Assembly: GCA_014803435.1 (NCBI GenBank)
Contig: JACYFD010000002.1
Coordinates: 62,001-126,000 of the forward strand
Direction of reading: 5' to 3'
Length of the DNA stretch: 64,000 bases
Origin: Cellulosimicrobium terreum
GTDB taxonomy: Bacteria; Actinomycetota; Actinomycetes; Actinomycetales; Cellulomonadaceae
In this document: positions 1 through 64,000 of the stretch, in pieces
Numbering within the stretch: the first letter of the stretch is position 1
Layout: each line of letters opens with the position of its first letter
Position numbers and translations under genes: made by a program
Notes under the pieces: generated by a model
What the model saw: the letters and a program-made list of their open reading frames with translations, nothing else
The model's database searches: none
What the model was told of the DNA's origin: nothing

Positions 1-473
1 ACGACGCCCACGTGCGTCGACGAGCCCGTGACCGGCGCGAGGCCGTGCTCGCCCGCGGCGTCGACCACGGCCTGCCAGCGCGTGCCGGCGCCGATCCGTG
101 CGATGCGCGTGCCGGGGTCGACCGTGACCCCGGCGAGGCCCTCGGTCGCGACGACGACGCCGTCGGTGACGGGCCACGCCGCGCCGTGACCTGTCGCGTG
201 CAGGCGGACGGGCAGGTCGTGGAACCCGGCGAACCGCACGGCCTCGACGACGTCGGCCTCCGTCGCGGCGACGACCACGACGGCGGGGTCGTGGGTGACG
301 AGCGTGCTGTGCGCGGCGATCGCCTCCGCGGCGGTCGGCCCGCCGTCGGGCGCGTCGTCGCGGACGAGCACGGTGCCGGTGACGCGGGCGCGGAGGCCCG
401 CGACGGAGTCGGGCGGCGTGGCGGTCGTGGCCGTGGTCGCGGCGATGGTCTGGCTGGGCGTGCTCTCACTCAT
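1..473 (-). CDS. FAD-binding oxidoreductase, N-terminal part (cut by window edge)
   Basis: About 157 residues of the N-terminus are present; the rest lies beyond base 1. The translation has the FAD_binding_4 (PCMH) pattern of berberine-bridge-like oxidases: a segment ending VVVVAATEADVVEAVRFA, then RLHATGHGAAWP, where family members carry the covalent-FAD histidine, then a stretch with GAGTRWQAVVDAAGEHG and GSSTHVGVV near the edge. These enzymes oxidise alcohols or sugars using FAD; the substrate cannot be told. The ATG at 471-473 is preceded by GAGGGA as ribosome binding site. There is no signal peptide; the first 20 residues are rich in Ser, Thr and Ala. A perfect inverted repeat sits 29 bases upstream and may control it. 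Confidence 0.85.
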   Translation of the reverse strand, partial: MSESTPSQTIAATTATTATPPDSVAGLRARVTGTVLVRDDAPDGGPTAAEAIAAHSTLVTHDPAVVVVAATEADVVEAVRFAGFHDLPVRLHATGHGAAWPVTDGVVVATEGLAGVTVDPGTRIARIGAGTRWQAVVDAAGEHGLAPVTGSSTHVGV

Positions 474-501
474 GGCGTCCCTCGAGCTCTCGGCGGATCT
501 C

Positions 502-521
502 GTGACGCCCGTTGGCGTCAC
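502..521. promoter_or_regulatory. 8-4-8 inverted repeat upstream of the FAD oxidase
   Basis: GTGACGCC at 502-509 and GGCGTCAC at 514-521 are perfect complements around a four-base centre. It lies between the divergent ends of the oxidase gene (start at 473) and the exonuclease gene (stop at 641), 29 bases before the oxidase start, where an operator would sit. No terminator-like T run follows on either strand. The assignment as an operator is inference; it could also be a leader hairpin. Confidence 0.4.
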
Positions 522-640
522 CCCCCTCTGACGTGCGGTACCCGCAGGAATGGACATCGCGGCCGCAACGAGGAGAGAGGGGCACCGGTGCGACTCGTGC
601 CACGACGACCGGATGAATGTGGCAGGGAGCGGCCCCGTCC

Positions 641-1678
641 TCAGGCGGTGGCTTCCTGGAACGCGTCGAGCACGCGCTGCACGGACGAGCCCAGGCCCCA
701 GCGATCGGTGAGCTCGGCGAGCGCGTCGGGGTCGGCGGGAGCGGCGGGCAGCGCGTCGACGACGTCACCGACCGGCGCGTCCCTCGCCACCTGCACGACG
801 ACCGGCGCGACGTCGAGATAGTCGGCCGCCTCCGTGAGCCGCCGGAGCTGGGTCGCGGTGAGCCCGGGGTCGCCTGCATCACGGGCAGCGAGCACACCCG
901 CGAGGTCGCCGAACCGGTCGAGCAGCGCGACCGCCGTCTTCTCCCCGATGCCCGGCACGCCCGGCAGCCCGTCGCTCGGGTCGCCGCGGAGCACCGCCAT
1001 GTCCGCGTAGGCCTGGCCGGTGGGCAGCCCGTACCGCTCCGCGAGGCGCGCCTGGTCCACGACGTCGAGGTTCCGCACTCCCTTGGTCGGGTAGAGGATG
1101 CGTACTCTCGCGGAGTCGTCGACGAGCTGAAACAGATCGCGGTCCCCGGTGACGACCTCGACCACCGCCCGCTGCCCGGGCCCGACCGGCTCGGCGTCCG
1201 CCGTCGGGCCCCGAGCCGCCCGACGCGCGACCTCGCGCGTCGCGAGCGTGCCGATGACGTCGTCCGCCTCGTACCCCGGCGACCCGACGCGCGCGATGCC
1301 GAGCGCGGCGAGCACCTCGACGATGACCGGCACCTGCGCCGACAGCTTGGCGGGGACCTCCTCGACCCCGGTCGTCCCCGGTTCCTCGCGCGCCACGCGG
1401 TGCGCCTTGTACGACGGGATCGCCTCGACACGGAACGCGGGCCGCCAGTCGTCGTCCCAGCACGCGACGAGCCGGTCGGGGCGCCGGTCGGTGACGAGCG
1501 TCGCGATCATGTCGAGCAGCCCGCGGACGGCGTTGACCGGCGTGCCGTCAGGAGCCTTGATCGAGTCGGGCACGCCGAAGAACGCGCGGAAGTACAGGCT
1601 CGCGGTGTCCAGCAGGAGGAGGTCCGTGCCCGCGGCGACCGGTTCCGGCGCGGCGGTGCTCTCGGTGCTCGCGGTCAT
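641..1678 (-). CDS. 5'-3' exonuclease family protein (Pol I N-terminal nuclease fold)
   Basis: A 345-residue stand-alone relative of the 5'-3' exonuclease domain of DNA polymerase I. Visible motifs are LLLLDTASLYFRAFFG near the N-terminus (first metal-binding Asp), LVACWDDDWRPAFR, YKAHR, GYEADDVIGTLA and VTGDRDLFQLV for the acidic cluster, and the helix-hairpin-helix LPGVPGIGEKTAVALLDRFG around residue 240. Such proteins bind flap or 5' ends of DNA and take part in repair. The polymerase domain is absent and the frame ends soon after the nuclease fold, so it is a complete small protein rather than a truncated polA. The start at 1678 has no Shine-Dalgarno sequence, but CAGGAT lies six bases upstream, a possible leaderless -10. 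Confidence 0.93.
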   Translation of the reverse strand: MTASTESTAAPEPVAAGTDLLLLDTASLYFRAFFGVPDSIKAPDGTPVNAVRGLLDMIATLVTDRRPDRLVACWDDDWRPAFRVEAIPSYKAHRVAREEPGTTGVEEVPAKLSAQVPVIVEVLAALGIARVGSPGYEADDVIGTLATREVARRAARGPTADAEPVGPGQRAVVEVVTGDRDLFQLVDDSARVRILYPTKGVRNLDVVDQARLAERYGLPTGQAYADMAVLRGDPSDGLPGVPGIGEKTAVALLDRFGDLAGVLAARDAGDPGLTATQLRRLTEAADYLDVAPVVVQVARDAPVGDVVDALPAAPADPDALAELTDRWGLGSSVQRVLDAFQEATA

Positions 1679-1842
1679 GCGGCCATCCTGCCGCACGCCC
1701 CCGACAGCGCCGCCCGACGAGGTCGACCGATGAGCGGACGTGCGCCGGACGGTCGACCCTGGGGGAGAGGCCGGGCGACCGCGCCCGACCGATCCCGTGC
1801 AGACCCACCCAGACCTACCCAGACCCCAACCCAGGAGTAACC

Positions 1843-2220
1843 ATGCTCGACAAGGCGTTCAGCGGATTCTCGGTCGACGACGTCGACGCGGCCCGGCAGT
1901 TCTACGGCGAGACCCTCGGCCTGAGCATCCGGGGCGACGACATGCTGTGGCTCGACCTCCCCGGGACGACGGGCGTACTCGTCTACCCGAAGGGCGACGC
2001 GCACGAGCCGGCGTCGTTCACGATCCTCAACTTCCCGGTGCGCGACGTGCCCGGCACCGTCGCGGCCCTGCGCGAGCGCGGCGTCGAGTTCGAGCGGTAC
2101 GCCGGCACGCCCGTCGAGACCGACGACGACTTCGTCTTCCGCGGTGGCGGCCCGCTCATCGCGTGGTTCCGCGACCCGGCGGGCAACGTGCTGTCGGTCC
2201 TCCAGGACGACGACGCGTAG
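1843..2220 (+). CDS. VOC (glyoxalase/bleomycin-resistance fold) family protein
   Basis: A 125-residue protein with the paired beta-alpha-beta-beta-beta units of the vicinal oxygen chelate superfamily: FSVDDVDAARQFYGETLGL at the front and PLIAWFRDPAGNVLSVLQ at the end. Members bind metal for dioxygenase, isomerase or resistance roles; this one has few strong metal ligands (only scattered Glu and no clear conserved His pair), so it may be a binding protein or have another role. AGGAG lies 6 bases before the ATG. It stands alone, convergent with the response regulator that ends 23 bases downstream. Confidence 0.85.
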   Translation: MLDKAFSGFSVDDVDAARQFYGETLGLSIRGDDMLWLDLPGTTGVLVYPKGDAHEPASFTILNFPVRDVPGTVAALRERGVEFERYAGTPVETDDDFVFRGGGPLIAWFRDPAGNVLSVLQDDDA

Positions 2221-2243
2221 CGAGCCTCGCCGAACCCGAGCCG

Positions 2244-2939
2244 TCAGGCGCCGCCGAGGCCCTCCTCGCGCGCCGCGACGATCGCGGACGACCGGTCGCG
2301 CGCGCCGAGCTTGGTCAGGACGTTCGTGACGTGGTTGCGGACGGTCTTCGGGCTCAGCACGAGCCGCCGCGAGATCGCGGTGTTGTCGAGACCCGCCGCG
2401 ACGAGGTCGAGGACCTCGCGCTCGCGATCGGTGAGCTGCGGGAACGGCGCCCGCACCGCCGACCGACCGCCGACGACGTACGCCATCGCGCGGTCGGCCA
2501 CCGCCGGGGCGAGGATCATCGCGCCGTCGGCGACGGCGCGGACCGCCCGCTCGATCTCGGCAGGGCTCGCGGACTTCACGAGGTACCCGCGCGCCCCGGC
2601 CCGCACGGCCGCGACGACGACGTCCGGGTCCTCGTGCATCGTCACGACGAGCACCCGGACGTCGGGCCGGGCGCGCACGAGCTCGCGCGTCACGTCGACG
2701 CCCGACCCGTCGCCGAGGTCGACGTCCACGAGGACCACGTCGGCCCGGGACCCGGGCGCGTCCGCTCCCTGGCCCCCCGGCGCGGTGCGCCCGCTCACGT
2801 CGAGCCCCAGCACCGCGCGCGCCTCTGACGCTCCGGAGGCCTGCCCGACGACGCGCACGCCGTCGAGCGAGTCCAGCAGCGCCACGAGGCCGAGCCGGAA
2901 GACGGGGTGGTCCTCGACCACGACGACCTCGATCGTCAC
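2244..2939 (-). CDS. NarL/LuxR-family response regulator
   Basis: A 231-residue regulator. The receiver domain (1-130) shows the acidic pair in VVVEDHPVFRLGL, the phospho-acceptor Asp in VVLVDVDLGDGSGVD and the conserved Lys in GYLVKSASP. The C-terminal GerE-type helix-turn-helix covers LTDREREVLDLVAAGLDN to SPKTVRNHVTNVLTKLGA. A short insertion rich in Gly and Pro sits between the first receiver helices and the Asp strand. The GTG start overlaps the last four bases of the kinase gene, so the pair is translationally coupled and forms one operon. Target genes are not evident in the window. Confidence 0.95.
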   Translation of the reverse strand: MTIEVVVVEDHPVFRLGLVALLDSLDGVRVVGQASGASEARAVLGLDVSGRTAPGGQGADAPGSRADVVLVDVDLGDGSGVDVTRELVRARPDVRVLVVTMHEDPDVVVAAVRAGARGYLVKSASPAEIERAVRAVADGAMILAPAVADRAMAYVVGGRSAVRAPFPQLTDREREVLDLVAAGLDNTAISRRLVLSPKTVRNHVTNVLTKLGARDRSSAIVAAREEGLGGA

Positions 2940-4945
2940 GCGACGACCTCCCCGACGGCGGCATGGCTCGGGACGAGCGGCAGGACCGCGCGGACGCGCG
3001 TCCCGGGTCGTGCGTCGTCGGGCGCCGCGGCGGTGACGTCCACGTGCCCGCCGAGCTCCTCCGCGCGCTCGTGGACCGACCGCGACCCGACGCCGGACCG
3101 CGTGCCGGGTGCGATCCCGGCGCCGTGGTCCTCGACGGTGACGACGAGGGCGTCGTCGCGCAGCACGACGTCGAGCCTGCACTCGTCGGTGCCCGAGTAC
3201 CGGGCCGCGTTGACGACGGACTCGTTGGCGATCGCGTACGCGGCCGCGGCGACACGCTGGTCGAGCCCGGGGCACGGGTCGCAGCGCACGTCGACGACGA
3301 ACCCGGCCACGGCCTGGCGCCCGGCGAGCTCGCCGAGCGCCGCCTCGAGGCCGAGCTCGTCGAGCGCCGGCGGCAGGAGGCTGCGGGACAGGGTCCGCAC
3401 GTCCTCGGCGCGCTGCTCGGCCTCGGCACCGAGCGCGTCGAGGATCGCGGCGGCCGCGGCGGGATCGGTCCCGAGCACGTTGCGCGCGCCCTGCAGGCCG
3501 AGTCGGAGCCCGGTGAGCCAGGGCCCGACGCCGTCGTGCAGCTCGCGCCGGATGACGCGCCGTTCCGCGAGCCGCGCGCGCGTCGTCGCGTCCCGCGCGG
3601 CCTCGAGCTCCCGGGCGCCCCGCGCCAGCGCGATCCCGGCCCCGAGGACGGGCAGGAGCTGGTCGAGCGCGTCCGCCGAACGCGGGTCGAGACGCTCGCC
3701 AGCACGGGGGACGACGTGCACGCGCCCGACCACGTGCCCGCCGTGCTCGACCGTCCGGACGGCGACGCGCCGCACGGGGTGGTCGGGGTCGGTACCCGGG
3801 GTGCCGGCCGGGAGGGGCGCCGCGACGGACACCGTGGAGGTCGCGACGGGCCACTCGATCGTCACCGACTCGAGCCTCAGCGCCTCGCGCACGCCCGCCG
3901 CGAGGCCGGCGACGAGCTCGTCGGCGGTCGACGCGGCCGACAGGTGGCGACCGACGCTCAGCGCGGCGCGACCGGGGTCACGGCCGTCGCCGTAGACGAG
4001 GACGTGCACGCGGCGGCGCAGCCACGTGTGCAGGGGCTGCACCGCGAGCGCGACGCCGACCGCCGCGACGACCTGCGCCGCCGGCCCGTCGACCATCGTC
4101 GCCGAGACGACGACCACCACGGCGTAGACGACCGCGAGCCCGACGGCGAGCATCGCGGCGACGGTCGCGCGCGACAGCACGAGGTCGATGCCCCACAGGC
4201 GGTTCCGCAGCACGCACACGAGGATCGCCGCGGGGAACAGGGCCTGGCACGCGAGGTGCGTGAGGGGCAGCGCGAGGATCACGTCGGTGTCCGCCCACGT
4301 GCCCAGCAGGGGCACGAACGACAGCGCCATGAGCGCGGTCCCGAGCGCGAGGAGCCCGAGCCCCCGCCGGTCCTCGACGGGTCCGCGGCGCCACCGCCAC
4401 GCCGTCGTCCCGGCCGTGACGAGCCCCACGACGACGACGCCGAGGATGGCAGGGCGCGGGTCGTCGACGGGCGCGAGGACGAAGTACCCGATCGACGCGG
4501 CGCCGGCGGCGACGCCGCACCAGCTGCCGACGCCGAGGCGTCCCGAGCGCACGAACCACGGGACGAGGACGAACAGCCCGACCGTGCCCGGTACCCAGGC
4601 CCAGCCGTACGCGTCGGCGAGCGGCGTGAGCGGCGGGAGCTCCGGGTGGGTCGAGGCGTAGCTGCGCCACCCGCCGCCGAGCGCGGCGACGCCGCCGCCG
4701 AGCGCGGCGAGGGCGGTGAGCCACCCGACGACGTGCGGTCGCCGCGCGAGGACCACCGCGGCGACGGTGCCGTAGACGATCGCGACCGTCGCGTCGACGA
4801 CGACGAACAGCAGGTCCCCGAGCAGCAGCGGGACGCCGGACGTGAGCTGCAGCAGCAGCGCGGAGACGGCGAGCAGCCAGGCGAGGACCCCCAGGGTCCA
4901 CGCCGTGCGGGGCATCCCGGCGCGGCCGGGCCCGGGCTCGGCCAC
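2936..4945 (-). CDS. Membrane sensor histidine kinase (NarL/DesK type)
   Basis: A 669-residue kinase. About nine to ten hydrophobic segments fill the first 330 residues, followed by a weak GAF-like linker, the HisKA_3 dimerisation box RRVIRRELHDGVGPWLTGLR with the phospho-His, and an HATPase domain with NESVVNAARYSG (N box) and GVGSRSVHERAEELGG (G box). It phosphorylates the partner regulator encoded four bases overlapping downstream. The start is set to the GTG at 4945 because TACCGT lies exactly six bases upstream, a leaderless signature; an in-frame ATG at 4915 without a ribosome binding site is the alternative. The many membrane segments suggest it senses a membrane or lipid-soluble signal. 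Confidence 0.93.
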   Translation of the reverse strand: MAEPGPGRAGMPRTAWTLGVLAWLLAVSALLLQLTSGVPLLLGDLLFVVVDATVAIVYGTVAAVVLARRPHVVGWLTALAALGGGVAALGGGWRSYASTHPELPPLTPLADAYGWAWVPGTVGLFVLVPWFVRSGRLGVGSWCGVAAGAASIGYFVLAPVDDPRPAILGVVVVGLVTAGTTAWRWRRGPVEDRRGLGLLALGTALMALSFVPLLGTWADTDVILALPLTHLACQALFPAAILVCVLRNRLWGIDLVLSRATVAAMLAVGLAVVYAVVVVVSATMVDGPAAQVVAAVGVALAVQPLHTWLRRRVHVLVYGDGRDPGRAALSVGRHLSAASTADELVAGLAAGVREALRLESVTIEWPVATSTVSVAAPLPAGTPGTDPDHPVRRVAVRTVEHGGHVVGRVHVVPRAGERLDPRSADALDQLLPVLGAGIALARGARELEAARDATTRARLAERRVIRRELHDGVGPWLTGLRLGLQGARNVLGTDPAAAAAILDALGAEAEQRAEDVRTLSRSLLPPALDELGLEAALGELAGRQAVAGFVVDVRCDPCPGLDQRVAAAAYAIANESVVNAARYSGTDECRLDVVLRDDALVVTVEDHGAGIAPGTRSGVGSRSVHERAEELGGHVDVTAAAPDDARPGTRVRAVLPLVPSHAAVGEVVA

Positions 4946-4951
4946 GGGCCC

Positions 4952-4957
4952 ACGGTA
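4952..4957 (-). promoter_or_regulatory. Leaderless -10 element for the histidine kinase gene
   Basis: TACCGT on the minus strand, six bases before the GTG at 4945. There is no Shine-Dalgarno sequence in the preceding bases. This spacing puts the transcription start at the first base of the start codon. No convincing -35 hexamer was seen. Confidence 0.5.
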
Positions 4958-5003
4958 GGGCCGCGGCACGCGGGGCGAGAAGACCTCGAGCCCGAGATCA
5001 CCC

Positions 5004-5056
5004 GCTGCCCGACGACGCTGCCCGACGACGGACGCCACCGTGCGTCGTCGGGCAGC
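5004..5056 (-). terminator. Three-armed terminator hairpin after the 5.1 kb membrane protein
   Basis: The 14-mer GCTGCCCGACGACG occurs twice in direct repeat, at 5004-5017 and 5017-5030, and its exact complement lies at 5043-5056. Either copy can form a perfect 14-bp stem with the single right arm; the inner one has a 12-base loop. It begins 27 bases past the stop of the membrane protein gene at 5083 and before the kinase promoter, so it likely ends the upstream transcript. No T run follows. Confidence 0.65.
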
Positions 5057-5082
5057 CAGAGGAGCGTGGGCGGCCGGCACGC

Positions 5083-5778
5083 TCAGCGCCGGTCCCCGAG
5101 CGCGAAGCCGAGCGCGGTGACGACGAGCCAGAGCGGCCCGACGAACCCCGCCATGTACTGCAGGGGCGAGACACCCGTGAGGAGCGTGAGACCGCCGAGG
5201 ACGATGCCGACGACGCCGATCCACCGGGGCGCGGCCGCGTGGCGCAGCGCCGCGACGCCGAGCGCGACGCCCGTCACGCCCGCGCCGACCCAGAGCCACG
5301 GGATGGTGGCGACCCAGTCGCCGTAGAACGCGCCCGACTCCGGGACCATGAGCTCGGTGTCGCCGAGCCCGAACAGGAACTGCGTGTCGAGACCGGAGCC
5401 CAGCAGCCCGGCGACGGACACGAGCACGAGGCCCCAGCCCGCGATCGTCGGCAGGAGCGAGCCGGCGGGCGCCTGCGCGTCGAGCCGCCGGCGCAGACCG
5501 GCAGCGAAGACGAGCACGAGCAGTGCGTACGCGATCGTGGCCGTGTGGAAGACGAGCTGCGCCCCGGTGCGGCCGGCGAGGCTCGCGACGACGGCCTCCG
5601 CGTCGCCCGCGGTCTCCTCCCAGTCCACGCCGAGCGCCATCGAGGCCTGGATCGAGACGAGGCCGAGGACGCCGGCGACGACGCCGGTCCAGGCCCACGC
5701 GCGCGGCGACGTCCGCGGTCGGCGGGTCGTGGTCGTCCCGGTGAGGGGCGACGGTGCGGTGAGCGGTGCGTCGTGCAT
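5083..5778 (-). CDS. Membrane protein of unknown function, six predicted helices
   Basis: A 231-residue integral membrane protein. After a polar N-terminus of about 30 residues, hydrophobic segments occur near residues 32-50, 75-95, 110-130, 155-180, 185-200 and 210-228. I do not recognise a specific family, although the pattern resembles DUF4386-like small membrane proteins. The ATG at 5776-5778 has a good ribosome binding site (GGGAGGAA). It lies between the two-component operon and the SulP gene, all on the minus strand, with a strong hairpin after it, so it is probably its own transcript or the end of the SulP one. Confidence 0.7.
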   Translation of the reverse strand: MHDAPLTAPSPLTGTTTTRRPRTSPRAWAWTGVVAGVLGLVSIQASMALGVDWEETAGDAEAVVASLAGRTGAQLVFHTATIAYALLVLVFAAGLRRRLDAQAPAGSLLPTIAGWGLVLVSVAGLLGSGLDTQFLFGLGDTELMVPESGAFYGDWVATIPWLWVGAGVTGVALGVAALRHAAAPRWIGVVGIVLGGLTLLTGVSPLQYMAGFVGPLWLVVTALGFALGDRR

Positions 5779-5923
5779 GAGAGTTCCTCCCTGGTCCGGC
5801 GCGACCGGTGCCGCGCCACGGTGATGACCGGGGAAGAGTCGTGCCGGGGGTGTCCCGGGTGCCAGGGACCGGCGTCCCGACGTGTCGGGCGACGACACCG
5901 GGACAGGGCGTCGCCGGAACGGG

Positions 5924-7690
5924 TCAGGAGTGCTGGGTCGACCAGCGCCGCGCGGCGTCGACCGCGTGGTCCAGGCTGCCGAGCACCTCGGACGTCGCCT
6001 GCACGACGGCGTCCTCGCCGAGCTCGTCGACGGTCCCCGTGCGCTCCAGCAGCGCGTACATCGCAGGCGAGATACCGACGAGGTAGAGCCGGTTCCCCTG
6101 GTCGTGCAGCTTCTTCGCGGTGCGGTGCAGGAGGTCGAGCATCGCCGACGACGGGATGTCCGGGAGCGTGCGCAGCACGAGGAGGAGCGCCGCGCCGCGG
6201 GCGTCGTCGCCGCGAGGGAGCTCGCTCTCGATCCTGGGGAGTGCGGCGAAGAACGACGCGCCGGCGTAGTCGACGACCGTGACCTCGCCGGACCGCAGCG
6301 CGGCCGGCACCTCGCGCGACGCGTGCCAGCGACCGTCGTCGTCGCGCGACAGCTCCAGGAGCCGCGACTGACGCGCCGCCTGGACGCAGTACAGGAGCAG
6401 GGAGAGGACCGCGCCCAGGACGATCGCCTGCTGGAGCGGCAGGGCCGTCGTCGCGAGGAACGTGAGGATCATCGCCGCCGAGGACAGGGGCGAGGTGCGC
6501 AGCACGAGGCGGATCTCGCGACGCTTTCCCCAGACGAGCTCGCCGCCGACGACGAGGATCAGCCCGCCGATCACCGGCATGGGGATGAGCTCGGCCACGC
6601 CCCCGAGCAAGAGCACGACGAGTGCGAGGAACACGCCGCTGACGACGCCGGCCCACCGGGTCTGCGCGCCGGCCTCGGCCGCGACACCGGTGCGCGACAT
6701 CGAGCCGCCGGCGGGCAGCGACTGGAAGAACCCACCGGCCAGGTTCGCCCAGCCCTGCGACCGGAAGTCCGCGTTCGCGTCGGAGCGTGACCCGTCCGGG
6801 TTCGGCATCGAGGGTGCGATGCTCGCCGCCTGGGCGAGCGCGACGAGCGCGACGGCGAACGCACCGCCGACGAGCTCGGGCGCGACGGACACGTCCGGGA
6901 GCGACAGGCTCGGCAGGGCGGCCGGGATCGACGCGATGTCGGACACCTGCCGCACGTCCACGCCGGTCGCGACCACGACCACGGTCACCACGACCATCGC
7001 GACGAGCAGCGCGACCGGCACGAGCTTCTTGACCCGGCGCGACAGCGCCCACACGACGATCGTGGCGGTCGAGACCAGCGTGGCCGCGAGCTCCCACTGC
7101 CCGATGTGGACCAACCAGTCCCCGAGCTGGTAGAGCCGGTTGTGACCCCGCGGGTCGTACCCGGTGGCGTCCTCCAGGACGCCCGTGATGATCTGCAGCG
7201 CGATGCCGGTGGAGAAACCGACCATGACCGCGTTGGACACGAAGCTCATGACCGCACCCATGCGCAGGAAGCCCATGAGGAGCATCGCGAGCCCGACCAT
7301 GACCGTGAGCGTCGCGACGTTCGCCGGGTCCGTCGGGTCGAGCCCGACGCCGTCGAGCACGCTCTGCGACGTCAGAGCGATCGCGCTGGTGAGCGTCGTG
7401 ACCATGAGGACGGTGCGCGCCGTGATCGAGCCGACGATCGCGGGCACCACGCCCGCGTACAGGCCGGCCACCGGGTTGAACCCCCCGATCGACGCGTACG
7501 CCATGCCTTCCGGGATGGAGAACAGACCCGTCACCATCCCGGAGACGACGTCGGACCGGGTCGGCCTCCCGACCTTCGTGCCGATCCGCCTGCCCAGGCC
7601 CGGGCGGGGGGCCGACGCCGCCGGAGAGGTCTCGTTCGCAGGTTCGGGTCCCGACTCGCCGAGTGCCGGGTCGTCCGGGTGTGCGGGCAT
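5924..7690 (-). CDS. SulP family inorganic anion transporter with STAS domain
   Basis: A 588-residue SLC26/SulP transporter. The family signature appears early as SIPEGMAYASIGGFNPVAGL, followed by about 11-12 membrane segments, SLPAGGSMSRTGVAAEAG, and the motif PVIGGLILVVGGELVW. The C-terminal 120 residues form a STAS domain (VTVVDYAGASFFAALPRIESE, LRTLPDIPSSAMLDLLHR). Members move sulfate, bicarbonate or other anions across the membrane; the substrate is not predictable. The N-terminus before the first helix is about 45 residues and Pro-rich. The start at 7690 has no clear ribosome binding site and no leaderless -10, so the exact start is uncertain. Confidence 0.93.
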   Translation of the reverse strand: MPAHPDDPALGESGPEPANETSPAASAPRPGLGRRIGTKVGRPTRSDVVSGMVTGLFSIPEGMAYASIGGFNPVAGLYAGVVPAIVGSITARTVLMVTTLTSAIALTSQSVLDGVGLDPTDPANVATLTVMVGLAMLLMGFLRMGAVMSFVSNAVMVGFSTGIALQIITGVLEDATGYDPRGHNRLYQLGDWLVHIGQWELAATLVSTATIVVWALSRRVKKLVPVALLVAMVVVTVVVVATGVDVRQVSDIASIPAALPSLSLPDVSVAPELVGGAFAVALVALAQAASIAPSMPNPDGSRSDANADFRSQGWANLAGGFFQSLPAGGSMSRTGVAAEAGAQTRWAGVVSGVFLALVVLLLGGVAELIPMPVIGGLILVVGGELVWGKRREIRLVLRTSPLSSAAMILTFLATTALPLQQAIVLGAVLSLLLYCVQAARQSRLLELSRDDDGRWHASREVPAALRSGEVTVVDYAGASFFAALPRIESELPRGDDARGAALLLVLRTLPDIPSSAMLDLLHRTAKKLHDQGNRLYLVGISPAMYALLERTGTVDELGEDAVVQATSEVLGSLDHAVDAARRWSTQHS

Positions 7691-7735
7691 ACGGGGAGGC
7701 AACCACGGGGTGCGGGTGAGCGCATCTCGACCGCA

Positions 7736-7780
7736 GCACCACGGTCCGCGGTACCACGGTCCGCAGTACCACGCGCTCCG
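7736..7780. repeat. Three tandem 15-bp repeats between sulP and the DUF1269 gene
   Basis: GCACCACGGTCCGCG at 7736-7750, GTACCACGGTCCGCA at 7751-7765 and GTACCACGCGCTCCG at 7766-7780 follow one another. Copies one and two differ at two positions, copy three is more diverged. They lie in the gap between two divergently read genes (SulP start 7690, DUF1269 start 7877), where iterated protein-binding sites are common. Confidence 0.5.
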
Positions 7781-7876
7781 GTGGCGCCGCCCGGCACCCG
7801 GCCATAGTGTCGCCACGCCCGGGCCACCCGCACGACACGTGGTCCCTCGAGGACGAACCCGGAGGAAGTGGGAGAC

Positions 7877-8374
7877 GTGGCAACCCTGACCGTGTGGAAG
7901 TTCGAGACCACCGACGGAGCCGAGCGCGCGGAGTCGGCGCTCCTCGCCCTGCAGAAGCAGGAGCTGGTCCAGGTCCAGGACGCGGCGACCGTGTCGTGGG
8001 AGGAGGGGAAGAAGAAGCCGCGGACCCGCCAGGGTACGAGCACCACGGGCGTCGGCGCTCTCGGCGGCACGTTCTGGGGCCTGCTGTTCGGCCTGATCTT
8101 CTTCGTCCCCCTCCTCGGCGCCGCGATCGGCGCGGCGACCGGCGCGATCGCCGGCGCGCTGACCGACGTGGGGATCGACGACGACTTCATCGACTCCGTC
8201 CGCAGCAAGGTGATGCCGGGGACGTCGGCGCTGTTCGTCCTCACCACCGCCGCGGTGCTGGACCGCGTGCACGAGGCGCTCGCGGCCGAGGGCATCCACG
8301 GCGAGCTCGTCCAGACCAACCTGTCCGCGGAGGAGGAGGCGAGCCTGCGGGCCGTCTTCGCCGAGAACGCCTGA
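7877..8374 (+). CDS. DUF1269 family membrane-associated protein (paralogue 1)
   Basis: A 165-residue DUF1269 protein. It opens with ATLTVWKFETTDGAERAE, has a hydrophobic middle FWGLLFGLIFFVPLLG followed by a glycine-zipper run GAAIGAATGAIAGAL, and ends with a small alpha/beta region SALFVLTTAA and LVQTNLSAEEE. The function of the family is unknown; the glycine zipper suggests insertion into or oligomerisation at the membrane. The GTG at 7877 is chosen since GGAGGAA lies ten bases ahead; a GTG at 7868 would be too close. It is clearly paralogous to the gene at 11980. Confidence 0.88.
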   Translation: MATLTVWKFETTDGAERAESALLALQKQELVQVQDAATVSWEEGKKKPRTRQGTSTTGVGALGGTFWGLLFGLIFFVPLLGAAIGAATGAIAGALTDVGIDDDFIDSVRSKVMPGTSALFVLTTAAVLDRVHEALAAEGIHGELVQTNLSAEEEASLRAVFAENA

Positions 8375-8413
8375 CCTTCACCGATCTCCGACCTGGGACG
8401 AGGAGCAGAACAC

Positions 8414-9085
8414 ATGGGTGCAGCGATCGGTCAGTCGCTCCCGGTCGCGCTCGGGGTGATGATCAGCCCGCTGCCGATCGTCGCGGTGGTGCTCATGCTG
8501 AGCAGCGCGAAGGGGCGGGCGAACGCCTTCGCCTTCCTGCTCGGCTGGTTCGTCGCGGTCGGGGGCGTGGCGCTCGTGGTCGCGCTGCTCGCGGGCTCGT
8601 CGACCGACGACGACGGTGCGCCCCCGGCGTGGTCGGCCTGGGTCAAGATCGTGCTGGGCCTCCTGCTCCTGCTCGTGGCGTTCCGGCAGTGGCAGGGCCG
8701 CCCGCGTGGCGACGCCGAGCCGCCCACCCCGAAGTGGATGCAGGCGGTCGACGGCTTCACACCGGTCAAGGCTGTCGGCCTCGCCGTCCTCCTCGGTGCG
8801 ATCAACCCCAAGAACCTGCTCCTCGTGGTCTCCGGCGGCGCGACCATCGCCGCCGCCGCGGCTGGAGACACGAGCGCCCAGGTCGTGGCGGCGATCGTGT
8901 TCGCACTCGTCGCGAGCGTGGGGGTGGCGATCCCCGTCGTCATCTACGTGTCGATGGGCTCGCGCGCAGCCACGCTGCTCGACGCGCTGAAGTCCTGGCT
9001 GATCCACAACAACGCGGTCGTGATGGCGGTCCTGCTGCTCGTGATCGGCACCAAGATGCTGGGCGACGGGATCGCCACCCTCTGA
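8414..9085 (+). CDS. GAP-family (Sap/SfLAP-like) membrane protein
   Basis: A 223-residue protein with six predicted membrane helices. The N-terminal pattern ALGVMISPLPIVAVVLMLSS and the middle AVLLGAINPKNLLLVVSGG match the GAP family, which includes mycobacterial Sap, needed for export of sulfolipid-like glycolipids. The LysE-like fold suggests transport of a small solute or lipid; the substrate is unknown. A GACGAGGAG site precedes the ATG by about 10 bases. It follows the DUF1269 gene by 39 bases and is likely co-transcribed. Confidence 0.85.
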   Translation: MGAAIGQSLPVALGVMISPLPIVAVVLMLSSAKGRANAFAFLLGWFVAVGGVALVVALLAGSSTDDDGAPPAWSAWVKIVLGLLLLLVAFRQWQGRPRGDAEPPTPKWMQAVDGFTPVKAVGLAVLLGAINPKNLLLVVSGGATIAAAAAGDTSAQVVAAIVFALVASVGVAIPVVIYVSMGSRAATLLDALKSWLIHNNAVVMAVLLLVIGTKMLGDGIATL

Positions 9086-9113
9086 CCGACCGACCGGCGG
9101 GGTCGCGGACGAT

Positions 9114-10436
9114 CTACTCGATCCCCTCCGCGCGCCGCTCGTCGACCGTCCGGGCAGCCTCCTTCGCCGCCCGAGCGTTCGCCCGCCGCCTCGAGAGCCG
9201 GCCCTGGTGGTGCCCGTCCGTGTCGTCGTCCTTGTCGCGCCTGCTCTCCCGCTCCGGGTCGTGCAGCAGCTCGGAGTCGACGAGCTCGTGCCGTTGCAGG
9301 TACGTGTTGCCGACCGCCTGGATCGTGGCGGCGATCGGCAGCGCGAGGAAGGCCCCGAGGGCACCGAACACGGCCCCGAACGCGAGGACGACGACGAAGC
9401 TGACGGCCGGGTTCATCTCGAGCGCACGCGCGGAGACCTTGGGGGAGAAGTAGAGGTTCTCGAGCTGCTGGTACCCGATGATGAACGCCAGCACGGCGAG
9501 CGCCTGGGGCAACCCCTGGGACGTCAGCGCCACCGCGACGGGAAGCGCTCCACCGAGGTACGTGCCGATCGTCGGGACGAACTGGGAGACCACGCCGGTG
9601 AACACGGCGAGCGGCAGCGCGTACGGCGTGTCCACGATGAGCAGGAAGACGAGCGTGAAGGCGCTGGACAGCGAGGCCAGGACGATGCGCGAGCTGATGA
9701 AGTCCGAGACCTTGACCTGCGTGACCTCCCAGAGGAAGAGGACCTCCTCCTGACGGTTCGGGGAGAGCATGCGGCACACCGCCGCCCGGAACTTGGGCCC
9801 GGCCGCGAGGAGGTAGTAGGTGACGAGCATGATCGTGAGGCCGGCGAAGATCGCGCCGATGATCGTCGTCCCGACGACGATCGCGCCGGACGCCACGTCC
9901 GTGCCGAACTCCTCGAACGCCTGCCGCAGCAGGTCGTCGGACTCCGGCAGCACGACGTCGAACTGACCCTCGGCCCAGGCGCGGACCGACTCGTAGAGGC
10001 GCGGGACCGCCTCACCGAGCTGGACGAGCTGCTGGATGAACAGGTTCCCGAAGAGCGCGAGGATCACGATCACGACGACGATCGACCCGATCAGCGCGAA
10101 GCCCGCCGCCGCGCCGCGCCGCCACCCGTGCCGCACCAGCCAGACCACGGCGGGCTCGAGAGCGAGCGCGAGGAAGAACGCGAGCAGGATGTTGATCCCG
10201 AGACCCTTGAGCTGCCCCATCGCGAACCACGCGAACGCGGTCAGGAAGACGGCGACCGCCCCCATGAGGAAGACCCGCCAGAGCCACCGGGGCGCCCTCC
10301 TCGCGTCGTGCTGGACGGGTCGGGTCCCTGCGTCCGGGACGTCCGCCCACGTCTCGCTCGTCCTCCCCGGTGCGGCGGCCGTCGCACCGCTCTGTGCCGG
10401 GGCGGCCTCGTGGGCGGGCTGCGCGGGGTCGCTCAT
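9114..10436 (-). CDS. AI-2E family transporter
   Basis: A 440-residue member of the AI-2E (PerM/TqsA) family. An acidic and Pro/Ala-rich cytoplasmic head of about 50 residues precedes paired helices WLWRVFLMGAVAVFLTAFAW and INILLAFFLALALEP. The hallmark segment FVPTIGTYLGGALPVAVAL lies near residue 300, followed by GYQQLENLYFSPKVSARAL and the closing helix GALGAFLALPIAATIQAV. Members export quorum signals, ions or other small molecules; many have no proven substrate. The C-terminal 60 residues are highly charged. It has no Shine-Dalgarno sequence; TACGTT lies six bases before the ATG. Confidence 0.93.
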   Translation of the reverse strand: MSDPAQPAHEAAPAQSGATAAAPGRTSETWADVPDAGTRPVQHDARRAPRWLWRVFLMGAVAVFLTAFAWFAMGQLKGLGINILLAFFLALALEPAVVWLVRHGWRRGAAAGFALIGSIVVVIVILALFGNLFIQQLVQLGEAVPRLYESVRAWAEGQFDVVLPESDDLLRQAFEEFGTDVASGAIVVGTTIIGAIFAGLTIMLVTYYLLAAGPKFRAAVCRMLSPNRQEEVLFLWEVTQVKVSDFISSRIVLASLSSAFTLVFLLIVDTPYALPLAVFTGVVSQFVPTIGTYLGGALPVAVALTSQGLPQALAVLAFIIGYQQLENLYFSPKVSARALEMNPAVSFVVVLAFGAVFGALGAFLALPIAATIQAVGNTYLQRHELVDSELLHDPERESRRDKDDDTDGHHQGRLSRRRANARAAKEAARTVDERRAEGIE

Positions 10437-10442
10437 GCGACG

Positions 10443-10448
10443 AACGTA
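10443..10448 (-). promoter_or_regulatory. Leaderless -10 element for the AI-2E gene
   Basis: TACGTT on the minus strand, six bases (CGTCGC) before the ATG at 10436, with no ribosome binding site between them. Confidence 0.5.
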
Positions 10449-10594
10449 GCGCGGTGGGCAGGGCGGGGGCAGGTCGGCACGCCGCCGTGCCCACCGCTGC
10501 ACGGGATGCCGAATCGTCCGACTGGTGCCACGATCGACGCGCACGCCGTCGCCCCGGGGACCCGGGGGCCGTCAGGGAGGAAGCGAAGGAAGAG

Positions 10595-11002
10595 ATGTCA
10601 CGTCAGTCGCAGGTCACGGCATGGGTCGGATGGGTCTGGTTCGCGGGGATCGTGCTCGTCACGCTCGGTCTGTTCAACGTCATCAGCGGCCTCGTCGCGG
10701 CCTTCTCCCCGAACACGCTCGTCAGCGTCACCGGAGGGGGCGTCGTCCTGCTCGACGTCTCGACGTGGGGCTGGGTCCACCTCGTCCTCGGCGCCCTCAT
10801 CGCCGTGACGGGATTTGCCCTCCTCGCCGGCAAGGGCTGGGCGCGTCTCGTCGCGATCGTGCTCGTCGTGCTCAACGCGCTCGCGCAGTTCAGCACGATG
10901 CAGGCCACCCCGTGGTGGTCGCTCGTGACCATCCTGCTCGACCTGTTCGTGCTGTGGGCGCTCATCGTCCACGGGGACGAGGCCGAGCGCGCCGCGCGCT
11001 GA
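10595..11002 (+). CDS. DUF7144-type four-helix membrane protein
   Basis: A 135-residue protein with four predicted helices: WVWFAGIVLVTLGLFNVISG, a segment around WGWVHLVLGALIAVTGFALL, RLVAIVLVVLNALAQF and WWSLVTILLDLFVLWALIVH. This layout is typical of a small actinobacterial membrane family (DUF7144) of unknown role. GAAGGAAGAG precedes the ATG. It opens a run of four small genes on the plus strand, each with its own strong ribosome binding site. Confidence 0.82.
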   Translation: MSRQSQVTAWVGWVWFAGIVLVTLGLFNVISGLVAAFSPNTLVSVTGGGVVLLDVSTWGWVHLVLGALIAVTGFALLAGKGWARLVAIVLVVLNALAQFSTMQATPWWSLVTILLDLFVLWALIVHGDEAERAAR

Positions 11003-11069
11003 GCGTCGCCCGTCCCGTCACGACGGCATCGCACCCCCAGATCACCGCACACGAACCACAGGAGGACCC

Positions 11070-11501
11070 ATGGCCACGTCCAGCTTCGGCCCCGTCGAGA
11101 TCGTCGCGCTCGCCTTCCCCACCGACAGGATCCCTGCCGAGGTCCAGACCGCCGTGCGCGACGTCCTGGGCGCCGGGACCGTCACGCTCCTCGACCTGGC
11201 GGTGATCCGCCGTGACGAGGCCGGTGACGTCGAGATCATCGAGGTCGCCGACCTCGGTGACGAGCTCGAGCTGACCGACATCGTCCTGAGCGGCGAGGGT
11301 CTGGCCGGCGAGGAGGACCTGCAGGACATCGCGGACGGGCTCGCCGAGGCGACCTCCGCGCTCGTCCTCGTCATCGAGCACACGTGGGCGCGCGGGGTCG
11401 TCAGCGCCGCGACCGACGCCGGCGGCATCGTCCTCGCGAGCGAACGCATCCCTGCCGAGGTCGTCAACGAGGTCGCCGACCTCATGCTCACCGACGACTG
11501 A
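11070..11501 (+). CDS. DUF6325 family protein (copy 1)
   Basis: A 143-residue acidic, soluble alpha/beta protein. Features shared with the copy at 36783-37694 are GPVEIVALAFP near the N-terminus, TLLDLAVIRRDEAGDVEIIE, a loop of acidic residues, ALVLVIEHTWARG, and a C-terminal GGIVLASERIPAEVV. The phrase RIPAEV appears near both ends, perhaps a trace of internal duplication. Function is unknown. AGGAGG lies five bases ahead of the ATG. The SHOCT gene follows 90 bases downstream, an order repeated at 37-38 kb. Confidence 0.8.
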   Translation: MATSSFGPVEIVALAFPTDRIPAEVQTAVRDVLGAGTVTLLDLAVIRRDEAGDVEIIEVADLGDELELTDIVLSGEGLAGEEDLQDIADGLAEATSALVLVIEHTWARGVVSAATDAGGIVLASERIPAEVVNEVADLMLTDD

Positions 11502-11591
11502 GGTCACGGAGAGCCCGGGCGCCGCCACCCGGCCGCACCCGCACGACACAGCCGCCCGCCTGGGCGGCTCCGCACCACGAAGGAGCACGAC

Positions 11592-11948
11592 ATGCCCATC
11601 GGACGTCGCCGCATCGGCCGCCCTGGCCTCATCGGCACCGCTGCACGCACCGCGGTCATCGCGGGCACCGCCTCCGCGACCGCCGGAGCCGTGGGGCGCC
11701 GCCAGGCCAACAGGCAGCAGGAGAGCTGGGACGCGCAGCAGCGTGCCGCCCAGGACGAGCAGGCGCGCATCGAGGCCGCTGCCCAGCAGGCCGCGGCGCA
11801 GTACGCGCAGCCCGCCGCCCCTGCCCCGGCCGCAGCGCCCGCGCAGGGCGACCTGCTCGCCCAGCTCGAGCGCCTCGGCCAGCTCCACGCCTCGGGCATC
11901 CTGTCCGACGCCGAGTTCGCGGCTGCCAAGGCCAAGCTGCTCGGCTGA
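11592..11948 (+). CDS. SHOCT domain protein (copy 1)
   Basis: A 118-residue protein. A basic N-terminus (RRRIGRPGLIGTAARTAV) leads into a small-residue helix, then a Gln/Ala-rich, low-complexity middle and the C-terminal SHOCT helix pair LAQLERLGQLHASGILSD ending EFAAAKAKLLG. SHOCT is a short oligomerisation or membrane-targeting module found at protein ends. The N-terminal part is alike in the SHOCT gene at 37764. It sits between DUF6325 and the second DUF1269 gene, with 31 bases to the latter. Confidence 0.85.
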   Translation: MPIGRRRIGRPGLIGTAARTAVIAGTASATAGAVGRRQANRQQESWDAQQRAAQDEQARIEAAAQQAAAQYAQPAAPAPAAAPAQGDLLAQLERLGQLHASGILSDAEFAAAKAKLLG

Positions 11949-11979
11949 GACTCTCGCCCGACTCGGAAGGAGTTCCCTC

Positions 11980-12462
11980 ATGGCGACCTTCACGGTCTGG
12001 AAGTTCGAGGATCCCGACGGCGCTGACGAAGCCTCCGCGATCCTGCACCACGCCTCCTCGGAGGGCCTGATCCGGCTCGTCGACACGGCGGTGGTGACCT
12101 GGCCGCAGGATGCCGAGAAGCCGACGACGCGCCACGGTCATCAGGACGGTTGGCGCGGTACCGGGTGGGGCGCGTTCTGGGGCCTGCTCCTCGGTACCGT
12201 GTTCTTCATCCCGCTCATCGGAGCGGCAGCGGGAGCCGCCATCGGGGCCTCGTCCAAGGCGATGGCTGCCGTGGGGATCGACTCCGGGCAGCTCGACCGG
12301 ATCCGCGAGAACGTCACGCGCGGGACGTCCGCGCTGTTCGTCGTGTCCGAGGAGGGCAATCTGGACCTCGTCGGCGAGCGCTTCCACGGCGTGCACGGGA
12401 AGCTCGTGGCGACGAACCTCACCGCTGCCGAGAAGGAGACGCTGCTCGACACGTTCGGGTGA
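11980..12462 (+). CDS. DUF1269 family protein (paralogue 2)
   Basis: A 160-residue paralogue of the protein at 7877: ATFTVWKFEDPDGADEA at the start, FWGLLLGTVFFIPLIGAAAG in the middle with a glycine zipper, and TSALFVVSEEGNLD and LVATNLTAAEKETLL at the end. The ATG follows GGAAGGAG by eight bases. The stop is nine bases from the convergent stop of the sigma factor gene, leaving almost no room for a terminator. Confidence 0.88.
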   Translation: MATFTVWKFEDPDGADEASAILHHASSEGLIRLVDTAVVTWPQDAEKPTTRHGHQDGWRGTGWGAFWGLLLGTVFFIPLIGAAAGAAIGASSKAMAAVGIDSGQLDRIRENVTRGTSALFVVSEEGNLDLVGERFHGVHGKLVATNLTAAEKETLLDTFG

Positions 12463-12471
12463 TCGCCCCGA

Positions 12472-13527
12472 TCAGTCGTCCAGACGCGCGGGCAGGCCGA
12501 AGAGCGGGAACCAGGCGGCTGTGTCGAGGAAGGCGTTGATCGCGACGACACGCTCGCCGTCGTGCTCGATCACCTGCAGCGCCCACGGCTCGTGGCCGCC
12601 GCCGGGGGCGGGGCGGTACTGGCCGAACCCGAACGTGCCGTTGGCAGCGACCGGGATCATCCGGGACCCCGCGCACTCGTGGCCCGGGCCGACCATCCAG
12701 GCCACGATGTCCTCCGTCCCGCGCATCCACAGCGGGTACGGGGGCATGGACAGCGTCGCGTCCTCGTGCAGGAGCGCGACGAGGGCGTCCATGTCGTAGC
12801 GCTCGAAGGCGTCGAGATAGCGCTCGAGGAGTGCGCGCTCGGTGTCGCCCAGCTCGTTCTGCGCGTCGGCCGCAGGCCCGGCCGAGGAGTCGTCGTCCGG
12901 GTCGCCGGCCCCGAGGCCGGAGCTGTCCCAGTGTGCGCGGGAGGCGAGGGTGGCACGTGCGCGCTGGAGCGCGCTGTTGACGGACGCCACCGTCGTGTCG
13001 AGCAGCTCCGCGACCTCGCTCGCCTGCCACCGGAGCACCTCGCGCAGCAGCAGGACGGACCGCTGCCGCGGCGGCAGGTACTGCAGCGCGGCGACGAACG
13101 CGAGGCGGATGCTCTCCCGGCCGACCGCGACCTGCGCCGGGTCCCCGTCGTGGGGGAGGACGCGGTCGTCAGGCACAGGCTCGACCCACGTCTCCTCCGG
13201 GAGCACCTGCCCGAGGTTCTCCACCTCGGGCGCCTGGGGGCCACCCAGTCCCATGGGGCGCTCGCGGCGCTTGCGGGCTCCGAGCGCGTCGAAGCACACG
13301 TTCGTCGCGATCCGGTAGAGCCACGAGCGCAGCGAGGACCGGCCCTCGAACCGGGCGTAGGCGCGCCAGGCCCGCAGGAGGGTCTCCTGCACCGCGTCCT
13401 CGGCCTCGAAGGACGAGCCCAGCATGCGGTAGCAGTAGCCGGTGAGCTCACGGCGGTGCGCGCCGAGGGCCGCGTCGAGGGCGGAGCGGTCGTCCGTGAC
13501 GGGTTCCGCGATGACGACGTCGGACAT
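12472..13527 (-). CDS. ECF sigma factor with C-terminal SnoaL-like domain (SigG/SigX5-like)
   Basis: A 351-residue RNA polymerase sigma-70 factor. Region 2 covers ELTGYCYRMLGSSFEAEDAV to RSSLRSWLYRIATNVCFDAL; region 4 covers LQYLPPRQRSVLLLREVL to TTVASVNSALQRARATL. After a linker the last 120 residues form an NTF2/SnoaL-like domain (ERYLDAFERYDMDALVALLH, GFGQYRPAPGGG), as in Mycobacterium SigG and ECF41/ECF56-type factors, where the tail controls sigma activity in place of an anti-sigma factor. Shine-Dalgarno GGAGGC stands right before the ATG at 13527. It lies 91 bases downstream of the PP2C/HATPase gene on the same strand. Confidence 0.93.
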   Translation of the reverse strand: MSDVVIAEPVTDDRSALDAALGAHRRELTGYCYRMLGSSFEAEDAVQETLLRAWRAYARFEGRSSLRSWLYRIATNVCFDALGARKRRERPMGLGGPQAPEVENLGQVLPEETWVEPVPDDRVLPHDGDPAQVAVGRESIRLAFVAALQYLPPRQRSVLLLREVLRWQASEVAELLDTTVASVNSALQRARATLASRAHWDSSGLGAGDPDDDSSAGPAADAQNELGDTERALLERYLDAFERYDMDALVALLHEDATLSMPPYPLWMRGTEDIVAWMVGPGHECAGSRMIPVAANGTFGFGQYRPAPGGGHEPWALQVIEHDGERVVAINAFLDTAAWFPLFGLPARLDD

Positions 13528-13618
13528 GGGAGCCTCCAGGGTTTGTGGTCCACGCCACACGCTACCCGCGGCCGCCGACACCCGACAGGGGGGCCTGCAC
13601 CAGTGCCCCCGAGGCGCC

Positions 13619-15832
13619 TCAGCGCCGCTTGCGGACGGGCTTCGTGACGAGGTCGAGCTCGAACCAGACGGTCTTGCCGGGCGGTGCGTGCTCCCCGGCC
13701 TCGTCCTCGGTCCCCTCTGGTGTCCCGTTCTCCTGGACGTCCACGCCCCACCGTGCCGCACTGCGCTCCAGCAGCCGGACCCCCCGGCCACCCGGTTCGT
13801 GCGGCTCGGGCGAGAGCAGCCGCGGGCGCGTCGTCGAACCGTCCTGCACGCTGACGCGCACCGCCCGGTGCCCCACCTCCACGTTCGTCATGACCGGACC
13901 GACGGAATGCTGCACCGCGTTGGTCAGGAGCTCGCTCGTCAGGAGCATCACCATGCGGCGCACCGACGCGTCGACGTCGCAGCTCTCGAGCACGTCGTCC
14001 ACCCACCGGCGCTGGTCGCCGATGGCACGCGCCGCGTGCTCCATCGGCCGCCGGACGACGGCGGGGCGCCCGGGGCGCGGCAGGTGCCGGGCGGAGTGCC
14101 GCGCCCGCACCGCGAGCACCGCGATGTCGTCGCGCTGCAGGTCGCCCACGAGGCGGCGGACGAGGGCATCGGGGACCGCTGACGTGGCGGTACCGCGCTG
14201 GGCACCGAGCGCGGTACGCAGGGTCGCCACACGCTCGGCGTAGGGCGTCCCGCGCTGCTCGACGAGACCGTCGGTGTACAGCAGCATCGTGTCGCCGTGC
14301 TCGAGCCGCAGCCGGTGGTCGTGACGAGGGCTGCCCGGGAGGACGCCCAGCATGAGGTCGGGCGAGACGTCGGGCTCCTCCACCGTCCCGTCGGCGCGGA
14401 GCACGAGGGGCCCGGGATGGCCCGCGGAGGACCAGGTCACGTGGAAGCCGTCGCTCGTCCGGTCCAGCCGCGCGACGAGGGCGGTCCCGCTCGAGTGGAG
14501 CGCGAGACCGCGGTTCGCCCGGTCGAGCAGGCGCAGCAGCGTCGCGGGCGGCTCGTCCTGGCACCAGGCGAAGGTGCGCAGCATCGAGCGCAGCTGGCCC
14601 ATCTGCGCGGCCGCGTGCATGTCGTGGCCCGTGACGTCGCCGATCATGAGGACGGACGCGTCGTCGTCGAGGACGACGGCGTCGTACCAGTCGCCGCCCA
14701 CCTGGTCCGTCCGGGTCGCGGTCGAGTACGTCGCCGCCAGCTCGACCCTGTGGACGTGCGGCAGCTCGGTGAGCATGGCCGACTGGAGCGTCGCGGCGAC
14801 CTCGTGCCGCTCCTCGAGCAGCCGGACTCGGTCGAGCGCGTGCGCGACGTAGGACGCCATGGCGGTCTCGGTCTTGACCGCGTCGACGTCGAACTCGCGC
14901 TCGTCCTCCCACTCCAGGACGACCAGCCCGAGGAGCCGGTCGCCCGCGACGGCCGGCAGGAACGACCGCGCGTGCGCGTGCTCGGTCCCCAGCGAGTCGG
15001 CGATCTCGGGGTACGCCGCGGAGAAGGCGACGTGGTCACGGAAGAACTGAGGCTCGCGGGTCCGGGCCGCCAGCGCCGACGGACGCGCGTCCGAGAGGCG
15101 GAACCGTCGGAACGACGGCGGGATCCCGGGCTCCAGGTGGTCCATCGTCGTGTAGGTCATGCTCGTGCCCGAGGGGTCGAGCACCGCGAGCCCGGCGTAG
15201 CGCGCCCCGATCGTCGTGCCGACGACCGACAGGCTCTCCGCGACGTCCCGCACCGACGTCGCCGCGGCGAAGGTCTCCGACAGGCCCAGCAGCAGGCGCG
15301 CCCGGCGGTTCGCGGCGAGCGCCGCGCGCTGCATGCGGCGGGCCCGGGCCTGCGCGAGCCGGAGTCGCAGCTCCGAGGTGCAGGCCGCCGCGAGGTCGGT
15401 CAGCGTCGCGAGCTCGACCTCGGTCCAGGTGCGTGGCCGGTGGTCGATGGCGCAGAGCGACCCGACGACCTGGCCGCGGGGGTCGAAGATCGGGAAGCCC
15501 GCGTACGCCACCACGCCGAGGTCGTCGATCGCGCGGTTGTCCGCGAGCCACGGGACCAGGCGCGCGTCCTCGACGACGAGCGCCTCCGCCGTGCTCACGA
15601 CGTGCTGGCAGAACGAGTGGCTCAGCGGGGTGCGGCGAGCGCTCTGGTAAGGCTCCGGGAGCCCGAGCGCGCCGGGGAAGACCTGCTCCTCGTCGAGGAC
15701 GAGGGTGACCAGCGCCGTCGGTACCCCGAGCTGGCGTCGCACGAGCCGGGCGAAGCGGTCGAACGACTCGTCGGCCATGGGCTCGGCGAGGCCTGCTCGT
15801 GCAAGCTCCCTGATCGCCTGCGCCTCGGTCAT
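13619..15832 (-). CDS. GAF-GAF-PP2C (SpoIIE)-HATPase regulatory phosphatase/kinase
   Basis: A 737-residue signalling protein. Two GAF sensor domains (about 25-165 with LSHSFCQHVV, and 185-335) precede a SpoIIE/PP2C phosphatase (about 350-560; metal motifs VGGDWYDAVVLDDD and LMIGDVTGHDMHAAA, later LLYTDGLVEQRG) and an RsbW-like HATPase (about 590-735; LLTSELLTNAVQHS and PGGRGVRLLERSA). The phosphatase should act on a phosphorylated STAS-type anti-anti-sigma factor and the kinase end on a sigma or its antagonist, as in sigma-B partner switching. Neither partner is encoded beside it, but an ECF sigma gene follows directly. No ribosome binding site is visible; a possible near-leaderless promoter overlaps the start. 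Confidence 0.93.
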   Translation of the reverse strand: MTEAQAIRELARAGLAEPMADESFDRFARLVRRQLGVPTALVTLVLDEEQVFPGALGLPEPYQSARRTPLSHSFCQHVVSTAEALVVEDARLVPWLADNRAIDDLGVVAYAGFPIFDPRGQVVGSLCAIDHRPRTWTEVELATLTDLAAACTSELRLRLAQARARRMQRAALAANRRARLLLGLSETFAAATSVRDVAESLSVVGTTIGARYAGLAVLDPSGTSMTYTTMDHLEPGIPPSFRRFRLSDARPSALAARTREPQFFRDHVAFSAAYPEIADSLGTEHAHARSFLPAVAGDRLLGLVVLEWEDEREFDVDAVKTETAMASYVAHALDRVRLLEERHEVAATLQSAMLTELPHVHRVELAATYSTATRTDQVGGDWYDAVVLDDDASVLMIGDVTGHDMHAAAQMGQLRSMLRTFAWCQDEPPATLLRLLDRANRGLALHSSGTALVARLDRTSDGFHVTWSSAGHPGPLVLRADGTVEEPDVSPDLMLGVLPGSPRHDHRLRLEHGDTMLLYTDGLVEQRGTPYAERVATLRTALGAQRGTATSAVPDALVRRLVGDLQRDDIAVLAVRARHSARHLPRPGRPAVVRRPMEHAARAIGDQRRWVDDVLESCDVDASVRRMVMLLTSELLTNAVQHSVGPVMTNVEVGHRAVRVSVQDGSTTRPRLLSPEPHEPGGRGVRLLERSAARWGVDVQENGTPEGTEDEAGEHAPPGKTVWFELDLVTKPVRKRR

Positions 15833-15837
15833 GGTCC

Positions 15838-15867
15838 AGTATCACCAGGCGGGAGAAGGCCGGTAAA
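15838..15867 (-). promoter_or_regulatory. Possible near-leaderless promoter of the PP2C/HATPase gene
   Basis: On the minus strand TTTACC (15867-15862) and GATACT (15843-15838) are 18 bases apart, each matching four of six consensus bases, and the ATG starts six bases after the -10. The surrounding sequence is AT-richer than its neighbourhood. Confidence 0.4.
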
Positions 15868-15923
15868 CACGAACGGGGCGAACCGGACGGCACGGTGGGT
15901 GAAAACGTGTCAGACGCCCCGGG

Positions 15924-18887
15924 TCACGACGGTCGCGAGCCCGTCGCCCCCGCCTCGAGCAGGCCGCGCTGGTGCGCGAGCGAGACGGCCTCCGCCCGCC
16001 CGGACGCGCCGAGCTTCGCGAGCACGTTCGACACGTGCACGCTCACGGTCTTCCCCGAGATGTAGAGGCGCTCGCCGATCTGGCGGTTCGTCAGGCCCTG
16101 CGCCACGAGCAGGAGCACCTCCTCCTCCCGGCCGGTGAGGACGGCGGTCGTGGAGCGGCGCAGCCCCGGCAGGTCCAGCCGGGCGCGGCGAGCGAGCGCG
16201 CGCACCGCCTCGGCGAGCGGGCCGGCACCCATCGCGTCGGCCTCCTCGAGCGCCTGCGCCGCCTCGATCTCCGCGGCGTTGCGGTCACCTGCGGCGCACA
16301 GCGCCTCTGCCCAGCGGAAGCGCGAGCGCGCGACCTCGTAGCGGTAGCCGTAGTCGAACGCGCGCGTGGTCTCCTCCCACACGGCGGGGTCGTTCTCCCC
16401 CGTGAGCCGGGCGTGCTCCGCGGCCGCGCGTACGAGCCAGGCGCGCCCCTCGGGGCCGAGCGCGCCGCCGCGCGGGCGACCGCGGTCGGCCGTCGTGCGC
16501 GCGGCCTCGAGGAAGGCGTCGCCACGGGCGACGAGGTCCGCGACCTCCGGCGCCGCCGCGGCACCCGTCAGGCGCGCGGCGTCCGCGGCGTCGGCGAGGG
16601 CGGCCAGCGCGAGCGCGGACAACCAGATGCGCCCGAGGAAGTAGTCGCTCCACGTGCGCCCCAGGTGCTCGACGAGCTCGACGGCGAGGTCGACCGCCTC
16701 CTCGTACCGCCCCGCCCAGGTGAGCGCGTCGACGGTGCAGCCGCCCGAGATCAGGGCGATCTGCCCGTCGCGGTGCCAGTCGCGCCGCAGTGCCGCACCG
16801 CGGGGGAGCGCGTCGTCGTCCCCACGGGCCACCGCGGCGTAGAGCTGCACCGCCCACAGGGCGGCGGCCGAGCTCTCCGGCATCGTCTCGCCCGTCGTGT
16901 CGGTCGGCGTGAGGTCACCCCGGACGTACCGCACGAGGTCCTCGAACAGGCGGAGCTCGACGCCGTACACGCTCCACCCGAGCCCCGTCGCGCGCGCCCG
17001 GTCGAGCCCGTCGCACACGACGGCGTGCGCGTCCTCCACGTGGCCCGCGTAGTAGCGGTTCGCCGAGATGTTGTACCAGCAGCGCAGCTCCGTGAGGATG
17101 TCGCCGACCTCGAGGGCGCGCTCGCGCGCCTGCTGCAGGAGCTCGGCCGCTCGGTCCTCGTCGTCGGCCTCGAGCACCGCCATCGTCGTCAGGACGTCGG
17201 CCTCGACGTCGGGCGCCCCCACCCGGTGCGCCTCCGCGAGCGCCTCGTCGGCGACCTCGGCGGCCAGGTCGTCCATGTCGGCGTTCATCGCCGCGCGTGC
17301 CCGCATGGCCAGGGTCCAGGCCCGGTCGAGCGAGGGCGGCTCGGTGGGCAGCACCGCGAGGGCCGACGCGGTGTGGTCGAGGACCTCGTCGACCTCCTCG
17401 ATCCCGAGCAGGTACCGGGACAGGACGTGGCGCAGCGACGCCTGGCGCAGCGGGTCGGCGGCCGTCCCGTCGACGACGGCGCGCGCGAGGGCGACGGCGC
17501 GGTCCGGGTCGCCGGACCTGCTCGCGGCGCCGGCCGCGGCGAGGGCCACGGCGACACGGTCCTCCCCGAGGAGCCCCGCCGGGTCGGGTACGGCGGACCA
17601 CAGCGACAGGACCTGTTCCAGGTGGCGCAGCTCCTCGGCGGGAGCGAGGACGCGCGCGGCCTTGCGAGCCGCGGCGCGGGACGCGGCGAGCGCCGCCGGG
17701 AGGTCGTGCGCGACGAGCGCGTGGTGGGCGCGGAGCGCAGGCGACCCGAGCCTGCGGTTCTCGTCGAGGGCGCGCAGGTAGGTGCGGTGCACGGTGGTGC
17801 GCTCGCCCGGCAGCAGGTCGGAGGCGACGGCCTCGGCGAGCAGCGCGTGCCGGAACGCGACGACGTCCCGCCCGTCGCTGCTCGGGTCGCCCTCGACGCC
17901 CAGGACATGGTGCGCGACGGCCTCGCGCAGCGCCCGGTCGAACGCCGTGAGGTCCGCCGCGAACACGGGGTCCTGCAGGAGAACCGCACGCAGGAGCGGC
18001 TCGGACACCTGCCGGCCGGAGACCGAGGCCGCCCGCACGAGCTGCTGCACCGCCGGGTCGAGGTTCTCCAGGCGGGCGCGCAGGACGTCGGCGAGCGACC
18101 ACGGCAGCTCCTCGTCCGGACCGGCCTCGACGAGCTCCTCCGCGAAGTAGGCGTTGCCCTCCGACCGCGTGCGGACCGACTCGAACGCGTCGTCGCCCAG
18201 GGGGTCGCCCGCGACGGCGGTGGTGAAGTCGCGCAGCTCCGCCGCGGTGAAGGGCTGCAGGTCGAGGTGCTCGACGCGCGGGTGGCGGCGCAGCTCGGCC
18301 AGCACGGGGCGCAGGGGGTGGCGTCGGTGGAGGTCGTCCGCGCGGTAGCTCGCGACGACGACGACGTGCTCGGCCCGCAACCGGGCCACGACGAACCGCA
18401 GCACGTCCCGGCTCGACGGGTCCGCCCAGTGCAGGTCCTCGACGACGAGCACGAGCGGCGCCTCCGGGGTGCCCGACGCCGCGAGCGCGGCGGCGATGCT
18501 CTCGAAGAGCTGCAGCCGTTCGCCCTGGCTCTGCTCGTCGTCGGCGGGGAGCGCGGAGTCGAGCAGGCGGGCGAGAGCGGGTCGCTGGGCGACGGTCGAG
18601 TCCACGGCGTCGTGCATCGAGCGGAGCGTCGTCAGCGCCTCGGTGAAGGGCAGGTAGGGGAGGCCGACCTCGCCGAGGTCGACGCAGTGGCTCCAGACCA
18701 CGGTCGCGCCGCTCTCTGCGGCGAGCTCGGCGGCGCGGGTGAGCAGCCGCGTCTTGCCGACGCCGGCGTCCGCGCCGACGAGGACGACTCCGGGCTCGCC
18801 GCCGCGCGCGCGCTCGACGGCGGTGGCGAGCCGGTCGAGCTCGTCGTCGCGAGCCACGAAGGGGGCACGTGCGGAGGGGCGGGGCAC
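15924..18887 (-). CDS. LuxR family transcriptional regulator with AAA ATPase and repeat region
   Basis: A 987-residue regulator of the large ATP-binding LuxR (LAL) type. The N-terminal AAA domain shows FVARDDELDRLATAVERA, Walker A GADAGVGKTRLL and a Walker B-like LVLVVEDLHWADPSSRDVL. A long alpha-helical TPR-like middle follows, and the C-terminus carries the GerE helix-turn-helix LTGREEEVLLLVAQGLTNRQ to SVHVSNVLAKLGA. Such proteins gather a cytoplasmic signal and activate operons. The GTG at 18887 is preferred because GGGAGG lies nine bases ahead; an ATG at 18896 directly abuts that site. It is transcribed toward the PP2C gene, 91 bases away. Confidence 0.93.
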   Translation of the reverse strand: MPRPSARAPFVARDDELDRLATAVERARGGEPGVVLVGADAGVGKTRLLTRAAELAAESGATVVWSHCVDLGEVGLPYLPFTEALTTLRSMHDAVDSTVAQRPALARLLDSALPADDEQSQGERLQLFESIAAALAASGTPEAPLVLVVEDLHWADPSSRDVLRFVVARLRAEHVVVVASYRADDLHRRHPLRPVLAELRRHPRVEHLDLQPFTAAELRDFTTAVAGDPLGDDAFESVRTRSEGNAYFAEELVEAGPDEELPWSLADVLRARLENLDPAVQQLVRAASVSGRQVSEPLLRAVLLQDPVFAADLTAFDRALREAVAHHVLGVEGDPSSDGRDVVAFRHALLAEAVASDLLPGERTTVHRTYLRALDENRRLGSPALRAHHALVAHDLPAALAASRAAARKAARVLAPAEELRHLEQVLSLWSAVPDPAGLLGEDRVAVALAAAGAASRSGDPDRAVALARAVVDGTAADPLRQASLRHVLSRYLLGIEEVDEVLDHTASALAVLPTEPPSLDRAWTLAMRARAAMNADMDDLAAEVADEALAEAHRVGAPDVEADVLTTMAVLEADDEDRAAELLQQARERALEVGDILTELRCWYNISANRYYAGHVEDAHAVVCDGLDRARATGLGWSVYGVELRLFEDLVRYVRGDLTPTDTTGETMPESSAAALWAVQLYAAVARGDDDALPRGAALRRDWHRDGQIALISGGCTVDALTWAGRYEEAVDLAVELVEHLGRTWSDYFLGRIWLSALALAALADAADAARLTGAAAAPEVADLVARGDAFLEAARTTADRGRPRGGALGPEGRAWLVRAAAEHARLTGENDPAVWEETTRAFDYGYRYEVARSRFRWAEALCAAGDRNAAEIEAAQALEEADAMGAGPLAEAVRALARRARLDLPGLRRSTTAVLTGREEEVLLLVAQGLTNRQIGERLYISGKTVSVHVSNVLAKLGASGRAEAVSLAHQRGLLEAGATGSRPS

Positions 18888-19039
18888 GGCTCCCATCCTC
18901 CCAGCCGCCACCCACGAGGGGCCAGGGGAATCCGCGCGCTGGTGCGGTTGGCGCACGACGACGCTGTCGACGGTGGTCCGGCCACCGCCGACGGCGTCGG
19001 GGTCCTCGTGCTCTCGGCGCGTCGCGCCGGTCGCCGCGG

Positions 19040-19177
19040 TCACCGGGTGTGCCGGTGACGACGCTCCCGGAGCCAGTGCAGCAGCGCGGGCTCGCCGCGC
19101 CGGAAGTCCTCGCGGACCTTCTGCTGGTGGTAGGTGAGCTCGGCCTCGAAAGCCGGCCCGAACTGTGTCCCGCTCAT
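19040..19177 (-). CDS. Small basic/acidic protein of 45 residues
   Basis: A 45-residue frame starting MSGTQFGPAFEAELTYHQ and ending HWLRERRHRHTR. GGGGACGAT precedes the ATG, a fair ribosome binding site. It is amphipathic and mostly helical, with a basic tail, like several short conserved actinobacterial proteins of unknown role. It lies alone, divergent from the next gene, behind an inverted-repeat cluster. I cannot assign a function; existence rests on start context and protein-like composition. Confidence 0.45.
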   Translation of the reverse strand: MSGTQFGPAFEAELTYHQQKVREDFRRGEPALLHWLRERRHRHTR

Positions 19178-19282
19178 GATCGTCCCCGTTCTCACAGGCT
19201 CCCTGCCTGTCCGACGCCTACGTTCGTCCTGAGCCCCCCGGTCCGGGATCGGTCGTCCGGGCACGAATCACGACGCACGGGA

Positions 19283-19332
19283 CCTCAGACGCATGCTCCT
19301 GGAGCGTCTGAGGCGCCTGAGGTACCTCAGAC
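19283..19332. promoter_or_regulatory. Cluster of CCTCAGAC inverted repeats
   Basis: CCTCAGACGC (19283-19292) is mirrored exactly by GCGTCTGAGG (19304-19313), and a third copy CCTCAGAC stands at 19325-19332. The last two flank the perfect 14-base palindrome CTGAGGTACCTCAG (19317-19330). The cluster fills the intergenic region between a small minus-strand gene (start 19177) and a plus-strand gene (start 19438). Arrangement in a divergent promoter region argues for protein-binding sites rather than a terminator. Confidence 0.5.
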
Positions 19333-19437
19333 GGCACCTCGGTACGCCCGGATGTGGCCCAGATCACGCTTCCCGTTGCGTGGTGCACGGGGTCGAGCGC
19401 AGACTGGTCGGGACCGGACCTCTGTGGGGGTGACCTC

Positions 19438-20127
19438 GTGACCGAGACCTACGACATGCTGCCGATGCTGGGCCGTGGCAAGCACCGGAACCCGAAGAGG
19501 GGTGCGTGCTTCATGGAGCTCGCGTCCTATCTCGCGGGCGAACGGTGGAGCGACCATCCGCGGTGCACGCACCCGCTGCTCGCGATGCTCGCGCGCGCGG
19601 TGAACGACCTCACGATCGACCCGGAACGCCCGCGGCTGGCGCCGCTCATCCCGTCCGTCATCGGGCTCGCGAGCGACGACCCGCACTGGGACGTGCGGAT
19701 CGGGCTGCGCGCCGCGATCGCGGCGCTGCCGATCGCGCCGGCGGACAGGCAGCAGACGCTGGCGGTCGCGATCATCGGGTCGGAGAAGATGCTGGACGTG
19801 CTCGACGACCGCCCGGCGGGCACGCTGAGCCCGGAGTCGGCGGACGCGCTCGCGACCTGCCCGCGCACGGCGCGGTGGGCACAGCGTTTCTGCGAGGGCG
19901 CGCGGCTGCGGCCGAGCAGGTTCGTGCGCGACGCGGCGCCGAGCATCATCTCGGCCGCCGTGCAGGGCATCGCCGAGGCGTGCGTGCCCGACCCCGACGA
20001 ACGGCTGCGGGCTCTGCTCGAGGCCACGATCGACGACTGCCGCCGCTGGGCGGACGCCGAGCCCGCGCCGGCGCTGGAGCCCGAGTCGTGGACCCCGGTC
20101 GTGCGTGCCGCTGTCGGCGCACGCTGA
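19438..20127 (+). CDS. Conserved hypothetical protein, 229 residues
   Basis: A soluble, mostly helical protein I do not recognise. It contains ETYDMLPMLGRGKHRNPKRG, CFMELASYLAGERWSDHPRC, HPLLAMLARAVNDLT and a C-terminal region with LRALLEATIDDCRRW. The Cys and His residues in the first 60 positions (RGACF, HPRCTHP) could bind metal but form no known motif. The GTG start is preceded by GGGGGTG. The UBP-type zinc finger gene starts 16 bases after its stop, so the two may be co-transcribed. Confidence 0.75.
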   Translation: MTETYDMLPMLGRGKHRNPKRGACFMELASYLAGERWSDHPRCTHPLLAMLARAVNDLTIDPERPRLAPLIPSVIGLASDDPHWDVRIGLRAAIAALPIAPADRQQTLAVAIIGSEKMLDVLDDRPAGTLSPESADALATCPRTARWAQRFCEGARLRPSRFVRDAAPSIISAAVQGIAEACVPDPDERLRALLEATIDDCRRWADAEPAPALEPESWTPVVRAAVGAR

Positions 20128-20143
20128 CCGGGTGTCGCAGCGG

Positions 20144-20536
20144 ATGAGCGTCACCGGGGACGGGATCGACGACGAGGAGGTGGCGGCCGCGGTCCGGGCC
20201 GCCGTCGAGCCGAGCGTGCCGCCGAGCGGGACGGGATGCGTCGAGTGCGACCGCGACGGCGGTTGGTGGGTCCACCTGCGCAGGTGCACCGCGTGCGGGC
20301 ACGTCGGTTGCTGCGACTCGTCGCCGAGCCAGCACGCGACCGCCCACTACGAGGAGACGGGCCATCGCGTGATGCGTTCGTTCGAGCCGGGTGAGGACTG
20401 GTTCTGGGACTACGGGACGCAGCGGACGATGACCGGACCGCACCTGGCCGCGCCGCCGTGCCACCCGCCGGAGCAGTCGTCGCCGGGGCCGGCAGACCGG
20501 GTCCCCGTCGACTGGTCGTCGCGCCTGCACGACTGA
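20144..20536 (+). CDS. UBP-type zinc finger domain protein
   Basis: A 130-residue protein. Its core has CVECDRDGGWWVHLRRCTAC, GHVGCCDSS, and HATAHYEETGHRVMRSFEPG, with the Cys and His ligands of the zf-UBP fold that in eukaryotes binds the ubiquitin C-terminus. Bacterial stand-alone forms have no known partner. WFWDYG follows. The ATG at 20144 has a poor ribosome binding site and an in-frame GTG at 20132 is possible; coupling to the upstream gene may help translation. Confidence 0.85.
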   Translation: MSVTGDGIDDEEVAAAVRAAVEPSVPPSGTGCVECDRDGGWWVHLRRCTACGHVGCCDSSPSQHATAHYEETGHRVMRSFEPGEDWFWDYGTQRTMTGPHLAAPPCHPPEQSSPGPADRVPVDWSSRLHD

Positions 20537-20564
20537 TCTCGGGTCGTCCCGCACCGGTGGTCCC

Positions 20565-21266
20565 TCACGCGTGCGACCGTCCGGCCGCACGGAGGAACCG
20601 GCGCAGCTCACGCGTGACGGCGTCCGGTGCCTCGACCGGGCTCGCGTGCCCAGGGCCGCGGAGGACGACGAGCTCGGACGTCGGCATCGCGTCGGCCAGC
20701 GCCTCACCGACCCGCACCGGGGCGCGGAGGTCGTGGTCCGAGAACAGCAGCAGCACGGGCACGTCGACGTGCTCGCCCTCGGCCGACGGTGAGAACAGCG
20801 AGGGCGCCATCGCGGCGACGAGCTCCGCGGGCGCGAGCTGCGACGCCTCCAGCGAGCGTGCCAGCCTCAGGTCGGCCTCCTCGGGCCCGAGCGAGCCGGT
20901 CCAGCCGGCGTAGCCGCTCACGAGGGCGAGCGACGCCGCGACCTGGCGGTGCCGGTGGAAGGCGGCGAGCACCAGCGCCGCGCCGAAGGAGAGTCCGACG
21001 AGGTGCGCGCGCTCGATGCGCAGTGCCGTCAGGAAGCCCGCGAGGCAGTCGGCGTCGTCGTCCATGCCGAAGTCCTCCGGGGGGTCTGCCGACCCTCCGG
21101 CCCCGGGGGCGTCCCAGGCGATGACGGTGAACTCGTCGCTGAGGGCCTCGACCTGGCTGCCCCAGGTGGCCGGGCCGTCACCGACGAAGCCGTGCGTCAG
21201 CAGCACCGCGGGACCTGCCCCGGCGATCTCGAAGGCGATGCTCAGCCCGCCGACGTCGACGCGCAC
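20565..21266 (-). CDS. Alpha/beta hydrolase
   Basis: A 233-residue cytoplasmic hydrolase. The nucleophile elbow is GLSFG in HLVGLSFGAALVL, the oxyanion-hole segment is LTHGFVGDG, the acid is in LLFSDHDLRAPV and the catalytic His in LRGPGHASPVE. The substrate is unknown; the lid is short. GTG at 21266 follows GAGG by nine bases. It converges with the zinc finger gene and diverges from the GH2 gene. Confidence 0.9.
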   Translation of the reverse strand: MRVDVGGLSIAFEIAGAGPAVLLTHGFVGDGPATWGSQVEALSDEFTVIAWDAPGAGGSADPPEDFGMDDDADCLAGFLTALRIERAHLVGLSFGAALVLAAFHRHRQVAASLALVSGYAGWTGSLGPEEADLRLARSLEASQLAPAELVAAMAPSLFSPSAEGEHVDVPVLLLFSDHDLRAPVRVGEALADAMPTSELVVLRGPGHASPVEAPDAVTRELRRFLRAAGRSHA

Positions 21267-21335
21267 ACCGTCGATCCTCGGCCTGTCCCTCGCCGTGGCG
21301 AGCGGAACTCGTCTGCGCGATCATGCCGCTACCTG

Positions 21336-21364
21336 TTGAGTTTTTATGGTGGAAGATGTTTAGT
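21336..21364 (+). promoter_or_regulatory. Sigma-70-like promoter of the GH2 gene
   Basis: TTGAGT (21336-21341) and TTTAGT (21359-21364) are separated by 17 bases; each matches four of six consensus positions. The stretch from about 21333 to 21372 is strikingly AT-rich for this genome. It lies 115 bases ahead of the secreted hydrolase start. Confidence 0.6.
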
Positions 21365-21478
21365 TCTGTGGAGCGGTGTGCGTAGCCGTGCCCGACGACG
21401 GGTACGGCGCGTGAGCGAGGTCGCTCGAGTCGCACGCCGCCGCTCGACAGAACCGCTCGACGAGGAGGGCTTCCACCC

Positions 21479-24400
21479 ATGCACCCGATGACAGCGTCAT
21501 CACCACCCCGAGGGCGCCCGCGTCGCGTCCTTGCCGCGGCCCTGGCGGCCGTGCTCACGGCGCCGCTCGCGGTCGCGACCGCGGTCAGCGCCGGGGCTGC
21601 GCCCGACGAGCCCGCGGCGCAGGCCGCCGAGGTCGGTCTCGACAACGGACTCAAGGGCGAGTACTTCCTGTCCGGCGGGCCGGCCTGGCCGCTCACGGAC
21701 CTCAAGGCGACCATCCCCGACCAGCGGATCGAGTTCCCCAACCTGGTCCCCACGTACCAGGAGCTGACCGGGCGCGGGGAGCGGACGTCCGCACGCTGGA
21801 CCGGCAGCATCACGCCGGAGTTCAGCGAGGCGTACACGTTCTCCGCCATCGGCGACAACGGCTTCCGCCTGTGGATCGACGACGAGCTCGTCATCGACCA
21901 CTGGGTCGACGACTGGGACGTCGAGCAGGTCGCGGACGCGATCGACCTCGTGGCGGGTCAGGAGTACGACTTCCGCATGGAGGTCTTCCAGAACACGGGC
22001 GGGGCGCACCTGCGCCTGCGCTGGGAGAGCGACTCGCAGGAGAAGGAGATCGTCCCGACGGACGCCTTCACCTACCCCGACGGCTTCGTCGTGTTCCCCG
22101 CCCAGGCCGGGATCGAGAGCGACGGCACGAGCCTCAACGTGACCTTCGACGACGCGGTCGGCGGTGTCGACGAGTCCCTGGCGGAGCACCTCAAGGTCCA
22201 GGTGGACGGCCTCGCCTGGCCGGTCGCCGACGTCGCCGCGCAGGGTGACGTCCTGGGCGTCACGCTCGAGGCCCCGGTGGACCGCGCCTCCTCCGCGCGC
22301 ATCGTCTACGACGGGGCGGGTGGCATCACGGTCGGCGGCGAGAGCGTCGGTTCGCTCAACCTCCCGGTGACGAACGCCTCCGAGTTCCGCATCCAGACCC
22401 CGTGGGCCGACGACTTCGACCCCGAGAACCCGCTGCCGGAGTACCCGCGCCCGCAGCTCACGCGCGACGCGTGGCGGAACCTCAACGGCATCTGGCAGTT
22501 CGAGCCGGCGGAGTCCGATGCTGCCGTGCCGAGCGGTCGTGACCTCGACGAGGAGATCGTCGTCCCCTACGCGGTCGAGTCGGCGCTGTCCGGCATCGAG
22601 CGCCGCGAGGACGACATGTACTACCGCCGCACGGTCACGGTCCCCGAGGACTGGGCGGTCGGCACCGACAACCGGCTGCGCATCAACTTCGGCGCGGTCG
22701 ACTACACCGCGACCGTCTTCCTCAACGGCACCGAGGTCGGCGAGCACCGCGGGGGCTACGACGCGTTCTCCGTGGACGTGACCGACGCGCTCGTCGAGGG
22801 CGCCGAGCAGGAGCTCGTGGTCCACGTCGTCGACACGACCGACGGCTCCAACCAGGCCGTGGGCAAGCAGACGCTCAACCCGGGCGGCATCTTCTACACC
22901 CCGACGTCGGGCATCTGGCAGACGGTGTGGATGGAGCCGGTGCCGGTCGCGGCGATCGACCAGGTCGTGACGACCCCGGACATCGAGGCCGGCGTCCTCG
23001 CCGTGACCACGCAGTCCGAGTCCGCGTCCGACGCGGCCGAGGTGGACGTCGTCGTGCGCGACGCCGACGGCAACGAGGTCGGCGCGGCGTCTGGTGCCGC
23101 GAACGAGCAGCTCGCGGTCGAGATCCCGGGCGCCCACCTGTGGTCGCCCGAGGACCCCTACCTGTACGACGTCGACGTCACGCTGACCGACACGTCCGAC
23201 GGCCAGTCCTCCACGGACACCGTGGCCTCCTACGCGGGCATGCGCTCGATCGAGGTCGCCGAGGTGGGCGGGGTCAACCGCATCATGCTCAACGGCGAGG
23301 TCACGTACCTCATGTCGACGCTCGACCAGGGCTACTGGCCCGACGGCCAGTACACGCCGGCCTCCGACGAGGCGTTCGTGTTCGACATCCAGGCCCACAA
23401 GGACCTCGGGTTCAACACGCTGCGCAAGCACATCAAGGTCGAGCCGGAGCGGTTCTACTACCACGCGGACACGCTGGGCCTCATGATCTGGCAGGACATC
23501 CCGTCCGGCTGGTTCAACAACGGCGACACGGACGCGGACTCCCGGACGTTCTGGGAGTCGGAGATGAAGGAGATCATCGACGAGCACCGCTCGGTGCCCT
23601 CCATCGTCGGCTGGGTGACGTTCAACGAGGGCTGGGGCGAGTGGGACCTCCAGGAGACCGGGCGGATCGGCGACGAGATCGACGCCTACGACCCGAGCCG
23701 CATCCTCAACACGCACTCCGGCGTCAACTGCTGCGCGTCCAAGGGTGACTCGGGGACGGGCGACATCATCGACTGGCACCAGTACACCGGCCCGGCGAAC
23801 CCGAAGCCGGACGCCACGCGCGCCGCGATCGACGGCGAGCACGGCGGCTTCTCGATGAGCGTGCCCGGCCACATGTGGCCCGGCGTCTCGGCCAACCCGT
23901 ACGGCGGCGTCGCGAACAGCGAGGCGCTCACGGACGCGTACGTGGAGAACACCGAGAAGCTGGTCCGGCCGGCGCAGTGCTACCTGTCCGGCTCGATCTA
24001 CACCGAGATCTCGGACGTGGAGAACGAGCTCAACGGGTTCTACACCTACGACCGTCGCGTCCTGAAGATGGACGAGGCGCGCGTGAAGGACGTCAACGAG
24101 CGCGTCATCGCCGCGGCGAAGCAGGGCACCGGACCCGTCGACCCGGGCACGCCCGGCCTCGAGGGCGTCGGGCGCTGGTCGTTCGACGAGGGCACCGGCA
24201 CGACCGCGGCCGACGGCGTGGGGGACCACGCGGCGTCGGGCACGGGCGAGTGGGTGACCGGGCACGGTGACACCGGGTCCGCGATCCACCTCGACGGTGT
24301 GGACGACTCGTTCGAGACCGAGGGTCCGGTGCTCGACACGACCGGCTCGTACACGGTCTCCGCGTGGGCGCAGTTCGACAAGAAGCCGGGCAACTGGGCG

Positions 24401-25075
24401 ACGATCCTCGGCCAGGACTCCGTGACGGGCGCGAGCGCGTTCTACCTCCAGTACGGCGGGAACGGGCAGTTCGCGTTCTCCTACCTGGACGAGCCGCGCG
24501 CGACGTTCCAGGTCGACCCCGTGCTGGGCGACTGGTACCACGTCGTCGGTGTCCGTGACGCCGAGGCGCAGACGCTGACCCTGTTCGTCAACGGCGAGCA
24601 GGTCGGCCAGTCCGACGTCTGCGGCGGCGTCAGCGCGAGCGGACCGCTCACGATCGGCCGCGGCCAGTGGAGCGGCGACCCCGTCGACTTCTGGCCCGGC
24701 ACGATCGACGACGTCCGCGTCTTCGACCGCGCGCTGTCCGGCGACGAGGTCGCGGACGTCTACGCGGGCGACGACGAGGAGCCGGCGCTCGACGTGACCG
24801 TCACGGCCGACGCCCGCTGCCTCGCGGGCAAGGCCTACGTGGCCGTCCGCGCGACGAACGGGGAGGACGTCCCGGTGGACGTCACGCTCACGACGCCGTT
24901 CGGGTCGAAGACCGTGGACGGCGTTCAGCCGGGCAAGAACGCCTACCAGTCGTTCGCGGTCCGCGCGCCCTCGGCCGAGGCCGGTTCGGCGACGATGACG
25001 GCGACGGCCACGGTCGACGGCGCAGCCGTCACCACCGAGGTCGACGCGGCGTACGACGCCCTGACCTGCGGCTGA
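21479..25075 (+). CDS. Secreted glycoside hydrolase family 2 protein with PA14 and LamG domains
   Basis: A 1198-residue exported enzyme. A Sec-type signal peptide (RRVLAAALAAVLTAPLAVAT, cleavage near SAGAA) is followed by a PA14 domain (about 57-190; GLKGEYFLSGG, FSAIGDNGFRLWIDDELVID), a linker, the GH2 sugar-binding and Ig-like domains (about 320-590; LNGIWQFEP, YYRRTVTVPEDW, INFGAVDYTATVFLNG), a TIM barrel (about 590-880) with acid/base Glu717 in FNEGWGEWD and probable nucleophile Glu787 in IDGEHGG, a LamG/concanavalin-like domain (about 895-1105) and a final Ig-like domain. It should cleave beta-glycosides of plant or microbial polysaccharide; the sugar is not evident. GAGGAGG is ten bases before the ATG. 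Confidence 0.95.
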   Translation: MHPMTASSPPRGRPRRVLAAALAAVLTAPLAVATAVSAGAAPDEPAAQAAEVGLDNGLKGEYFLSGGPAWPLTDLKATIPDQRIEFPNLVPTYQELTGRGERTSARWTGSITPEFSEAYTFSAIGDNGFRLWIDDELVIDHWVDDWDVEQVADAIDLVAGQEYDFRMEVFQNTGGAHLRLRWESDSQEKEIVPTDAFTYPDGFVVFPAQAGIESDGTSLNVTFDDAVGGVDESLAEHLKVQVDGLAWPVADVAAQGDVLGVTLEAPVDRASSARIVYDGAGGITVGGESVGSLNLPVTNASEFRIQTPWADDFDPENPLPEYPRPQLTRDAWRNLNGIWQFEPAESDAAVPSGRDLDEEIVVPYAVESALSGIERREDDMYYRRTVTVPEDWAVGTDNRLRINFGAVDYTATVFLNGTEVGEHRGGYDAFSVDVTDALVEGAEQELVVHVVDTTDGSNQAVGKQTLNPGGIFYTPTSGIWQTVWMEPVPVAAIDQVVTTPDIEAGVLAVTTQSESASDAAEVDVVVRDADGNEVGAASGAANEQLAVEIPGAHLWSPEDPYLYDVDVTLTDTSDGQSSTDTVASYAGMRSIEVAEVGGVNRIMLNGEVTYLMSTLDQGYWPDGQYTPASDEAFVFDIQAHKDLGFNTLRKHIKVEPERFYYHADTLGLMIWQDIPSGWFNNGDTDADSRTFWESEMKEIIDEHRSVPSIVGWVTFNEGWGEWDLQETGRIGDEIDAYDPSRILNTHSGVNCCASKGDSGTGDIIDWHQYTGPANPKPDATRAAIDGEHGGFSMSVPGHMWPGVSANPYGGVANSEALTDAYVENTEKLVRPAQCYLSGSIYTEISDVENELNGFYTYDRRVLKMDEARVKDVNERVIAAAKQGTGPVDPGTPGLEGVGRWSFDEGTGTTAADGVGDHAASGTGEWVTGHGDTGSAIHLDGVDDSFETEGPVLDTTGSYTVSAWAQFDKKPGNWATILGQDSVTGASAFYLQYGGNGQFAFSYLDEPRATFQVDPVLGDWYHVVGVRDAEAQTLTLFVNGEQVGQSDVCGGVSASGPLTIGRGQWSGDPVDFWPGTIDDVRVFDRALSGDEVADVYAGDDEEPALDVTVTADARCLAGKAYVAVRATNGEDVPVDVTLTTPFGSKTVDGVQPGKNAYQSFAVRAPSAEAGSATMTATATVDGAAVTTEVDAAYDALTCG

Positions 25076-25133
25076 CGAGGTAGTACCGCAGTCCGCCGAG
25101 GTAGTACCGGGGTCCACCCCGGTACTACCTCGG
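25076..25133 (+). terminator. Three-armed perfect hairpin after the GH2 gene
   Basis: CGAGGTAGTACCG begins right after the stop (25076-25088), recurs within the left arm at 25096-25113, and the exact complement of that 18-base arm lies at 25116-25133, leaving a two-base centre. The 38-base palindrome would form a very stable stem. There is no T run. The duplicated left arm resembles the hairpin at 5004-5056. Confidence 0.7.
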
Positions 25134-25280
25134 CCTCTGTCGTCCGGGCGACGGGCTGACCGGATGGCCTCGTGACGGGTCCGTGACTGGATAAGATCGC
25201 GTCCTCTCCCGTCGGCGCACACCCGCACCGATCGGCCTCGTACCGCGGGCACACCCCGCGCTCGCCTCGAGAAGGACGTC

Positions 25281-26672
25281 ATGCGCGCTCGTGTGCGAGA
25301 CCCGGAGGGGCGGGCCCGGTGGCTGGTCCCGACGTCCGCGGTGCTGGCCGCGGCGCTCGTCGGCCTCGCAGCGCTCACGTCGGGCGCGGACGCGACCGAG
25401 GTGCCCGCTCCGGACGCGGTCGTGGTCGAGGCGCCCGCGGTCGACACGTCCGTCGCCGCAGCGCCGGTCGAGCCGGTCGAGCCGGTCGAGCCGGGGCGCG
25501 AGTGGGTGGGCGCCTGGGGGACGGCGCTCGCCCGCGGGGAGGACAGGTCGTGCGCGCCCTGCACCGTCCGCAGCACCGCGCACCTGAGCGCTGGCGGGAC
25601 GGCGGTGCGCGTCACGCTGTCGAACGTGTTCGGCGACGCCCCGCTCGTGGTCGGGCGGACGACGGTGTCGACGCCGGCCGGGTCGGGCGCGGCGGGCGCG
25701 CTCCCCGGGTCGGTGCACGTCGTGACGTTCGACGGCGGGGCCTCGGTGAGCGTCCCCGCGGGCGAGGTCGTGCGCAGCGACGCGGTCGTGGTCGACGTGG
25801 TGAGCGGCGCGGACCTGCAGGTCTCGACGTACCTGCCGGAGCGTGGGGCCCGCGTCGACCTCCATCAGAGGGCGCACCACACGACGTTCTGGGCACCGGA
25901 CGTCGACGCGACGTCGGCCACCGATGCGGCGCGGTTCACGGGGAGCGACGGGTCCGGGTACGTCGTCTCGGCGGTGGAGGTCGACGGGTCCGGCGCGGCA
26001 GGGACGTTCGTCGCGTTCGGCGACTCGATCACGGACGGCTCCGGCTCGACGTTCGGCGGCGACGACCGCTGGACCGACCGGCTCGCCGCCCGGTTCGGCG
26101 AGCTGCCCGCGTCGTCACGGCTCGGGGTCGTGAACGCGGGGATCGGCGGCAACCGGCTGCTCGTGGACCAGGGTGACCGGGGGGAGTCCGGCCCGACGCG
26201 GTTCGCCCGCGACGTGCTGGTCCACGACCCGGACTCGGTCCTGGTCCTGCTGGGCATCAACGACGTGCGCGTCGCGGCGGACGTCTCCCCGGACGAGGCG
26301 GGCGACGCCGCCTACGCGCAGCAGATCATCGACGCCCTGGCCGACGTCGCCGCACAGGCCCGCGCCCAGGACGTGCGCGTCGTGGGCGGCACCCTCCTGC
26401 CGTTCAAGGGCTTCCACCAGTACGGCCCGCGGACCGAGTCCGTGCGGCAGACCGTGAACGCGTGGATCCGCACCACGGACGCGTACGACGCCGTCGTCGA
26501 CCTCGACGCCGCCGTGCGCGACCCTGCCGACCCAGCACGCCTGCGTCCCGCGTACGACGCGGGCGACGGCCTGCACCCGGGGCCGGCCGGCTACCAGGCG
26601 ATGGCGGACGCGATCGACGTCGCCGCCCTGGTGGCCGACCTGCCCGGTGCTACGCCAGCACCTTCGCCTTGA
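25281..26672 (+). CDS. Secreted SGNH/GDSL hydrolase
   Basis: A 463-residue exported esterase. A hydrophobic segment near residues 15-35 (LVPTSAVLAAALVGLAALTSG) is a signal peptide or anchor. A spacer with three PVE repeats leads to a beta-rich N-terminal domain. The SGNH blocks follow: block I FVAFGDSITDGSGS (Ser), block II VVNAGIGGN (Gly), block III LLGINDV (Asn) and block V GDGLHPGPAGY (Asp, His). This order matches the GDSL lipase/acylhydrolase type that deacetylates polysaccharides or esters. GAGAAGGA precedes the ATG. It follows the GH2 gene, so a joint role in polysaccharide breakdown is likely. Its last 23 bases overlap the convergent next gene. Confidence 0.93.
   Translation: MRARVRDPEGRARWLVPTSAVLAAALVGLAALTSGADATEVPAPDAVVVEAPAVDTSVAAAPVEPVEPVEPGREWVGAWGTALARGEDRSCAPCTVRSTAHLSAGGTAVRVTLSNVFGDAPLVVGRTTVSTPAGSGAAGALPGSVHVVTFDGGASVSVPAGEVVRSDAVVVDVVSGADLQVSTYLPERGARVDLHQRAHHTTFWAPDVDATSATDAARFTGSDGSGYVVSAVEVDGSGAAGTFVAFGDSITDGSGSTFGGDDRWTDRLAARFGELPASSRLGVVNAGIGGNRLLVDQGDRGESGPTRFARDVLVHDPDSVLVLLGINDVRVAADVSPDEAGDAAYAQQIIDALADVAAQARAQDVRVVGGTLLPFKGFHQYGPRTESVRQTVNAWIRTTDAYDAVVDLDAAVRDPADPARLRPAYDAGDGLHPGPAGYQAMADAIDVAALVADLPGATPAPSP
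25463..25489 (+). repeat. Triple 9-bp repeat inside the SGNH gene
   Basis: GCCGGTCGA occurs three times in tandem and encodes part of PVEPVEPVEP in the linker after the signal peptide. Slippage would change linker length without breaking the frame. Confidence 0.7.
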
Positions 26673-27033
26673 GCTGCGCGAACTCCTGCTCGTCGATCGC
26701 GCCGGCGTCGAGCAGCGCCTTGGCGTTGCCGATCTCGGTGGCGCCGGACGTCCCGCTGCCGGCGGTCGCGCGGACGTAGTCGTCCATGATCTGCTTGCGT
26801 GCGCGGTCCTCGTCGAACCGGCGCTCGGCCATCCCCCGACCGCGGGCGATGAGGTAGACCAGCGAGCTGAGGTACGGGACGAAGATCAGGGCGACGACCC
26901 ACAGCGCCTTCCACCACCCGCTGAGGTCCTTGTCGCGGAAGAGGTCCGCGATGATCTGGAAGAGGATGATGAGGTAGGCGATGAAGAAGAACCACCAGAC
27001 CATCAGCCAGAACCAGTCCCAGAAGCCGTCCAT
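26650..27033 (-). CDS. PLDc_N-type membrane protein with SHOCT domain
   Basis: A 127-residue protein. Two helices (FWLMVWWFFFIAYLIILFQI and ALWVVALIFVPYLSSLVYLI) flank FRDKDLSGWWK, the layout of the phospholipase-D-nuclease N-terminal domain (PLDc_N), followed by a charged linker and the SHOCT pair AKALLDAGAIDEQEFAQLKAKVLA-type end. No catalytic phospholipase domain is present. GGGAGG precedes the ATG at 27033. The 3' end overlaps the SGNH gene by 23 bases. Confidence 0.87.
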   Translation of the reverse strand: MDGFWDWFWLMVWWFFFIAYLIILFQIIADLFRDKDLSGWWKALWVVALIFVPYLSSLVYLIARGRGMAERRFDEDRARKQIMDDYVRATAGSGTSGATEIGNAKALLDAGAIDEQEFAQLKAKVLA

Positions 27034-27106
27034 GAGGCACCTCCCGTCTCGGGGTCACCGGAGCCGGTGACCGCCTCCACCGTGATGCAGGGAGCGGCTC
27101 GCATCC

Positions 27107-27952
27107 TCACCCGTCGGGGGTGGTCGGGGGATCGCGGCGGATCTGCAGGACCCGCGCGACGCCGGGCGCGTCCGGGTCGTCGGTGATCTCCCGACCGTCG
27201 AGCCAGCACCCCACGACGTGCGCGAGCTCGTCGGGGTGGCTGAAGTTCATCGCGTGCGCGGCGCCCTCGATGAGCGCGACGGTGAGGTGCTCGGGCGCGA
27301 GCCGACCGACCTCGCGCACGCGGGCGGGCGGGGGCATGAGGGGGTCGCGTGAACCGATCACCGCGAGCGTCGGGACCGGTGTGCGCAGGATCCGCTCGAG
27401 CGACGGGAACCGCGCGAGCTCGCTGAAGAGGTGGAGCGTCGAGACGGGGCCGAAGCGCAGGTAGTCGGGAACGGCGACCCGTGCCATGCCGGGGCTCTCA
27501 CGGGTCGCGTCCCGGGCGAGCTGCCCGATCGCGCGCACGAACGGCTGGTTGTGGACGCCCCCGGCGGGCGAGGCGAGGACGATGCCGGCGACGCGGTCGG
27601 GGGCGCGGTGGGCGACCTCCAGGCTCACCGGGCCACCCATGGAGTTGCCGAGCAGGACGACACGGTCGAGCTCCAGGGCGTCGAGCACCCCGAGGAGCGC
27701 CTCCGCGAGGCTCGGGATGCCGAGCGCCGGCCCCCAGCCCTCGGTGCGTCCGTACCCCGGCAGGTCGGGGACGTACGTCGTCGCACGGTGCGCGAGGCGG
27801 GCCGCCGTCGGCAGCAGGTAGGTGCCGGAGACCGCGAAGCCGTGCACGTGCACGATCGGCACGCTCCCGGGGACCTCGGGGCCCGCTCGGACGAACACCG
27901 TGTGGCCCTCGACGTCGACCTCGCGCTCGTCCCAGACGATGTCGCCCTCCAT
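27107..27952 (-). CDS. Alpha/beta hydrolase
   Basis: A 281-residue alpha/beta hydrolase. The oxyanion segment is VHVHGFAVSG, the nucleophile elbow GNSMGG in VVLLGNSMGGPVSLE, the acid AVIGSRDPLMPP and the His GAAHAMNFSHPDEL. It resembles esterases or C-C hydrolases of the MhpC type; substrate unknown. There is no ribosome binding site before the ATG at 27952 and only a weak NANNNT hexamer six bases ahead, so the start may lie elsewhere. It diverges from the P-type ATPase gene. Confidence 0.9.
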   Translation of the reverse strand: MEGDIVWDEREVDVEGHTVFVRAGPEVPGSVPIVHVHGFAVSGTYLLPTAARLAHRATTYVPDLPGYGRTEGWGPALGIPSLAEALLGVLDALELDRVVLLGNSMGGPVSLEVAHRAPDRVAGIVLASPAGGVHNQPFVRAIGQLARDATRESPGMARVAVPDYLRFGPVSTLHLFSELARFPSLERILRTPVPTLAVIGSRDPLMPPPARVREVGRLAPEHLTVALIEGAAHAMNFSHPDELAHVVGCWLDGREITDDPDAPGVARVLQIRRDPPTTPDG

Positions 27953-28077
27953 GAGGTGATGCTCGCAGAGCGCGCGACGGTCGGCACCCCGACCGGTGGC
28001 GCCGTCACCCGCGACGGGTGAGCCGCGGCGGTGCGGCACCTGTGACGGTGGAGCGGAGCGCCGGAGAGGAGCCCACG

Positions 28078-30816
28078 ATGACGGCTGCGCAGATCCCCCG
28101 ACAGCAGGTCCCGGGCGAGGTGGGACCGTGGCACACCGCCTCCGCCGACGCCGTGTGCGCCGAGCTGGGCGTCGACCCGGCCGTCGGCCTCACGTCGGCC
28201 GAGGTGGCGGAGCGGCGTGCGCGCTACGGCCCGAACGCCCTCGCCGAGGAGCGCAAGGAAAGGCCCTGGCAGGCGTTCCTGCGCCAGTACCGCGACCTCA
28301 TGCAGCTGGTCCTCGTCGGCGCGGCCGTCGTGAGCATGATCGCGCTCGGCGACTTCACGACCGGTGTGGTCGTGCTCGCCCTCACCGTCCTCAACGCCCT
28401 CATGGGTCTGCACCAGGAGGGCAAGGCGGCCGAGAGCGTGGCGGCGCTGCGCGAGATGCTCGTCATGAACGCCACGGTGCGCCGCGACGGGCGTCAGGAG
28501 CTGGTGCCCGCGGAGGACCTCGTGCCGGGCGACGTCGTCGGGTTCGAGGCGGGGAGCAAGATCCCCGCCGACGGCCGGCTCCTCGTCGCGGCGTCCCTCG
28601 AGATCGAGGAGGCGGGTCTGACGGGCGAGAGCACGCCCGTCCTGAAGGGCCTCGACGCCGTCGCGGCGGACGAGGCGCCGCTCGGCGACCGCACCGACAT
28701 GGCGTACATGAACTCGCAGGTCACGCGCGGTCGCGGCGAGATGGTCGTGACCGCCACGGGCATGACGACCGAGGTCGGGCGCATCTCGGGCATGCTCAGC
28801 GGCGTCGAGCAGGACAAGTCCCCGCTGACGCGCCAGCTCGACCGGATCACGGTCATCATCACGGTGATGGCCGCGATCGCCCTGGTGGTGGTCGTCGTGC
28901 TCGGCCTCGCACGCGGCGAGGACTTCGACAGCCTCTTCGTCGTCGGCATCAGCCTCGCGATCGCGGCCATCCCCACCGGCCTGCCGGCCGTCGTCACGAT
29001 GCTCCTCTCGCTCGGTACGCGCCAGCTCGCCGACAAGGGCGCGATCGTCAAGCGCCTCAAGTCCGTCGAGACCCTCGGGTCGACGTCGGCGATCTGCTCC
29101 GACAAGACGGGCACCCTCACCCTCAACCAGATGACCGCGCGCAGGCTCGTGCTCGCCGGCCGCCGGTTCTCCGTCGACGGCGAGGGCTACTCGACCACGG
29201 GTCGCATCCTCGCGGCCGCCGGTTCGACCGACGTCGCGCTCGAGCCCGTGGCCCTGCCGATGGCGCTCGCGAGCGACGCCGTCGTGCGCGACGGCGAGCT
29301 CCTCGGCGACCCGACGGAGGGCGCGCTCGTCGTGCTCGCCGCCAAGGCAGGTCTGGACGTGGAGGAGACGCGGCGCGAGCACCCGCGCGTCGCGGAGGTC
29401 CCGTTCGACGCCGAGTACAAGCTCATGGCGACGTTCCACGAGATCGACGGCGCGATCCGCTGCTACGTCAAGGGCGCGCCGGACGTCCTCCTCGCGCGGT
29501 CGACGCGGTTCCTCACCGCGGACGGCGGGACCGGGCCGATCGACGACGAGGGCCGGGCGCGCGTCGTCGGCGAGAACGACACGCTCGCGGGGGAGGGCAT
29601 GCGCGTGCTCGCGGTCGCGCAGCGCGACCTCACCCGCGCGGATCTCGAGGGTGACCTGCTCGGGCTCGTCCAGGACCTCGAGCTGCTCGCGCTCGTCGGG
29701 ATCGTCGACCCACCGCGGCGCGAGGCGCGGGACGCGATCGCCGAGTGCAAGGACGCGGGGATCCGCGTGCGCATGATCACCGGCGACCACGTGACGACGG
29801 CGTCCGCGATCGCCGGGCAGCTCGGCATCGAGGGGCGGTCGCTCACCGGGGCCGAGTTCGCGGCGATGTCCGACGAGCAGCTCGAGGCGGAGGTCGCCGG
29901 CATCGGCGTCGTGGCACGGGTGGCGCCGGAGGACAAGGTGCGGCTCGTCGACGTGCTCAAGCGTCAGGGGGAGGTCGTCGCGATGACGGGAGACGGCGTC
30001 AACGACGCCCCCGCGCTCGCGCGGGCGGACATCGGCGTCGCGATGGGGATCACCGGCACCGAGGTCACCAAGGACGCCGCCGAGATGATCCTCACCGACG
30101 ACAACTTCGCGACGATCGTCGCCGCGGTCGAGGGCGGGCGCGGGCTCTACGACAACCTCATGAAGTACATCCGGTTCCAGATGGTGGTGCTCATCGGCTT
30201 CATCCTCACGTTCGTGGGCGCCGGCATCTTCACGATCGCCGGCGGCACGCCGCTCACCCCGTTGCAGATCCTCTGGATCAACTTCGCGATCGACGTGCTG
30301 CTCGCGATCGGGCTCGGGTTCGACGCCGCCACGCCCGGCCTCATGCGACGCCGGCCACGCCCGCCCTCCGAGCCCGTCATCGGCCGTGCGCTCGGCGCCC
30401 GGCTCGCCGTGGGCGGTGTGTTCATCGCCGTCGGGACGCTCGTCGCGGTCGCGTGGGGAGAGAGCCGCTACGACCTGCCGGTCGCGACGACGATGGGCCT
30501 GACGGCCATGTCCATCCTGCACGTCGTCGCCGCGCTCGAGTGGCGCGACCCGCGCGCCAGCATCCTGTCGTTCGACACGCTCGCCAACGGTCGGTTCGTC
30601 GTGCTCCTGCTCTCCTGCCTGGGCCTGACGTTCCTCGTCACGACCCTCGACGGGCTGGAACGGATCTTCGGCACGGTGCCCCTCGACGGTGCGCAGTGGG
30701 GGGTGTGTGCGCTCGTGGCGCTCGCTTTCCTCCTCCTCGTCGAGCTGGGCAAGCTCGTCCTGCGTCACGTCGGTCCGCGCCCGTCCGCGCCCGCCCGGGT
30801 GTCTGAGCAGGTCTGA
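28078..30816 (+). CDS. Cation-translocating P-type ATPase (P2-like)
   Basis: A 912-residue pump. The N-terminal Cation_ATPase_N segment precedes actuator motif LTGESTPVL (Thr182-Ser185), phosphorylation Asp342 in CSDKTGTLT and the hinge TGDGVNDAPAL (from Thr637), with about ten membrane helices. The overall order is that of Ca2+/Mn2+-type ATPases. In helix four the usual PEGLP is PTGLP (Thr300), so one classic cation-ligand Glu is missing, while WINFAID in helix six keeps Asn and Asp but has Ile where Ca2+ pumps have Thr. The ion transported is therefore uncertain. GGAGAGGAG precedes the ATG. The MFS gene starts four bases after its stop. Confidence 0.94.
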   Translation: MTAAQIPRQQVPGEVGPWHTASADAVCAELGVDPAVGLTSAEVAERRARYGPNALAEERKERPWQAFLRQYRDLMQLVLVGAAVVSMIALGDFTTGVVVLALTVLNALMGLHQEGKAAESVAALREMLVMNATVRRDGRQELVPAEDLVPGDVVGFEAGSKIPADGRLLVAASLEIEEAGLTGESTPVLKGLDAVAADEAPLGDRTDMAYMNSQVTRGRGEMVVTATGMTTEVGRISGMLSGVEQDKSPLTRQLDRITVIITVMAAIALVVVVVLGLARGEDFDSLFVVGISLAIAAIPTGLPAVVTMLLSLGTRQLADKGAIVKRLKSVETLGSTSAICSDKTGTLTLNQMTARRLVLAGRRFSVDGEGYSTTGRILAAAGSTDVALEPVALPMALASDAVVRDGELLGDPTEGALVVLAAKAGLDVEETRREHPRVAEVPFDAEYKLMATFHEIDGAIRCYVKGAPDVLLARSTRFLTADGGTGPIDDEGRARVVGENDTLAGEGMRVLAVAQRDLTRADLEGDLLGLVQDLELLALVGIVDPPRREARDAIAECKDAGIRVRMITGDHVTTASAIAGQLGIEGRSLTGAEFAAMSDEQLEAEVAGIGVVARVAPEDKVRLVDVLKRQGEVVAMTGDGVNDAPALARADIGVAMGITGTEVTKDAAEMILTDDNFATIVAAVEGGRGLYDNLMKYIRFQMVVLIGFILTFVGAGIFTIAGGTPLTPLQILWINFAIDVLLAIGLGFDAATPGLMRRRPRPPSEPVIGRALGARLAVGGVFIAVGTLVAVAWGESRYDLPVATTMGLTAMSILHVVAALEWRDPRASILSFDTLANGRFVVLLLSCLGLTFLVTTLDGLERIFGTVPLDGAQWGVCALVALAFLLLVELGKLVLRHVGPRPSAPARVSEQV

Positions 30817-30820
30817 GGCC

Positions 30821-32413
30821 GTGACCGGCGAGCAGGCGGGTACGGGAGCGGCGGCCGGGACGGTCGACCGACGCCTCGCGGTGCTCCTCGCGATGGCGAT
30901 GTTCGTCCTCGTCGTCGACACGTCCTTCATGAACGTGTCGATCTCGGCGGTCGTGCACGACCTGGGGACGACCGTGAGCGGCGTCCAGACGGCCATCGCG
31001 CTCGAGGCGCTGGTGTCCGCGGCGTTCATCCTCATCGGCAGCAAGGTCGGCGACCTCGTGGGGCGACGCCGCGCGTACGTGCTGGGGTTGCTCGGCTACG
31101 GTCTCGGGGCGGTCGCGATGATGCTCGCGCAGAGCCTCCTCGCCGTCGTCGTCTTCTGGTCCGTGGTCGGCGGGCTCGGCGCCGCGCTCCTCCTGCCGTC
31201 CATGCAGGCGCTCGTGCACGGCAGCTTCGAGGGCACGGCACGGACGAAGGTCTACGCGCTCGTCGGGGCGTCCGCGTCCGTGGCGGCGGCCGTCGGGCCC
31301 CTCCTCGGCGGCTTCATCACCACGTACCTGTCGTGGCGCGTCGCGTTCGGGCTCGAGGCGGTGGTGATCGTCGTCGTGCTGTCGGGCATCCGCCTCGTCC
31401 ACGACGTGCCGTTCACGGGCGACCGGAGGGTGGACGTCGTCGGGGCCTTCCTCTCGGTGCTGGGCATGGGTGGCGTCGTGCTGGGCGTCCTCGTGTGGCA
31501 GGAGGGCGGCGAGGCGGTGGGCCTGCTCGTCGCGGTCGGCGTCGTCGGGCTCGTCGGTCTGGCCCTCTGGGTGCTGCGTCGCGAGCGTCGGGGCGGGGCC
31601 CCGCTCGTCGACCCGGTGCTGTTCCGCTCGCCACCGTTCCGCCTGGGCGTGTCGCAGCAGACGCTCCAGCAGGTCGCCCTCGGTGGCGCGATGATCGCGC
31701 TGCCCGTGTTCCTGCAGATGGCTCTCGGGTACGACGCGATGCTCGCCGGCCTCTCGCTCGCGCCCCTGTCGCTCAGCATGTTCGCCGCGGCGATCGTGGC
31801 GGGCCGTCGGGCCGGACGACGTCGCCCGGCCACGATCGTCCTGGCCGGCTTCGTCCTCCTCGTGGTCGGGGTCGCCGCGCTCCTGCCGGTCGTCCCGCGG
31901 GCGACGTCCGGGTGGTATCTCGCGGTCCCGCTCGTCGTCGCGGGCTGCGGTCTCGGGCTCCTCGTCTCCCAGCTCAACGCCTTCACGCTCTCCCCGATCC
32001 CGGAGGAGCGCGTGGGGGAGGCCGCGGGCGTCAACTCGGCGGCGGGGTCGTTCGGGCTGTCCCTCGGGCTCGCGCTCGCAGGCGCCGTGATGCTCGCGTC
32101 GCTCGCGACCGGCTTCACGGCCCAGGCCCAGGCCAGCGACGTCCTGCCACCCGACGACAAGGCACAGGTGAGCCAGGTCCTCGAGCACGACGCCGAGGTG
32201 ATGAGCGACGCGCAGCTCGTCGGGCTGCTCGCCGACGAGCCCGCACCCGTGCGCGAGGAGATCCTGCGGATCAACGACGACGTACGGGCGCGGGCGCTCC
32301 AGGCGGCCCTGCTCGTGCCTCTGGTCGCCGGCCTGCTGGGTGTCGCTCAGGCCCTCCGGATGCGGCGGCTGCCGGACCCTGCGCCGGGCACGGCGTCCGA
32401 GACGCTCGGCTGA
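30821..32413 (+). CDS. MFS transporter, DHA2-like drug/metabolite exporter
   Basis: A 530-residue major facilitator with about 13-14 helices. The first helix holds FVLVVDTSFMNVSISAVVHD, the MFS loop motif is GSKVGDLVGRRRAYVLG, and GPLLGGFITTYLSWR is the antiporter motif C. The C-terminal 60 residues carry an acidic segment between the last two helices. Such pumps export drugs or metabolites with protons. The GTG start is four bases after the ATPase stop, so the genes are an operon. Its stop is four bases from the convergent regulator stop. Confidence 0.92.
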   Translation: MTGEQAGTGAAAGTVDRRLAVLLAMAMFVLVVDTSFMNVSISAVVHDLGTTVSGVQTAIALEALVSAAFILIGSKVGDLVGRRRAYVLGLLGYGLGAVAMMLAQSLLAVVVFWSVVGGLGAALLLPSMQALVHGSFEGTARTKVYALVGASASVAAAVGPLLGGFITTYLSWRVAFGLEAVVIVVVLSGIRLVHDVPFTGDRRVDVVGAFLSVLGMGGVVLGVLVWQEGGEAVGLLVAVGVVGLVGLALWVLRRERRGGAPLVDPVLFRSPPFRLGVSQQTLQQVALGGAMIALPVFLQMALGYDAMLAGLSLAPLSLSMFAAAIVAGRRAGRRRPATIVLAGFVLLVVGVAALLPVVPRATSGWYLAVPLVVAGCGLGLLVSQLNAFTLSPIPEERVGEAAGVNSAAGSFGLSLGLALAGAVMLASLATGFTAQAQASDVLPPDDKAQVSQVLEHDAEVMSDAQLVGLLADEPAPVREEILRINDDVRARALQAALLVPLVAGLLGVAQALRMRRLPDPAPGTASETLG

Positions 32414-32417
32414 CGCG

Positions 32418-35174
32418 TCAGGGCAGGATCCCGAGGTCGCGGCCGCGGCGCACCGCGTCGCGCCGGGTCCCGACGCCGAGCTTGCGATAGAGCGACTTGA
32501 GGTGGGCCTTGACGGTGTTCACCGAGACGAAGAAGTCCTCGGCGATCTCGAGGTTGCTCTCCATGGTGGGCAGGACCGCCAGCATCGCGAGCTCACGCTC
32601 GGTCAGGGGCTCGACGAGCGGAGCGGGCTCCGGCCCGGCGTCCTCCCGGCCGAGGAGCGACCGGAGGTGGGCGAGGAGCGCGGCGTCCCCGTGGGCGACG
32701 GCGCGGACGAGCGTGGCCCGCAGCTCGACCCCGGGCACGGTGAGGAAAGGGTGCGCCAGGTGTTCCGCGCCGGCGAGGACGAGCGCCCGGTCGACCGCGG
32801 GCTCCGCGCGCCGGCTCCCGGCCCGGGCGAGCACGGACGCCTCCACGAGGGCGGCCTCGACGCGCGTCAGGTCGTCGACGTCGCTGGAGGGTGCTCCCGC
32901 CACCTCGTCGACGGCTCGCAGCGCCGCGTCCGCGCGCCCCGCCGCGAGGAGGCGGCGGGCGCGGCACACCGCCGTCACCGCGGGCGACCCGAGTCCTTCG
33001 CGGTCGACCCGTGAGGGTCGCGGGGAGCCGGACCCGCCCCTGACGTCCGCCCGGGTCGGGGCGTCGTCGAGCAGGTGCACCTCCGTGGTGGCGCGGACCC
33101 ACAGGTCCGCGAGCACGGGTGGGGCAGGTGCGTTCCCGAGGGCGTGGTCGGCCCCGTCGAGTGCCTGCCATGCCGCGCGGGCGTGCCCGCGGGACGCGGC
33201 GACACGTGCCTGCAGGAGCCGGACCGCCGTCTCGGAGGCCGGCTCCCTCCCGCCGACGTCTGCCGCGAGCGAGCGCGAGAGCGCACGGTCGAGCCCGGCG
33301 TCCACCGCGTGCAGGTGCTGGGCCCAGGCGAGGGCGGCGTGCGCCGCACGGGACTGGACGTGCGTCGCCCAGCCTCGCGCCCGTGCCGCCTCCAGCACCG
33401 TGCGCGCTCTCGCCTCTCCGTCGGCGACTCGGCCCGCGGAGACGTCGAGCAACGCGCGGGCGGCCTGCGCACCGAGGTCCACGAGCGACCGTGCCCCGAG
33501 AGCGCCCTCGTCGCCCTGGTCGCCCTGGTCGCCCTGGTCGCTCTGGTCGGGCTCGTCGACGACGACCCGCGCGGGCGGGGGCGCGGGGCTCGCGGAGATC
33601 ACCGAGCTGCTCGCGCACCACGCGAGGCCGGCCTGCCGGTGCGCCCGGGCCAGAGCGCGGTACGTCTCGAGGGCGGGGAACGGGAACGGTACGGCGTCGG
33701 CGGCCGCCAGCGCCGCACCCGCCGCGGCGGCGAGCACCCGGACGTCGCCGACCGAGCGTGACGTCGAGACCTCCAGCAGCTCGACCAGGACGGCGGCGGC
33801 GGACCCTGGCCGGCCGCACTCCTGGTCGAGCAGGGCTCGCGCGCGGTCGACGTGGTGGGCGGTCGCGTCGAGCCGCTCGTCCACGAGAGCGAGCGAGCCC
33901 GCGCTCAGGTGCAGCTCGACGTCGGGCTCGAGGTCCGCGAAGGGCACGCGGCGCAGCAGGTCGCCCACGGCATCCCGGTGCGGTCCTGCGAGGTGGGTCG
34001 CGGCGCCCTCGACGAAGACCTGCCCCACGAGCCTCCAGTCCTCCGACAGCACCGCGTGCTCCAGGGCGCGCAGCGGCTCGCCGTGACGCAGGAGCCATCG
34101 GGCGGCGGCGCGGTGGACGGCCGGCACCGCGGCAGGGTCCTCGAGGCGGAGCTCGTTCTGCAGCATCTCTCGCAGCAGAGGGTGATAGCGGAACCACGTC
34201 CGTTGCTCGCCGAAGGCGGTGACGAAGCCGTGGGAGGACGCGAGCCCCGGGAGCAGCCGGGCCGCCGGGGCGCCGGGGTCCAGGGCCTCCGCCAGCTCGA
34301 CGCAGACCGTCGAGGCGAGGCTCGTGCGGAGCAGGAACCGGCGGGTCGCGGTGTCCTGGCGATCGAGGACCTCCGCGAGGAGGTACTCCGCGGCCGAGCG
34401 ATCCGCGCGCGCGCGTCCGGCGGGCCCCGTCGGCGCCTCGACCTGGAGCCGGACGCCGACCGCCCAGCCGCCGGTCTCGTCCAGCAGCTGCTCGATCTCG
34501 GCGGGGCACAGGGTGCGGCCGTGCCGCGCACCGAGCGAGGCGACGGACGGGGCGTCGAACGCGAGCTCCGCCACGCCGAGCTCGGTGATCTCGCCCTGCC
34601 CGCGGAGCCGTTGCAGCATCAGCGGCGGGTCGATCCGGCTGAGCGCCACGAGGTGGAGCGGCAGCGGGTAGCGCAGGAGATCGTCGAGGGTGCGCGTGAC
34701 GTGGGTGCCGGCGACGTGGTGGAGGTCGTCCAGGACGAGCACGACCGGGTCGGGCAGCAGCTCCAGGGCGCGCAGGATGCGTCTCTGGAGGTCGGAGGAC
34801 ATACCCGAGGGGACGTCGAGGCGGTCGAGGGGGTGGCCCGGGGGGACCGCGCCCGAGGCGCGGAGCGCCGCGAGCACGTCGGTCCAGAAGGCGGCCGGGG
34901 TGTCGTCGAACGGCTCCAGCGTGAGCCACGCGATGCGGGCGTCCGGTCGCGACCGTGCCCAGGCGGCCACGGTCGTCGTCTTGCCCCAGCCCGGTCCGGC
35001 GGAGACGAGCGTGAGGCGGCGCTCGAAGGACGGGGCGAGCAGGAGGTCGAGACCGGGCCGGGTGACCGTGGTCGGGGGCAGGACGGGGACCGACGTCCGG
35101 GCATGCAGGCTCCCGGAGGCGACCGAGGCGTCAGGCGCAACCTCCTGCTCGGCACGTGGCTCGACCGAGGCCAT
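32418..35174 (-). CDS. MalT-like LuxR family regulator
   Basis: A 918-residue STAND-type regulator. The N-terminal NTPase shows Walker A SAGPGWGKTTTVAAWAR and Walker B PVVLVLDDLHHV, with a LHLVALSRIDPPL sensor-like strand. A helical arm and repeat domain follow, and the C-terminal GerE motif is LTERELAMLAVLPTM to FVSVNTVKAHLKSLYRKLGV. It should activate an operon when bound to a ligand and ATP. A 36-base microsatellite codes a QGD repeat in the middle. There is no Shine-Dalgarno sequence; TACTGT stands six bases before the ATG. The opposing MFS gene could be a target but nothing shows it. Confidence 0.92.
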   Translation of the reverse strand: MASVEPRAEQEVAPDASVASGSLHARTSVPVLPPTTVTRPGLDLLLAPSFERRLTLVSAGPGWGKTTTVAAWARSRPDARIAWLTLEPFDDTPAAFWTDVLAALRASGAVPPGHPLDRLDVPSGMSSDLQRRILRALELLPDPVVLVLDDLHHVAGTHVTRTLDDLLRYPLPLHLVALSRIDPPLMLQRLRGQGEITELGVAELAFDAPSVASLGARHGRTLCPAEIEQLLDETGGWAVGVRLQVEAPTGPAGRARADRSAAEYLLAEVLDRQDTATRRFLLRTSLASTVCVELAEALDPGAPAARLLPGLASSHGFVTAFGEQRTWFRYHPLLREMLQNELRLEDPAAVPAVHRAAARWLLRHGEPLRALEHAVLSEDWRLVGQVFVEGAATHLAGPHRDAVGDLLRRVPFADLEPDVELHLSAGSLALVDERLDATAHHVDRARALLDQECGRPGSAAAVLVELLEVSTSRSVGDVRVLAAAAGAALAAADAVPFPFPALETYRALARAHRQAGLAWCASSSVISASPAPPPARVVVDEPDQSDQGDQGDQGDEGALGARSLVDLGAQAARALLDVSAGRVADGEARARTVLEAARARGWATHVQSRAAHAALAWAQHLHAVDAGLDRALSRSLAADVGGREPASETAVRLLQARVAASRGHARAAWQALDGADHALGNAPAPPVLADLWVRATTEVHLLDDAPTRADVRGGSGSPRPSRVDREGLGSPAVTAVCRARRLLAAGRADAALRAVDEVAGAPSSDVDDLTRVEAALVEASVLARAGSRRAEPAVDRALVLAGAEHLAHPFLTVPGVELRATLVRAVAHGDAALLAHLRSLLGREDAGPEPAPLVEPLTERELAMLAVLPTMESNLEIAEDFFVSVNTVKAHLKSLYRKLGVGTRRDAVRRGRDLGILP
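33511..33546 (-). repeat. 9-bp microsatellite in the MalT-like regulator
   Basis: Three exact copies of TCGCCCTGG and one with a single change (TCGCTCTGG) run in tandem. On the coding strand they give a DQGDQGDQGD-type stretch in the middle of the regulator. Length change would keep the reading frame. Confidence 0.75.
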
Positions 35175-35180
35175 GCTCGG

Positions 35181-35186
35181 ACAGTA
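35181..35186 (-). promoter_or_regulatory. Leaderless -10 element for the MalT-like regulator
   Basis: TACTGT on the minus strand, six bases (CCGAGC) before the ATG at 35174; no ribosome binding site between. Confidence 0.5.
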
Positions 35187-35222
35187 GGCCTCCCGGGCCC
35201 GGAGCGCTTGCGGGCGCGCGGA

Positions 35223-36602
35223 TCAGCCGGAGACCGGCTCGCCCGCGGCCTCCGGTCGTGGGGGCCGGCCGAGGAGCTCGACGAGGGCGAGGACGACGCC
35301 CGCGACGAGGGCGGTCCCGACGACCAGACCGGGCGTCGGCTGCCCGGCGAGGAGCAGGACCATCGCGGCGAGCGCGACGACGACGACCCGGACGAACGTC
35401 TTGTGGCCGCCGAGCCAGGTTCCGAACGGGCCCGACGTCACGCCACGTCCCTCGGCCCAGGTGCGCCCCTTGTCCGTGGCCCCCGAGAAGCCCGACCGCA
35501 GGCTCCGGGCGGAGTCGGTCGGGCCCGCGAGGTAGGCGACCAGCGCGAGGACCAGCCCCAGCACGCCGACCGTGCGCAACGTGTTCCGCAGGAACGCGAC
35601 GACCTGGTCGAAGACGATCTCGGCGGCGTCGAGGCGCGCCACCTGCCCGGTGAGCGCGTCGAGGTAGAGGCCGCGTGCGAGCGCGAGCGCGACGGCGAGC
35701 AGGACCATGGCGGCCGCGAGCGAGAGCCCGGCGACGACGAGCGCGCGGGACCGGTGGTTCGCCACGAGGACGCCGGCCGCGAGCAGCCCCAGCGCGACCC
35801 AGGGCAGCCACGTCGTCAGCAGGACGAGCTGGCCGTAGCGGTTCTGGACGTGCACGAGCTGCGACGTCTGGACGATCGTGAAGCTCGCGTTCACCTCGGG
35901 GATGTTCGCCGCGACGTCGAGTCCGCGGTCGACGAGCCGTTGCTTGAGGAGGTCGATCATGCCGGAGAGCTCGATCGTGAGCTGTCCGTCCTGCCCGACC
36001 TGGAGCACCGTGCCGTCGTCGCCCCGCATGACGGCCACGAGCTGCTGGTGCGCGACCCGGTTGGCCTGCACCCAGGCCTCCTCGAACGCGTCGCTCTGCA
36101 CGAGTCGGTCGGCGGCGCTGCGCACGAAGGACTCGACCCCGCTCGTGAGCGGCGCCTCGAGCGCGCTGAGGGCGCGGGTCGCGCGCGGTGCGATGTCGTT
36201 GTCCTCGAGGCCGCCCACGACGTCATCGAGCAGCGCGCCCACGTCGATCCGGGACATGACCGCCTGGGTGAGCCGGCCGGCGACCGCCGACTGCACGACG
36301 GGGTCGCTCGCGAGCGGTCCGACGGTCTCGACGTACCGCTCGGTGTCCGTCAGCTCGCGCTGCGCCCATGCCGCGACCGCTCCCACCGGTGCGAGGAGCG
36401 CGCCGATGGTGATGAGCACGACGCACGCGACCGCGCGCGCCCGGTGCCCCGATCGACCGCCAGCTGCGGACCGAGGGGAGGGCGGGGGCGTGGCGGGGGC
36501 GGGGGGCTGCTCGGTGGCGAGCCGGCGGCGCAGCTCGGCGTTCTCCCGCTCGAGCGCCGCGAGACGTTCCTCGACGGACGCGTCGTCGTGCTGGCCGTCC
36601 AT
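35223..36602 (-). CDS. Membrane protein with N-terminal coiled coil, unknown function
   Basis: A 459-residue protein of a conserved actinobacterial type without known role. A short coiled coil (VEERLAALERENAELRRRL) near the N-terminus, a Pro-rich linker and one helix (VACVVLITIGALLAPVGAVA) precede a large extracytoplasmic domain of about 200 residues (TDTERYVETVGPLASDPVVQ, VMSRIDVGALLDDVV), followed by five helices and a short cytoplasmic part. GGGAGGA precedes the ATG at 36602. It lies behind the MalT-like regulator on the same strand, upstream in transcription order, with 48 bases between. Confidence 0.85.
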   Translation of the reverse strand: MDGQHDDASVEERLAALERENAELRRRLATEQPPAPATPPPSPRSAAGGRSGHRARAVACVVLITIGALLAPVGAVAAWAQRELTDTERYVETVGPLASDPVVQSAVAGRLTQAVMSRIDVGALLDDVVGGLEDNDIAPRATRALSALEAPLTSGVESFVRSAADRLVQSDAFEEAWVQANRVAHQQLVAVMRGDDGTVLQVGQDGQLTIELSGMIDLLKQRLVDRGLDVAANIPEVNASFTIVQTSQLVHVQNRYGQLVLLTTWLPWVALGLLAAGVLVANHRSRALVVAGLSLAAAMVLLAVALALARGLYLDALTGQVARLDAAEIVFDQVVAFLRNTLRTVGVLGLVLALVAYLAGPTDSARSLRSGFSGATDKGRTWAEGRGVTSGPFGTWLGGHKTFVRVVVVALAAMVLLLAGQPTPGLVVGTALVAGVVLALVELLGRPPRPEAAGEPVSG

Positions 36603-36676
36603 GCGTGGTCCTCCCGTCGTGGCGGCCCTCGGCGGCCGCATCCTCCACTCTCCGGCAGGCCTGCGGGCCCGACCTA

Positions 36677-36743
36677 TACCCGGCGCGGGTAGTCGACCTC
36701 GCGAGGCACCCTCGCCGGGTGATCCGCGCGCCCGGTGCCTCGC
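36677..36743. promoter_or_regulatory. Inverted repeats between two divergent genes
   Basis: TACCCG/CGGGTA (36677-36682 and 36686-36691) surrounds three bases, and GCGAGGCACC (36701-36710) is mirrored exactly at 36734-36743 with a 23-base centre. On the minus strand TATAGG at 36678-36673 could be a -10 for the coiled-coil membrane protein. The region separates genes starting at 36602 (minus) and 36783 (plus). Confidence 0.4.
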
Positions 36744-36782
36744 GCATGCTGTCGTGACAGGGACGACGGGCGGGAGCGGAAC

Positions 36783-37694
36783 GTGCCGAGGACGACGACG
36801 GTCGAGCTGGTGGTGGTCGGTCCGGTGGGCGTGCCCGACGCCGAGCTCGACGAGCTCGGGGTGCGGCGGTCGACGTCGTGCACCCTCCTCCAGGCGTCCG
36901 TCCGCGACCAGGCGGCGCTCTACGGGCTGCTCCAGCGCCTCTCGTCCCTCGGTCTCGACCTGCTCGAGCTGCGCACCTCGGTGCCCGGGTCACGGGCCGA
37001 CGTCGAGGTCGTGGTCCGCGGGCCGGTCGGCCCCCTGGTCCAGCAGATGCTGCGCGACGTCGACCGGGCCGTCCCGAAGGTCGTGACGTCCTACCGCGTG
37101 CGCGACGTCGACCTCGCGACGCTGCTCGACGTCGTCGACGACGTCTCCTCACCCCTGGCGGGTGAGGACATGCGCGCCGAGGTCGGCGAGCGTGGTCCGG
37201 CAGGGACCCTCCTGGGCCCCGGGGATGTCGTGGTGGCGACTGGGGAGAGACCGATGGACCGCACGTTCGACGAGATGGGCCCGATCGACTACATCGTCCT
37301 GGAGTTCCCGCAGAACCGGCTCGACGGCGAGGCGTTGCCGCTGCTCATCGAGCTGGTCGACCGAGGGATCGTGCGGGTCCTCGACCTGGCGTTCGTCGAG
37401 AAGGACCTGGCGGGCGAGGTGCAGGGCATCGAGCTGCAGAACCTGGACGTCAGCGGGGACTTCGACGTCTCCGTGTTCGACGGCGTGTCCTCGGGTCTGC
37501 TCGGCGACGACGACCTCAAGCAGGCGGGGGCAGCCCTCGAGCCGGGCAGCGCCGCCGGGATCCTCGTGTACGAGAACGCGTGGGCGGGCCCCTTCGCGGC
37601 TGCCCTGCGCCGCGGCGGCGGGGCCATCGTCGACAGCGGTCGGATCCCCGTCCAGTCGATCATCGCCGCGCTGGACGCGGCCGAGAGCCGCTGA
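36783..37694 (+). CDS. DUF6325 protein with an extra N-terminal domain (copy 2)
   Basis: A single open frame of 303 residues. The last 146 residues match DUF6325 (GPIDYIVLEFP, VLDLAFVEKDLAGEVQGIE, AAGILVYENAWAGPF, GGAIVDSGRIPVQS) and align with the 11070 protein. The first 157 residues are different: STSCTLLQASVRDQAALYGLLQ resembles a short domain found alone in other actinobacteria, then DVEVVVRGPVGPL. The GTG at 36783 follows GGGAGCGGAAC. An ATG at 37254 with GGGGAGAG ahead would give a protein of normal family length, so the frame may hold a fusion, or two overlapping in-phase products. It pairs with the SHOCT gene 69 bases downstream. Confidence 0.75.
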   Translation: MPRTTTVELVVVGPVGVPDAELDELGVRRSTSCTLLQASVRDQAALYGLLQRLSSLGLDLLELRTSVPGSRADVEVVVRGPVGPLVQQMLRDVDRAVPKVVTSYRVRDVDLATLLDVVDDVSSPLAGEDMRAEVGERGPAGTLLGPGDVVVATGERPMDRTFDEMGPIDYIVLEFPQNRLDGEALPLLIELVDRGIVRVLDLAFVEKDLAGEVQGIELQNLDVSGDFDVSVFDGVSSGLLGDDDLKQAGAALEPGSAAGILVYENAWAGPFAAALRRGGGAIVDSGRIPVQSIIAALDAAESR

Positions 37695-37763
37695 GGACCA
37701 CCGAGGACCGGACAGCCGTCGAGCACCGCAGGTCTCGGACCTGCGTCGAGTGAGGAGCACGCC

Positions 37764-38096
37764 ATGGGACTTCTTCGAGGTGTCGCCCGGACGGCCGTCG
37801 TCGCGGGGACCGCGAGCGCCGTCTCCGGCCGCGTCCAGCGCCGCCAGCAGGGCCGCTGGGCGGCGCAGGACGCCCAGAACGCGCAGGCGGCGTACGCCGA
37901 GCCGCAGTACGCCGCCCCGCCCCCGCAGTACGCGCCCCCGCCGCCGCAGTACGCGGCGCCGCCGCAGGCGGAGCCCGCCGCGGACGACATGGACGCGAAG
38001 ATCGCGCAGCTGCGCGAGCTCGCGGCGCTGCGCGACCAGGGCGTGATCACCGACGCCGAGCTCGCGACCCAGAAGGCCCGCATCCTCGGCTCCTGA
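37764..38096 (+). CDS. SHOCT domain protein (copy 2)
   Basis: A 110-residue protein whose N-terminus (RGVARTAVVAGTASAVSGRV) is like that of the SHOCT protein at 11592 (GTAARTAVIAGTASATAGAV). The middle has Tyr/Pro/Gln repeats (QYAPPPPQYAAPPQ), and the C-terminus is the SHOCT pair KIAQLRELAALRDQGVITD to ATQKARILGS. GAGGAG is upstream of the ATG. The order DUF6325 then SHOCT is the same as at 11 kb. Confidence 0.87.
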   Translation: MGLLRGVARTAVVAGTASAVSGRVQRRQQGRWAAQDAQNAQAAYAEPQYAAPPPQYAPPPPQYAAPPQAEPAADDMDAKIAQLRELAALRDQGVITDAELATQKARILGS

Positions 38097-38134
38097 CCTC
38101 GCGGTGCCGGCCTGCCCGTCGACCCGGCGCACAC

Positions 38135-38229
38135 GCTCGCGGACGCGCTCGTGGACGTGCTCGTGGACCGTGCGCCGGGGGCGGGGCGCGCTCCGCTAGG
38201 GTGTGCCCGGCCCGACGACGTCGGGCCGG
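38135..38229 (+). promoter_or_regulatory. Repeat and palindrome region upstream of speD
   Basis: Three tandem 12-mers (GCTCGCGGACGC, GCTCGTGGACGT, GCTCGTGGACCG) cover 38135-38170. TAGGGT at 38197-38202 could be a -10 element, and CCGGCCCGAC (38207-38216) is mirrored exactly at 38220-38229 around three bases. If transcription begins near 38208, the hairpin is the extreme 5' end of a leader of about 95 bases. Function as operator or leader structure is inference. Confidence 0.4.
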
Positions 38230-38301
38230 CCGTTCAGGTCGGTGCCGGGCTCGCGCCGGGCCCGTGCCGCCGGTCGCCGGGTCCGATCGCAGGGGAGCAC
38301 G

Positions 38302-38640
38302 GTGCAACGCAACCTCGTCCACGTCTTCGACGTGACGGGAGCCGACCCTCGCCTGCTCGACGACGACGCGACGGTGCGCGGCTGCCTGGACGCGATCGTG
38401 GCGGGCTCCGGGCTCACCCGGCTCGGTGAAGTGTCGCACCGCTTCGAGCCGCAGGGGACGAGCGTCGTCCTCCTCCTCGCGGAGTCGCACCTGGCCGTGC
38501 ACACGTGGCCCGAGCACGGCAGCGCCTACGTCACGCTGACGACGTGCCGCGTGCCGCCGGCGTCGTTCACCGACGACGTCCGCGAGCTGCTGCGGACCGC
38601 GCTGGGAGCGCGCGACGTCACCTTGCGGAGCCTGGTGTGA
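38302..38640 (+). CDS. speD: S-adenosylmethionine decarboxylase proenzyme
   Basis: A 112-residue class 1B (SpeH-like) decarboxylase. The self-cleavage site is Glu61-Ser62 in LLLAESHLAVHTWPEHG; Ser62 becomes the pyruvoyl group. The His and Cys that help processing are seen in HTWPE and VTLTTC. It makes decarboxylated S-adenosylmethionine, the aminopropyl donor for spermidine-type polyamines. The GTG follows AGGGGAG. It overlaps the DUF4178 gene by four bases and leads an operon that ends with an aminopropyltransferase, so the two enzymes supply one pathway. Confidence 0.92.
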   Translation: MQRNLVHVFDVTGADPRLLDDDATVRGCLDAIVAGSGLTRLGEVSHRFEPQGTSVVLLLAESHLAVHTWPEHGSAYVTLTTCRVPPASFTDDVRELLRTALGARDVTLRSLV

Positions 38641-39389
38641 GCGCGCACGCCGCACGCCTGGCGATGCGGGTCGACGAGGAGCTCGTCGGGACCGGGCACC
38701 CGCCGGCCCGCACGACCCCGCGCGCCGTCGCGGTCCTGGGCACCCCCGACGGGTCGACGTGGGAGGAGTGGCAGCTCCGCGGCCAGGACGGCTCCGACCT
38801 GTGGATCGAGCACGACCACGACACCAGCCAGGTCACGCTGTACGAGCCGGTCGAGACCACGCCGCCCGTCGTCGACATGGACGGTCTCGTCCCCGGCTCC
38901 CGGCTCACCCTCGGGTTCGACGGGCAGACCCACGAGCTCGCGGTGCGCGAGCGGGGCACCGGCCGGATCCTGTCCGTCGTCGGGTCGTTCGCGGAGCCGT
39001 TCGCTGTGGGGCAGGTCGTCGAGTACGCCGACCTCGCCGGACGCGGCGTGCTGGTCTCCGTCGAGCGGACCGTCGGGCGGCTCGGCCCGACGACGAGCAT
39101 CTACCGCGGCCGGCGGCTGGACGCCGCGGAGCAGAAGCGGGTCTTCGGCCGTCGGCTCGCCCCGGCGCGCGGGAGCGCCCGCCGCATCAGCCTGTGGGCC
39201 GTGGTCGTCGCCCTGGTCGTCGGGGTGTTCGCGTCGTGCCAGGCGCGGTCGGAGGGCTCCGGCGCGGCGTGCACGCCGCGCACCGTCGTGACATCCGCTC
39301 CGGACGGGACCCCGACCACCACGTCCGACGGGACCACCTGCTACCGCCGCTCCGTGTACGGCGGCGGGGGCGGTGGCCTGGGCAAGTGA
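38637..39389 (+). CDS. DUF4178 domain membrane-anchored protein
   Basis: A 250-residue protein with the DUF4178 pattern: a beta-rich domain (WEEWQLRGQDGSDLWIEHD, SQVTLYEPVE, then GSRLTLGFDGQTHELAVRE, FAVGQVVEYADLAGRGVL) and one helix near residues 188-205 (ISLWAVVVALVVGVFASC) followed by a short Ser/Thr/Gly-rich tail ending in a glycine run. Its N-terminal domain should be cytoplasmic. The GTG start overlaps the speD stop (GTGA), so translation is coupled. Function is unknown; gene order links it to polyamine chemistry at the membrane. Confidence 0.85.
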   Translation: MSAHAARLAMRVDEELVGTGHPPARTTPRAVAVLGTPDGSTWEEWQLRGQDGSDLWIEHDHDTSQVTLYEPVETTPPVVDMDGLVPGSRLTLGFDGQTHELAVRERGTGRILSVVGSFAEPFAVGQVVEYADLAGRGVLVSVERTVGRLGPTTSIYRGRRLDAAEQKRVFGRRLAPARGSARRISLWAVVVALVVGVFASCQARSEGSGAACTPRTVVTSAPDGTPTTTSDGTTCYRRSVYGGGGGGLGK

Positions 39390-39432
39390 CCGCCACGTGT
39401 CCGACCCCTTCACCCTCTCCTAGGAGCCGACC

Positions 39433-39657
39433 ATGAACGCCGCTGTCCTCCTGCCCGTCTGGGCCTTCTTCTCGACGATCCTGTACTCGGTGCTCGGCAT
39501 CGTCCTGCTGCTGCTGACGCTCGTCGTGGCGAACAAGATGTTCAAGCTCAACCTGTACCGCGAGCTCGTCGACGAGCACAACACCGCGTTCGGCATCATG
39601 ATCGCGGGCCTCGCGATCGCGATCGGCCTGATCATCGCGGGGACGATCCAGTCCTGA
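39433..39657 (+). CDS. DUF350 (YjfL-like) membrane protein
   Basis: A 74-residue protein with two helices: FFSTILYSVLGIVLLLLTLV and a C-terminal AFGIMIAGLAIAIGLIIAG, joined by KMFKLNLYRELVDEHN. This matches one DUF350 unit; many homologues carry two or more. E. coli YjfL of this family lies in the yjfIJKLMC cluster together with a PspA relative and a glutathionylspermidine-synthetase-like protein. TAGGAG precedes the ATG. The speE start follows one base after its stop. Confidence 0.87.
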   Translation: MNAAVLLPVWAFFSTILYSVLGIVLLLLTLVVANKMFKLNLYRELVDEHNTAFGIMIAGLAIAIGLIIAGTIQS

Positions 39658-39658
39658 G

Positions 39659-41272
39659 ATGGTCGACCAGCAGGTGACCGTCGCGCCGGGGGCGCGCGTG
39701 ACCGACGACGACGTGCCGACCGCCGGCCGGACGCGGGGCATGGACCGCCCGACGGTGTTCGCGGCGGCCCTGCTCGTCGCCGTCGGGGGCCTCGTCTACG
39801 AGCTGATCCTCGGGACGGCGGCGTCGTACCTGTTCGGCGACTCGATCGTCGCGTTCTCCGTCGCGACCGGCCTGACGCTGTTCGGCATGGGCCTCGGCTC
39901 GCTGCTCGCGCCGCGCCTGGAGCGGGGGGCGGCGCTGAACTTCGTCCGCAACGAGCTGGTGCTGAGCCTGGTCGGCGGCACGTCGGTGCTGGTCCTGTTC
40001 TGGGCGTACGCCCAGACCGAGGTCTACTGGACGGTCTTCGTCCTGCTCTCCCTCCTGATCGGGACGGCGATCGGCGTGGAGATCCCCCTGCTCGTCGCGC
40101 TGATCAAGGAGCGCGGCGACGACGGGTCCGTGTCGGTGCTCTCGAAGGTGCTCGCGCTCGACTACTTCGGCGCGCTCGTCGCGTCGCTGCTCTTCCCGTT
40201 CCTGCTGCTCCCGACGCTCGGGCTCGTGCGCACAGCCTTCGCCGTCGCCGTGCTGAACGTCGGGGTCGCGCTGTTCATGCTGGCCCGGATGGGGCACCCG
40301 GCCCGGTGGACGGTGCTCACCTGGATGGCGCTCGCGGTGCTCGTCGTGGGCTTCGCGGCGTCGACGTGGCTCGAGACGTCCATCAGCGCGCGGATGTACC
40401 AGGACCCGGTCGTCGCGCAGGAGCAGAGCCGGTACCAGAAGATCGTCGTCACCGAGTACCAGGGCGACACGCGGCTGTACCTGAGCGACCAGCTCCAGTT
40501 CTCCTCCGTCGACGAGGCCCGGTACCACGAGACCCTCGCGCACGCGACGATGACGTCGGTGGCGGCCCCGGCGTCGGTCGCGATCCTCGGTGGCGGCGAC
40601 GGTCTCCTCGCGCGCGAGGTGCTCCGCTACGACTCCGTCCAGGACGTCACGCTCGTCGACCTCGACCCGGCGGTGACGGACCTCGCGCGCGACAACCGGT
40701 TGATCGCCGACCTCAACGAGCACGCGCTCGACGACGACCGCGTCGACGTCGTCAACGCCGACGCCTTCCGCTGGCTCGACGAGACGGACCAGACGTTCGA
40801 CGTCGTCCTCGTCGACCTCGTCGACCCGTCCACCGACCGTATCGCCAAGCTGTACTCGCAGGAGTTCTACGGGATGGTCGCCGCGCACCTGCGGCCGGGC
40901 GGTGCGTTCGCGACCCAGGCGACGTCGTCGTACTTCACGCCGAACGCGTTCTGGCAGGTCGTGGCGACCGCCGAGGCGGCCGGCCCGGACCGGACCGTCG
41001 TGCCGCTCAGCGTGAACGTCCCGTCGTTCGGCGAGTGGGGCTTCGTCCTGTCCCTGCCCGGTGCACCCCGCGGTGGCGTGCCCGACGCCGCTGCCGGGCT
41101 CTTCGCGCGCACGCCCCTCCCGTCCGGGCTGAGGTTCCACGACGCGACCTCGCTCGCCGCGACCACGCGCCTGCCGGCGGACAACCCGCGCCGCGACATG
41201 GCGCCGTCGACCCTGCTGTCCCCGGTCGTCCAGCGCACGTACCAGCAGGACATGCAGAGCTGGCGCTACTGA
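39659..41272 (+). CDS. speE: Membrane-anchored polyamine aminopropyltransferase
   Basis: A 537-residue protein, much longer than soluble spermidine synthase (about 290). The first 230 residues hold six to seven helices (AALLVAVGGLVYELILGTAA, GLTLFGMGLGSLLAP). The C-terminal catalytic domain begins near residue 255 (YQKIVVTEY, LYLSDQLQFSSVDEARYHE) and has ILGGGDGLLAREVL (Gly311 onwards), VTLVDLDPAVTDLA and VVLVDLVDPSTDR for binding decarboxylated S-adenosylmethionine and the acceptor amine. It moves an aminopropyl group; the acceptor could be putrescine or a membrane component. It closes the speD operon. Confidence 0.92.
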   Translation: MVDQQVTVAPGARVTDDDVPTAGRTRGMDRPTVFAAALLVAVGGLVYELILGTAASYLFGDSIVAFSVATGLTLFGMGLGSLLAPRLERGAALNFVRNELVLSLVGGTSVLVLFWAYAQTEVYWTVFVLLSLLIGTAIGVEIPLLVALIKERGDDGSVSVLSKVLALDYFGALVASLLFPFLLLPTLGLVRTAFAVAVLNVGVALFMLARMGHPARWTVLTWMALAVLVVGFAASTWLETSISARMYQDPVVAQEQSRYQKIVVTEYQGDTRLYLSDQLQFSSVDEARYHETLAHATMTSVAAPASVAILGGGDGLLAREVLRYDSVQDVTLVDLDPAVTDLARDNRLIADLNEHALDDDRVDVVNADAFRWLDETDQTFDVVLVDLVDPSTDRIAKLYSQEFYGMVAAHLRPGGAFATQATSSYFTPNAFWQVVATAEAAGPDRTVVPLSVNVPSFGEWGFVLSLPGAPRGGVPDAAAGLFARTPLPSGLRFHDATSLAATTRLPADNPRRDMAPSTLLSPVVQRTYQQDMQSWRY

Positions 41273-41284
41273 CCCTCGGCGGTG

Positions 41285-42283
41285 TCAGCCCAGGGCGGTG
41301 ACCGCCGCGAGGACGTCGAGCGCGGCGAACGGGTCGTCCGGCCGCTCGGGGTCGGGGCTGACCGGCGTGAGCACGACGCTCGACACGCCGTGCTCGCCGA
41401 GCAGCGCGAGCCGGTCGTGCACGTCCGACGGCGTGCCGGAGACGGTGAGCGCGTCGACCCAGGCGTCGGGGACGGCCTCGGCGAACGCCTCCGGCGACGC
41501 GCTCTCGCGGGCCAGCGCGCGCAGCTCGTCGGCGAACGGCAGCGGATCCACGTGCACGGCCCAGTCCGGCAGCGCGAGCACCGCGAGACCCGGTCGCGCG
41601 AGCGACCGGGCCAGCGCCGCGTCGTCGTGCACCACCCCGTGCGCGAACGCGACGACCCGGTGCTCGGGCGGCGCGCCGGCGCCGGCCGACGCGCGGCCGG
41701 CGTCGATCGACGCGCGCACGACCGCGAGATACTCGGGCGTCACCGGCATGTCGAGGATCGTGCCGTCGGCGACGCGTCCGGCCACCTCGAGCGAGCGCGG
41801 CCCGCGCACACCGAGGAGCACGGGCGGGGCGACCGACGGCGGGGCGTGCAGCGCGACGTCGTCGACCGTCACGTAGCGCCCCGACGTCCGGACCCGCTCG
41901 CCGTGCAGGAGCGACCGCACGGCCGCCGTCGTCTCCTCCAGCATCGCGAGCGGGCTCGCGGGCCACACCCCGATCTGGCGCATCCACGACGGCATGCCGT
42001 GCCCGAGCCCGAGCTGCAGGCGACCCGGGTGCAGCGCCGCCAGCGTCGCGGCCTCCATCGCGGCCGTCGACGGCGCGCGCGTCGCCGCGGGGAGGATGCC
42101 GATCCCCACGCCGATGTGCGCGGTCGTCGCGAGCACCGTCGCGGCCTGTGCGATCCCGCCGTGGAACGTGAGGTCCTCGACGACCCACACCTCGTCCAGC
42201 CCCACCTCCTCGGCGCGTCGCGCGAACGGCACGATGCGGTCGGCGGGCAGGGTGCGAGGGAGGATCACGCCGAGAGCAGTCAT
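41285..42283 (-). CDS. LLM class flavin-dependent oxidoreductase
   Basis: A 332-residue TIM-barrel enzyme of the luciferase-like monooxygenase superfamily, using FMN or F420. Typical segments are VWVVEDLTFHGG, IGVGIGILPAATRAPSTAA, LGLGHGMPSWMRQ and a C-terminal VSGTPSDVHDRLALLGEHGV. Oxygenase and F420 reductase members cannot be told apart here. The ATG at 42283 has no ribosome binding site but carries TACGGT six bases ahead. It converges with the speE gene, 12 bases between stops. Confidence 0.9.
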   Translation of the reverse strand: MTALGVILPRTLPADRIVPFARRAEEVGLDEVWVVEDLTFHGGIAQAATVLATTAHIGVGIGILPAATRAPSTAAMEAATLAALHPGRLQLGLGHGMPSWMRQIGVWPASPLAMLEETTAAVRSLLHGERVRTSGRYVTVDDVALHAPPSVAPPVLLGVRGPRSLEVAGRVADGTILDMPVTPEYLAVVRASIDAGRASAGAGAPPEHRVVAFAHGVVHDDAALARSLARPGLAVLALPDWAVHVDPLPFADELRALARESASPEAFAEAVPDAWVDALTVSGTPSDVHDRLALLGEHGVSSVVLTPVSPDPERPDDPFAALDVLAAVTALG

Positions 42284-42289
42284 GGCCCG

Positions 42290-42295
42290 ACCGTA
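42290..42295 (-). promoter_or_regulatory. Leaderless -10 element for the LLM oxidoreductase
   Basis: TACGGT on the minus strand with six bases (CGGGCC) before the ATG at 42283; the element lies only ten bases before the PhnB-like gene's stop at 42306, upstream in transcription. Confidence 0.5.
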
Positions 42296-42305
42296 GCGGG
42301 CAGGG

Positions 42306-42725
42306 TCAGGCGGCGGGGGCACCGGCGACGTTGACCATCCACACGGTCGCGAACCGGTCGGTCACCATGCCGAACTCGTCGCCCCACGGGGCGGTCTCGA
42401 TCCCCATGACGTCCCGGGCGCCGTCGGACAGCGCGGCGAACCAGGCGTGCAGCTGCTCGCGCTCGGCCGGGCCGCCGGACAGGGCGATCGTCCCGTGGGG
42501 CGGGGGCGGCGTCCCCGGCGGCACGTCCGAGGCCATGACCGCACCCACCTGCGGGATGTCGACCTGGGAGTGCATGACCTTCTTCGCCTGCTCGGGGTCG
42601 TCGACCGGCCCGACGGAGTCGTAGGTGTCGATCGCCGGCTCCGCGCCGAACACGGAGCCGTAGAACCCGATGGCCTCTCGCGCGTCGCCGTCGAAGGTCA
42701 GGTAGGGGCTGATCTGCACGGACAT
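42306..42725 (-). CDS. PhnB-like VOC family protein
   Basis: A 139-residue VOC protein of the PhnB/3-demethylubiquinone type: SPYLTFDGDAREAIGFYGSV at the start, an acidic middle, VMASDVPPG, HGTIALSGGPAERE and the C-terminal WGDEFGMVTDRFATVWMVN. Roles in this group are mostly unproven. GAGAGGA precedes the ATG at 42725. It lies upstream of the LLM gene on the same strand with 22 bases between them. Confidence 0.88.
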   Translation of the reverse strand: MSVQISPYLTFDGDAREAIGFYGSVFGAEPAIDTYDSVGPVDDPEQAKKVMHSQVDIPQVGAVMASDVPPGTPPPPHGTIALSGGPAEREQLHAWFAALSDGARDVMGIETAPWGDEFGMVTDRFATVWMVNVAGAPAA

Positions 42726-42832
42726 GATCGTGTCCTCTCGGTGGTGCCGTCGGTGTCGTCGGTAGGGACCGACGTCGAGCCACGAACTCATCGTCGGGCG
42801 GAAAAGTCCGGGCGTCCCGGGCGCCGTCGGCC

Positions 42833-42838
42833 TATCGT
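42833..42838 (+). promoter_or_regulatory. Leaderless -10 element for the serine hydrolase
   Basis: TATCGT followed by six bases (CGACGG) and the ATG at 42845; no ribosome binding site. Confidence 0.5.
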
Positions 42839-42844
42839 CGACGG

Positions 42845-44023
42845 ATGGTCCCCGACGTCGTGCCCCTCGCGCCCGAGCGCCTCACCGCGCTCGACGCACA
42901 CCTGCGCGCGGCCGCGGAGGCGGACGAGTTCTCCGGCGTCGTGCGGATCGAGCAGCACGGCGAGGAGGTCTTCGAGCGGGCCTACGGCGTCGCGTCGCGA
43001 CGCTGGGACGTGCCCGTCCGCACGACGACACGGTTCGACGTCGCGTCCGTGACCAAGCTCTTCACGGCTGTCGCGGTGCTCCAGCTCGTCGGCGAGGGCC
43101 GGCTCGGGCTCGACGACCGTGTCCACGACCACGTCGACCTCGCGGGCACGAGGATCCCGCGCGAGGTGACGGTCCGGCACCTGCTCACGCACTCGTCGGG
43201 CATCGCGGACGACGCCGACGAGGAGGCCGGCGAGTCGTACGAGGCCCTGTGGGTCGACCGGCCGACCTACTCGGTGACGCGCACGGCGGACTTCCTCCCG
43301 GGGTTCGTCCACAAGGAGCCGAACTTCCCGCCGGGAGAGGGCTGCCGGTACTGCAACGTGGGCTTCGTCCTCGCGGGACTCGTGCTGGAGAACGTCACCG
43401 GCACCACCTACCGCGACCGCGTCCGCGAGCACGTCTTCGCCCGGGCGGGCATGGCCGACTCGGGCTTCTTCCGCATGGACGAAGCCGTGCCCGACGTCGC
43501 GGAGGGCTGGGAGCCGGTGCACGACGACGAGCGCGTCACCGGGTGGCGGCAGAACATCTTCTCCTACCCGCCCGTCGGCTCGCCCGACGGCGGCGCGCAC
43601 GTCACCGCCGCCGACCTGGCCCGGTTCTGGACCGCGGTCCGCGACGGCGTCCTGCTCCCGCCGGACCTGACGCGCGCGTTCCTCACGCCCCAGGTCCACC
43701 ACGACGACGGCGACACCGACGAGACGGACGAGAAGACCGGTGAGGGCCTCCCGCCCGGGTCGCGGACGGCCGAGGTCCGCTACGGGTTCGGGATCGAGTT
43801 CGAGCTCCTCGCCGACGGGGGCGTGCGCTCGGCGTACAAGGAGGGCATCAACACCGGGTCGAGCGCGATGCTCCGCCACTACCCCGACGGCACCGACGCG
43901 TCCGCACCGGGCACGACGGTCGTCGTCGTGTCCAACCTCGAGGGCGGCGCCTGGGAGCCGGTGCGCTACCTCGACACCCTGGTTGTCAGCGCCGCACGGG
44001 TCCAGGGCCCGGCCCAGCGCTGA
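42845..44023 (+). CDS. Serine hydrolase (beta-lactamase/class C PBP-like)
   Basis: A 392-residue enzyme of the beta-lactamase family. The SxxK nucleophile is Ser68-Val-Thr-Lys71 in DVASVTKLFTAVAVLQL; the Tyr of the YxN motif is Tyr169 in CRYCNVGFVLAGLV. VRHLLTHSSGI is the usual loop between. No signal peptide is seen, so it is probably cytoplasmic and an esterase or peptidase rather than a drug-resistance enzyme. An acidic segment (DDGDTDETDEKTGE) sits near residue 290. It is transcribed without a leader and followed by a group of short repeats. Confidence 0.92.
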   Translation: MVPDVVPLAPERLTALDAHLRAAAEADEFSGVVRIEQHGEEVFERAYGVASRRWDVPVRTTTRFDVASVTKLFTAVAVLQLVGEGRLGLDDRVHDHVDLAGTRIPREVTVRHLLTHSSGIADDADEEAGESYEALWVDRPTYSVTRTADFLPGFVHKEPNFPPGEGCRYCNVGFVLAGLVLENVTGTTYRDRVREHVFARAGMADSGFFRMDEAVPDVAEGWEPVHDDERVTGWRQNIFSYPPVGSPDGGAHVTAADLARFWTAVRDGVLLPPDLTRAFLTPQVHHDDGDTDETDEKTGEGLPPGSRTAEVRYGFGIEFELLADGGVRSAYKEGINTGSSAMLRHYPDGTDASAPGTTVVVVSNLEGGAWEPVRYLDTLVVSAARVQGPAQR

Positions 44024-44090
44024 CAGCTCTCCGCGCCTGCAAACTGACAGCGCTCCACCGGTGTCGGGACCCGTGGCGTGCTGACAGCTC
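43985..44090. repeat. CTGACAGC repeats and an inverted repeat at the end of the serine hydrolase gene
   Basis: CTGACAGC occurs at 44020-44027, 44044-44051 and 44081-44088, and GTCAGCGC at 43985-43992 is the exact complement of GCGCTGAC at 44018-44025. The group spans the gene's end and the gap to the convergent DUF1905 gene. The inverted pair may help terminate transcription. Confidence 0.4.
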
Positions 44091-44093
44091 GGT

Positions 44094-44447
44094 TCAGCGC
44101 AGCGACCCGACCGCCTTGTCGACCCGCCGCGCCGCCGCGAGGTCGTCCGGCACGTCGACGGTCCGTGGCGCGTCGTCCACCTCGACGTCGATCTCCACCT
44201 CGTCCCCGGCCGCGACCCCCGCCGCCTCGCGGTTCGCGGCGCTCAGCGAGATGACGAACTGCCCGCCGTAGAACACGAGCGAGGACCGGTAGGAGTGCCC
44301 GTCGGTCCCGCCGGGCCGACCTGGCCCGGCGAACGTCACGCGGACGGGGAACGTGCGCCCCCGCCCGAACGACAGGGCGACGTCCTCCGGGATCGGCAGC
44401 CCCGTCGTCGTCCCGCCGCCTGCCTCCACGGTCGTGGTGATGCGCAT
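44094..44447 (-). CDS. DUF1905 domain protein
   Basis: A 117-residue beta-barrel-type small protein of the DUF1905 family: TTGLPIPEDVALSFGRGRTF, HSYRSSLVFYGGQFVISLSA, NREAAGVAAGDEVEIDVEVD and a closing VDVPDDLAAARR. Many relatives carry a further YdeI-type C-terminal region that is missing here, so this is the short form or a shortened gene. AGGAGGAG precedes the ATG at 44447. Function is unknown. Confidence 0.87.
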   Translation of the reverse strand: MRITTTVEAGGGTTTGLPIPEDVALSFGRGRTFPVRVTFAGPGRPGGTDGHSYRSSLVFYGGQFVISLSAANREAAGVAAGDEVEIDVEVDDAPRTVDVPDDLAAARRVDKAVGSLR

Positions 44448-44545
44448 GTCTCCTCCTGGTTGTTCGGACCTGCCCACGAGACCTCCACACCGTCTCGAAC
44501 TCATCGGCGCCGACGCTCCGCCATGGTCGCCTAGGCTCGACGACC

Positions 44546-45283
44546 GTGCATCCAGGACTCCTCGCCGCCTCCTCGCCGGCACTGTCGGCCGTGCTGCCGA
44601 CCGCACCGGCGCAGGAGCCCGCGCTCGACGGCGTCGCCGGCTGGGCGGTGAACCTCATGGAGACGCTCGGGCCCGTCGGTGCCGCGGTGGCGATCGCTCT
44701 CGAGAACCTCTTCCCGCCGCTGCCGAGCGAGATCATCCTGCCGCTCGCGGGCTTCACCGCGAGCCAGGGGAGCTTCGGCCTCGTCGAGGCGATCGTGTGG
44801 ACGACCGGCGGTTCGGTCGTGGGCGCGCTCGCCCTGTACGCGATCGGCGCGCTCGTCGGTCGCGAGCGCACGCGCTGGCTCGCGGAGCGCATCCCGCTCG
44901 TCAAGGTCGCGGACGTGGACCGCACGGAGCAGTTCTTCCTGCGGCACGGCGGGGCGACGGTGTTCTTCGGCCGGTTCGTCCCGATCTTCCGCAGCCTCAT
45001 CTCCATCCCGGCAGGCGTCGAACGCATGCCGGTGTGGAAGTTCACCGCGCTGAGCGCGGCGGGCAGCGCGGTCTGGAACACGATCTTCGTCTGCGCGGGG
45101 TACTACCTCGGTGAGCAGTGGCACGTGGTCGAGGAGTACGCGGGACTGTTCCAGCTCGCGGTGATCGCGGTCGTGGGGATCGCCGTGGTCTGGTTCGTCG
45201 TGACCCGCGTGTGGCGGTGGGTGCACGACGCCGAGCGCCCGGCCCACGCCCGACCGCGCGGTGCCGCTCCCGACGCGGACTGA
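44546..45283 (+). CDS. DedA family membrane protein
   Basis: A 245-residue DedA/SNARE-associated protein. Family motifs are ALENLFPPLPSEIILPLAGF, FGRFVPIFRSLISIPAGVERM and the following helix with FTALSAAGSAVWNTIFVCAG. DedA proteins act as flippases for undecaprenyl phosphate or phospholipids. The GTG start has no ribosome binding site; TAGGCT ends eight bases ahead, suggesting a very short leader. It comes before an aminoacyl-lipid transferase gene, which also works on membrane lipids. Confidence 0.93.
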   Translation: MHPGLLAASSPALSAVLPTAPAQEPALDGVAGWAVNLMETLGPVGAAVAIALENLFPPLPSEIILPLAGFTASQGSFGLVEAIVWTTGGSVVGALALYAIGALVGRERTRWLAERIPLVKVADVDRTEQFFLRHGGATVFFGRFVPIFRSLISIPAGVERMPVWKFTALSAAGSAVWNTIFVCAGYYLGEQWHVVEEYAGLFQLAVIAVVGIAVVWFVVTRVWRWVHDAERPAHARPRGAAPDAD

Positions 45284-45328
45284 CCGACCCGCGCTGCGGT
45301 GGGCGGGCATCTCGCCGATGATCGGGGA

Positions 45329-46987
45329 GTGACAGCCACCTCGCTCCTCGACGCGCAGCGACGCCGGGTGCGCGTGCGCGTCATCGCGTCGCGCGTCGTC
45401 CTCGCCCTGGGGATCCTCGGCATCGTCGCGGTGCTGGTCCGCGGCCTGTGGACGGACCTGACGCTCTACCGCGACGTCGTGCCGGGGCTGCTGCCCGGGA
45501 CCGCGTCGACGACGCTCGTCGTCGACTCGGTCGTGCTGCTGCTCATGGCGCGCGGCCTGCGTCGCGGGCACCGCCTCGCCTGGATCGTCACGGTCGTCGT
45601 GCTCGGGCTCACGGCGGGCACGCACACGGCGCGCGGGGTCGACGTGCTGCCGTCCGTCGTGGTCCTCGCCGCCGCGGTGTGGCTCGCGGCGTGCTGGCGC
45701 TCGTTCCCCGTGCTGCCGACCCGTCGGGCGGTCCGCCGGGCGGGGCTGCTGCTCCTGCTCCTCGTCGTCGCCTGGGTCCTCGCGATCGCCGCGCTCGTCG
45801 TCGTGGTCCTGCGTTCCGACGACCCGGAGAGCGCGCTCGACAGCGACCTCGTCACGGCGGTGGCCGGGGTGTCGACGGCCCTCGACCTCGTCGTCCTCGT
45901 GCTCGTGCTGTGGTGGCTCGGCTCGCCGCGCGAGGTGCGCCGGCTCGGCCCCGCGGAGCGCCGGGAGGAGCGGGAGCGGGCGCGCGCCGTCGTGCAGCGG
46001 TACGGGGGCGGCACGCTCGACTACTTCGCGCTGCGCGACGACAAGGACTGGTTCTTCGTGGGGCGCAGCGTGGTGGCGCACTCGGTGCGCGGCGGCGTGT
46101 GCCTCGTCTCGCCGGACCCGATCGGACCGGTCGAGGAGCGCGAGACGGTGTGGGCCGAGATGGTGGACCACGCGGCGACGCAGGGCTGGTCGCTCGCGGT
46201 CGTGGCCGCGGCCGAGGACTGGCTGCCCGTCTACGAGCGCAGCGGCCTGCACGCCGTCTACCTGGGCGACGAGGCGACGGTCGACTGCACGACGTTCACC
46301 CTCTCCGGACACGACCACAAGTCGCTCCGGCAGGCGGTCAACCGCGTCGCGCGCACGGGGTACACGACGACGTTCCACGACCCCACGACCATCGAGCCGG
46401 ACCTGCGCGACCAGATCCTCGCGATGAGCGACGAGTCGCGGCGCGGCGAGGACGAGCGCGGCTTCTCGATGACGCTCTCGCGCCTCTTCGACCCCGCGGA
46501 CACGGGCCTCGCGATGTCCGTCACGCGCGACGCCGACGGCCGGGTCGACGCGTTCTGCCAGTGGGTCCCGGCGGGTGCGATCGAGGGCTGGTCGCTCGAC
46601 GTCATGCGCCGCCGCACCGACGCCGAGGGCATCCCCAACGGCCTGATCGACGCGACCGTCGTCGCCACGATCGACCACCTGGCCACGACCGGCCGGCGCG
46701 GGCTCGGCCTGAACTTCGCCGTCATGCGCGAGGTGCTCGAGGGCGGACGCGACGGGCGCGTCGACCAGCTCGCGCGGCCCGTCCTGCAGCGGCTCTCCGA
46801 GGGGACGCAGATGGCGACCCTCGGCTCGTTCAACGACAAGTTCGACCCGACCTGGGTGTCGCGCTACGTCCTGCTCGACTCCGCCGAGCTCGCCGCCACG
46901 CAGGCGCTCGTCGTCGCGGGCGCCGAGGGCGTCACGGAGATCCCCGTCATCGGCCGCTTCCTGCGCGGCGTGGGCACGGCGTCGTGA
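45329..46987 (+). CDS. LysX/MprF-like phosphatidylglycerol aminoacyltransferase (DUF2156)
   Basis: A 552-residue protein. Five to six helices occupy the first 210 residues, followed by the DUF2156 acyltransferase fold: DYFALRDDKDWFFVGRSVVA, GGVCLVSPDPIGP, KSLRQAVNRVARTGYTT, DAFCQWVPAGAIEGWSLDVM and SFNDKFDPTWVSRYV. MprF and LysX transfer lysine or alanine from tRNA to phosphatidylglycerol, reducing the negative charge of the membrane. The GTG start has GGGGA only; GATGAT lies six bases ahead, a possible leaderless -10. The next gene overlaps by four bases. Confidence 0.9.
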   Translation: MTATSLLDAQRRRVRVRVIASRVVLALGILGIVAVLVRGLWTDLTLYRDVVPGLLPGTASTTLVVDSVVLLLMARGLRRGHRLAWIVTVVVLGLTAGTHTARGVDVLPSVVVLAAAVWLAACWRSFPVLPTRRAVRRAGLLLLLLVVAWVLAIAALVVVVLRSDDPESALDSDLVTAVAGVSTALDLVVLVLVLWWLGSPREVRRLGPAERREERERARAVVQRYGGGTLDYFALRDDKDWFFVGRSVVAHSVRGGVCLVSPDPIGPVEERETVWAEMVDHAATQGWSLAVVAAAEDWLPVYERSGLHAVYLGDEATVDCTTFTLSGHDHKSLRQAVNRVARTGYTTTFHDPTTIEPDLRDQILAMSDESRRGEDERGFSMTLSRLFDPADTGLAMSVTRDADGRVDAFCQWVPAGAIEGWSLDVMRRRTDAEGIPNGLIDATVVATIDHLATTGRRGLGLNFAVMREVLEGGRDGRVDQLARPVLQRLSEGTQMATLGSFNDKFDPTWVSRYVLLDSAELAATQALVVAGAEGVTEIPVIGRFLRGVGTAS

Positions 46988-47802
46988 TCCTGTCCGTCGC
47001 GGCCGCGGTGGGTGCCGCCGTCGCGTACGCGGTGAGCACGATCATGCAGGCCGTCGCGACCCGGCGGACGCACGGCCTCGCGGTGGTGCGGCACCCGCTC
47101 GTCATCGGCGGTCTCGCGCTCGACGGGGTCGCGTTCCTGCTGTCCCTCCTCGCGCTGGACCACCTCCCGCTGTTCGTCGTCCAGGCGATCGTCGCGTCGT
47201 CGCTCGTGGGCGTCGTGGTGCTGGCGCGCGTGGTGCTCCACGCGACGCTGCGGCGCACGGACCTGGTGTCGATCGGGGTCGTCGTCGGCGCGCTCGTCGT
47301 GCTGGCGCTCGCGGCCGGCGAGCAGCCCGCGTCGGCGCCGCCCGCGAGCTTCACCGTCTGGACCGTCGCGGTCTCGCTGGTGCTCGTCGCCGCGGTCGCG
47401 CTGGCCTACCGCCGCGGGCACCCGATCCTGCTGGCCCTGCTCGGCGGGCTCGGCTACTCCGTCGCGGCGATCGCGGCGCGCGCCGCGCACGCGTCGGGCG
47501 ACATCCTCGACACGGTCCTGCAGCCGCTCGCGATCGCGATCGTCGCCGCGGGCGCGGCAGGGGTCCTCGGCTACCTGCGCGCGCTCGAGAAGGGCGGCGT
47601 CGGCTCCGTCGCGGCGACCGTCTCCGTCGTGGAGGTCCTCGTGCCGGGTGCCGTCGGGCTGCTCGTGCTCGGCGACGTCGTGCGCGACGGGTGGGCGCTT
47701 CCCGCCGTCGTCGCGACGGTGCTCGCCGTCGCCGGGTGCGTCGTGCTCGCGACCAGCCCGGCCAACGCCGCGGCGGAGGAACCGAGCCCCGTTCCCGCGT
47801 AG
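46984..47802 (+). CDS. DMT superfamily (EamA/NIPA-like) transporter
   Basis: A 272-residue membrane protein with nine to ten helices, e.g. AAAVGAAVAYAVSTIMQAVA, GGLALDGVAFLLSLLALDHL and ASSLVGVVVLARVVL. The shape fits DMT permeases near the Mg2+-transporter-like NIPA branch. Because its GTG overlaps the stop of the lipid aminoacyltransferase gene, it may flip the modified lipid or export a related molecule, but that is inference from position only. An inverted-repeat region follows. Confidence 0.85.
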   Translation: MILSVAAAVGAAVAYAVSTIMQAVATRRTHGLAVVRHPLVIGGLALDGVAFLLSLLALDHLPLFVVQAIVASSLVGVVVLARVVLHATLRRTDLVSIGVVVGALVVLALAAGEQPASAPPASFTVWTVAVSLVLVAAVALAYRRGHPILLALLGGLGYSVAAIAARAAHASGDILDTVLQPLAIAIVAAGAAGVLGYLRALEKGGVGSVAATVSVVEVLVPGAVGLLVLGDVVRDGWALPAVVATVLAVAGCVVLATSPANAAAEEPSPVPA

Positions 47803-47830
47803 CGCGCGAGATCGGTACATCGTCGCGTGG

Positions 47831-47869
47831 TCGGCAGCTCGACGTGCCGAGCTCGGACCGAGCTGCCGA
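47831..47869. terminator. Nested inverted repeats after the DMT gene
   Basis: TCGGCAGCTCG (47831-47841) is mirrored exactly at 47859-47869 and encloses the palindrome CCGAGCTCGG (47847-47856). The element lies 28 bases beyond the DMT stop and just ahead of the next promoter, so it may end that transcript; no T run follows. Confidence 0.5.
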
Positions 47870-47887
47870 TCTCGCTCGGACGACTCC

Positions 47888-47893
47888 TACCCT
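47888..47893 (+). promoter_or_regulatory. Leaderless -10 element for the MalY-like gene
   Basis: TACCCT followed by GGGTGC and the ATG at 47900; no ribosome binding site. Confidence 0.5.
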
Positions 47894-47899
47894 GGGTGC

Positions 47900-49129
47900 A
47901 TGACGACCGTCCCCCTGACCCCGCTGGACGTCCCGACGCTCGCCGACCTGCGGCGGCGGACCTCGGTGAAGTGGCACGCGTACCCGCCCGACGTCCTGCC
48001 GCTGTTCGTCGCGGAGATGGACGTCGCGCCCTGCCCGCCCGTCGTCGAGGCGGTGACCGCTGCCGTGCGAGCGGGCGACACGGGCTACGACCACGGCACC
48101 GTGTACGCCGAGGCCTTCGCCCGGTTCGCGCAGCGCCGCTGGAGCTGGACGTTCGACCCGGCGACCACGCGCACGCTGCCCGACGTCATGCTCGGGATCG
48201 TCGAGGTCCTGCGCGTCCTGACGTCGCCGGGCGACGCGGTCGTCGTGAACCCGCCGGTGTACCCGCCGTTCTCCGCGTTCACGTCGAGCGAGGGCCGGCG
48301 GGTCGTGACCGCGCCCCTCGGGCCTGACCTGCGCCTCGACCTCGACGCGCTCGAGGCCGCGTTCGCCGACGCGACGGGCGCGGCGGAGCACGGCACCGGC
48401 GAGGGATCCGGTCGGCGCGCCGTCTGGCTGCTGTGCAACCCCCACAACCCCACCGGGACCGCGCACACGCCCGCGGAGCTCGCGGCCGCCGTCGGGCTCG
48501 CGAACCGGTACGGGGTGCGGGTCGTCGCGGACGAGATCCACGCCCCGGTCACGCGCCCGGGCCTGGACGGGCGCCCGGCGACCACGCACACCCCGCTGCT
48601 GACCGTCCCCGGGACGGACGACGCCGTGGCCGTCGTCTCCGCGTCGAAGGCGTTCAACCTCGCGGGCCTCAAGGCCGCGGCCGCCGTGGGCGGGCCCGGT
48701 GCCGCCGCGGACCTGCGGCGCATCCCCGAGATCGCCGGGCACGGCGTGCAGCACGTGTCGGTGCTCGCGCACGTCGCGGCGCTCGACCACGGCGAGGAGT
48801 GGCTGGACGCCGTCCTCGCCGGGGTCGAGCGCAACGCGTGGCTCCTGGCCGACCTCCTGGCCGAGCACCTGCCGCAGGTCCGGTACCGGCCCGGCGACGC
48901 GACGTACCTCGCCTGGCTCGACTGCCGCGACCTGCCCGACGCCGGTCCGGCCGTCCCGTCGCCCGCCGCGGACCCGCGCGGCTGGTTCCTCGATCACGCT
49001 CGGGTGGCGCTGGAGGACGGGCGCCGGTTCGGGCCCGGCGGGCCGGGTCACGTGCGGCTCAACCTCGCGACGAACGTCGACGTGCTGACCGAGGCCGTCG
49101 AGCGGATGGGCGCGAGCGTCCGCCGCTGA
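47900..49129 (+). CDS. PLP-dependent aminotransferase, MalY/PatB type (C-S lyase)
   Basis: A 409-residue fold-type I PLP enzyme. Landmarks are RTSVKWHAYPPDVLPLFVAE, typical of MalY/PatB cystathionine beta-lyases, VVNPPVYPPF, LLCNPHNPTGTAHT, VVADEIHAP and the PLP-binding Lys250 in SASKAFNLAGLK. The C-terminal RLNLATN carries the carboxylate-binding Arg. It should cleave cystathionine or a cysteine conjugate to thiol, pyruvate and ammonia. It is expressed from a leaderless transcript. Confidence 0.93.
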   Translation: MTTVPLTPLDVPTLADLRRRTSVKWHAYPPDVLPLFVAEMDVAPCPPVVEAVTAAVRAGDTGYDHGTVYAEAFARFAQRRWSWTFDPATTRTLPDVMLGIVEVLRVLTSPGDAVVVNPPVYPPFSAFTSSEGRRVVTAPLGPDLRLDLDALEAAFADATGAAEHGTGEGSGRRAVWLLCNPHNPTGTAHTPAELAAAVGLANRYGVRVVADEIHAPVTRPGLDGRPATTHTPLLTVPGTDDAVAVVSASKAFNLAGLKAAAAVGGPGAAADLRRIPEIAGHGVQHVSVLAHVAALDHGEEWLDAVLAGVERNAWLLADLLAEHLPQVRYRPGDATYLAWLDCRDLPDAGPAVPSPAADPRGWFLDHARVALEDGRRFGPGGPGHVRLNLATNVDVLTEAVERMGASVRR

Positions 49130-49159
49130 CGGTCCGACGCCGGGACGGGCCGCGCGGGC

Positions 49160-49213
49160 ATGGGGACCGCTCCCCATCGCGGCGTGCGCGATCGGCGCCT
49201 ACCGTCGTACGGT
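49160..49213 (+). promoter_or_regulatory. Hairpin and promoter-like region upstream of the WXG100 gene
   Basis: ATGGGGA (49160-49166) and TCCCCAT (49171-49177) form a perfect seven-base stem with a four-base loop. TACCGT (49200-49205) could be a -10 element and overlaps the pair ACCGT/ACGGT (49201-49213). This leaves a leader of about 100 bases before the ATG at 49311. Confidence 0.35.
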
Positions 49214-49310
49214 CCGTCCGCGGGCGGTCGGCCGGGGGATCGGCCACCACCCGCACCTGACCGCAACCCGCTACCCGACCGCACCGCGGAGAAGACAGAG
49301 GAGCTGTGCC

Positions 49311-50807
49311 ATGGGTGGACTGTGGGGCGCCGACGTCGCCGCCTTGCGCGAGCTCGCCGGTCACCTGACCACCGGCGCCGAGTCGTTGCGCACCTCGCAG
49401 TCGCAGGTGTCGTCGCTCGTGGCGTCCGCCGTCCGCTGGGACGGCCCGGACGCGTCGCAGTTCCGGTCGGACTGGTCGGGCACCCTGGCCCCCGCCGTCG
49501 CGGCGGCCGCCGCCACGCTCGAGCACGCGAGCGACGCGCTGCGGCGCAACGCCGACGAGCAGGACACCACGAGCAGGGCCGACGGCGGCGGGCCGGGCGG
49601 TCCCGGTGGCCCCGGGTCGCCCACGGGACCGGGCGGCACCCCCGCGGGCACACCGACGCCCGGTGAGTACCAGGACATGGACGCGACGGAGCGTCAGGAG
49701 TGGTTGGAGAACGCGAGCGACGCGCAGATCGCGGCCCTCTACGCGCAGCTCCAGCGGCTCGGCGTCGACCCCGACTCACCGGGCTTCGGGGACCTCGCCG
49801 TCGCGCACTGGACGCGGGTCGCCGCCGCGGAGGCCGGGTTCGACTTCGCGGACTGGGACCCGTCGGCCGGCTCGGCGGCCAACCGGGAGATCATCGAGGG
49901 CGTCTACACCTACTACGGCGAGCTGTACCTGGATCACCCGTGGATGCAGTGGGCAGGCATGGCCGCGATGATCGGCCCGTCGTTCGCGGCCGGGTTCTTC
50001 GACCTCGACATGATGCGCGAGCTCGCCCAGGGGGTGGGCGACGTCGCGGAGCACCTGCCGCCGGGCGTCACCCCGGACGCGCTGGAGGCCGTCGCCGGCA
50101 TGACCGACGCCGAGCTCGGCTTCTACGAGAACCAGTTCCTGTCGATGCAGCGCGAGATCTTCGTCGACCAGGCCGGGATGCACGAGGCGTACCTGAACGG
50201 GGGGCTGCCCGAGATGGAGCGCCTGCTCGAGGCCGGGGTGATCGACGACGCGGCCTACCAGGCGTGGGAGGACATCGACGCCGGGCGAGCGGGCGACGCG
50301 CAGGCGCTCGCGGACGGGAACACGGCGCTGCTGTCGCGCGAGCAGAACCAGATCATCGCCGACGACTGGCAGACCATGCGCGACCACGCGGGCACCGGCG
50401 AGGCGTTCACCTACCTCATGACGCTCGTGGGCGAGCCGTCGATCCCGGGCGCGGGCACGTACGCGCAGTACGACCCGTTCACGGTGAACGTCGAGACCCC
50501 GGGCCCGCAGAACCTCGGCATCCCGTTCACCGGCATCTCGTTCGACAACCCGGTGCAGGGGAGCGTGAGCGTCGAGACGCCGCTGCCCGGGGGCAACATC
50601 GCGGACCAGGGGGCGCGGTGGGACTACATCACGCGCGACACCCTGCCCGCCTACCAGCAGTTCATCACCGAGCACCCGGACCAGGCGGCGCAGCTCATCG
50701 GCAGCCCCGTGGCCGACCGGATCGACGACTACCGGCTCACGGATCCCGGACGCATCGGCCGGATCATTGACAGACTGGGCGAGTGGAACGTGGACGTGGA
50801 CCAGTGA
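49311..50807 (+). CDS. WXG100-like N-terminal domain protein, possible type VII substrate
   Basis: A 498-residue protein. Residues 5-85 are two helices with the WXG-like turn (VRWDGPDASQFRSDW), as in WXG100/ESX substrates, followed by a Gly/Pro linker (GGPGGPGGPGSP) and an unknown 390-residue region rich in acidic residues and aromatic patches (YTYYGELYLDHPWMQWAGMA, QGSVSVETPLPGG). No signal peptide is present. GAGGAGC is ahead of the ATG. The lipoprotein gene overlaps the stop by four bases. The C-terminus matches no toxin I know, but the layout resembles long ESX-exported effectors. Confidence 0.8.
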   Translation: MGGLWGADVAALRELAGHLTTGAESLRTSQSQVSSLVASAVRWDGPDASQFRSDWSGTLAPAVAAAAATLEHASDALRRNADEQDTTSRADGGGPGGPGGPGSPTGPGGTPAGTPTPGEYQDMDATERQEWLENASDAQIAALYAQLQRLGVDPDSPGFGDLAVAHWTRVAAAEAGFDFADWDPSAGSAANREIIEGVYTYYGELYLDHPWMQWAGMAAMIGPSFAAGFFDLDMMRELAQGVGDVAEHLPPGVTPDALEAVAGMTDAELGFYENQFLSMQREIFVDQAGMHEAYLNGGLPEMERLLEAGVIDDAAYQAWEDIDAGRAGDAQALADGNTALLSREQNQIIADDWQTMRDHAGTGEAFTYLMTLVGEPSIPGAGTYAQYDPFTVNVETPGPQNLGIPFTGISFDNPVQGSVSVETPLPGGNIADQGARWDYITRDTLPAYQQFITEHPDQAAQLIGSPVADRIDDYRLTDPGRIGRIIDRLGEWNVDVDQ

Positions 50808-51478
50808 CCGGGCGCCGCGCGCGCGGCGGCAGGCCGCGCGCCGGTGTGCTGACCGCAGCGCTCACGGCGCTCCTCGCGCTCACGCTCGCCGGGTGCAGCA
50901 TCACGTTCGGGGACCCCGACGACGACGGGGCGAGCACGACGACGGGTGGCGACGGGACGTCGTCGGGCACCGGGACGACGACGATCGACCAGATCCAGGA
51001 GGGCGAACCCATGCGGTGGGACGTGAGCACGCCGATCAGCGCGGAGTCCGTGGGACTCGGCGAGAGCATGGCGGTCGTCGACCTGCCCGGTGGTGAGGCG
51101 GAGGTCGAGCTGACCCTGCCGGGCGGGGTGTGGTCGACGACGGCGGAGGAGCTGACCGTCGAGCCGCGGCGGGGGCACGTGTCGACGATCAACGTGTTCC
51201 GCACGCTGTCCGGCGGGCAGGCGGTGCACGACCAGCTCGTCGCGGACGCGGACGTGCTCGGGTTCCCGGTCGACCGGATCGACCGGTGGCTCGCCGACGA
51301 CCTGCCGGCCTCGCTCGCGGAGTCCCAGGCCGGGGGCACGCGCGCCCGGACCGGCATCAACGGGAACTCCGGGGACGTCGTGACGTCCGTGCAGATCAGC
51401 CACGAGCCCGGTCCGGGCGGGGACGAGGCGATCCGGCTCTGGTACGTCGTGCGCCCGGTCACGCCCGACGACGAGTGA
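50804..51478 (+). CDS. Lipoprotein, partner of the WXG100-like protein
   Basis: A 224-residue exported lipoprotein. The N-terminus has arginines, a hydrophobic stretch (VLTAALTALLALT) and the lipobox LAGC, with Cys at about residue 30, then an acidic Ser/Thr/Gly spacer and a beta-rich domain (MAVVDLPGGEAEVELTLPGG, HVSTINVFRTLSGG). No family was recognised. The GTG overlaps the upstream stop, so production is coupled. It could be an immunity or assembly factor for its neighbour. Confidence 0.82.
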   Translation: MTGRRARGGRPRAGVLTAALTALLALTLAGCSITFGDPDDDGASTTTGGDGTSSGTGTTTIDQIQEGEPMRWDVSTPISAESVGLGESMAVVDLPGGEAEVELTLPGGVWSTTAEELTVEPRRGHVSTINVFRTLSGGQAVHDQLVADADVLGFPVDRIDRWLADDLPASLAESQAGGTRARTGINGNSGDVVTSVQISHEPGPGGDEAIRLWYVVRPVTPDDE

Positions 51479-51497
51479 CGAACGTCTCCGACCCTTG

Positions 51498-51522
51498 GGT
51501 GCACTGAGTGCAACGGTGCACC
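51498..51522. promoter_or_regulatory. Probable TetR operator
   Basis: TGCACT and AGTGCA flank one base (51500-51512), and GGTGCAC at 51498-51504 is mirrored by GTGCACC at 51516-51522, with GGTGCACC itself a palindrome. The element ends at the base before the -10 hexamer at 51523, so a bound protein would block transcription of the regulator and possibly of the transporter behind it. Confidence 0.6.
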
Positions 51523-51528
51523 TAGTGT
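51523..51528 (+). promoter_or_regulatory. Leaderless -10 element for the TetR gene
   Basis: TAGTGT followed by AGTGAC and the GTG at 51535; no ribosome binding site. Confidence 0.55.
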
Positions 51529-51534
51529 AGTGAC

Positions 51535-52197
51535 GTGACCGCAGACCCGAGCTCCGGCGACGACCGTCGCGCACGCCTCAAGGCGCGCACGCGGACGTCG
51601 ATCGTGAACGCCGCGGCAGCGCTCATGGACGAGGCGAACGGGCTCGACTTCACCGTCGACGCGCTCGCCCAGCGTGCCGACGTCTCCCGGCGGACCGTCT
51701 TCAACCACTTCGCGTCGCTGGACGACGTCGTCGCCGCGGTCCTCGCGGACGCGCTCCACCCGATCGTCGACTCGCTGGCCGACGAACCTCCGCGCGCTGC
51801 GGACCCGCACGCCGCGATGGCGGCCGACGCCGTGGCGGCGCTGCGCGCCGCGGACCTCGTCGCCACCATCTCGTCCCTCACGCGCGGTCTCGGGCTCCAG
51901 GACGACACGTGCGCGGTCCCCCGCCCGCTCGACGACTTCGTCCCCGACGTGCCCGCCCACCAGGCGATGATCCTGCTCCGCTCGCTCGCCGAGATCAGCG
52001 AAGAGCTCGCGACCCGGCTCGACCGGCGCCATCCTGAGGTCGACCGGCTCGACGTCGACCTGACCGTCGGGTCGCTGATGAGCAACCTCATCGTGCTCTA
52101 CCGGTACTGGCTTGCCGAGACCGGGGGCCAGGCGGACCGGGCGGCGCGCGAGACGTGGGCCCGCCTGCTCGAACGCTCCCTCACCCTGCACTCCTGA
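51535..52197 (+). CDS. TetR family transcriptional regulator
   Basis: A 220-residue regulator. The N-terminal helix-turn-helix spans IVNAAAALMDEANGLDFTVD to DALAQRADVSRRTVFNHFAS, followed by a ligand-binding helical domain with VGSLMSNLIVLYRYWLAE near the end. The MMPL gene begins 57 bases downstream on the same strand, the usual pairing of a local repressor with its exporter. It is leaderless and preceded by an operator-like palindrome, suggesting self-repression relieved by a compound the exporter pumps out. Confidence 0.92.
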   Translation: MTADPSSGDDRRARLKARTRTSIVNAAAALMDEANGLDFTVDALAQRADVSRRTVFNHFASLDDVVAAVLADALHPIVDSLADEPPRAADPHAAMAADAVAALRAADLVATISSLTRGLGLQDDTCAVPRPLDDFVPDVPAHQAMILLRSLAEISEELATRLDRRHPEVDRLDVDLTVGSLMSNLIVLYRYWLAETGGQADRAARETWARLLERSLTLHS

Positions 52198-52253
52198 ACG
52201 ACTCCTGAACGTCCCGACCCTCCCGATCTCCCAGACCTTCCTGGAAGGACACC

Positions 52254-54860
52254 ATGGCTGAGCTCCTCTTCCGCCTGGGCCGCGGTGCGGCCCACCACGT
52301 GAAGGCGGTCGTCGCCGCGTGGATCGCGGTGCTGGTCGTCGCAGGCGCCGGCTTCGCGCTCGCCGGCGGCACGCTGACGGACAGCTTCTCGATCCCCGGC
52401 ACGCCCACGCAGGAGGTGACCGACCAGCTCGCCGAGGAGATCCCCGAGGCTGCGGGCGGCACCGGCACGATCGTCCTCACCACGGACGACGACGAGCCGT
52501 TCACCGACGACCAGCAGCAGGCGATCACCGGTGTGGTCGCGGACGTCGAGGGCGTGGACGGCGTCGAGACCGTCGTCGACCCGTTCGCGACCGAGGCCGA
52601 CCGCGCCGAGCAGGCGCAGCAGGTCACCGACGGCCAGGCCGAGCTCGAGGACGGGCGCACGCAGCTCGCCGACGGCCAGGCCCAGCTCGACGACGGCCAG
52701 GCCCAGCTGGACGACGCGCGCGCCCAGCTCGAGCAGGGGCAGTCCGAGCTCGACGACGCCCGCGCGCAGGCCGAGGCTGCCGGCGCGATCGACGCCGTCG
52801 GGCCGCAGCTCGACGCCCAGCAGGAGCAGATCGACGCCGGCCTCGCCGAGCTCGACACCCAGCAGGACACGATCGACGCCCAGCAGGAGCAGATCGACAC
52901 GAACGCGGCCGACCTCGAGGCCGGGGCGACCGAGCTCGAGCAGGGGCAGGCGCTCCTGGACCTCGCGTCCGGCATCAGCGTCGTCTCCGAGGACGGCACG
53001 ACCGCCGTCGTCACCGTCATCTTCACCGACGCCCAGATGGACGTCTCGCAGGAGACCAAGGACGCGGTGATCGACACGTTCACCGACGAGGTCGCCGGCA
53101 TCGACGGTGTCAGCGTCGACTTCGGCGCAGACGTCTCCCAGGAGGCCCCGTCGGTGATCGGCCCCGGCGAGGTCGTCGGGCTCATCGTCGCCGCGATCGT
53201 CCTGATCGTCATGCTCGGCACGCTCATCGGTGCCGGCCTGCCGCTCGTCACGGCGCTCGTGGGCGTCGGGGTCAGCGCGCTCGCCGCGCTCGCGTTCTCC
53301 GGTGTGGTCGAGATGTCGTCGGTGACGCCTGTCCTCGGCCTCATGCTCGGCCTCGCCGTCGGGATCGACTACGCGCTGTTCATCGTCAACCGGCACCGCC
53401 AGCAGCTCAAGGAGGGCTACGAGGTCGACGAGTCGATCGGCCTCGCCAACGGCACGTCGGGCAACGCCGTCGTGTTCGCCGGGATGACCGTCGTCATCGC
53501 GCTGCTCGCGCTCAACGTCACGGGCATCCCGTTCCTCGGCCTCATGGGGACCGTCGGAGCCTTCAGCGTCGCCGTCGCGGTGCTCGTCGCGGTGACGCTC
53601 ACCCCGGCCCTGCTCTCCGCCATCGGCATGCGGATCCTCAGCAAGAAGGAGCGCGCGGTCCTCGCCGCGCCCGAGCCGCACCCCGCCCACATGGACGAGA
53701 CCACGGAGCTCGGCAAGAAGCCGCTGCGGCCGATGAACACCTGGGTCGCCGTCGGGCGCGTCGTGCTCGGCATCGCGGTGCTGGGCGTCGTCGCCATCCC
53801 GGCGCTGGACCTGCGCATCAACCTGCCCGACGGCTCGTCCGAGCCGCACGAGTCCACCCAGTACCAGGCGTACTCGACGGTCGCGGACAAGTTCGGTGCC
53901 GGCACCAACGGACCCCTCCTCGTCGCGGCGCAGATGCCCGCGGCGGTCGCCGAGGAGGACCAGGTCGCGGCCCAGCTCGCCATCGGTGAGCAGCTCGCGG
54001 CCCAGGACGACGTCGCCGCGGTCGCACCTGCGGCCGTGTCCGAGGACGGCACCGTCCTGGCCTTCCAGGTGATCCCCGCCGACGGTCCGACGAGCGAGTC
54101 CACCGAGCAGCTCGTGCACTCGCTGCGCGACCTGTCGCCCATCACGGTGGACGGTGTGGACGGTGACGTCGACCTCGGCGTCGCCGGCGCCGCGAGCGGG
54201 AACATCGACATCTCCCAGAAGCTGTCCGACGCGCTGCCGCTCTACCTAGGCGTCGTCGTCGGGTTGTCGATGCTGATCCTGATGCTCGTGTTCCGGTCGC
54301 TGCTCGTCCCGCTCATCGCGACGCTCGGCTTCATCCTGTCCTACTTCGCGGCCCTCGGCGGCGTCGTCGCGGTCTACCAGTGGGGCTGGCTGCCGAACGT
54401 GTTCGGGGTCGAGAACCCGGGTCCCGTCCTGAACTTCCTGCCCACCATCCTCGTCGGCGTGCTCTTCGGCCTCGCGATGGACTACATGCTGTTCCTCGGG
54501 ACCGGCATGCGGGAGGCGTACGCGCACGGGGCGCCCGCGCGCATCGCCGTCGTGCAGGGCTTCCGGGCCGGCCGGTCCGTCGTGACCGCGGCCGCGATCA
54601 TCATGATCTCGGTGTTCGGCGGTTTCATCTTCGCCGAGGACGCGATGATCCGGCCGATCGGGTTCGCGCTCGCGTTCGGCGTCCTCGTGGACGCGTTCGT
54701 CGTGCGGATGCTCGTCGTGCCGGCGCTCATGCACCTGCTCGGCGGGGCGGCGTGGTGGCTGCCGAAGTGGCTCGACCGGATCCTGCCCGACGTCGACGTG
54801 GAGGGTTCCGCGCTCGAGCGGCGGCACCCGCACGTCGTCGAGGCCGACGCCGGGGCGTGA
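52254..54860 (+). CDS. MMPL/RND family transporter
   Basis: An 868-residue transporter with the two six-helix halves of the MMPL family, each with a large extracytoplasmic loop. The first loop (about 110-235) is a coiled coil built from repeats such as DGQAQLDDGQAQLDDARAQL and DAQQEQIDAGLAELD. Helix motifs GLAVGIDYALFIVNRHRQQ and GLAMDYMLFLGTGMREAY carry the proton-relay Asp-Tyr pairs. Such proteins export lipids, siderophores or drugs. GGAAGGA precedes the ATG. It lies behind a TetR gene that likely controls it. Confidence 0.94.
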   Translation: MAELLFRLGRGAAHHVKAVVAAWIAVLVVAGAGFALAGGTLTDSFSIPGTPTQEVTDQLAEEIPEAAGGTGTIVLTTDDDEPFTDDQQQAITGVVADVEGVDGVETVVDPFATEADRAEQAQQVTDGQAELEDGRTQLADGQAQLDDGQAQLDDARAQLEQGQSELDDARAQAEAAGAIDAVGPQLDAQQEQIDAGLAELDTQQDTIDAQQEQIDTNAADLEAGATELEQGQALLDLASGISVVSEDGTTAVVTVIFTDAQMDVSQETKDAVIDTFTDEVAGIDGVSVDFGADVSQEAPSVIGPGEVVGLIVAAIVLIVMLGTLIGAGLPLVTALVGVGVSALAALAFSGVVEMSSVTPVLGLMLGLAVGIDYALFIVNRHRQQLKEGYEVDESIGLANGTSGNAVVFAGMTVVIALLALNVTGIPFLGLMGTVGAFSVAVAVLVAVTLTPALLSAIGMRILSKKERAVLAAPEPHPAHMDETTELGKKPLRPMNTWVAVGRVVLGIAVLGVVAIPALDLRINLPDGSSEPHESTQYQAYSTVADKFGAGTNGPLLVAAQMPAAVAEEDQVAAQLAIGEQLAAQDDVAAVAPAAVSEDGTVLAFQVIPADGPTSESTEQLVHSLRDLSPITVDGVDGDVDLGVAGAASGNIDISQKLSDALPLYLGVVVGLSMLILMLVFRSLLVPLIATLGFILSYFAALGGVVAVYQWGWLPNVFGVENPGPVLNFLPTILVGVLFGLAMDYMLFLGTGMREAYAHGAPARIAVVQGFRAGRSVVTAAAIIMISVFGGFIFAEDAMIRPIGFALAFGVLVDAFVVRMLVVPALMHLLGGAAWWLPKWLDRILPDVDVEGSALERRHPHVVEADAGA

Positions 54861-54893
54861 CCTTCGGGCACCGATCCTCCTCGGGTCCTCCAC

Positions 54894-54929
54894 GACAGCC
54901 CCGTCCGGCACCCGCCGGGCGGGGCTGTC
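54894..54929 (+). terminator. Terminator hairpin after the MMPL gene
   Basis: GACAGCCCCG (54894-54903) pairs exactly with 54920-54929 around a 16-base loop that holds a further CCGG/CCGG pair. It lies 34 bases after the MMPL stop. TAGCGT at 54938-54943, just beyond, could be the -10 element of the penicillin-binding protein gene. Confidence 0.65.
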
Positions 54930-54980
54930 CGGTGCGGTAGCGTCCCAGCTGTCCCGTACGTCCGGATCAGGGGGAACCTC

Positions 54981-56951
54981 GTGACCCAGCCTGGAAGCGC
55001 CCGGCCGGCCACGCGCCGTCGGGCACGACGCGTGGCGGCGCTCGCCGTCGTGCCGGTGCTCGCGCTGCCGCTCGCCGCGTGCACGCCGGACAAGCCGTCC
55101 GCCGACGACGCGGCCGCGGCGTTCGCGCGGGCGCTGAGCTCCGGGGACGTGAGCGCCGTGGCGTTCGGCGGTGCGGACGCGGCGGACGTGCAGGGTCACC
55201 TCGACGCCGTCACCGAGCCGCTCGTGGACCTCGACCGGACGGTCGAGGTCCAGGACGTCACCGTCGACGAGGAGGGTGACGACGCGGGGGAGCGCGCGAC
55301 GGCGACGCTCGCCTACACGTGGGACGTGACCGACGACGCCGCGTGGGAGTACACGACGAGCGTCGACCTCGCGTTCGCCGAGCCCGGCGAGGGCGAGGAC
55401 GGGCCCGGTGCCTGGGAGGTCGACTGGGAGCCTGGCGTGCTCGTCCCCGACCTGCAGGACGGCGACCGGCTCGCCGTCGACCGGGTGCGGGCCGAGCGTG
55501 CGGAGATCCTCGGGGCCGACGACGTCCCGATCGTCGCGGACCGGCCCGTGTACCGGATCGGGCTCGACAAGACGCGGGTCGGCGCGGACGCGTGGGACAG
55601 CGCGGCGCGTGCGCTCGCGGACGTCGTCGGGATCGACGCCGACGCGTTCGCCGACCAGGTCGCGGGCGCGGGCGAGAAGGCGTTCGTCGAGGCGATCACG
55701 GTCCGCACGCAGGACACGGCAGGGATCGACGTGGACGACGCGCGGGCGATCGAGGGCGTCTCGGTGCTGGACGACGAGATGCCCCTCGCCCCGACGCGCG
55801 AGTTTGCCCGGCCGATCCTGGGTCGGGTCGGCGACGCGACGGCGGAGATCGTCGAGGAGTCGGAGGGCGCCGTCGTCGCGGGCGACACCGTCGGACTGTC
55901 GGGGCTGCAGCGCCAGTACGACCAGCAGCTGCGCGGGGCACCGGGTGTCTCGATCTCGGTCGTGCCCGACGGCAGCGCCGAGGACGAGGAGCCGACCGAG
56001 GTGTTCGCCGTCGACCCTGTGGACGGCGTGCCGCTCAGCACGACGCTGCGGCCCGACATGCAGGTCGCGGCCGAGCAGGTCCTCGCGGACGTGGGCTCGC
56101 CGAGCGCGATCGTCGCGATCCGGCCGTCGACGGGCGAGGTGCTCGCGGCGGCGAGCGGTGCGGCCGGCGAGGGTCTGTCCACCGCGACGGCGGGCCAGTA
56201 CGCGCCCGGGTCGACGTTCAAGGTCGCGACGACGCTCGCGATGCTGCGCGCGGGCCTGACGCCCGACACGACGGTCGAGTGCCCGGAGACGATCACCGTG
56301 GACGGCCGGTCGTTCCAGAACGTCCCCGGCTACCCGACCGACGCGCTGGGCGACGTGCCGCTGCGCACGGCGTTCGCGAACTCGTGCAACACCGCGATGA
56401 TCGGGCAGCGGGACACGGTGACGCAGCAGGACCTGCACGACGCCGCGGCGTCCCTGGGCCTGGGCGTCGAGTCCGAGCTGGGTGCGCCCGCGTACTGGGG
56501 CGACGTCCCGACGGACTCCGAGGGGACGGCGCACGCCGCGTCGATGATCGGTCAGGGGCAGGTGCTCGCCTCGCCGCTCACGATGGCGACCCTGGCGGCG
56601 AGCGTGTCCGCCGGGCACCGCGTGGCACCGGTCATGGTCCACCCGGACGCGCAGCAGGTCGCGGACGAGACTCCGGACGCGGGCGACCTCACCGAGGACG
56701 AGGCCGCGACGCTGCGCAGCCTCATGGCGTCGGTCGTGACGGACGGGTCCGGTGCGCTGCTCCAGGACCTGCCGGGCGAGCTCGGGGCGAAGACGGGGAC
56801 CGCGCAGTACGGCGACGGCGAGCAGGCGCACGCCTGGATGATCGCGACCCAGGACGACCTGGCCGTGGCCGTGTTCGTCGAGACGGGCGAGGGCGGCTCC
56901 GTCACGGCCGGACCGCTCATGCACGACTTCCTCGACGCGCCGAACGGCTGA
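54981..56951 (+). CDS. Penicillin-binding protein (class B type, MecA_N domain) anchored as a lipoprotein
   Basis: A 656-residue D,D-transpeptidase. The N-terminus ends in a lipobox (LPLAACTPDK), so the protein is predicted to be attached to the outer face of the membrane by a lipid rather than a helix. A NTF2-like MecA_N domain (about 35-155) precedes the dimerisation region (VYRIGLDKTRVGADAW) and the catalytic domain with Ser411-Thr-Phe-Lys, Ser468-Cys-Asn and Lys604-Thr-Gly-Thr. It cross-links peptidoglycan and is a beta-lactam target. GGGGGAA precedes the GTG. It has its own promoter-like TAGCGT upstream. Confidence 0.93.
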   Translation: MTQPGSARPATRRRARRVAALAVVPVLALPLAACTPDKPSADDAAAAFARALSSGDVSAVAFGGADAADVQGHLDAVTEPLVDLDRTVEVQDVTVDEEGDDAGERATATLAYTWDVTDDAAWEYTTSVDLAFAEPGEGEDGPGAWEVDWEPGVLVPDLQDGDRLAVDRVRAERAEILGADDVPIVADRPVYRIGLDKTRVGADAWDSAARALADVVGIDADAFADQVAGAGEKAFVEAITVRTQDTAGIDVDDARAIEGVSVLDDEMPLAPTREFARPILGRVGDATAEIVEESEGAVVAGDTVGLSGLQRQYDQQLRGAPGVSISVVPDGSAEDEEPTEVFAVDPVDGVPLSTTLRPDMQVAAEQVLADVGSPSAIVAIRPSTGEVLAAASGAAGEGLSTATAGQYAPGSTFKVATTLAMLRAGLTPDTTVECPETITVDGRSFQNVPGYPTDALGDVPLRTAFANSCNTAMIGQRDTVTQQDLHDAAASLGLGVESELGAPAYWGDVPTDSEGTAHAASMIGQGQVLASPLTMATLAASVSAGHRVAPVMVHPDAQQVADETPDAGDLTEDEAATLRSLMASVVTDGSGALLQDLPGELGAKTGTAQYGDGEQAHAWMIATQDDLAVAVFVETGEGGSVTAGPLMHDFLDAPNG

Positions 56952-57346
56952 GGGAACGGATGAGGGAATAGGCCGCGTGGTCGGGTCGTTGGGAGTCAGC
57001 GGGTAGGATCGGTGCCGCGGGCGACGATCTTGCCCTGTCCGCCCAGCGATCCCAGCGACCTCCCGGGAGACACCTCAGTGTCCGTCAGCGTGCCCACGTG
57101 GTACCTCACAGAGCGCCGCGACGTCGACCTCGGTCGAGTCGCCAGCGCGCTCTGTCGCTGACCCACCGTCGTCGCTGACCCCGCCCGGCTCTGCTGCCGG
57201 GCCCCTGCCGCCGCGCCGCCTGACACGACCGCTCACGACGAGCCGTCGCGCCGAGGACACGCGTCCAGGTCTGCGCCGACGTCCGCCTCCTCTCCCGAGA
57301 CCGGCGCACCGCTCCCGCGCCACCGAACGTCATGAAAGGCACCCCC
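56952..57346 (+). other. Gene-free stretch of 395 bases with a long structured element
   Basis: No convincing coding frame was seen on either strand. TAGGAT at 57004-57009 could be a -10 element, giving a leader of over 300 bases to the symporter. Inside, ACAGAGCGC (57108-57116) and GCGCTCTGT (57147-57155) form a perfect nine-base outer stem that encloses a second stem (GCGAC, one bulge, TCGACC pairing with GGTCGA and GTCGC), making a hairpin of about 48 bases. GTCGCTGACCC occurs twice just after it. A known riboswitch class was not recognised. Confidence 0.5.
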
Positions 57347-58819
57347 GTGTCCTCCACCCCCTCGAAGCCCGCGCAGCAGGCGGTCGTCTCCTCGGAGCCG
57401 CCGGCCCCCGCGAAGCGCAAGCGCCGCTTCCCGTCGTTCAGCACGCAGATCCTCCTGGGACTCGCGCTCGGCATCGTCCTCGGCGGCATCGCGCTCGCGA
57501 TGGGCCCGCAGGACGCCGACGGCGAGGTCCCCAACGGCCTCACGACGACGCTCGCGACGATCGGCTCCTCGTTCGTCACGCTGCTCAAGGCGGTCGTCCC
57601 GCCGCTGATCTTCACGGCGATCGTCGCGTCGATCGCGAACCTGCGGACCGTGACCAACGCCGCTCGCCTCGCCGGCCAGACCCTCCTGTGGTTCGCCATC
57701 ACGGCCGCGATCTCCGTGGCGGTCGGCATCGGCCTCGGTCTGCTCTTCCAGCCGGGCAACCGGGCGACGGTCTCGATCGACGACGCGTCCGAGGTCGGCC
57801 ACACCGGTTCCTGGCTCGACTTCCTCACCGGCATCATCCCGGGCAACGTGCTCGGGCTCGGCGCGGGCACGCAGGTCGAGACCGCCGCTGACGGTGCGGT
57901 GAGCGCCACCACGTCGATCAACTTCAACGTGCTGCAGATCCTCGTCGTCGCGCTCGTCATCGGCATCGCGGCGCTGAAGACCGGTGCGAAGGCCGACCCG
58001 TTCCTCGAGTTCAACCGCTCGGCCCTCGCGATCGTCCAGAAGGTGCTGTGGTGGATCATCCGCCTCGCGCCGCTCGGCACGCTGGGCCTCATCGGCAACG
58101 CGATCGCCACCTACGGCTGGTCGTCGCTGAGCTCGCTCGCGTGGTTCGCCGTCGCGATCTACGTCGGCCTCGCCATCGTGCTGTTCGTCGTCTACCCGAT
58201 CCTGCTGCGCACCAACGGGCTCAAGATCACGAGCTACTTCAAGGGCGCGTGGCCCGCGATCCAGCTCGCGTTCGTCTCGCGCTCCTCGATCGGCACGCTG
58301 CCCGTGACGCAGCGCGTGACCGAGCGCAACCTCGGCGTCCCGAGCGAGTACGCGTCGTTCGCCGTGCCGCTCGCCGCGACCACGAAGATGGACGGTTGCG
58401 CCTCGATCTACCCGGCGATCTCCGCGATCTTCGTGGCCGAGATCTTCGGCATCCAGCTGTCCTTCACGGACTACCTGCTCATCGCGTTCGTGTCCGTCGT
58501 GGGCTCGGCCGCCACCGCGGGCCTCACGGGCGCCGTCGTCATGCTGACCCTGACGCTCTCGACGCTCGGCCTCCCGCTCGCGGGCGTGGGCCTGCTGCTC
58601 GCGATCGACCCGATCCTCGACATGGGCCGTACGGCCGTCAACGTGGCGGGCCAGGCGCTGGTCCCGACGATCGTCGCCAAGCGTGAGGGCATCCTCGACG
58701 TCGAGAAGTACGAGGCGGCGTCGGCCGAGGACCTCTTCGCCGACGACACCGCGACCGAGGCGACGGACGTGACCGAGGAGGTCACGGCGGACGAGCGGGA
58801 GCTCACCCCCGCCCGCTGA
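57347..58819 (+). CDS. Dicarboxylate/amino acid:cation symporter family protein (DAACS)
   Basis: A 490-residue transporter of the glutamate transporter fold, with eight helices and two re-entrant loops. The Ser-rich loop is SRSSIGTLPVTQRV; the second loop motif, usually NMDGT in glutamate carriers, reads KMDGC (Lys347) followed by ASIYPAISAIF, closer to cystine-type TcyP proteins, so the substrate may be cystine or another amino acid. A basic Pro/Ala-rich head and a long acidic tail flank the core. The GTG at 57347 is chosen because GAAAGG lies seven bases ahead; an ATG at 57332 has no site. A perfect terminator follows. Confidence 0.9.
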   Translation: MSSTPSKPAQQAVVSSEPPAPAKRKRRFPSFSTQILLGLALGIVLGGIALAMGPQDADGEVPNGLTTTLATIGSSFVTLLKAVVPPLIFTAIVASIANLRTVTNAARLAGQTLLWFAITAAISVAVGIGLGLLFQPGNRATVSIDDASEVGHTGSWLDFLTGIIPGNVLGLGAGTQVETAADGAVSATTSINFNVLQILVVALVIGIAALKTGAKADPFLEFNRSALAIVQKVLWWIIRLAPLGTLGLIGNAIATYGWSSLSSLAWFAVAIYVGLAIVLFVVYPILLRTNGLKITSYFKGAWPAIQLAFVSRSSIGTLPVTQRVTERNLGVPSEYASFAVPLAATTKMDGCASIYPAISAIFVAEIFGIQLSFTDYLLIAFVSVVGSAATAGLTGAVVMLTLTLSTLGLPLAGVGLLLAIDPILDMGRTAVNVAGQALVPTIVAKREGILDVEKYEAASAEDLFADDTATEATDVTEEVTADERELTPAR

Positions 58820-58845
58820 CGCCGAGGACGCACGTCCGCACCGCC

Positions 58846-58896
58846 GAGAACGGGGTCGGTGCCTCATCCCACGGACGAGGCACCGACCCCGTTCTC
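58846..58896. terminator. Perfect 20-bp bidirectional terminator
   Basis: The 20-base arm at 58846-58865 is matched without error at 58877-58896 around an 11-base loop. It stands between the convergent stops of the symporter (58819) and the SHOCT gene (58929). Neither side has a long T run. Confidence 0.8.
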
Positions 58897-58928
58897 GCGC
58901 CCGCGCGATCGGGGGTGGCCCCGGTCGG

Positions 58929-59246
58929 TCAGGACTGCGGCGGACGTGGCTCGCGGAGCACGGTGAGCCGGGTGCGGTACTCCTGCTCGTCGATCTCGCC
59001 GCGCGCGTAGCGCTCGCCGAGGACCGAGACCGGGTCAGGGCCGACGCTCCGCCACGGCCCGGGCCCGCCCGGTCCCCAGCCCCGGCGCGCCCGGCGGGCG
59101 ACGAGGAAGATCACGGACGCGAACAGCAGGAACCACAGCAGCGGGAAGACGAACCACCACGGCCCCGGCCCCCAGCCGACGTGGCCGACGGCTGCGGCGG
59201 TACCGGCCAGGCCGGTCGCAGGTGCGGCGGTGAGTACGGTGAGCAT
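58929..59246 (-). CDS. SHOCT domain membrane protein (copy 4)
   Basis: A 105-residue protein: one N-terminal hydrophobic segment, a second helix WWFVFPLLWFLLFASVIFLV, a Gly/Arg-rich link and the SHOCT pair SVLGERYARGEIDEQEYRTRL. GGAGG precedes the ATG at 59246. The upstream region carries part of a repeat that stands twice before the two-component operon at 61 kb, so the two may be controlled together. Confidence 0.87.
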   Translation of the reverse strand: MLTVLTAAPATGLAGTAAAVGHVGWGPGPWWFVFPLLWFLLFASVIFLVARRARRGWGPGGPGPWRSVGPDPVSVLGERYARGEIDEQEYRTRLTVLREPRPPQS

Positions 59247-59368
59247 GACGACCTCCGGTCGATGACGCGCGCCGACGGGCGGCGCGCACGGCCGCGTCCG
59301 CGACCGTGACCCCAGGCTTCCCGGTGCCCGACGCCGCGTCGTCCCCCGCCCGTACCGACCGGGCTACC

Positions 59369-59380
59369 CCCGTGGTGCCG
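59369..59380. promoter_or_regulatory. Partial copy of the two-component operon repeat
   Basis: CCCGTGGTGCCG, the conserved core of the 23-bp repeats at 61360-61405, lies between the SHOCT gene (start 59246) and the response regulator (stop 59398). Confidence 0.35.
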
Positions 59381-59381
59381 T

Positions 59382-59397
59382 CCCGGGACGTCCCGGG
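59382..59397. terminator. 16-base palindrome at the end of the response regulator gene
   Basis: CCCGGGACGTCCCGGG is perfectly palindromic and directly abuts the stop codon at 59398-59400. It may end transcription of the two-component operon. Confidence 0.45.
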
Positions 59398-60063
59398 TCA
59401 GCGCGCCCAGCCCGGGCGCACGAGCCCCGACTCGTAGGCCGCGACGACGAGCTGGGCCCGGTCGCGTGCGCCCAGCTTGGCCATCGTCCGGGACACGTGG
59501 GTCTTCACGGTGGACTCGGACAGGAACAGCGTCCCGGCGATCTCCTCGTTCGAGAACCCGCCCGCGACCTCGACGAGCACCTCGTGCTCGCGCGGGGTCA
59601 GGTCCGCCAGGCCGTCGACCGGCCCGACGGCGCGGGTCGCCTCCGCGACCCGCGCGAGCAGCCGCCGGGTGACGGTGGGGGACAGGAGGGCGTCGCCGCC
59701 CGCCGCGACCCGCACGGCCCGGACGAGGTCGGCCGGTTCGGTGTCCTTCACGAGGAACCCGCTCGCACCGCCGCGGATCGCGTCGGTCACGTAGTCGTCG
59801 TGCTCGAACGTCGTGACGACCACGACGTGGACGCGTGCGGCCGCACGGTCGGCGACGATGCGCCGCGTCGCCTCGAGACCGTCGAGCCCGGGCATGCGGA
59901 TGTCCATGAGCACGACGTCCGGGAGGTGCTCGAGCGCGAGCTGCACGGCGGCCTCGCCGGTCGCGGCCTCCGCCACGACGCGCATGTCGTCCTCGGAGTC
60001 GATCAGCGCGCGGAAGCCGCCGCGCACGAGGGCCTGGTCGTCGGCCAGCACGACGTCGATCAC
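59398..60063 (-). CDS. NarL/LuxR-family response regulator (second pair)
   Basis: A 221-residue regulator. The receiver shows VVLADDQALVRGGFRALIDS, phospho-acceptor Asp in DVVLMDIRMPGLDGLEATRR, and FLVKDTEPADLVRAV with the Lys. The GerE domain runs from LTPREHEVLVEVAGGFSNEE to LSESTVKTHVSRTMAKLGAR. GTG at 60063 overlaps the kinase stop by four bases. It probably binds the tandem repeats in front of its own operon. Confidence 0.95.
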   Translation of the reverse strand: MIDVVLADDQALVRGGFRALIDSEDDMRVVAEAATGEAAVQLALEHLPDVVLMDIRMPGLDGLEATRRIVADRAAARVHVVVVTTFEHDDYVTDAIRGGASGFLVKDTEPADLVRAVRVAAGGDALLSPTVTRRLLARVAEATRAVGPVDGLADLTPREHEVLVEVAGGFSNEEIAGTLFLSESTVKTHVSRTMAKLGARDRAQLVVAAYESGLVRPGWAR

Positions 60064-61331
60064 GGTGTCTCCTCGGGCCGGACGTGCGAGGGTCCCGGCG
60101 TCGGTGCCGGCCACGGAAAGCGTGCCCGAACCCGGAACCCGCGTCCACCGGGACCCGATCCGGGGCCGTCCACCGGACCCGCCTCGAGCGTGCCGCCCAC
60201 GAGCTCGACGCGCTCCCGCATGCCGCGCAGCCCGTACCCGGGCACGGGCGGAGGAAGGGTCGACGCCCGGGGTGCGGCGCCGTCGTCGGACACCACGACG
60301 GTGACCGCGACCGGACCCTGCGACCCGGGTGGTCCTGCCTCCACCCGGACGTGCACGTCGGCGCGCGACGCGTCGGGCGCGTGCCGCCGGACGTTGGTCA
60401 GCGACTCCTGGACGACGCGGTACACCACGCCGGCGAGGTGGTCGGGCAGCGCCCGGGCCGCGCGGTCGACGTCGAGCCGCACGTCCAGCTCGTCGGTTCC
60501 CGCCTGCTGCACGAGCCGCGCGAGCGCCGTCAGGTCCCACGTGGGAGCGAGGGGCGCGTCGGGGGCGCCGTCCGCGACTGCGTCGGCCCGCACGACCCCG
60601 AGCACCGCGCGGACCTCGTCGAGCGCCTCGACGCTCGTCGATCTGATCGCGGCGAGAGCGCCCCGCGCCTGCTCCGTGTCGCGGTCGAGCAGGTGCAGGC
60701 CGACGCCGGCCTGGACGGTGATCGCGGACAGCGAGTGGGCGAGGACGTCGTGCACCTCGCGCGCGATGCGCAGCCGCTCGGCGGCGACGGCGGTCCGCTC
60801 GCGCTCTTCCTGGGTCGCGCGCCGGGCCGCGCGAGTCTCGGCGACCCGGGCCGCCCGGTCCCGGATCGCGCCCGCGGCGAGCAGCACGACGGTGGTCCAG
60901 GCGACCCCGCCGAGGAGCGTCGCGGGCGGGGGCACGTCCGGGCGCGCCGTCGTCGCGGCCACGACCGTCCCCGCCAGCAGCACCGCGCCGCCCCAGGCGG
61001 TCGCCCGGCTGCGCGCGACCGGACCGCTCAGCACCACCGTGGCGAGCACGACGACCGGCCCGGCGAGCACGGGGCCCCACGGGTAGCCCGCCGCGAGATA
61101 CGCGCCGCACGCCGCGACGGAGACCACGACGGCGCCCGCGGTGAGCCGCGGCGAGCGGGTCGGGAGTAGGACGAGCACCACGGGCGCGACGAGGAGGAGG
61201 GCGAACGCGGCGGCGTCGGGCGTCCGGGCCTGCGGCTGCCCGTGGGCCGCGCCGAGCGTGCCGAGCACCGAGATCGCCGTGAGGAGCACCGCGAGGAACA
61301 CGCGGGGTCGGCGTCGGTCGAGCGGGCCCAT
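60060..61331 (-). CDS. Sensor histidine kinase (DesK/NarL type)
   Basis: A 423-residue kinase. Five to six helices in the first 170 residues (VFLAVLLTAISVLGTLGAAH, AAFALLLVAPVVLVLLP) precede HisKA_3 with the phospho-His in RIAREVHDVLAHSLSAITVQ, and HATPase with YRVVQESLTNVRRHAP and GYGLRGMRERVELVGG. It phosphorylates the regulator encoded downstream. TAGCGT ends seven bases before the ATG at 61331, close to leaderless spacing; no ribosome binding site is seen. Confidence 0.93.
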   Translation of the reverse strand: MGPLDRRRPRVFLAVLLTAISVLGTLGAAHGQPQARTPDAAAFALLLVAPVVLVLLPTRSPRLTAGAVVVSVAACGAYLAAGYPWGPVLAGPVVVLATVVLSGPVARSRATAWGGAVLLAGTVVAATTARPDVPPPATLLGGVAWTTVVLLAAGAIRDRAARVAETRAARRATQEERERTAVAAERLRIAREVHDVLAHSLSAITVQAGVGLHLLDRDTEQARGALAAIRSTSVEALDEVRAVLGVVRADAVADGAPDAPLAPTWDLTALARLVQQAGTDELDVRLDVDRAARALPDHLAGVVYRVVQESLTNVRRHAPDASRADVHVRVEAGPPGSQGPVAVTVVVSDDGAAPRASTLPPPVPGYGLRGMRERVELVGGTLEAGPVDGPGSGPGGRGFRVRARFPWPAPTPGPSHVRPEETP

Positions 61332-61359
61332 ACGTCGAACGCTACGCCGGGCCCGACGC

Positions 61360-61405
61360 CGCGTCGTCGTCCCGTGGTGCCGCGCGTCGTGGTCCCGTGG
61401 TGCCG
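61360..61405. repeat. Two tandem 23-bp repeats upstream of the kinase gene
   Basis: Positions 61360-61382 and 61383-61405 match in 22 of 23 bases; each ends in CCCGTGGTGCCG. They stand 29 bases and more ahead of the kinase start, where regulator sites would be found. Confidence 0.65.
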
Positions 61406-61489
61406 AGCACGACCTCGCTCGCCGTCGAGCACGACATGGGGGCCGCGAACGGCCTGACAACGACCCTCAGGTCGTGTTCGGCGGGCGGT

Positions 61490-61969
61490 TCAGGGGTTGG
61501 TGGCGACCGACGCGAGGACGACGGGGTCGGCGCAGCCGCGCGCGAAGCCGGCGATGCGCTTGTCGATGTCGCGGCCGAGCACCCAGGAGCCGACGCGCTC
61601 CGCGAGCGGCGCGAGCCAGCGCGGCCGGCAGCGGAAGCTGTAGCGCCAGGTCGCGCGCGTGCCGCCGGACGGGTCGGGGGCGAACCGCCACCCGCCCGCG
61701 AGGTTCTCGAAGAACCAGGAGCCGCGGACCATGCGCATGCCGACGTTGGTCGGCGGGTTGTACGACACGTACTCGCTGACCATCGACAGCCCGGTGCGGT
61801 GGCGGGTCAGCGTCCGCACGCCCTTGGCCGGGGCGGTCGCACCGTCGAGGAAGCGCTGGTGGCGGATGAAGGGGTCCCAGCGCAGCCGGACCTCGCCCGT
61901 GGTCTGCGAGACGGCGAACGCGGTCGCGGGGTCGACCGTGACGACCAGCGAGGACTCGACGACGGGCAT
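61490..61969 (-). CDS. SRPBCC family protein
   Basis: A 159-residue START/Bet v1-like protein: VVESSLVVTVDPATAFAVSQ, VRLRWDPFIRHQRFLDG, FENLAGGWRFAPDPSGGTRA and a C-terminal helix LAPLAERVGSWVLGRDIDKR. The fold forms a hydrophobic pocket for a lipid-like ligand; the role is unknown. The ATG at 61969 has no clear ribosome binding site, and CACCAT six bases ahead is a weak leaderless candidate. Confidence 0.88.
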   Translation of the reverse strand: MPVVESSLVVTVDPATAFAVSQTTGEVRLRWDPFIRHQRFLDGATAPAKGVRTLTRHRTGLSMVSEYVSYNPPTNVGMRMVRGSWFFENLAGGWRFAPDPSGGTRATWRYSFRCRPRWLAPLAERVGSWVLGRDIDKRIAGFARGCADPVVLASVATNP

Positions 61970-62006
61970 GCGTCGATGGTGGCACGTCCGGCGTGCCGGA
62001 CGCACG

Positions 62007-62037
62007 AGCGCCCCGCCCCGGGGAAGGGCGGGGCGCT
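62007..62037 (-). terminator. GC-rich terminator after the lipoprotein gene
   Basis: AGCGCCCCGCCC (62007-62018) pairs exactly with 62026-62037 over a seven-base loop. It begins 12 bases past the lipoprotein stop on the minus strand. Confidence 0.75.
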
Positions 62038-62048
62038 CAGGGTCGTGC

Positions 62049-62504
62049 TCAGGAGGTGAACTCGTACCCGGCCTCGTCGCACTGCGCGTGGAACGCGTCG
62101 AGCGACGGCTGGAAGTTCGTCGTGACGACCTCGGTGGCCTCGAGGGCGGCCTGGAACGGCGCCTTGATGCCGTTGAGGTTCTCCTGGACCTCGACGTCCG
62201 CGAAGCGCTGGATCGACGCGATCTTGTCGCGCGTCGTCGCGAGCGTGAGCGAGGACTCGTCCGTGAGCTCCTCGGCCGTCAGGGCGAACGTGTCGTCGAC
62301 GCGGGCCGCGAGGGAGGCGGCGCCACCGTCGTAGAAGCCGGCGCAGGACTGCTCGATCGAGACGATCGTGGGCTCGGGGGCCTCGGCCTGGGTCGCGGTG
62401 GGCTCGGGGGTCTCGGTCTCGCTCGACGGGTCTGTCGTCGAGGCGCACGAGGCCAGCAGGAGGGCACAGGAGAGCGCCGCGGTAGCGGCGAGGTACTTAC
62501 GCAT
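62049..62504 (-). CDS. Predicted lipoprotein of unknown function
   Basis: A 151-residue exported protein with signal peptide and lipobox (LSCALLLASCAS, Cys about residue 20), a Thr/Pro/Glu-rich spacer and a helical domain with two cysteines (SIEQSCAGFYDGG, AFHAQCDEAG) that could form a disulfide. No family was recognised. The start region is AT-rich (AAATCCTTAGC) without a good ribosome binding site. A strong terminator follows. Confidence 0.82.
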   Translation of the reverse strand: MRKYLAATAALSCALLLASCASTTDPSSETETPEPTATQAEAPEPTIVSIEQSCAGFYDGGAASLAARVDDTFALTAEELTDESSLTLATTRDKIASIQRFADVEVQENLNGIKAPFQAALEATEVVTTNFQPSLDAFHAQCDEAGYEFTS

Positions 62505-62647
62505 GCTAAGGATTTGACCGCGCGACGGCGGTTCGGCGCAAACAGCCCTTCCCGTCCGGGATCACCGGTCCGCCGGGGTTCCGCAGAATCCTGCGGTTCG
62601 TCGGGAACCTGCTGTGCGGAGCCTCACAGCACCGCGCGACCGCCGAC

Positions 62648-63571
62648 TCACCCGACCGTCAGCACGACCTTGCCCCGCACGTGACCGCCCGCGACGAGCC
62701 GCAACGCCTCCGCCGCCTCCGCGAGCGGGAGGCGCCGGGACACGGTCAGCCGCAACCGGCCGGCCTCGGCGAGCACCAGCACCTCGTCGAGCGCACCCTT
62801 CGCGTCGACCTTGTCGACGATGCCGGCGGCCCGTGACGCGTCGCTGCCGGCGATCGTCACGGCACGGGGGGCCTCGTCCGTCGGCGCGACCTGGTCGCCG
62901 AGCAGCGCGGTGGTCGCGGCGACGCTCTCCGCCGTCCCGGCGAGGTCGATCACGACGTCGATCGCGCTGAGCTCGTCCGGCAGCGCACGCACGGCGTCGA
63001 CCAGCCCCGGACCGTACTCGACGGGGGTCGCGCCCAGCTCGCGGAGGTAGTCGTGGTTGCGCGCGGACGACGTCCCGACGACCCGCGCGCCCAGCGCCTG
63101 GGCGATCTGGACCGCGGCGGAGCCGACCCCACCGCTCGCGCCGTGCAGGAGCACGACGTCTCCCTCGCCCACGTCCGCCTGGACGAGCGCGGAGAACGCG
63201 GTGGCGGCAGCGACGGGCAGGACGGCGGCCTGCTCGGCCGGCACGGACGCGGGGCGTCGTCGCACCCGCTCGGCCGGCACGAGCGAGAGCTCGCGCTGCG
63301 CTCCCGACCCGTGCCACAGGACGGCGTCCCCGGGGGCGAGGTCCGCGACGTCGGGCCCGACGGCGTCGACCACCCCCGCGGCCTCGAAGCCGAGGACGCC
63401 GGGGACCTTCCCCCCGAACGCTCCCGACAGCCGCTTGAGGTCGGCCGGGTTGACGCCGACGACCTGGTTGGCGACGCGCACCTGTCCCGGACCCGGATCG
63501 GGGACGTGCTCGTCGGCGACGCGCAGCGCCTCGGGTCCGCCGAAGGCGTCGAAGGTGACGACCGTGCTCAT
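62648..63571 (-). CDS. NADP-dependent quinone oxidoreductase-like protein (MDR family)
   Basis: A 307-residue medium-chain dehydrogenase/reductase lacking the structural zinc loop. Features are FDAFGGPEALRVADEHVPDP, GVNPADLKRLSGAFGG, PGVLGFEAAGVVDAVGPDVA, the NADPH-binding GASGGVGSAAVQIAQALGA and the C-terminal VAGGHVRGKVVLTVG. It resembles QOR-type enzymes that reduce quinones or enones. GGAAGAG lies about ten bases before the ATG at 63571. It diverges from the DksA/TraR-like gene. Confidence 0.93.
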   Translation of the reverse strand: MSTVVTFDAFGGPEALRVADEHVPDPGPGQVRVANQVVGVNPADLKRLSGAFGGKVPGVLGFEAAGVVDAVGPDVADLAPGDAVLWHGSGAQRELSLVPAERVRRRPASVPAEQAAVLPVAAATAFSALVQADVGEGDVVLLHGASGGVGSAAVQIAQALGARVVGTSSARNHDYLRELGATPVEYGPGLVDAVRALPDELSAIDVVIDLAGTAESVAATTALLGDQVAPTDEAPRAVTIAGSDASRAAGIVDKVDAKGALDEVLVLAEAGRLRLTVSRRLPLAEAAEALRLVAGGHVRGKVVLTVG

Positions 63572-63681
63572 GGCAGGCCACTCTTCCACCGCGCGCGCCG
63601 CGCTGTCCTGTGCAACCGCCGTGCGGACGGACCCCGCACCCGCGGCGGGACGGAACCGGGCGCCGCGCGCGTTGTGCCCAC

Positions 63682-64000
63682 ATGACCGTACCGGAGGTGC
63701 GCGAGCGACTGACCGCCCTGCGCGCGGAGGCGCTCGGGCGCGTCGCGGCGCTGCGGGCCGACGTCGCGGAGATGGTCGAGGCGTCGCGCGACTCGAACGC
63801 CGACGACGAGCACGACCCTGACGGCGCCACCATCGCGTTCGAGCGGGCCCAGCTCGACTCCCTCGCGCGCGAGGGCGAGGCCCGGATCGACGAGCTGGAG
63901 GCTGCGATCGCGCGTGTCGACTCCGGGACGTACGGGGTCTGCGAGGCGTGCGCGCAACCCGTCGCCGCCGGGAGGCTGGAGGCGCGCCCGACCGCACGGA
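63682..64000 (+). CDS. DksA/TraR-type zinc finger protein (cut by window edge)
   Basis: The first 106 residues are present. A coiled-coil start (VRERLTALRAEALGRVAALR) leads to LDSLAREGEARIDELEAAIA, then the start of the zinc finger, YGVCEACAQPVAAGRLEARP, matching the TraR/DksA pattern in which two CxxC pairs bind zinc; the second pair lies beyond the edge. Members act with RNA polymerase or in stress control. No clear ribosome binding site was seen before the ATG at 63682. Confidence 0.88.
   Translation, partial: MTVPEVRERLTALRAEALGRVAALRADVAEMVEASRDSNADDEHDPDGATIAFERAQLDSLAREGEARIDELEAAIARVDSGTYGVCEACAQPVAAGRLEARPTAR

Follow-up and report, generated by a model that had tools for sequence, protein, structure and literature searches.

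Related systems and the locus

The aminopropyl acceptor of the widespread membrane-bound SpeE enzymes has been an open question since at least 2019, when Li et al. reportedly described a fusion of S-adenosylmethionine decarboxylase (AdoMetDC) with membrane-bound SpeE and are said to have made the case that something other than putrescine serves as acceptor; a speE deletion was reportedly not complemented. Transfer of a polyamine part to a protein is known from eIF5A, where the aminobutyl group of spermidine is moved to a lysine side chain as deoxyhypusine. In the YgiBC and YjfLMC systems of Escherichia coli, a protein with a Gly-rich tail (DUF1190) has as its neighbour an enzyme coupling a polyamine with a peptide, and a DUF350 protein lies beside YjfM as its partner. 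Further, the portions of Ravi et al. 2024 (PMC11237479) considered here describe PSP-linked operons coding for DUF4178, DUF350 and a 7TM spermine/spermidine synthase, with variants that feature DUF4247 and DUF2617, or a band-7 protein, an AdoMet decarboxylase and a polyamine oxidase.

The locus studied here lies in a window of 64,000 nucleotides (the whole stretch of DNA analysed) from Cellulosimicrobium terreum and comprises the following features:

38302..38640, + strand: speD, class 1b S-adenosylmethionine decarboxylase proenzyme, 112 aa (PF02675; relatives PDB 2iii, 1tlu, 1vr7)
38637..39389, + strand: DUF4178 protein, 250 aa (PF13785); inside domain, one membrane helix and outside tail, sides predicted
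39246..39386, + strand: tail of the DUF4178 protein, residues 204-250, predicted outside; ends VYGGGGGGLGK; candidate acceptor
39433..39657, + strand: DUF350 membrane protein, short form, 74 aa, two helices (PF03994)
39659..41272, + strand: speE, membrane-bound polyamine aminopropyltransferase, 537 aa (PF01564, PRK03612)
39746..40372, + strand: membrane part of SpeE, residues 30-238; bundle like half of an MFS transporter plus a seventh helix
40415..41068, + strand: catalytic aminopropyltransferase domain of SpeE, residues 253-470 (PF01564; PDB 7xif and 3anx alignments; conserved residues in 76 rows)

In its SpeD, membrane-bound SpeE and DUF350 association, this operon resembles the system that Li et al. 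reportedly published; they are said to have named no acceptor, whereas we propose a lysine in an operon-encoded tail. Its DUF350 protein likewise recalls that of E. coli. With the operons of Ravi et al. 2024 (PMC11237479), as far as the portions considered describe them, it shares membrane-bound SpeE, DUF350 and DUF4178; its type is thus already in the literature, and the original prediction of an undescribed system falls. In contrast to the PSP-linked operon of those portions, with its PspA and CesT/Tir genes, a Pfam scan of the six proteins next to it in the window found neither, nor did the neighbours scanned include band-7, DUF4247, DUF2617 or polyamine oxidase proteins. The same portions make no mention of a terminal-lysine tail, an outside catalytic domain or the mutual exclusion of SpeD and DUF2617, the points developed below.

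Gene order and recurrence

The gene order speD, DUF4178, DUF350, speE, with gaps of -4, 43 and 1 bases, was reproduced exactly on recheck, although these are four separate genes and not the "fused" polyamine enzymes that had been announced. The same four genes occur in 19 of 19 loci (L049-L067) from Cellulosimicrobium, Oerskovia, Cellulomonas, Sediminihabitans, Desertihabitans, Auraticoccus and one record named Sphaerisporangium, so the arrangement is not due to chance; in one of them, from a metagenome-assembled genome (L060), SpeE is split over two frames. SpeD is absent from the locus in four other actinobacterial loci of the same fetch (L083, L088, L090, L091). A scattering of homologues in other genomes, which would have spoken against the original prediction, is not seen: in the class sample, DUF350 lies at most 6 kb from 32 of 48 membrane-bound SpeE matches and DUF4178 from 29 of 48. 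An upstream SHOCT/DUF6325 pair was considered as part of the operon and rejected, both genes being present only in L054 among L049-L067, about 3-4 kb from speD.

Catalytic residues and the supply of putrescine

SpeD matches PF02675 at 82.3 bits (cut-off 25), passing the Pfam family cut-off while falling below that of the NCBIfam equivalog TIGR03330 (69.1 versus 75.65 bits). Its S62, H67, P70 and C82 are kept in 37/37 distinct rows. S62, H67 and C82 represent the self-processing Ser, His and Cys of class 1b AdoMetDC, which in Thermotoga maritima are S63, H68 and C83 according to the part of PMC10407285 considered. The same part states that one conserved Pro separates AdoMetDC from ADC; P70, in the motif HTWPE, is a candidate for that residue. 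SpeE scores 123.2 bits against PF01564 (cut-off 22.9) and 552.7 bits against NCBIfam PRK03612 (NF002956; cut-off 472), and the genome holds no second match to it at E<=0.001. Its Q, Y, H, D, D, D and D..D positions, which we take to be the aminopropyltransferase active-site residues, are conserved in 71-76 of 76 rows and in the alignments with PDB 7xif and 3anx. Exceptions are H290T in relatives L025 and L027-L030, and Q280R in the Streptomyces loci L088, L090 and L091, which differ at D386 and P455 too. Taken together, retention of AdoMetDC residues by SpeD and aminopropyltransferase residues by SpeE is supported.

These intact active sites, and the very name of PRK03612 (polyamine aminopropyltransferase), would suit ordinary spermidine synthesis from putrescine by SpeD and SpeE, with DUF4178 and DUF350 as mere passengers. 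We deem this very unlikely. Three genome-wide Pfam searches returned no canonical putrescine enzyme: PF01276 and PF00491 gave zero matches. PF02784 gave two, one being LysA (421 bits against a cut-off of 297.9) and the other a LysA/PEP1-like protein that stays under both cut-offs. This supports the earlier remark, made from the lack of a nearby decarboxylase, that putrescine need not be the acceptor; the reported failure to complement a speE deletion points the same way. SpeD might instead be a neofunctionalised decarboxylase of arginine or ornithine, and a hidden ornithine decarboxylase would account for the missing putrescine route, although the catalytic region looks AdoMetDC-like.

A lysine-ended tail beside membrane-bound SpeE

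The DUF4178 protein matches PF13785 at 29.6 bits (cut-off 25; not reported by the six-frame genome search) and has one C-terminal membrane helix, with a hydrophobic segment at residues 179-205. The original prediction had overlooked this helix and the Gly-rich, Lys-ended tail behind it. The DUF350 protein, with two hydrophobic segments, matches PF03994 at 40.6 bits (cut-off 26) over model positions 5-66 of 133 only, and is thus half-length.

The tail ends YGGGGGGLGK in the window, and in distinct actinobacterial relatives the terminal K and the G at -2 are each kept in 33/33. By one rule, 50 of 60 related loci encode a protein, anchored or exported, whose last residues are -GK or -HK; unchanged on further loci, the rule found the tail in 8/13. 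The carriers vary, down to 48-aa peptides. The strict rule, whose scan covered ORFs of at least 35 aa and background ORFs of at least 60 aa, found the right tail in only 6/16 later loci, and a looser one was made after viewing those 16. By either rule, no such tail was found in L081 (contig edge), L085 and L152 (both with an RVK end at best) or the DUF2617-SpeE pairs of Streptomyces (L088, L090, L091); L168, L171-L173 and L177, some at contig ends, also gave none. Eight DUF4247 rows end in -TK or -AK instead of -GK. A recurring -GK/-HK tail protein beside membrane-bound SpeE looks new.

Flexible, Lys-ended tails that look exported or anchored also bring to mind Braun's lipoprotein, whose terminal lysine serves as a peptidoglycan anchor. 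That the tails are such anchors, with SpeE acting on something else, strikes us as decidedly unlikely, as they track membrane-bound SpeE: the -GK/-HK rule is satisfied by 51/639 ORFs near it versus 0/195 hydrophobic ORFs farther away. Further, no L,D-transpeptidase turned up in the six neighbours scanned in the window, though it is often encoded elsewhere.

A direct kinship of these tails with the DUF1190 tails of E. coli was rejected, the carriers in L162 and L164 having no DUF1190 match; the logic alone is comparable. Moreover, the E. coli enzyme is an ATP-grasp ligase (peptide--spermidine ligase) rather than an aminopropyltransferase, and the tails there end in -GG, not -GK.

The membrane part of SpeE and its sidedness

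Averaged over 76 rows, the hydrophobicity profile of the membrane part shows what we read as seven segments, in agreement with the six to seven N-terminal helices previously ascribed to SpeE. The membrane part carries conserved acids across these rows and is modelled as half an MFS transporter (a six-helix MFS bundle) with a seventh helix, the best structural neighbours of the model including choline and amine transporters. These neighbours, the membrane placement and the acids would also suit a cationic or lipid substrate, and the portions of Ravi et al. 2024 considered (PMC11237479) leave "other substrates" open. Hence, SpeE might aminopropylate a small molecule or membrane lipid, with the tail protein merely docking or sensing it. 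We regard this as unlikely: the four-gene unit contains no lipid enzyme, and the lysine end persists on differing carriers, down to the smallest peptides, whereas docking alone needs none. The membrane-linked acceptor of the original prediction thus remains plausible, with a Lys-ended candidate encoded in the operon itself, but we found no evidence supporting its lipid version.

Hydrophobicity in the seventh segment (mean peak 2.32) matches that of the rest, and the loops ahead of it, seven in all, alternate in charge, which suggests that the catalytic domain lies outside, beside the DUF4178 tail. Together with the modelled MFS half, this predicted placement also looks new. This predicted side conflicts with the simple hand-over of decarboxylated S-adenosylmethionine (dcSAM) from SpeD envisaged before, which implies an enzyme facing the cytoplasm. 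We know of no precedent for dcSAM outside the cell, where an outside catalytic domain would need it. Alternatively, the seventh helix might fail to span the membrane, in which case the tail would be aminopropylated in the cytoplasm prior to export. Consistent with this, dcSAM is made inside, the approximately 25 residues following the seventh helix are not short of K/R (mean K+R 2.49, D+E 3.70) and hence not clearly outside by charge, and some catalytic domains have several Cys (4 in L073 and L074; 3 in L068, L071 and L089; 0 in 48/76). Given the hydrophobicity of the seventh segment and the alternating loops, we give this reading a distinctly low probability.

Proposed mechanism and its reach

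We favour, at a confidence just short of even, the following mechanism. SpeD would produce dcSAM in the cytoplasm; the MFS-half part of SpeE, perhaps together with DUF350, would carry this doubly charged donor to the catalytic domain on the outer face; and the aminopropyl group would then be placed on the amine in the side chain of the lysine that closes the Gly-rich DUF4178 tail, yielding a terminal N6-(3-aminopropyl)lysine. As the aminobutyl portion of putrescine recurs in the side chain of lysine, such a reaction would follow the usual chemistry on an acceptor carried by a protein, in the way that deoxyhypusine bears an aminobutyl group. The likely purpose would be envelope upkeep or stress sensing. 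Of all this, the sequence itself shows the order and families of the genes, their catalytic residues and the recurring tail; topology and fold are predictions, while the passage of the donor, the acceptor and the purpose are inferences. Deoxyhypusine differs in its unrelated enzyme, aminobutyl group, internal lysine and cytoplasmic setting.

The proposal thus names an acceptor, a site and a membrane side. If true, polyamine chemistry would serve to mark the C-terminal ends of envelope proteins, something that the peptide--spermidine ligases of E. coli may do by a different route, and DUF2617, DUF4178, DUF4247 and DUF350 would become families with a role in common. A wider version is possible, if rather doubtful: a new bacterial post-translational modification at the outer membrane face, in which an MFS-half/aminopropyltransferase chimera exports dcSAM and aminopropylates the C-terminal lysines of membrane-anchored -GK/-HK tails, with the donor coming from SpeD, or from the DUF2617 protein in most actinobacteria with the enzyme and perhaps in haloarchaea.

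With at most 7 SpeE candidates scored per genome in the class searches, SpeD was found in only 6 of the 45 class genomes having membrane-bound SpeE; the donor of most is therefore unaccounted for, which counts against our best explanation. No clear likeness of DUF2617 to AdoMetDC was seen in the fold or profile comparisons made. A quick tree with long branches labels L015 and L018 "neither" solely because their flanks are short. DUF2617 adjoins membrane-bound SpeE in 41 of the 45 genomes, and the remaining four have SpeD. This exclusion looks new and gives DUF2617 a testable function.

Operon architecture and boundaries

The original prediction had picked out four consecutive genes as a unit in which SpeD, the AdoMet decarboxylase, supplies a membrane-bound SpeE that may act on a membrane-linked acceptor. 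The genes proved real and their coordinates exact; they are listed with their neighbors:

36735-37694, + strand: DUF6325 protein, upstream of speD
37764-38096, + strand: small SHOCT protein, whose gene and that of DUF6325 immediately precede speD
38302-38640: speD
38637-39389: DUF4178
39433-39657: DUF350
39659-41272: speE
44546-45283, + strand: VTT-domain gene (PF09335)
45299-46987, + strand: follows the VTT-domain gene; the product carries a phosphatidylglycerol lysyltransferase domain (PF09924) at its C-terminus

The same four genes recur in 19/19 loci from Cellulosimicrobium and relatives (L049-L067). The SHOCT and DUF6325 genes are both found in only one of these (L054) and hence probably lie outside the operon; as a convergent luciferase-like gene ends 12 bases past SpeE on the other side, we take the unit to be the four genes. 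SpeE is the single match in its own genome at E<=0.001, shows 82-86% identity in nine same-genus genomes and is missing from at least one other (G203). About 3-4 kb downstream, the VTT and lysyltransferase-domain pair places a second envelope-charge system close by.

Relation to described systems

Li and colleagues reportedly found functional AdoMet decarboxylases beside a membrane-SpeE fusion, without spermidine; a speE deletion is said not to have been complemented, and DUF350 to be a neighbor. No mention of a lysine-ended tail was found in the literature covered on the operon families, membrane-bound SpeE and aminopropyllysine, a coverage outside which most subscription papers fall. Ravi et al. 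2024 (PMC11237479) describe operons that combine DUF350, DUF4178 and a lipoprotein with a spermine/spermidine synthase fused to a 7TM region, with variants carrying either DUF4247 and DUF2617 or band-7, AdoMet decarboxylase and polyamine oxidase, and suggest, citing Li et al. 2019, polyamine sensing or aminopropylation of other substrates. The core idea has thus been published before (Ravi et al. 2024; Li et al. 2019). The predicted reading is supported in part, and the system, put forward as a candidate for an undescribed one, is a described one. As candidate additions, all open to test, we advance: a specific acceptor; the side of the membrane on which it lies; and the mutual exclusion of SpeD and DUF2617.

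A lysine-ended tail accompanies membrane SpeE at most loci

In the window's DUF4178 protein, a single hydrophobic segment at residues 179-205 begins with positive residues and is followed by a tail that contains two cysteines and ends in CYRRSVYGGGGGGLGK. All 33 distinct actinobacterial DUF4178 relatives end in lysine preceded by glycine, and nine Neisseriaceae DUF4178 proteins end in ..WHK. In the DUF2617 variant it is the DUF4247 protein that is K-ended, in 25/25 rows with repeats counted (17 -GK, e.g., ..GGGSGFGK; 7 -TK; 1 -AK). In deltaproteobacteria and acidobacteria, DUF4178 and DUF350 are accompanied by a protein of 65-80 aa that begins with a signal-like stretch and has a ..GGGLRGGK-type end.

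A strict rule (terminal K, at least three G among the last 10 residues, upstream) matched at 77 of 90 loci, a set in which the window counts as one locus and some contigs recur; the match in L069 is not that locus's tail. The background was 0/450 window ORFs outside the operon and 3/2451 flank ORFs, two of these three being operon tails. Among the 13 misses, L043, L046, L063, L065 and L067 carry the tail but at a distance that the filter excluded, an HK end with few glycines is present in L079, L080 and L086, and in L081, L085, L088, L090 and L091 no tail was found.

Sixteen further loci were fetched after the tail was first seen: eight from plasmids (of 13 matching records) and eight from genomes (the top seven matches, Snodgrassella apart, from a set of 369 genomes of its class, plus a second Jannaschia copy). 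Under the strict rule the operon tail was recovered in 6/16 of them, along with two unrelated matches. A looser rule (K end plus hydrophobic segment), devised after inspecting these loci, found a K-ended protein in 16/16, with GK or HK in 15, as in a 48-aa Novosphingobium peptide (..TGPSHK). A single fixed rule, requiring a hydrophobic segment and either GK or HK at the end, was then applied to 60 loci (43 fetched earlier, these 16 and the window): it matched 51/639 hydrophobic ORFs near SpeE vs 0/195 farther off (Fisher 1.3e-6, a guide only since the rows are related), with a match in 50 loci. Listed one by one, a single match (in L160) is not the tail. In four missed loci (L068, L071, L084, L158) the tail is present with weaker hydrophobicity, L152 and L085 have a VK end at best, and in L081, L088, L090 and L091 no tail was found.

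The unchanged rule was carried to 13 previously unused loci whose membrane SpeE is of a more distant type (278-316 bits; L165-L177). A tail protein of 310-377 aa is present in eight (L165-L167, L169, L170, L174-L176), ending in ..SSRGGK, ..FGGGGK, ..FRGK, ..RRGK, ..RSGK, ..KRGK or ..KSGK and adjoining a recognized DUF350 in six; two other ORFs (L170, L175) also matched. L168, L171, L172, L173 and L177 gave no match, L168, L171 and L173 being cut by contig ends. These last checks speak for the tail, not for any activity of the enzyme. In this set, from Snodgrassella's class, S, G and R are abundant in the tail proteins; SpeD adjoins SpeE in L173 and L174 and lies two genes off in L165.

SpeD and DUF2617 as possible alternatives

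Among 197 genomes of the window's class, 48 membrane-SpeE matches (at least 190 bits) came from 45 genomes, a 97.6-bit match in G157 being left out. DUF2617 lies within 6 kb of SpeE in 44/48, and all 44 DUF2617 places entered are near a SpeE. The four matches without it (the window, G031, G078, G107) are all in genomes carrying SpeD, leaving 0/48 without either. By genome, SpeD is present in 4/4 without DUF2617 vs 2/41 with it (Fisher 1e-4, uncorrected for kinship); of the 48 matches, only the one in the window has SpeD adjoining SpeE. Of 14 control genomes, eight have SpeD and two others DUF2617 (C. glutamicum, H. volcanii). Since each of these 45 genomes carries at least one of the two, DUF2617 is a candidate stand-in for SpeD. 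No kinship between the two proteins was visible. SpeE active-site positions are similar in SpeD-linked and most DUF2617-linked rows, a pattern compatible with one common donor.

In the Streptomyces loci L088, L090 and L091, DUF2617 and SpeE form a pair, and neither DUF350 nor DUF4178 nor a tail was found; their SpeEs are all changed at Q280, D386 and P455 and perhaps use a different acceptor. In another clade (L025, L027-L030), SpeE position 290 is T, not H, DUF2617 has diverged and the tails mostly end in ..GGTK.

Proposed mechanism

We propose that the membrane part of SpeE would pass the dication dcSAM (decarboxylated S-adenosylmethionine) outward, and that its catalytic domain would load the terminal lysine of the tail. 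This builds on the genes, residues and tail recurrence observed directly, and on a predicted SpeE topology and MFS-half fold. The former acceptor pocket could serve the tail lysine because the aminobutyl group of its side chain is the same as that in putrescine. In the window's own genome, profile searches with PF01276 and PF00491 gave no match and PF02784 recovered LysA and one LysA/PEP1-like protein, which makes a hidden putrescine source unlikely. About 55 kb before the window, a PLP decarboxylase (L113, G000:C7:6697-7437) close to TIGR03099/lysA, under both cut-offs, sits next to an ATP-grasp-looking ORF.

E. coli offers a parallel: the DUF1190 proteins YgiB (..SMGG) and YjfM (..HWGG) are encoded next to YgiC and YjfC, whose RefSeq name is peptide--spermidine ligase (see also Pederick 2023). 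There, the partner is a ligase and the end presents a free glycine carboxylate, whereas here the partner is an aminopropyltransferase and the end a lysine.

In the proteobacterial versions L072, L149 and L151 (the last by eye), a band-7 or SPFH protein and an FAD amine oxidase or oxidoreductase are found beside SpeE; such an oxidase could convert aminopropyl-lysine to an aldehyde.
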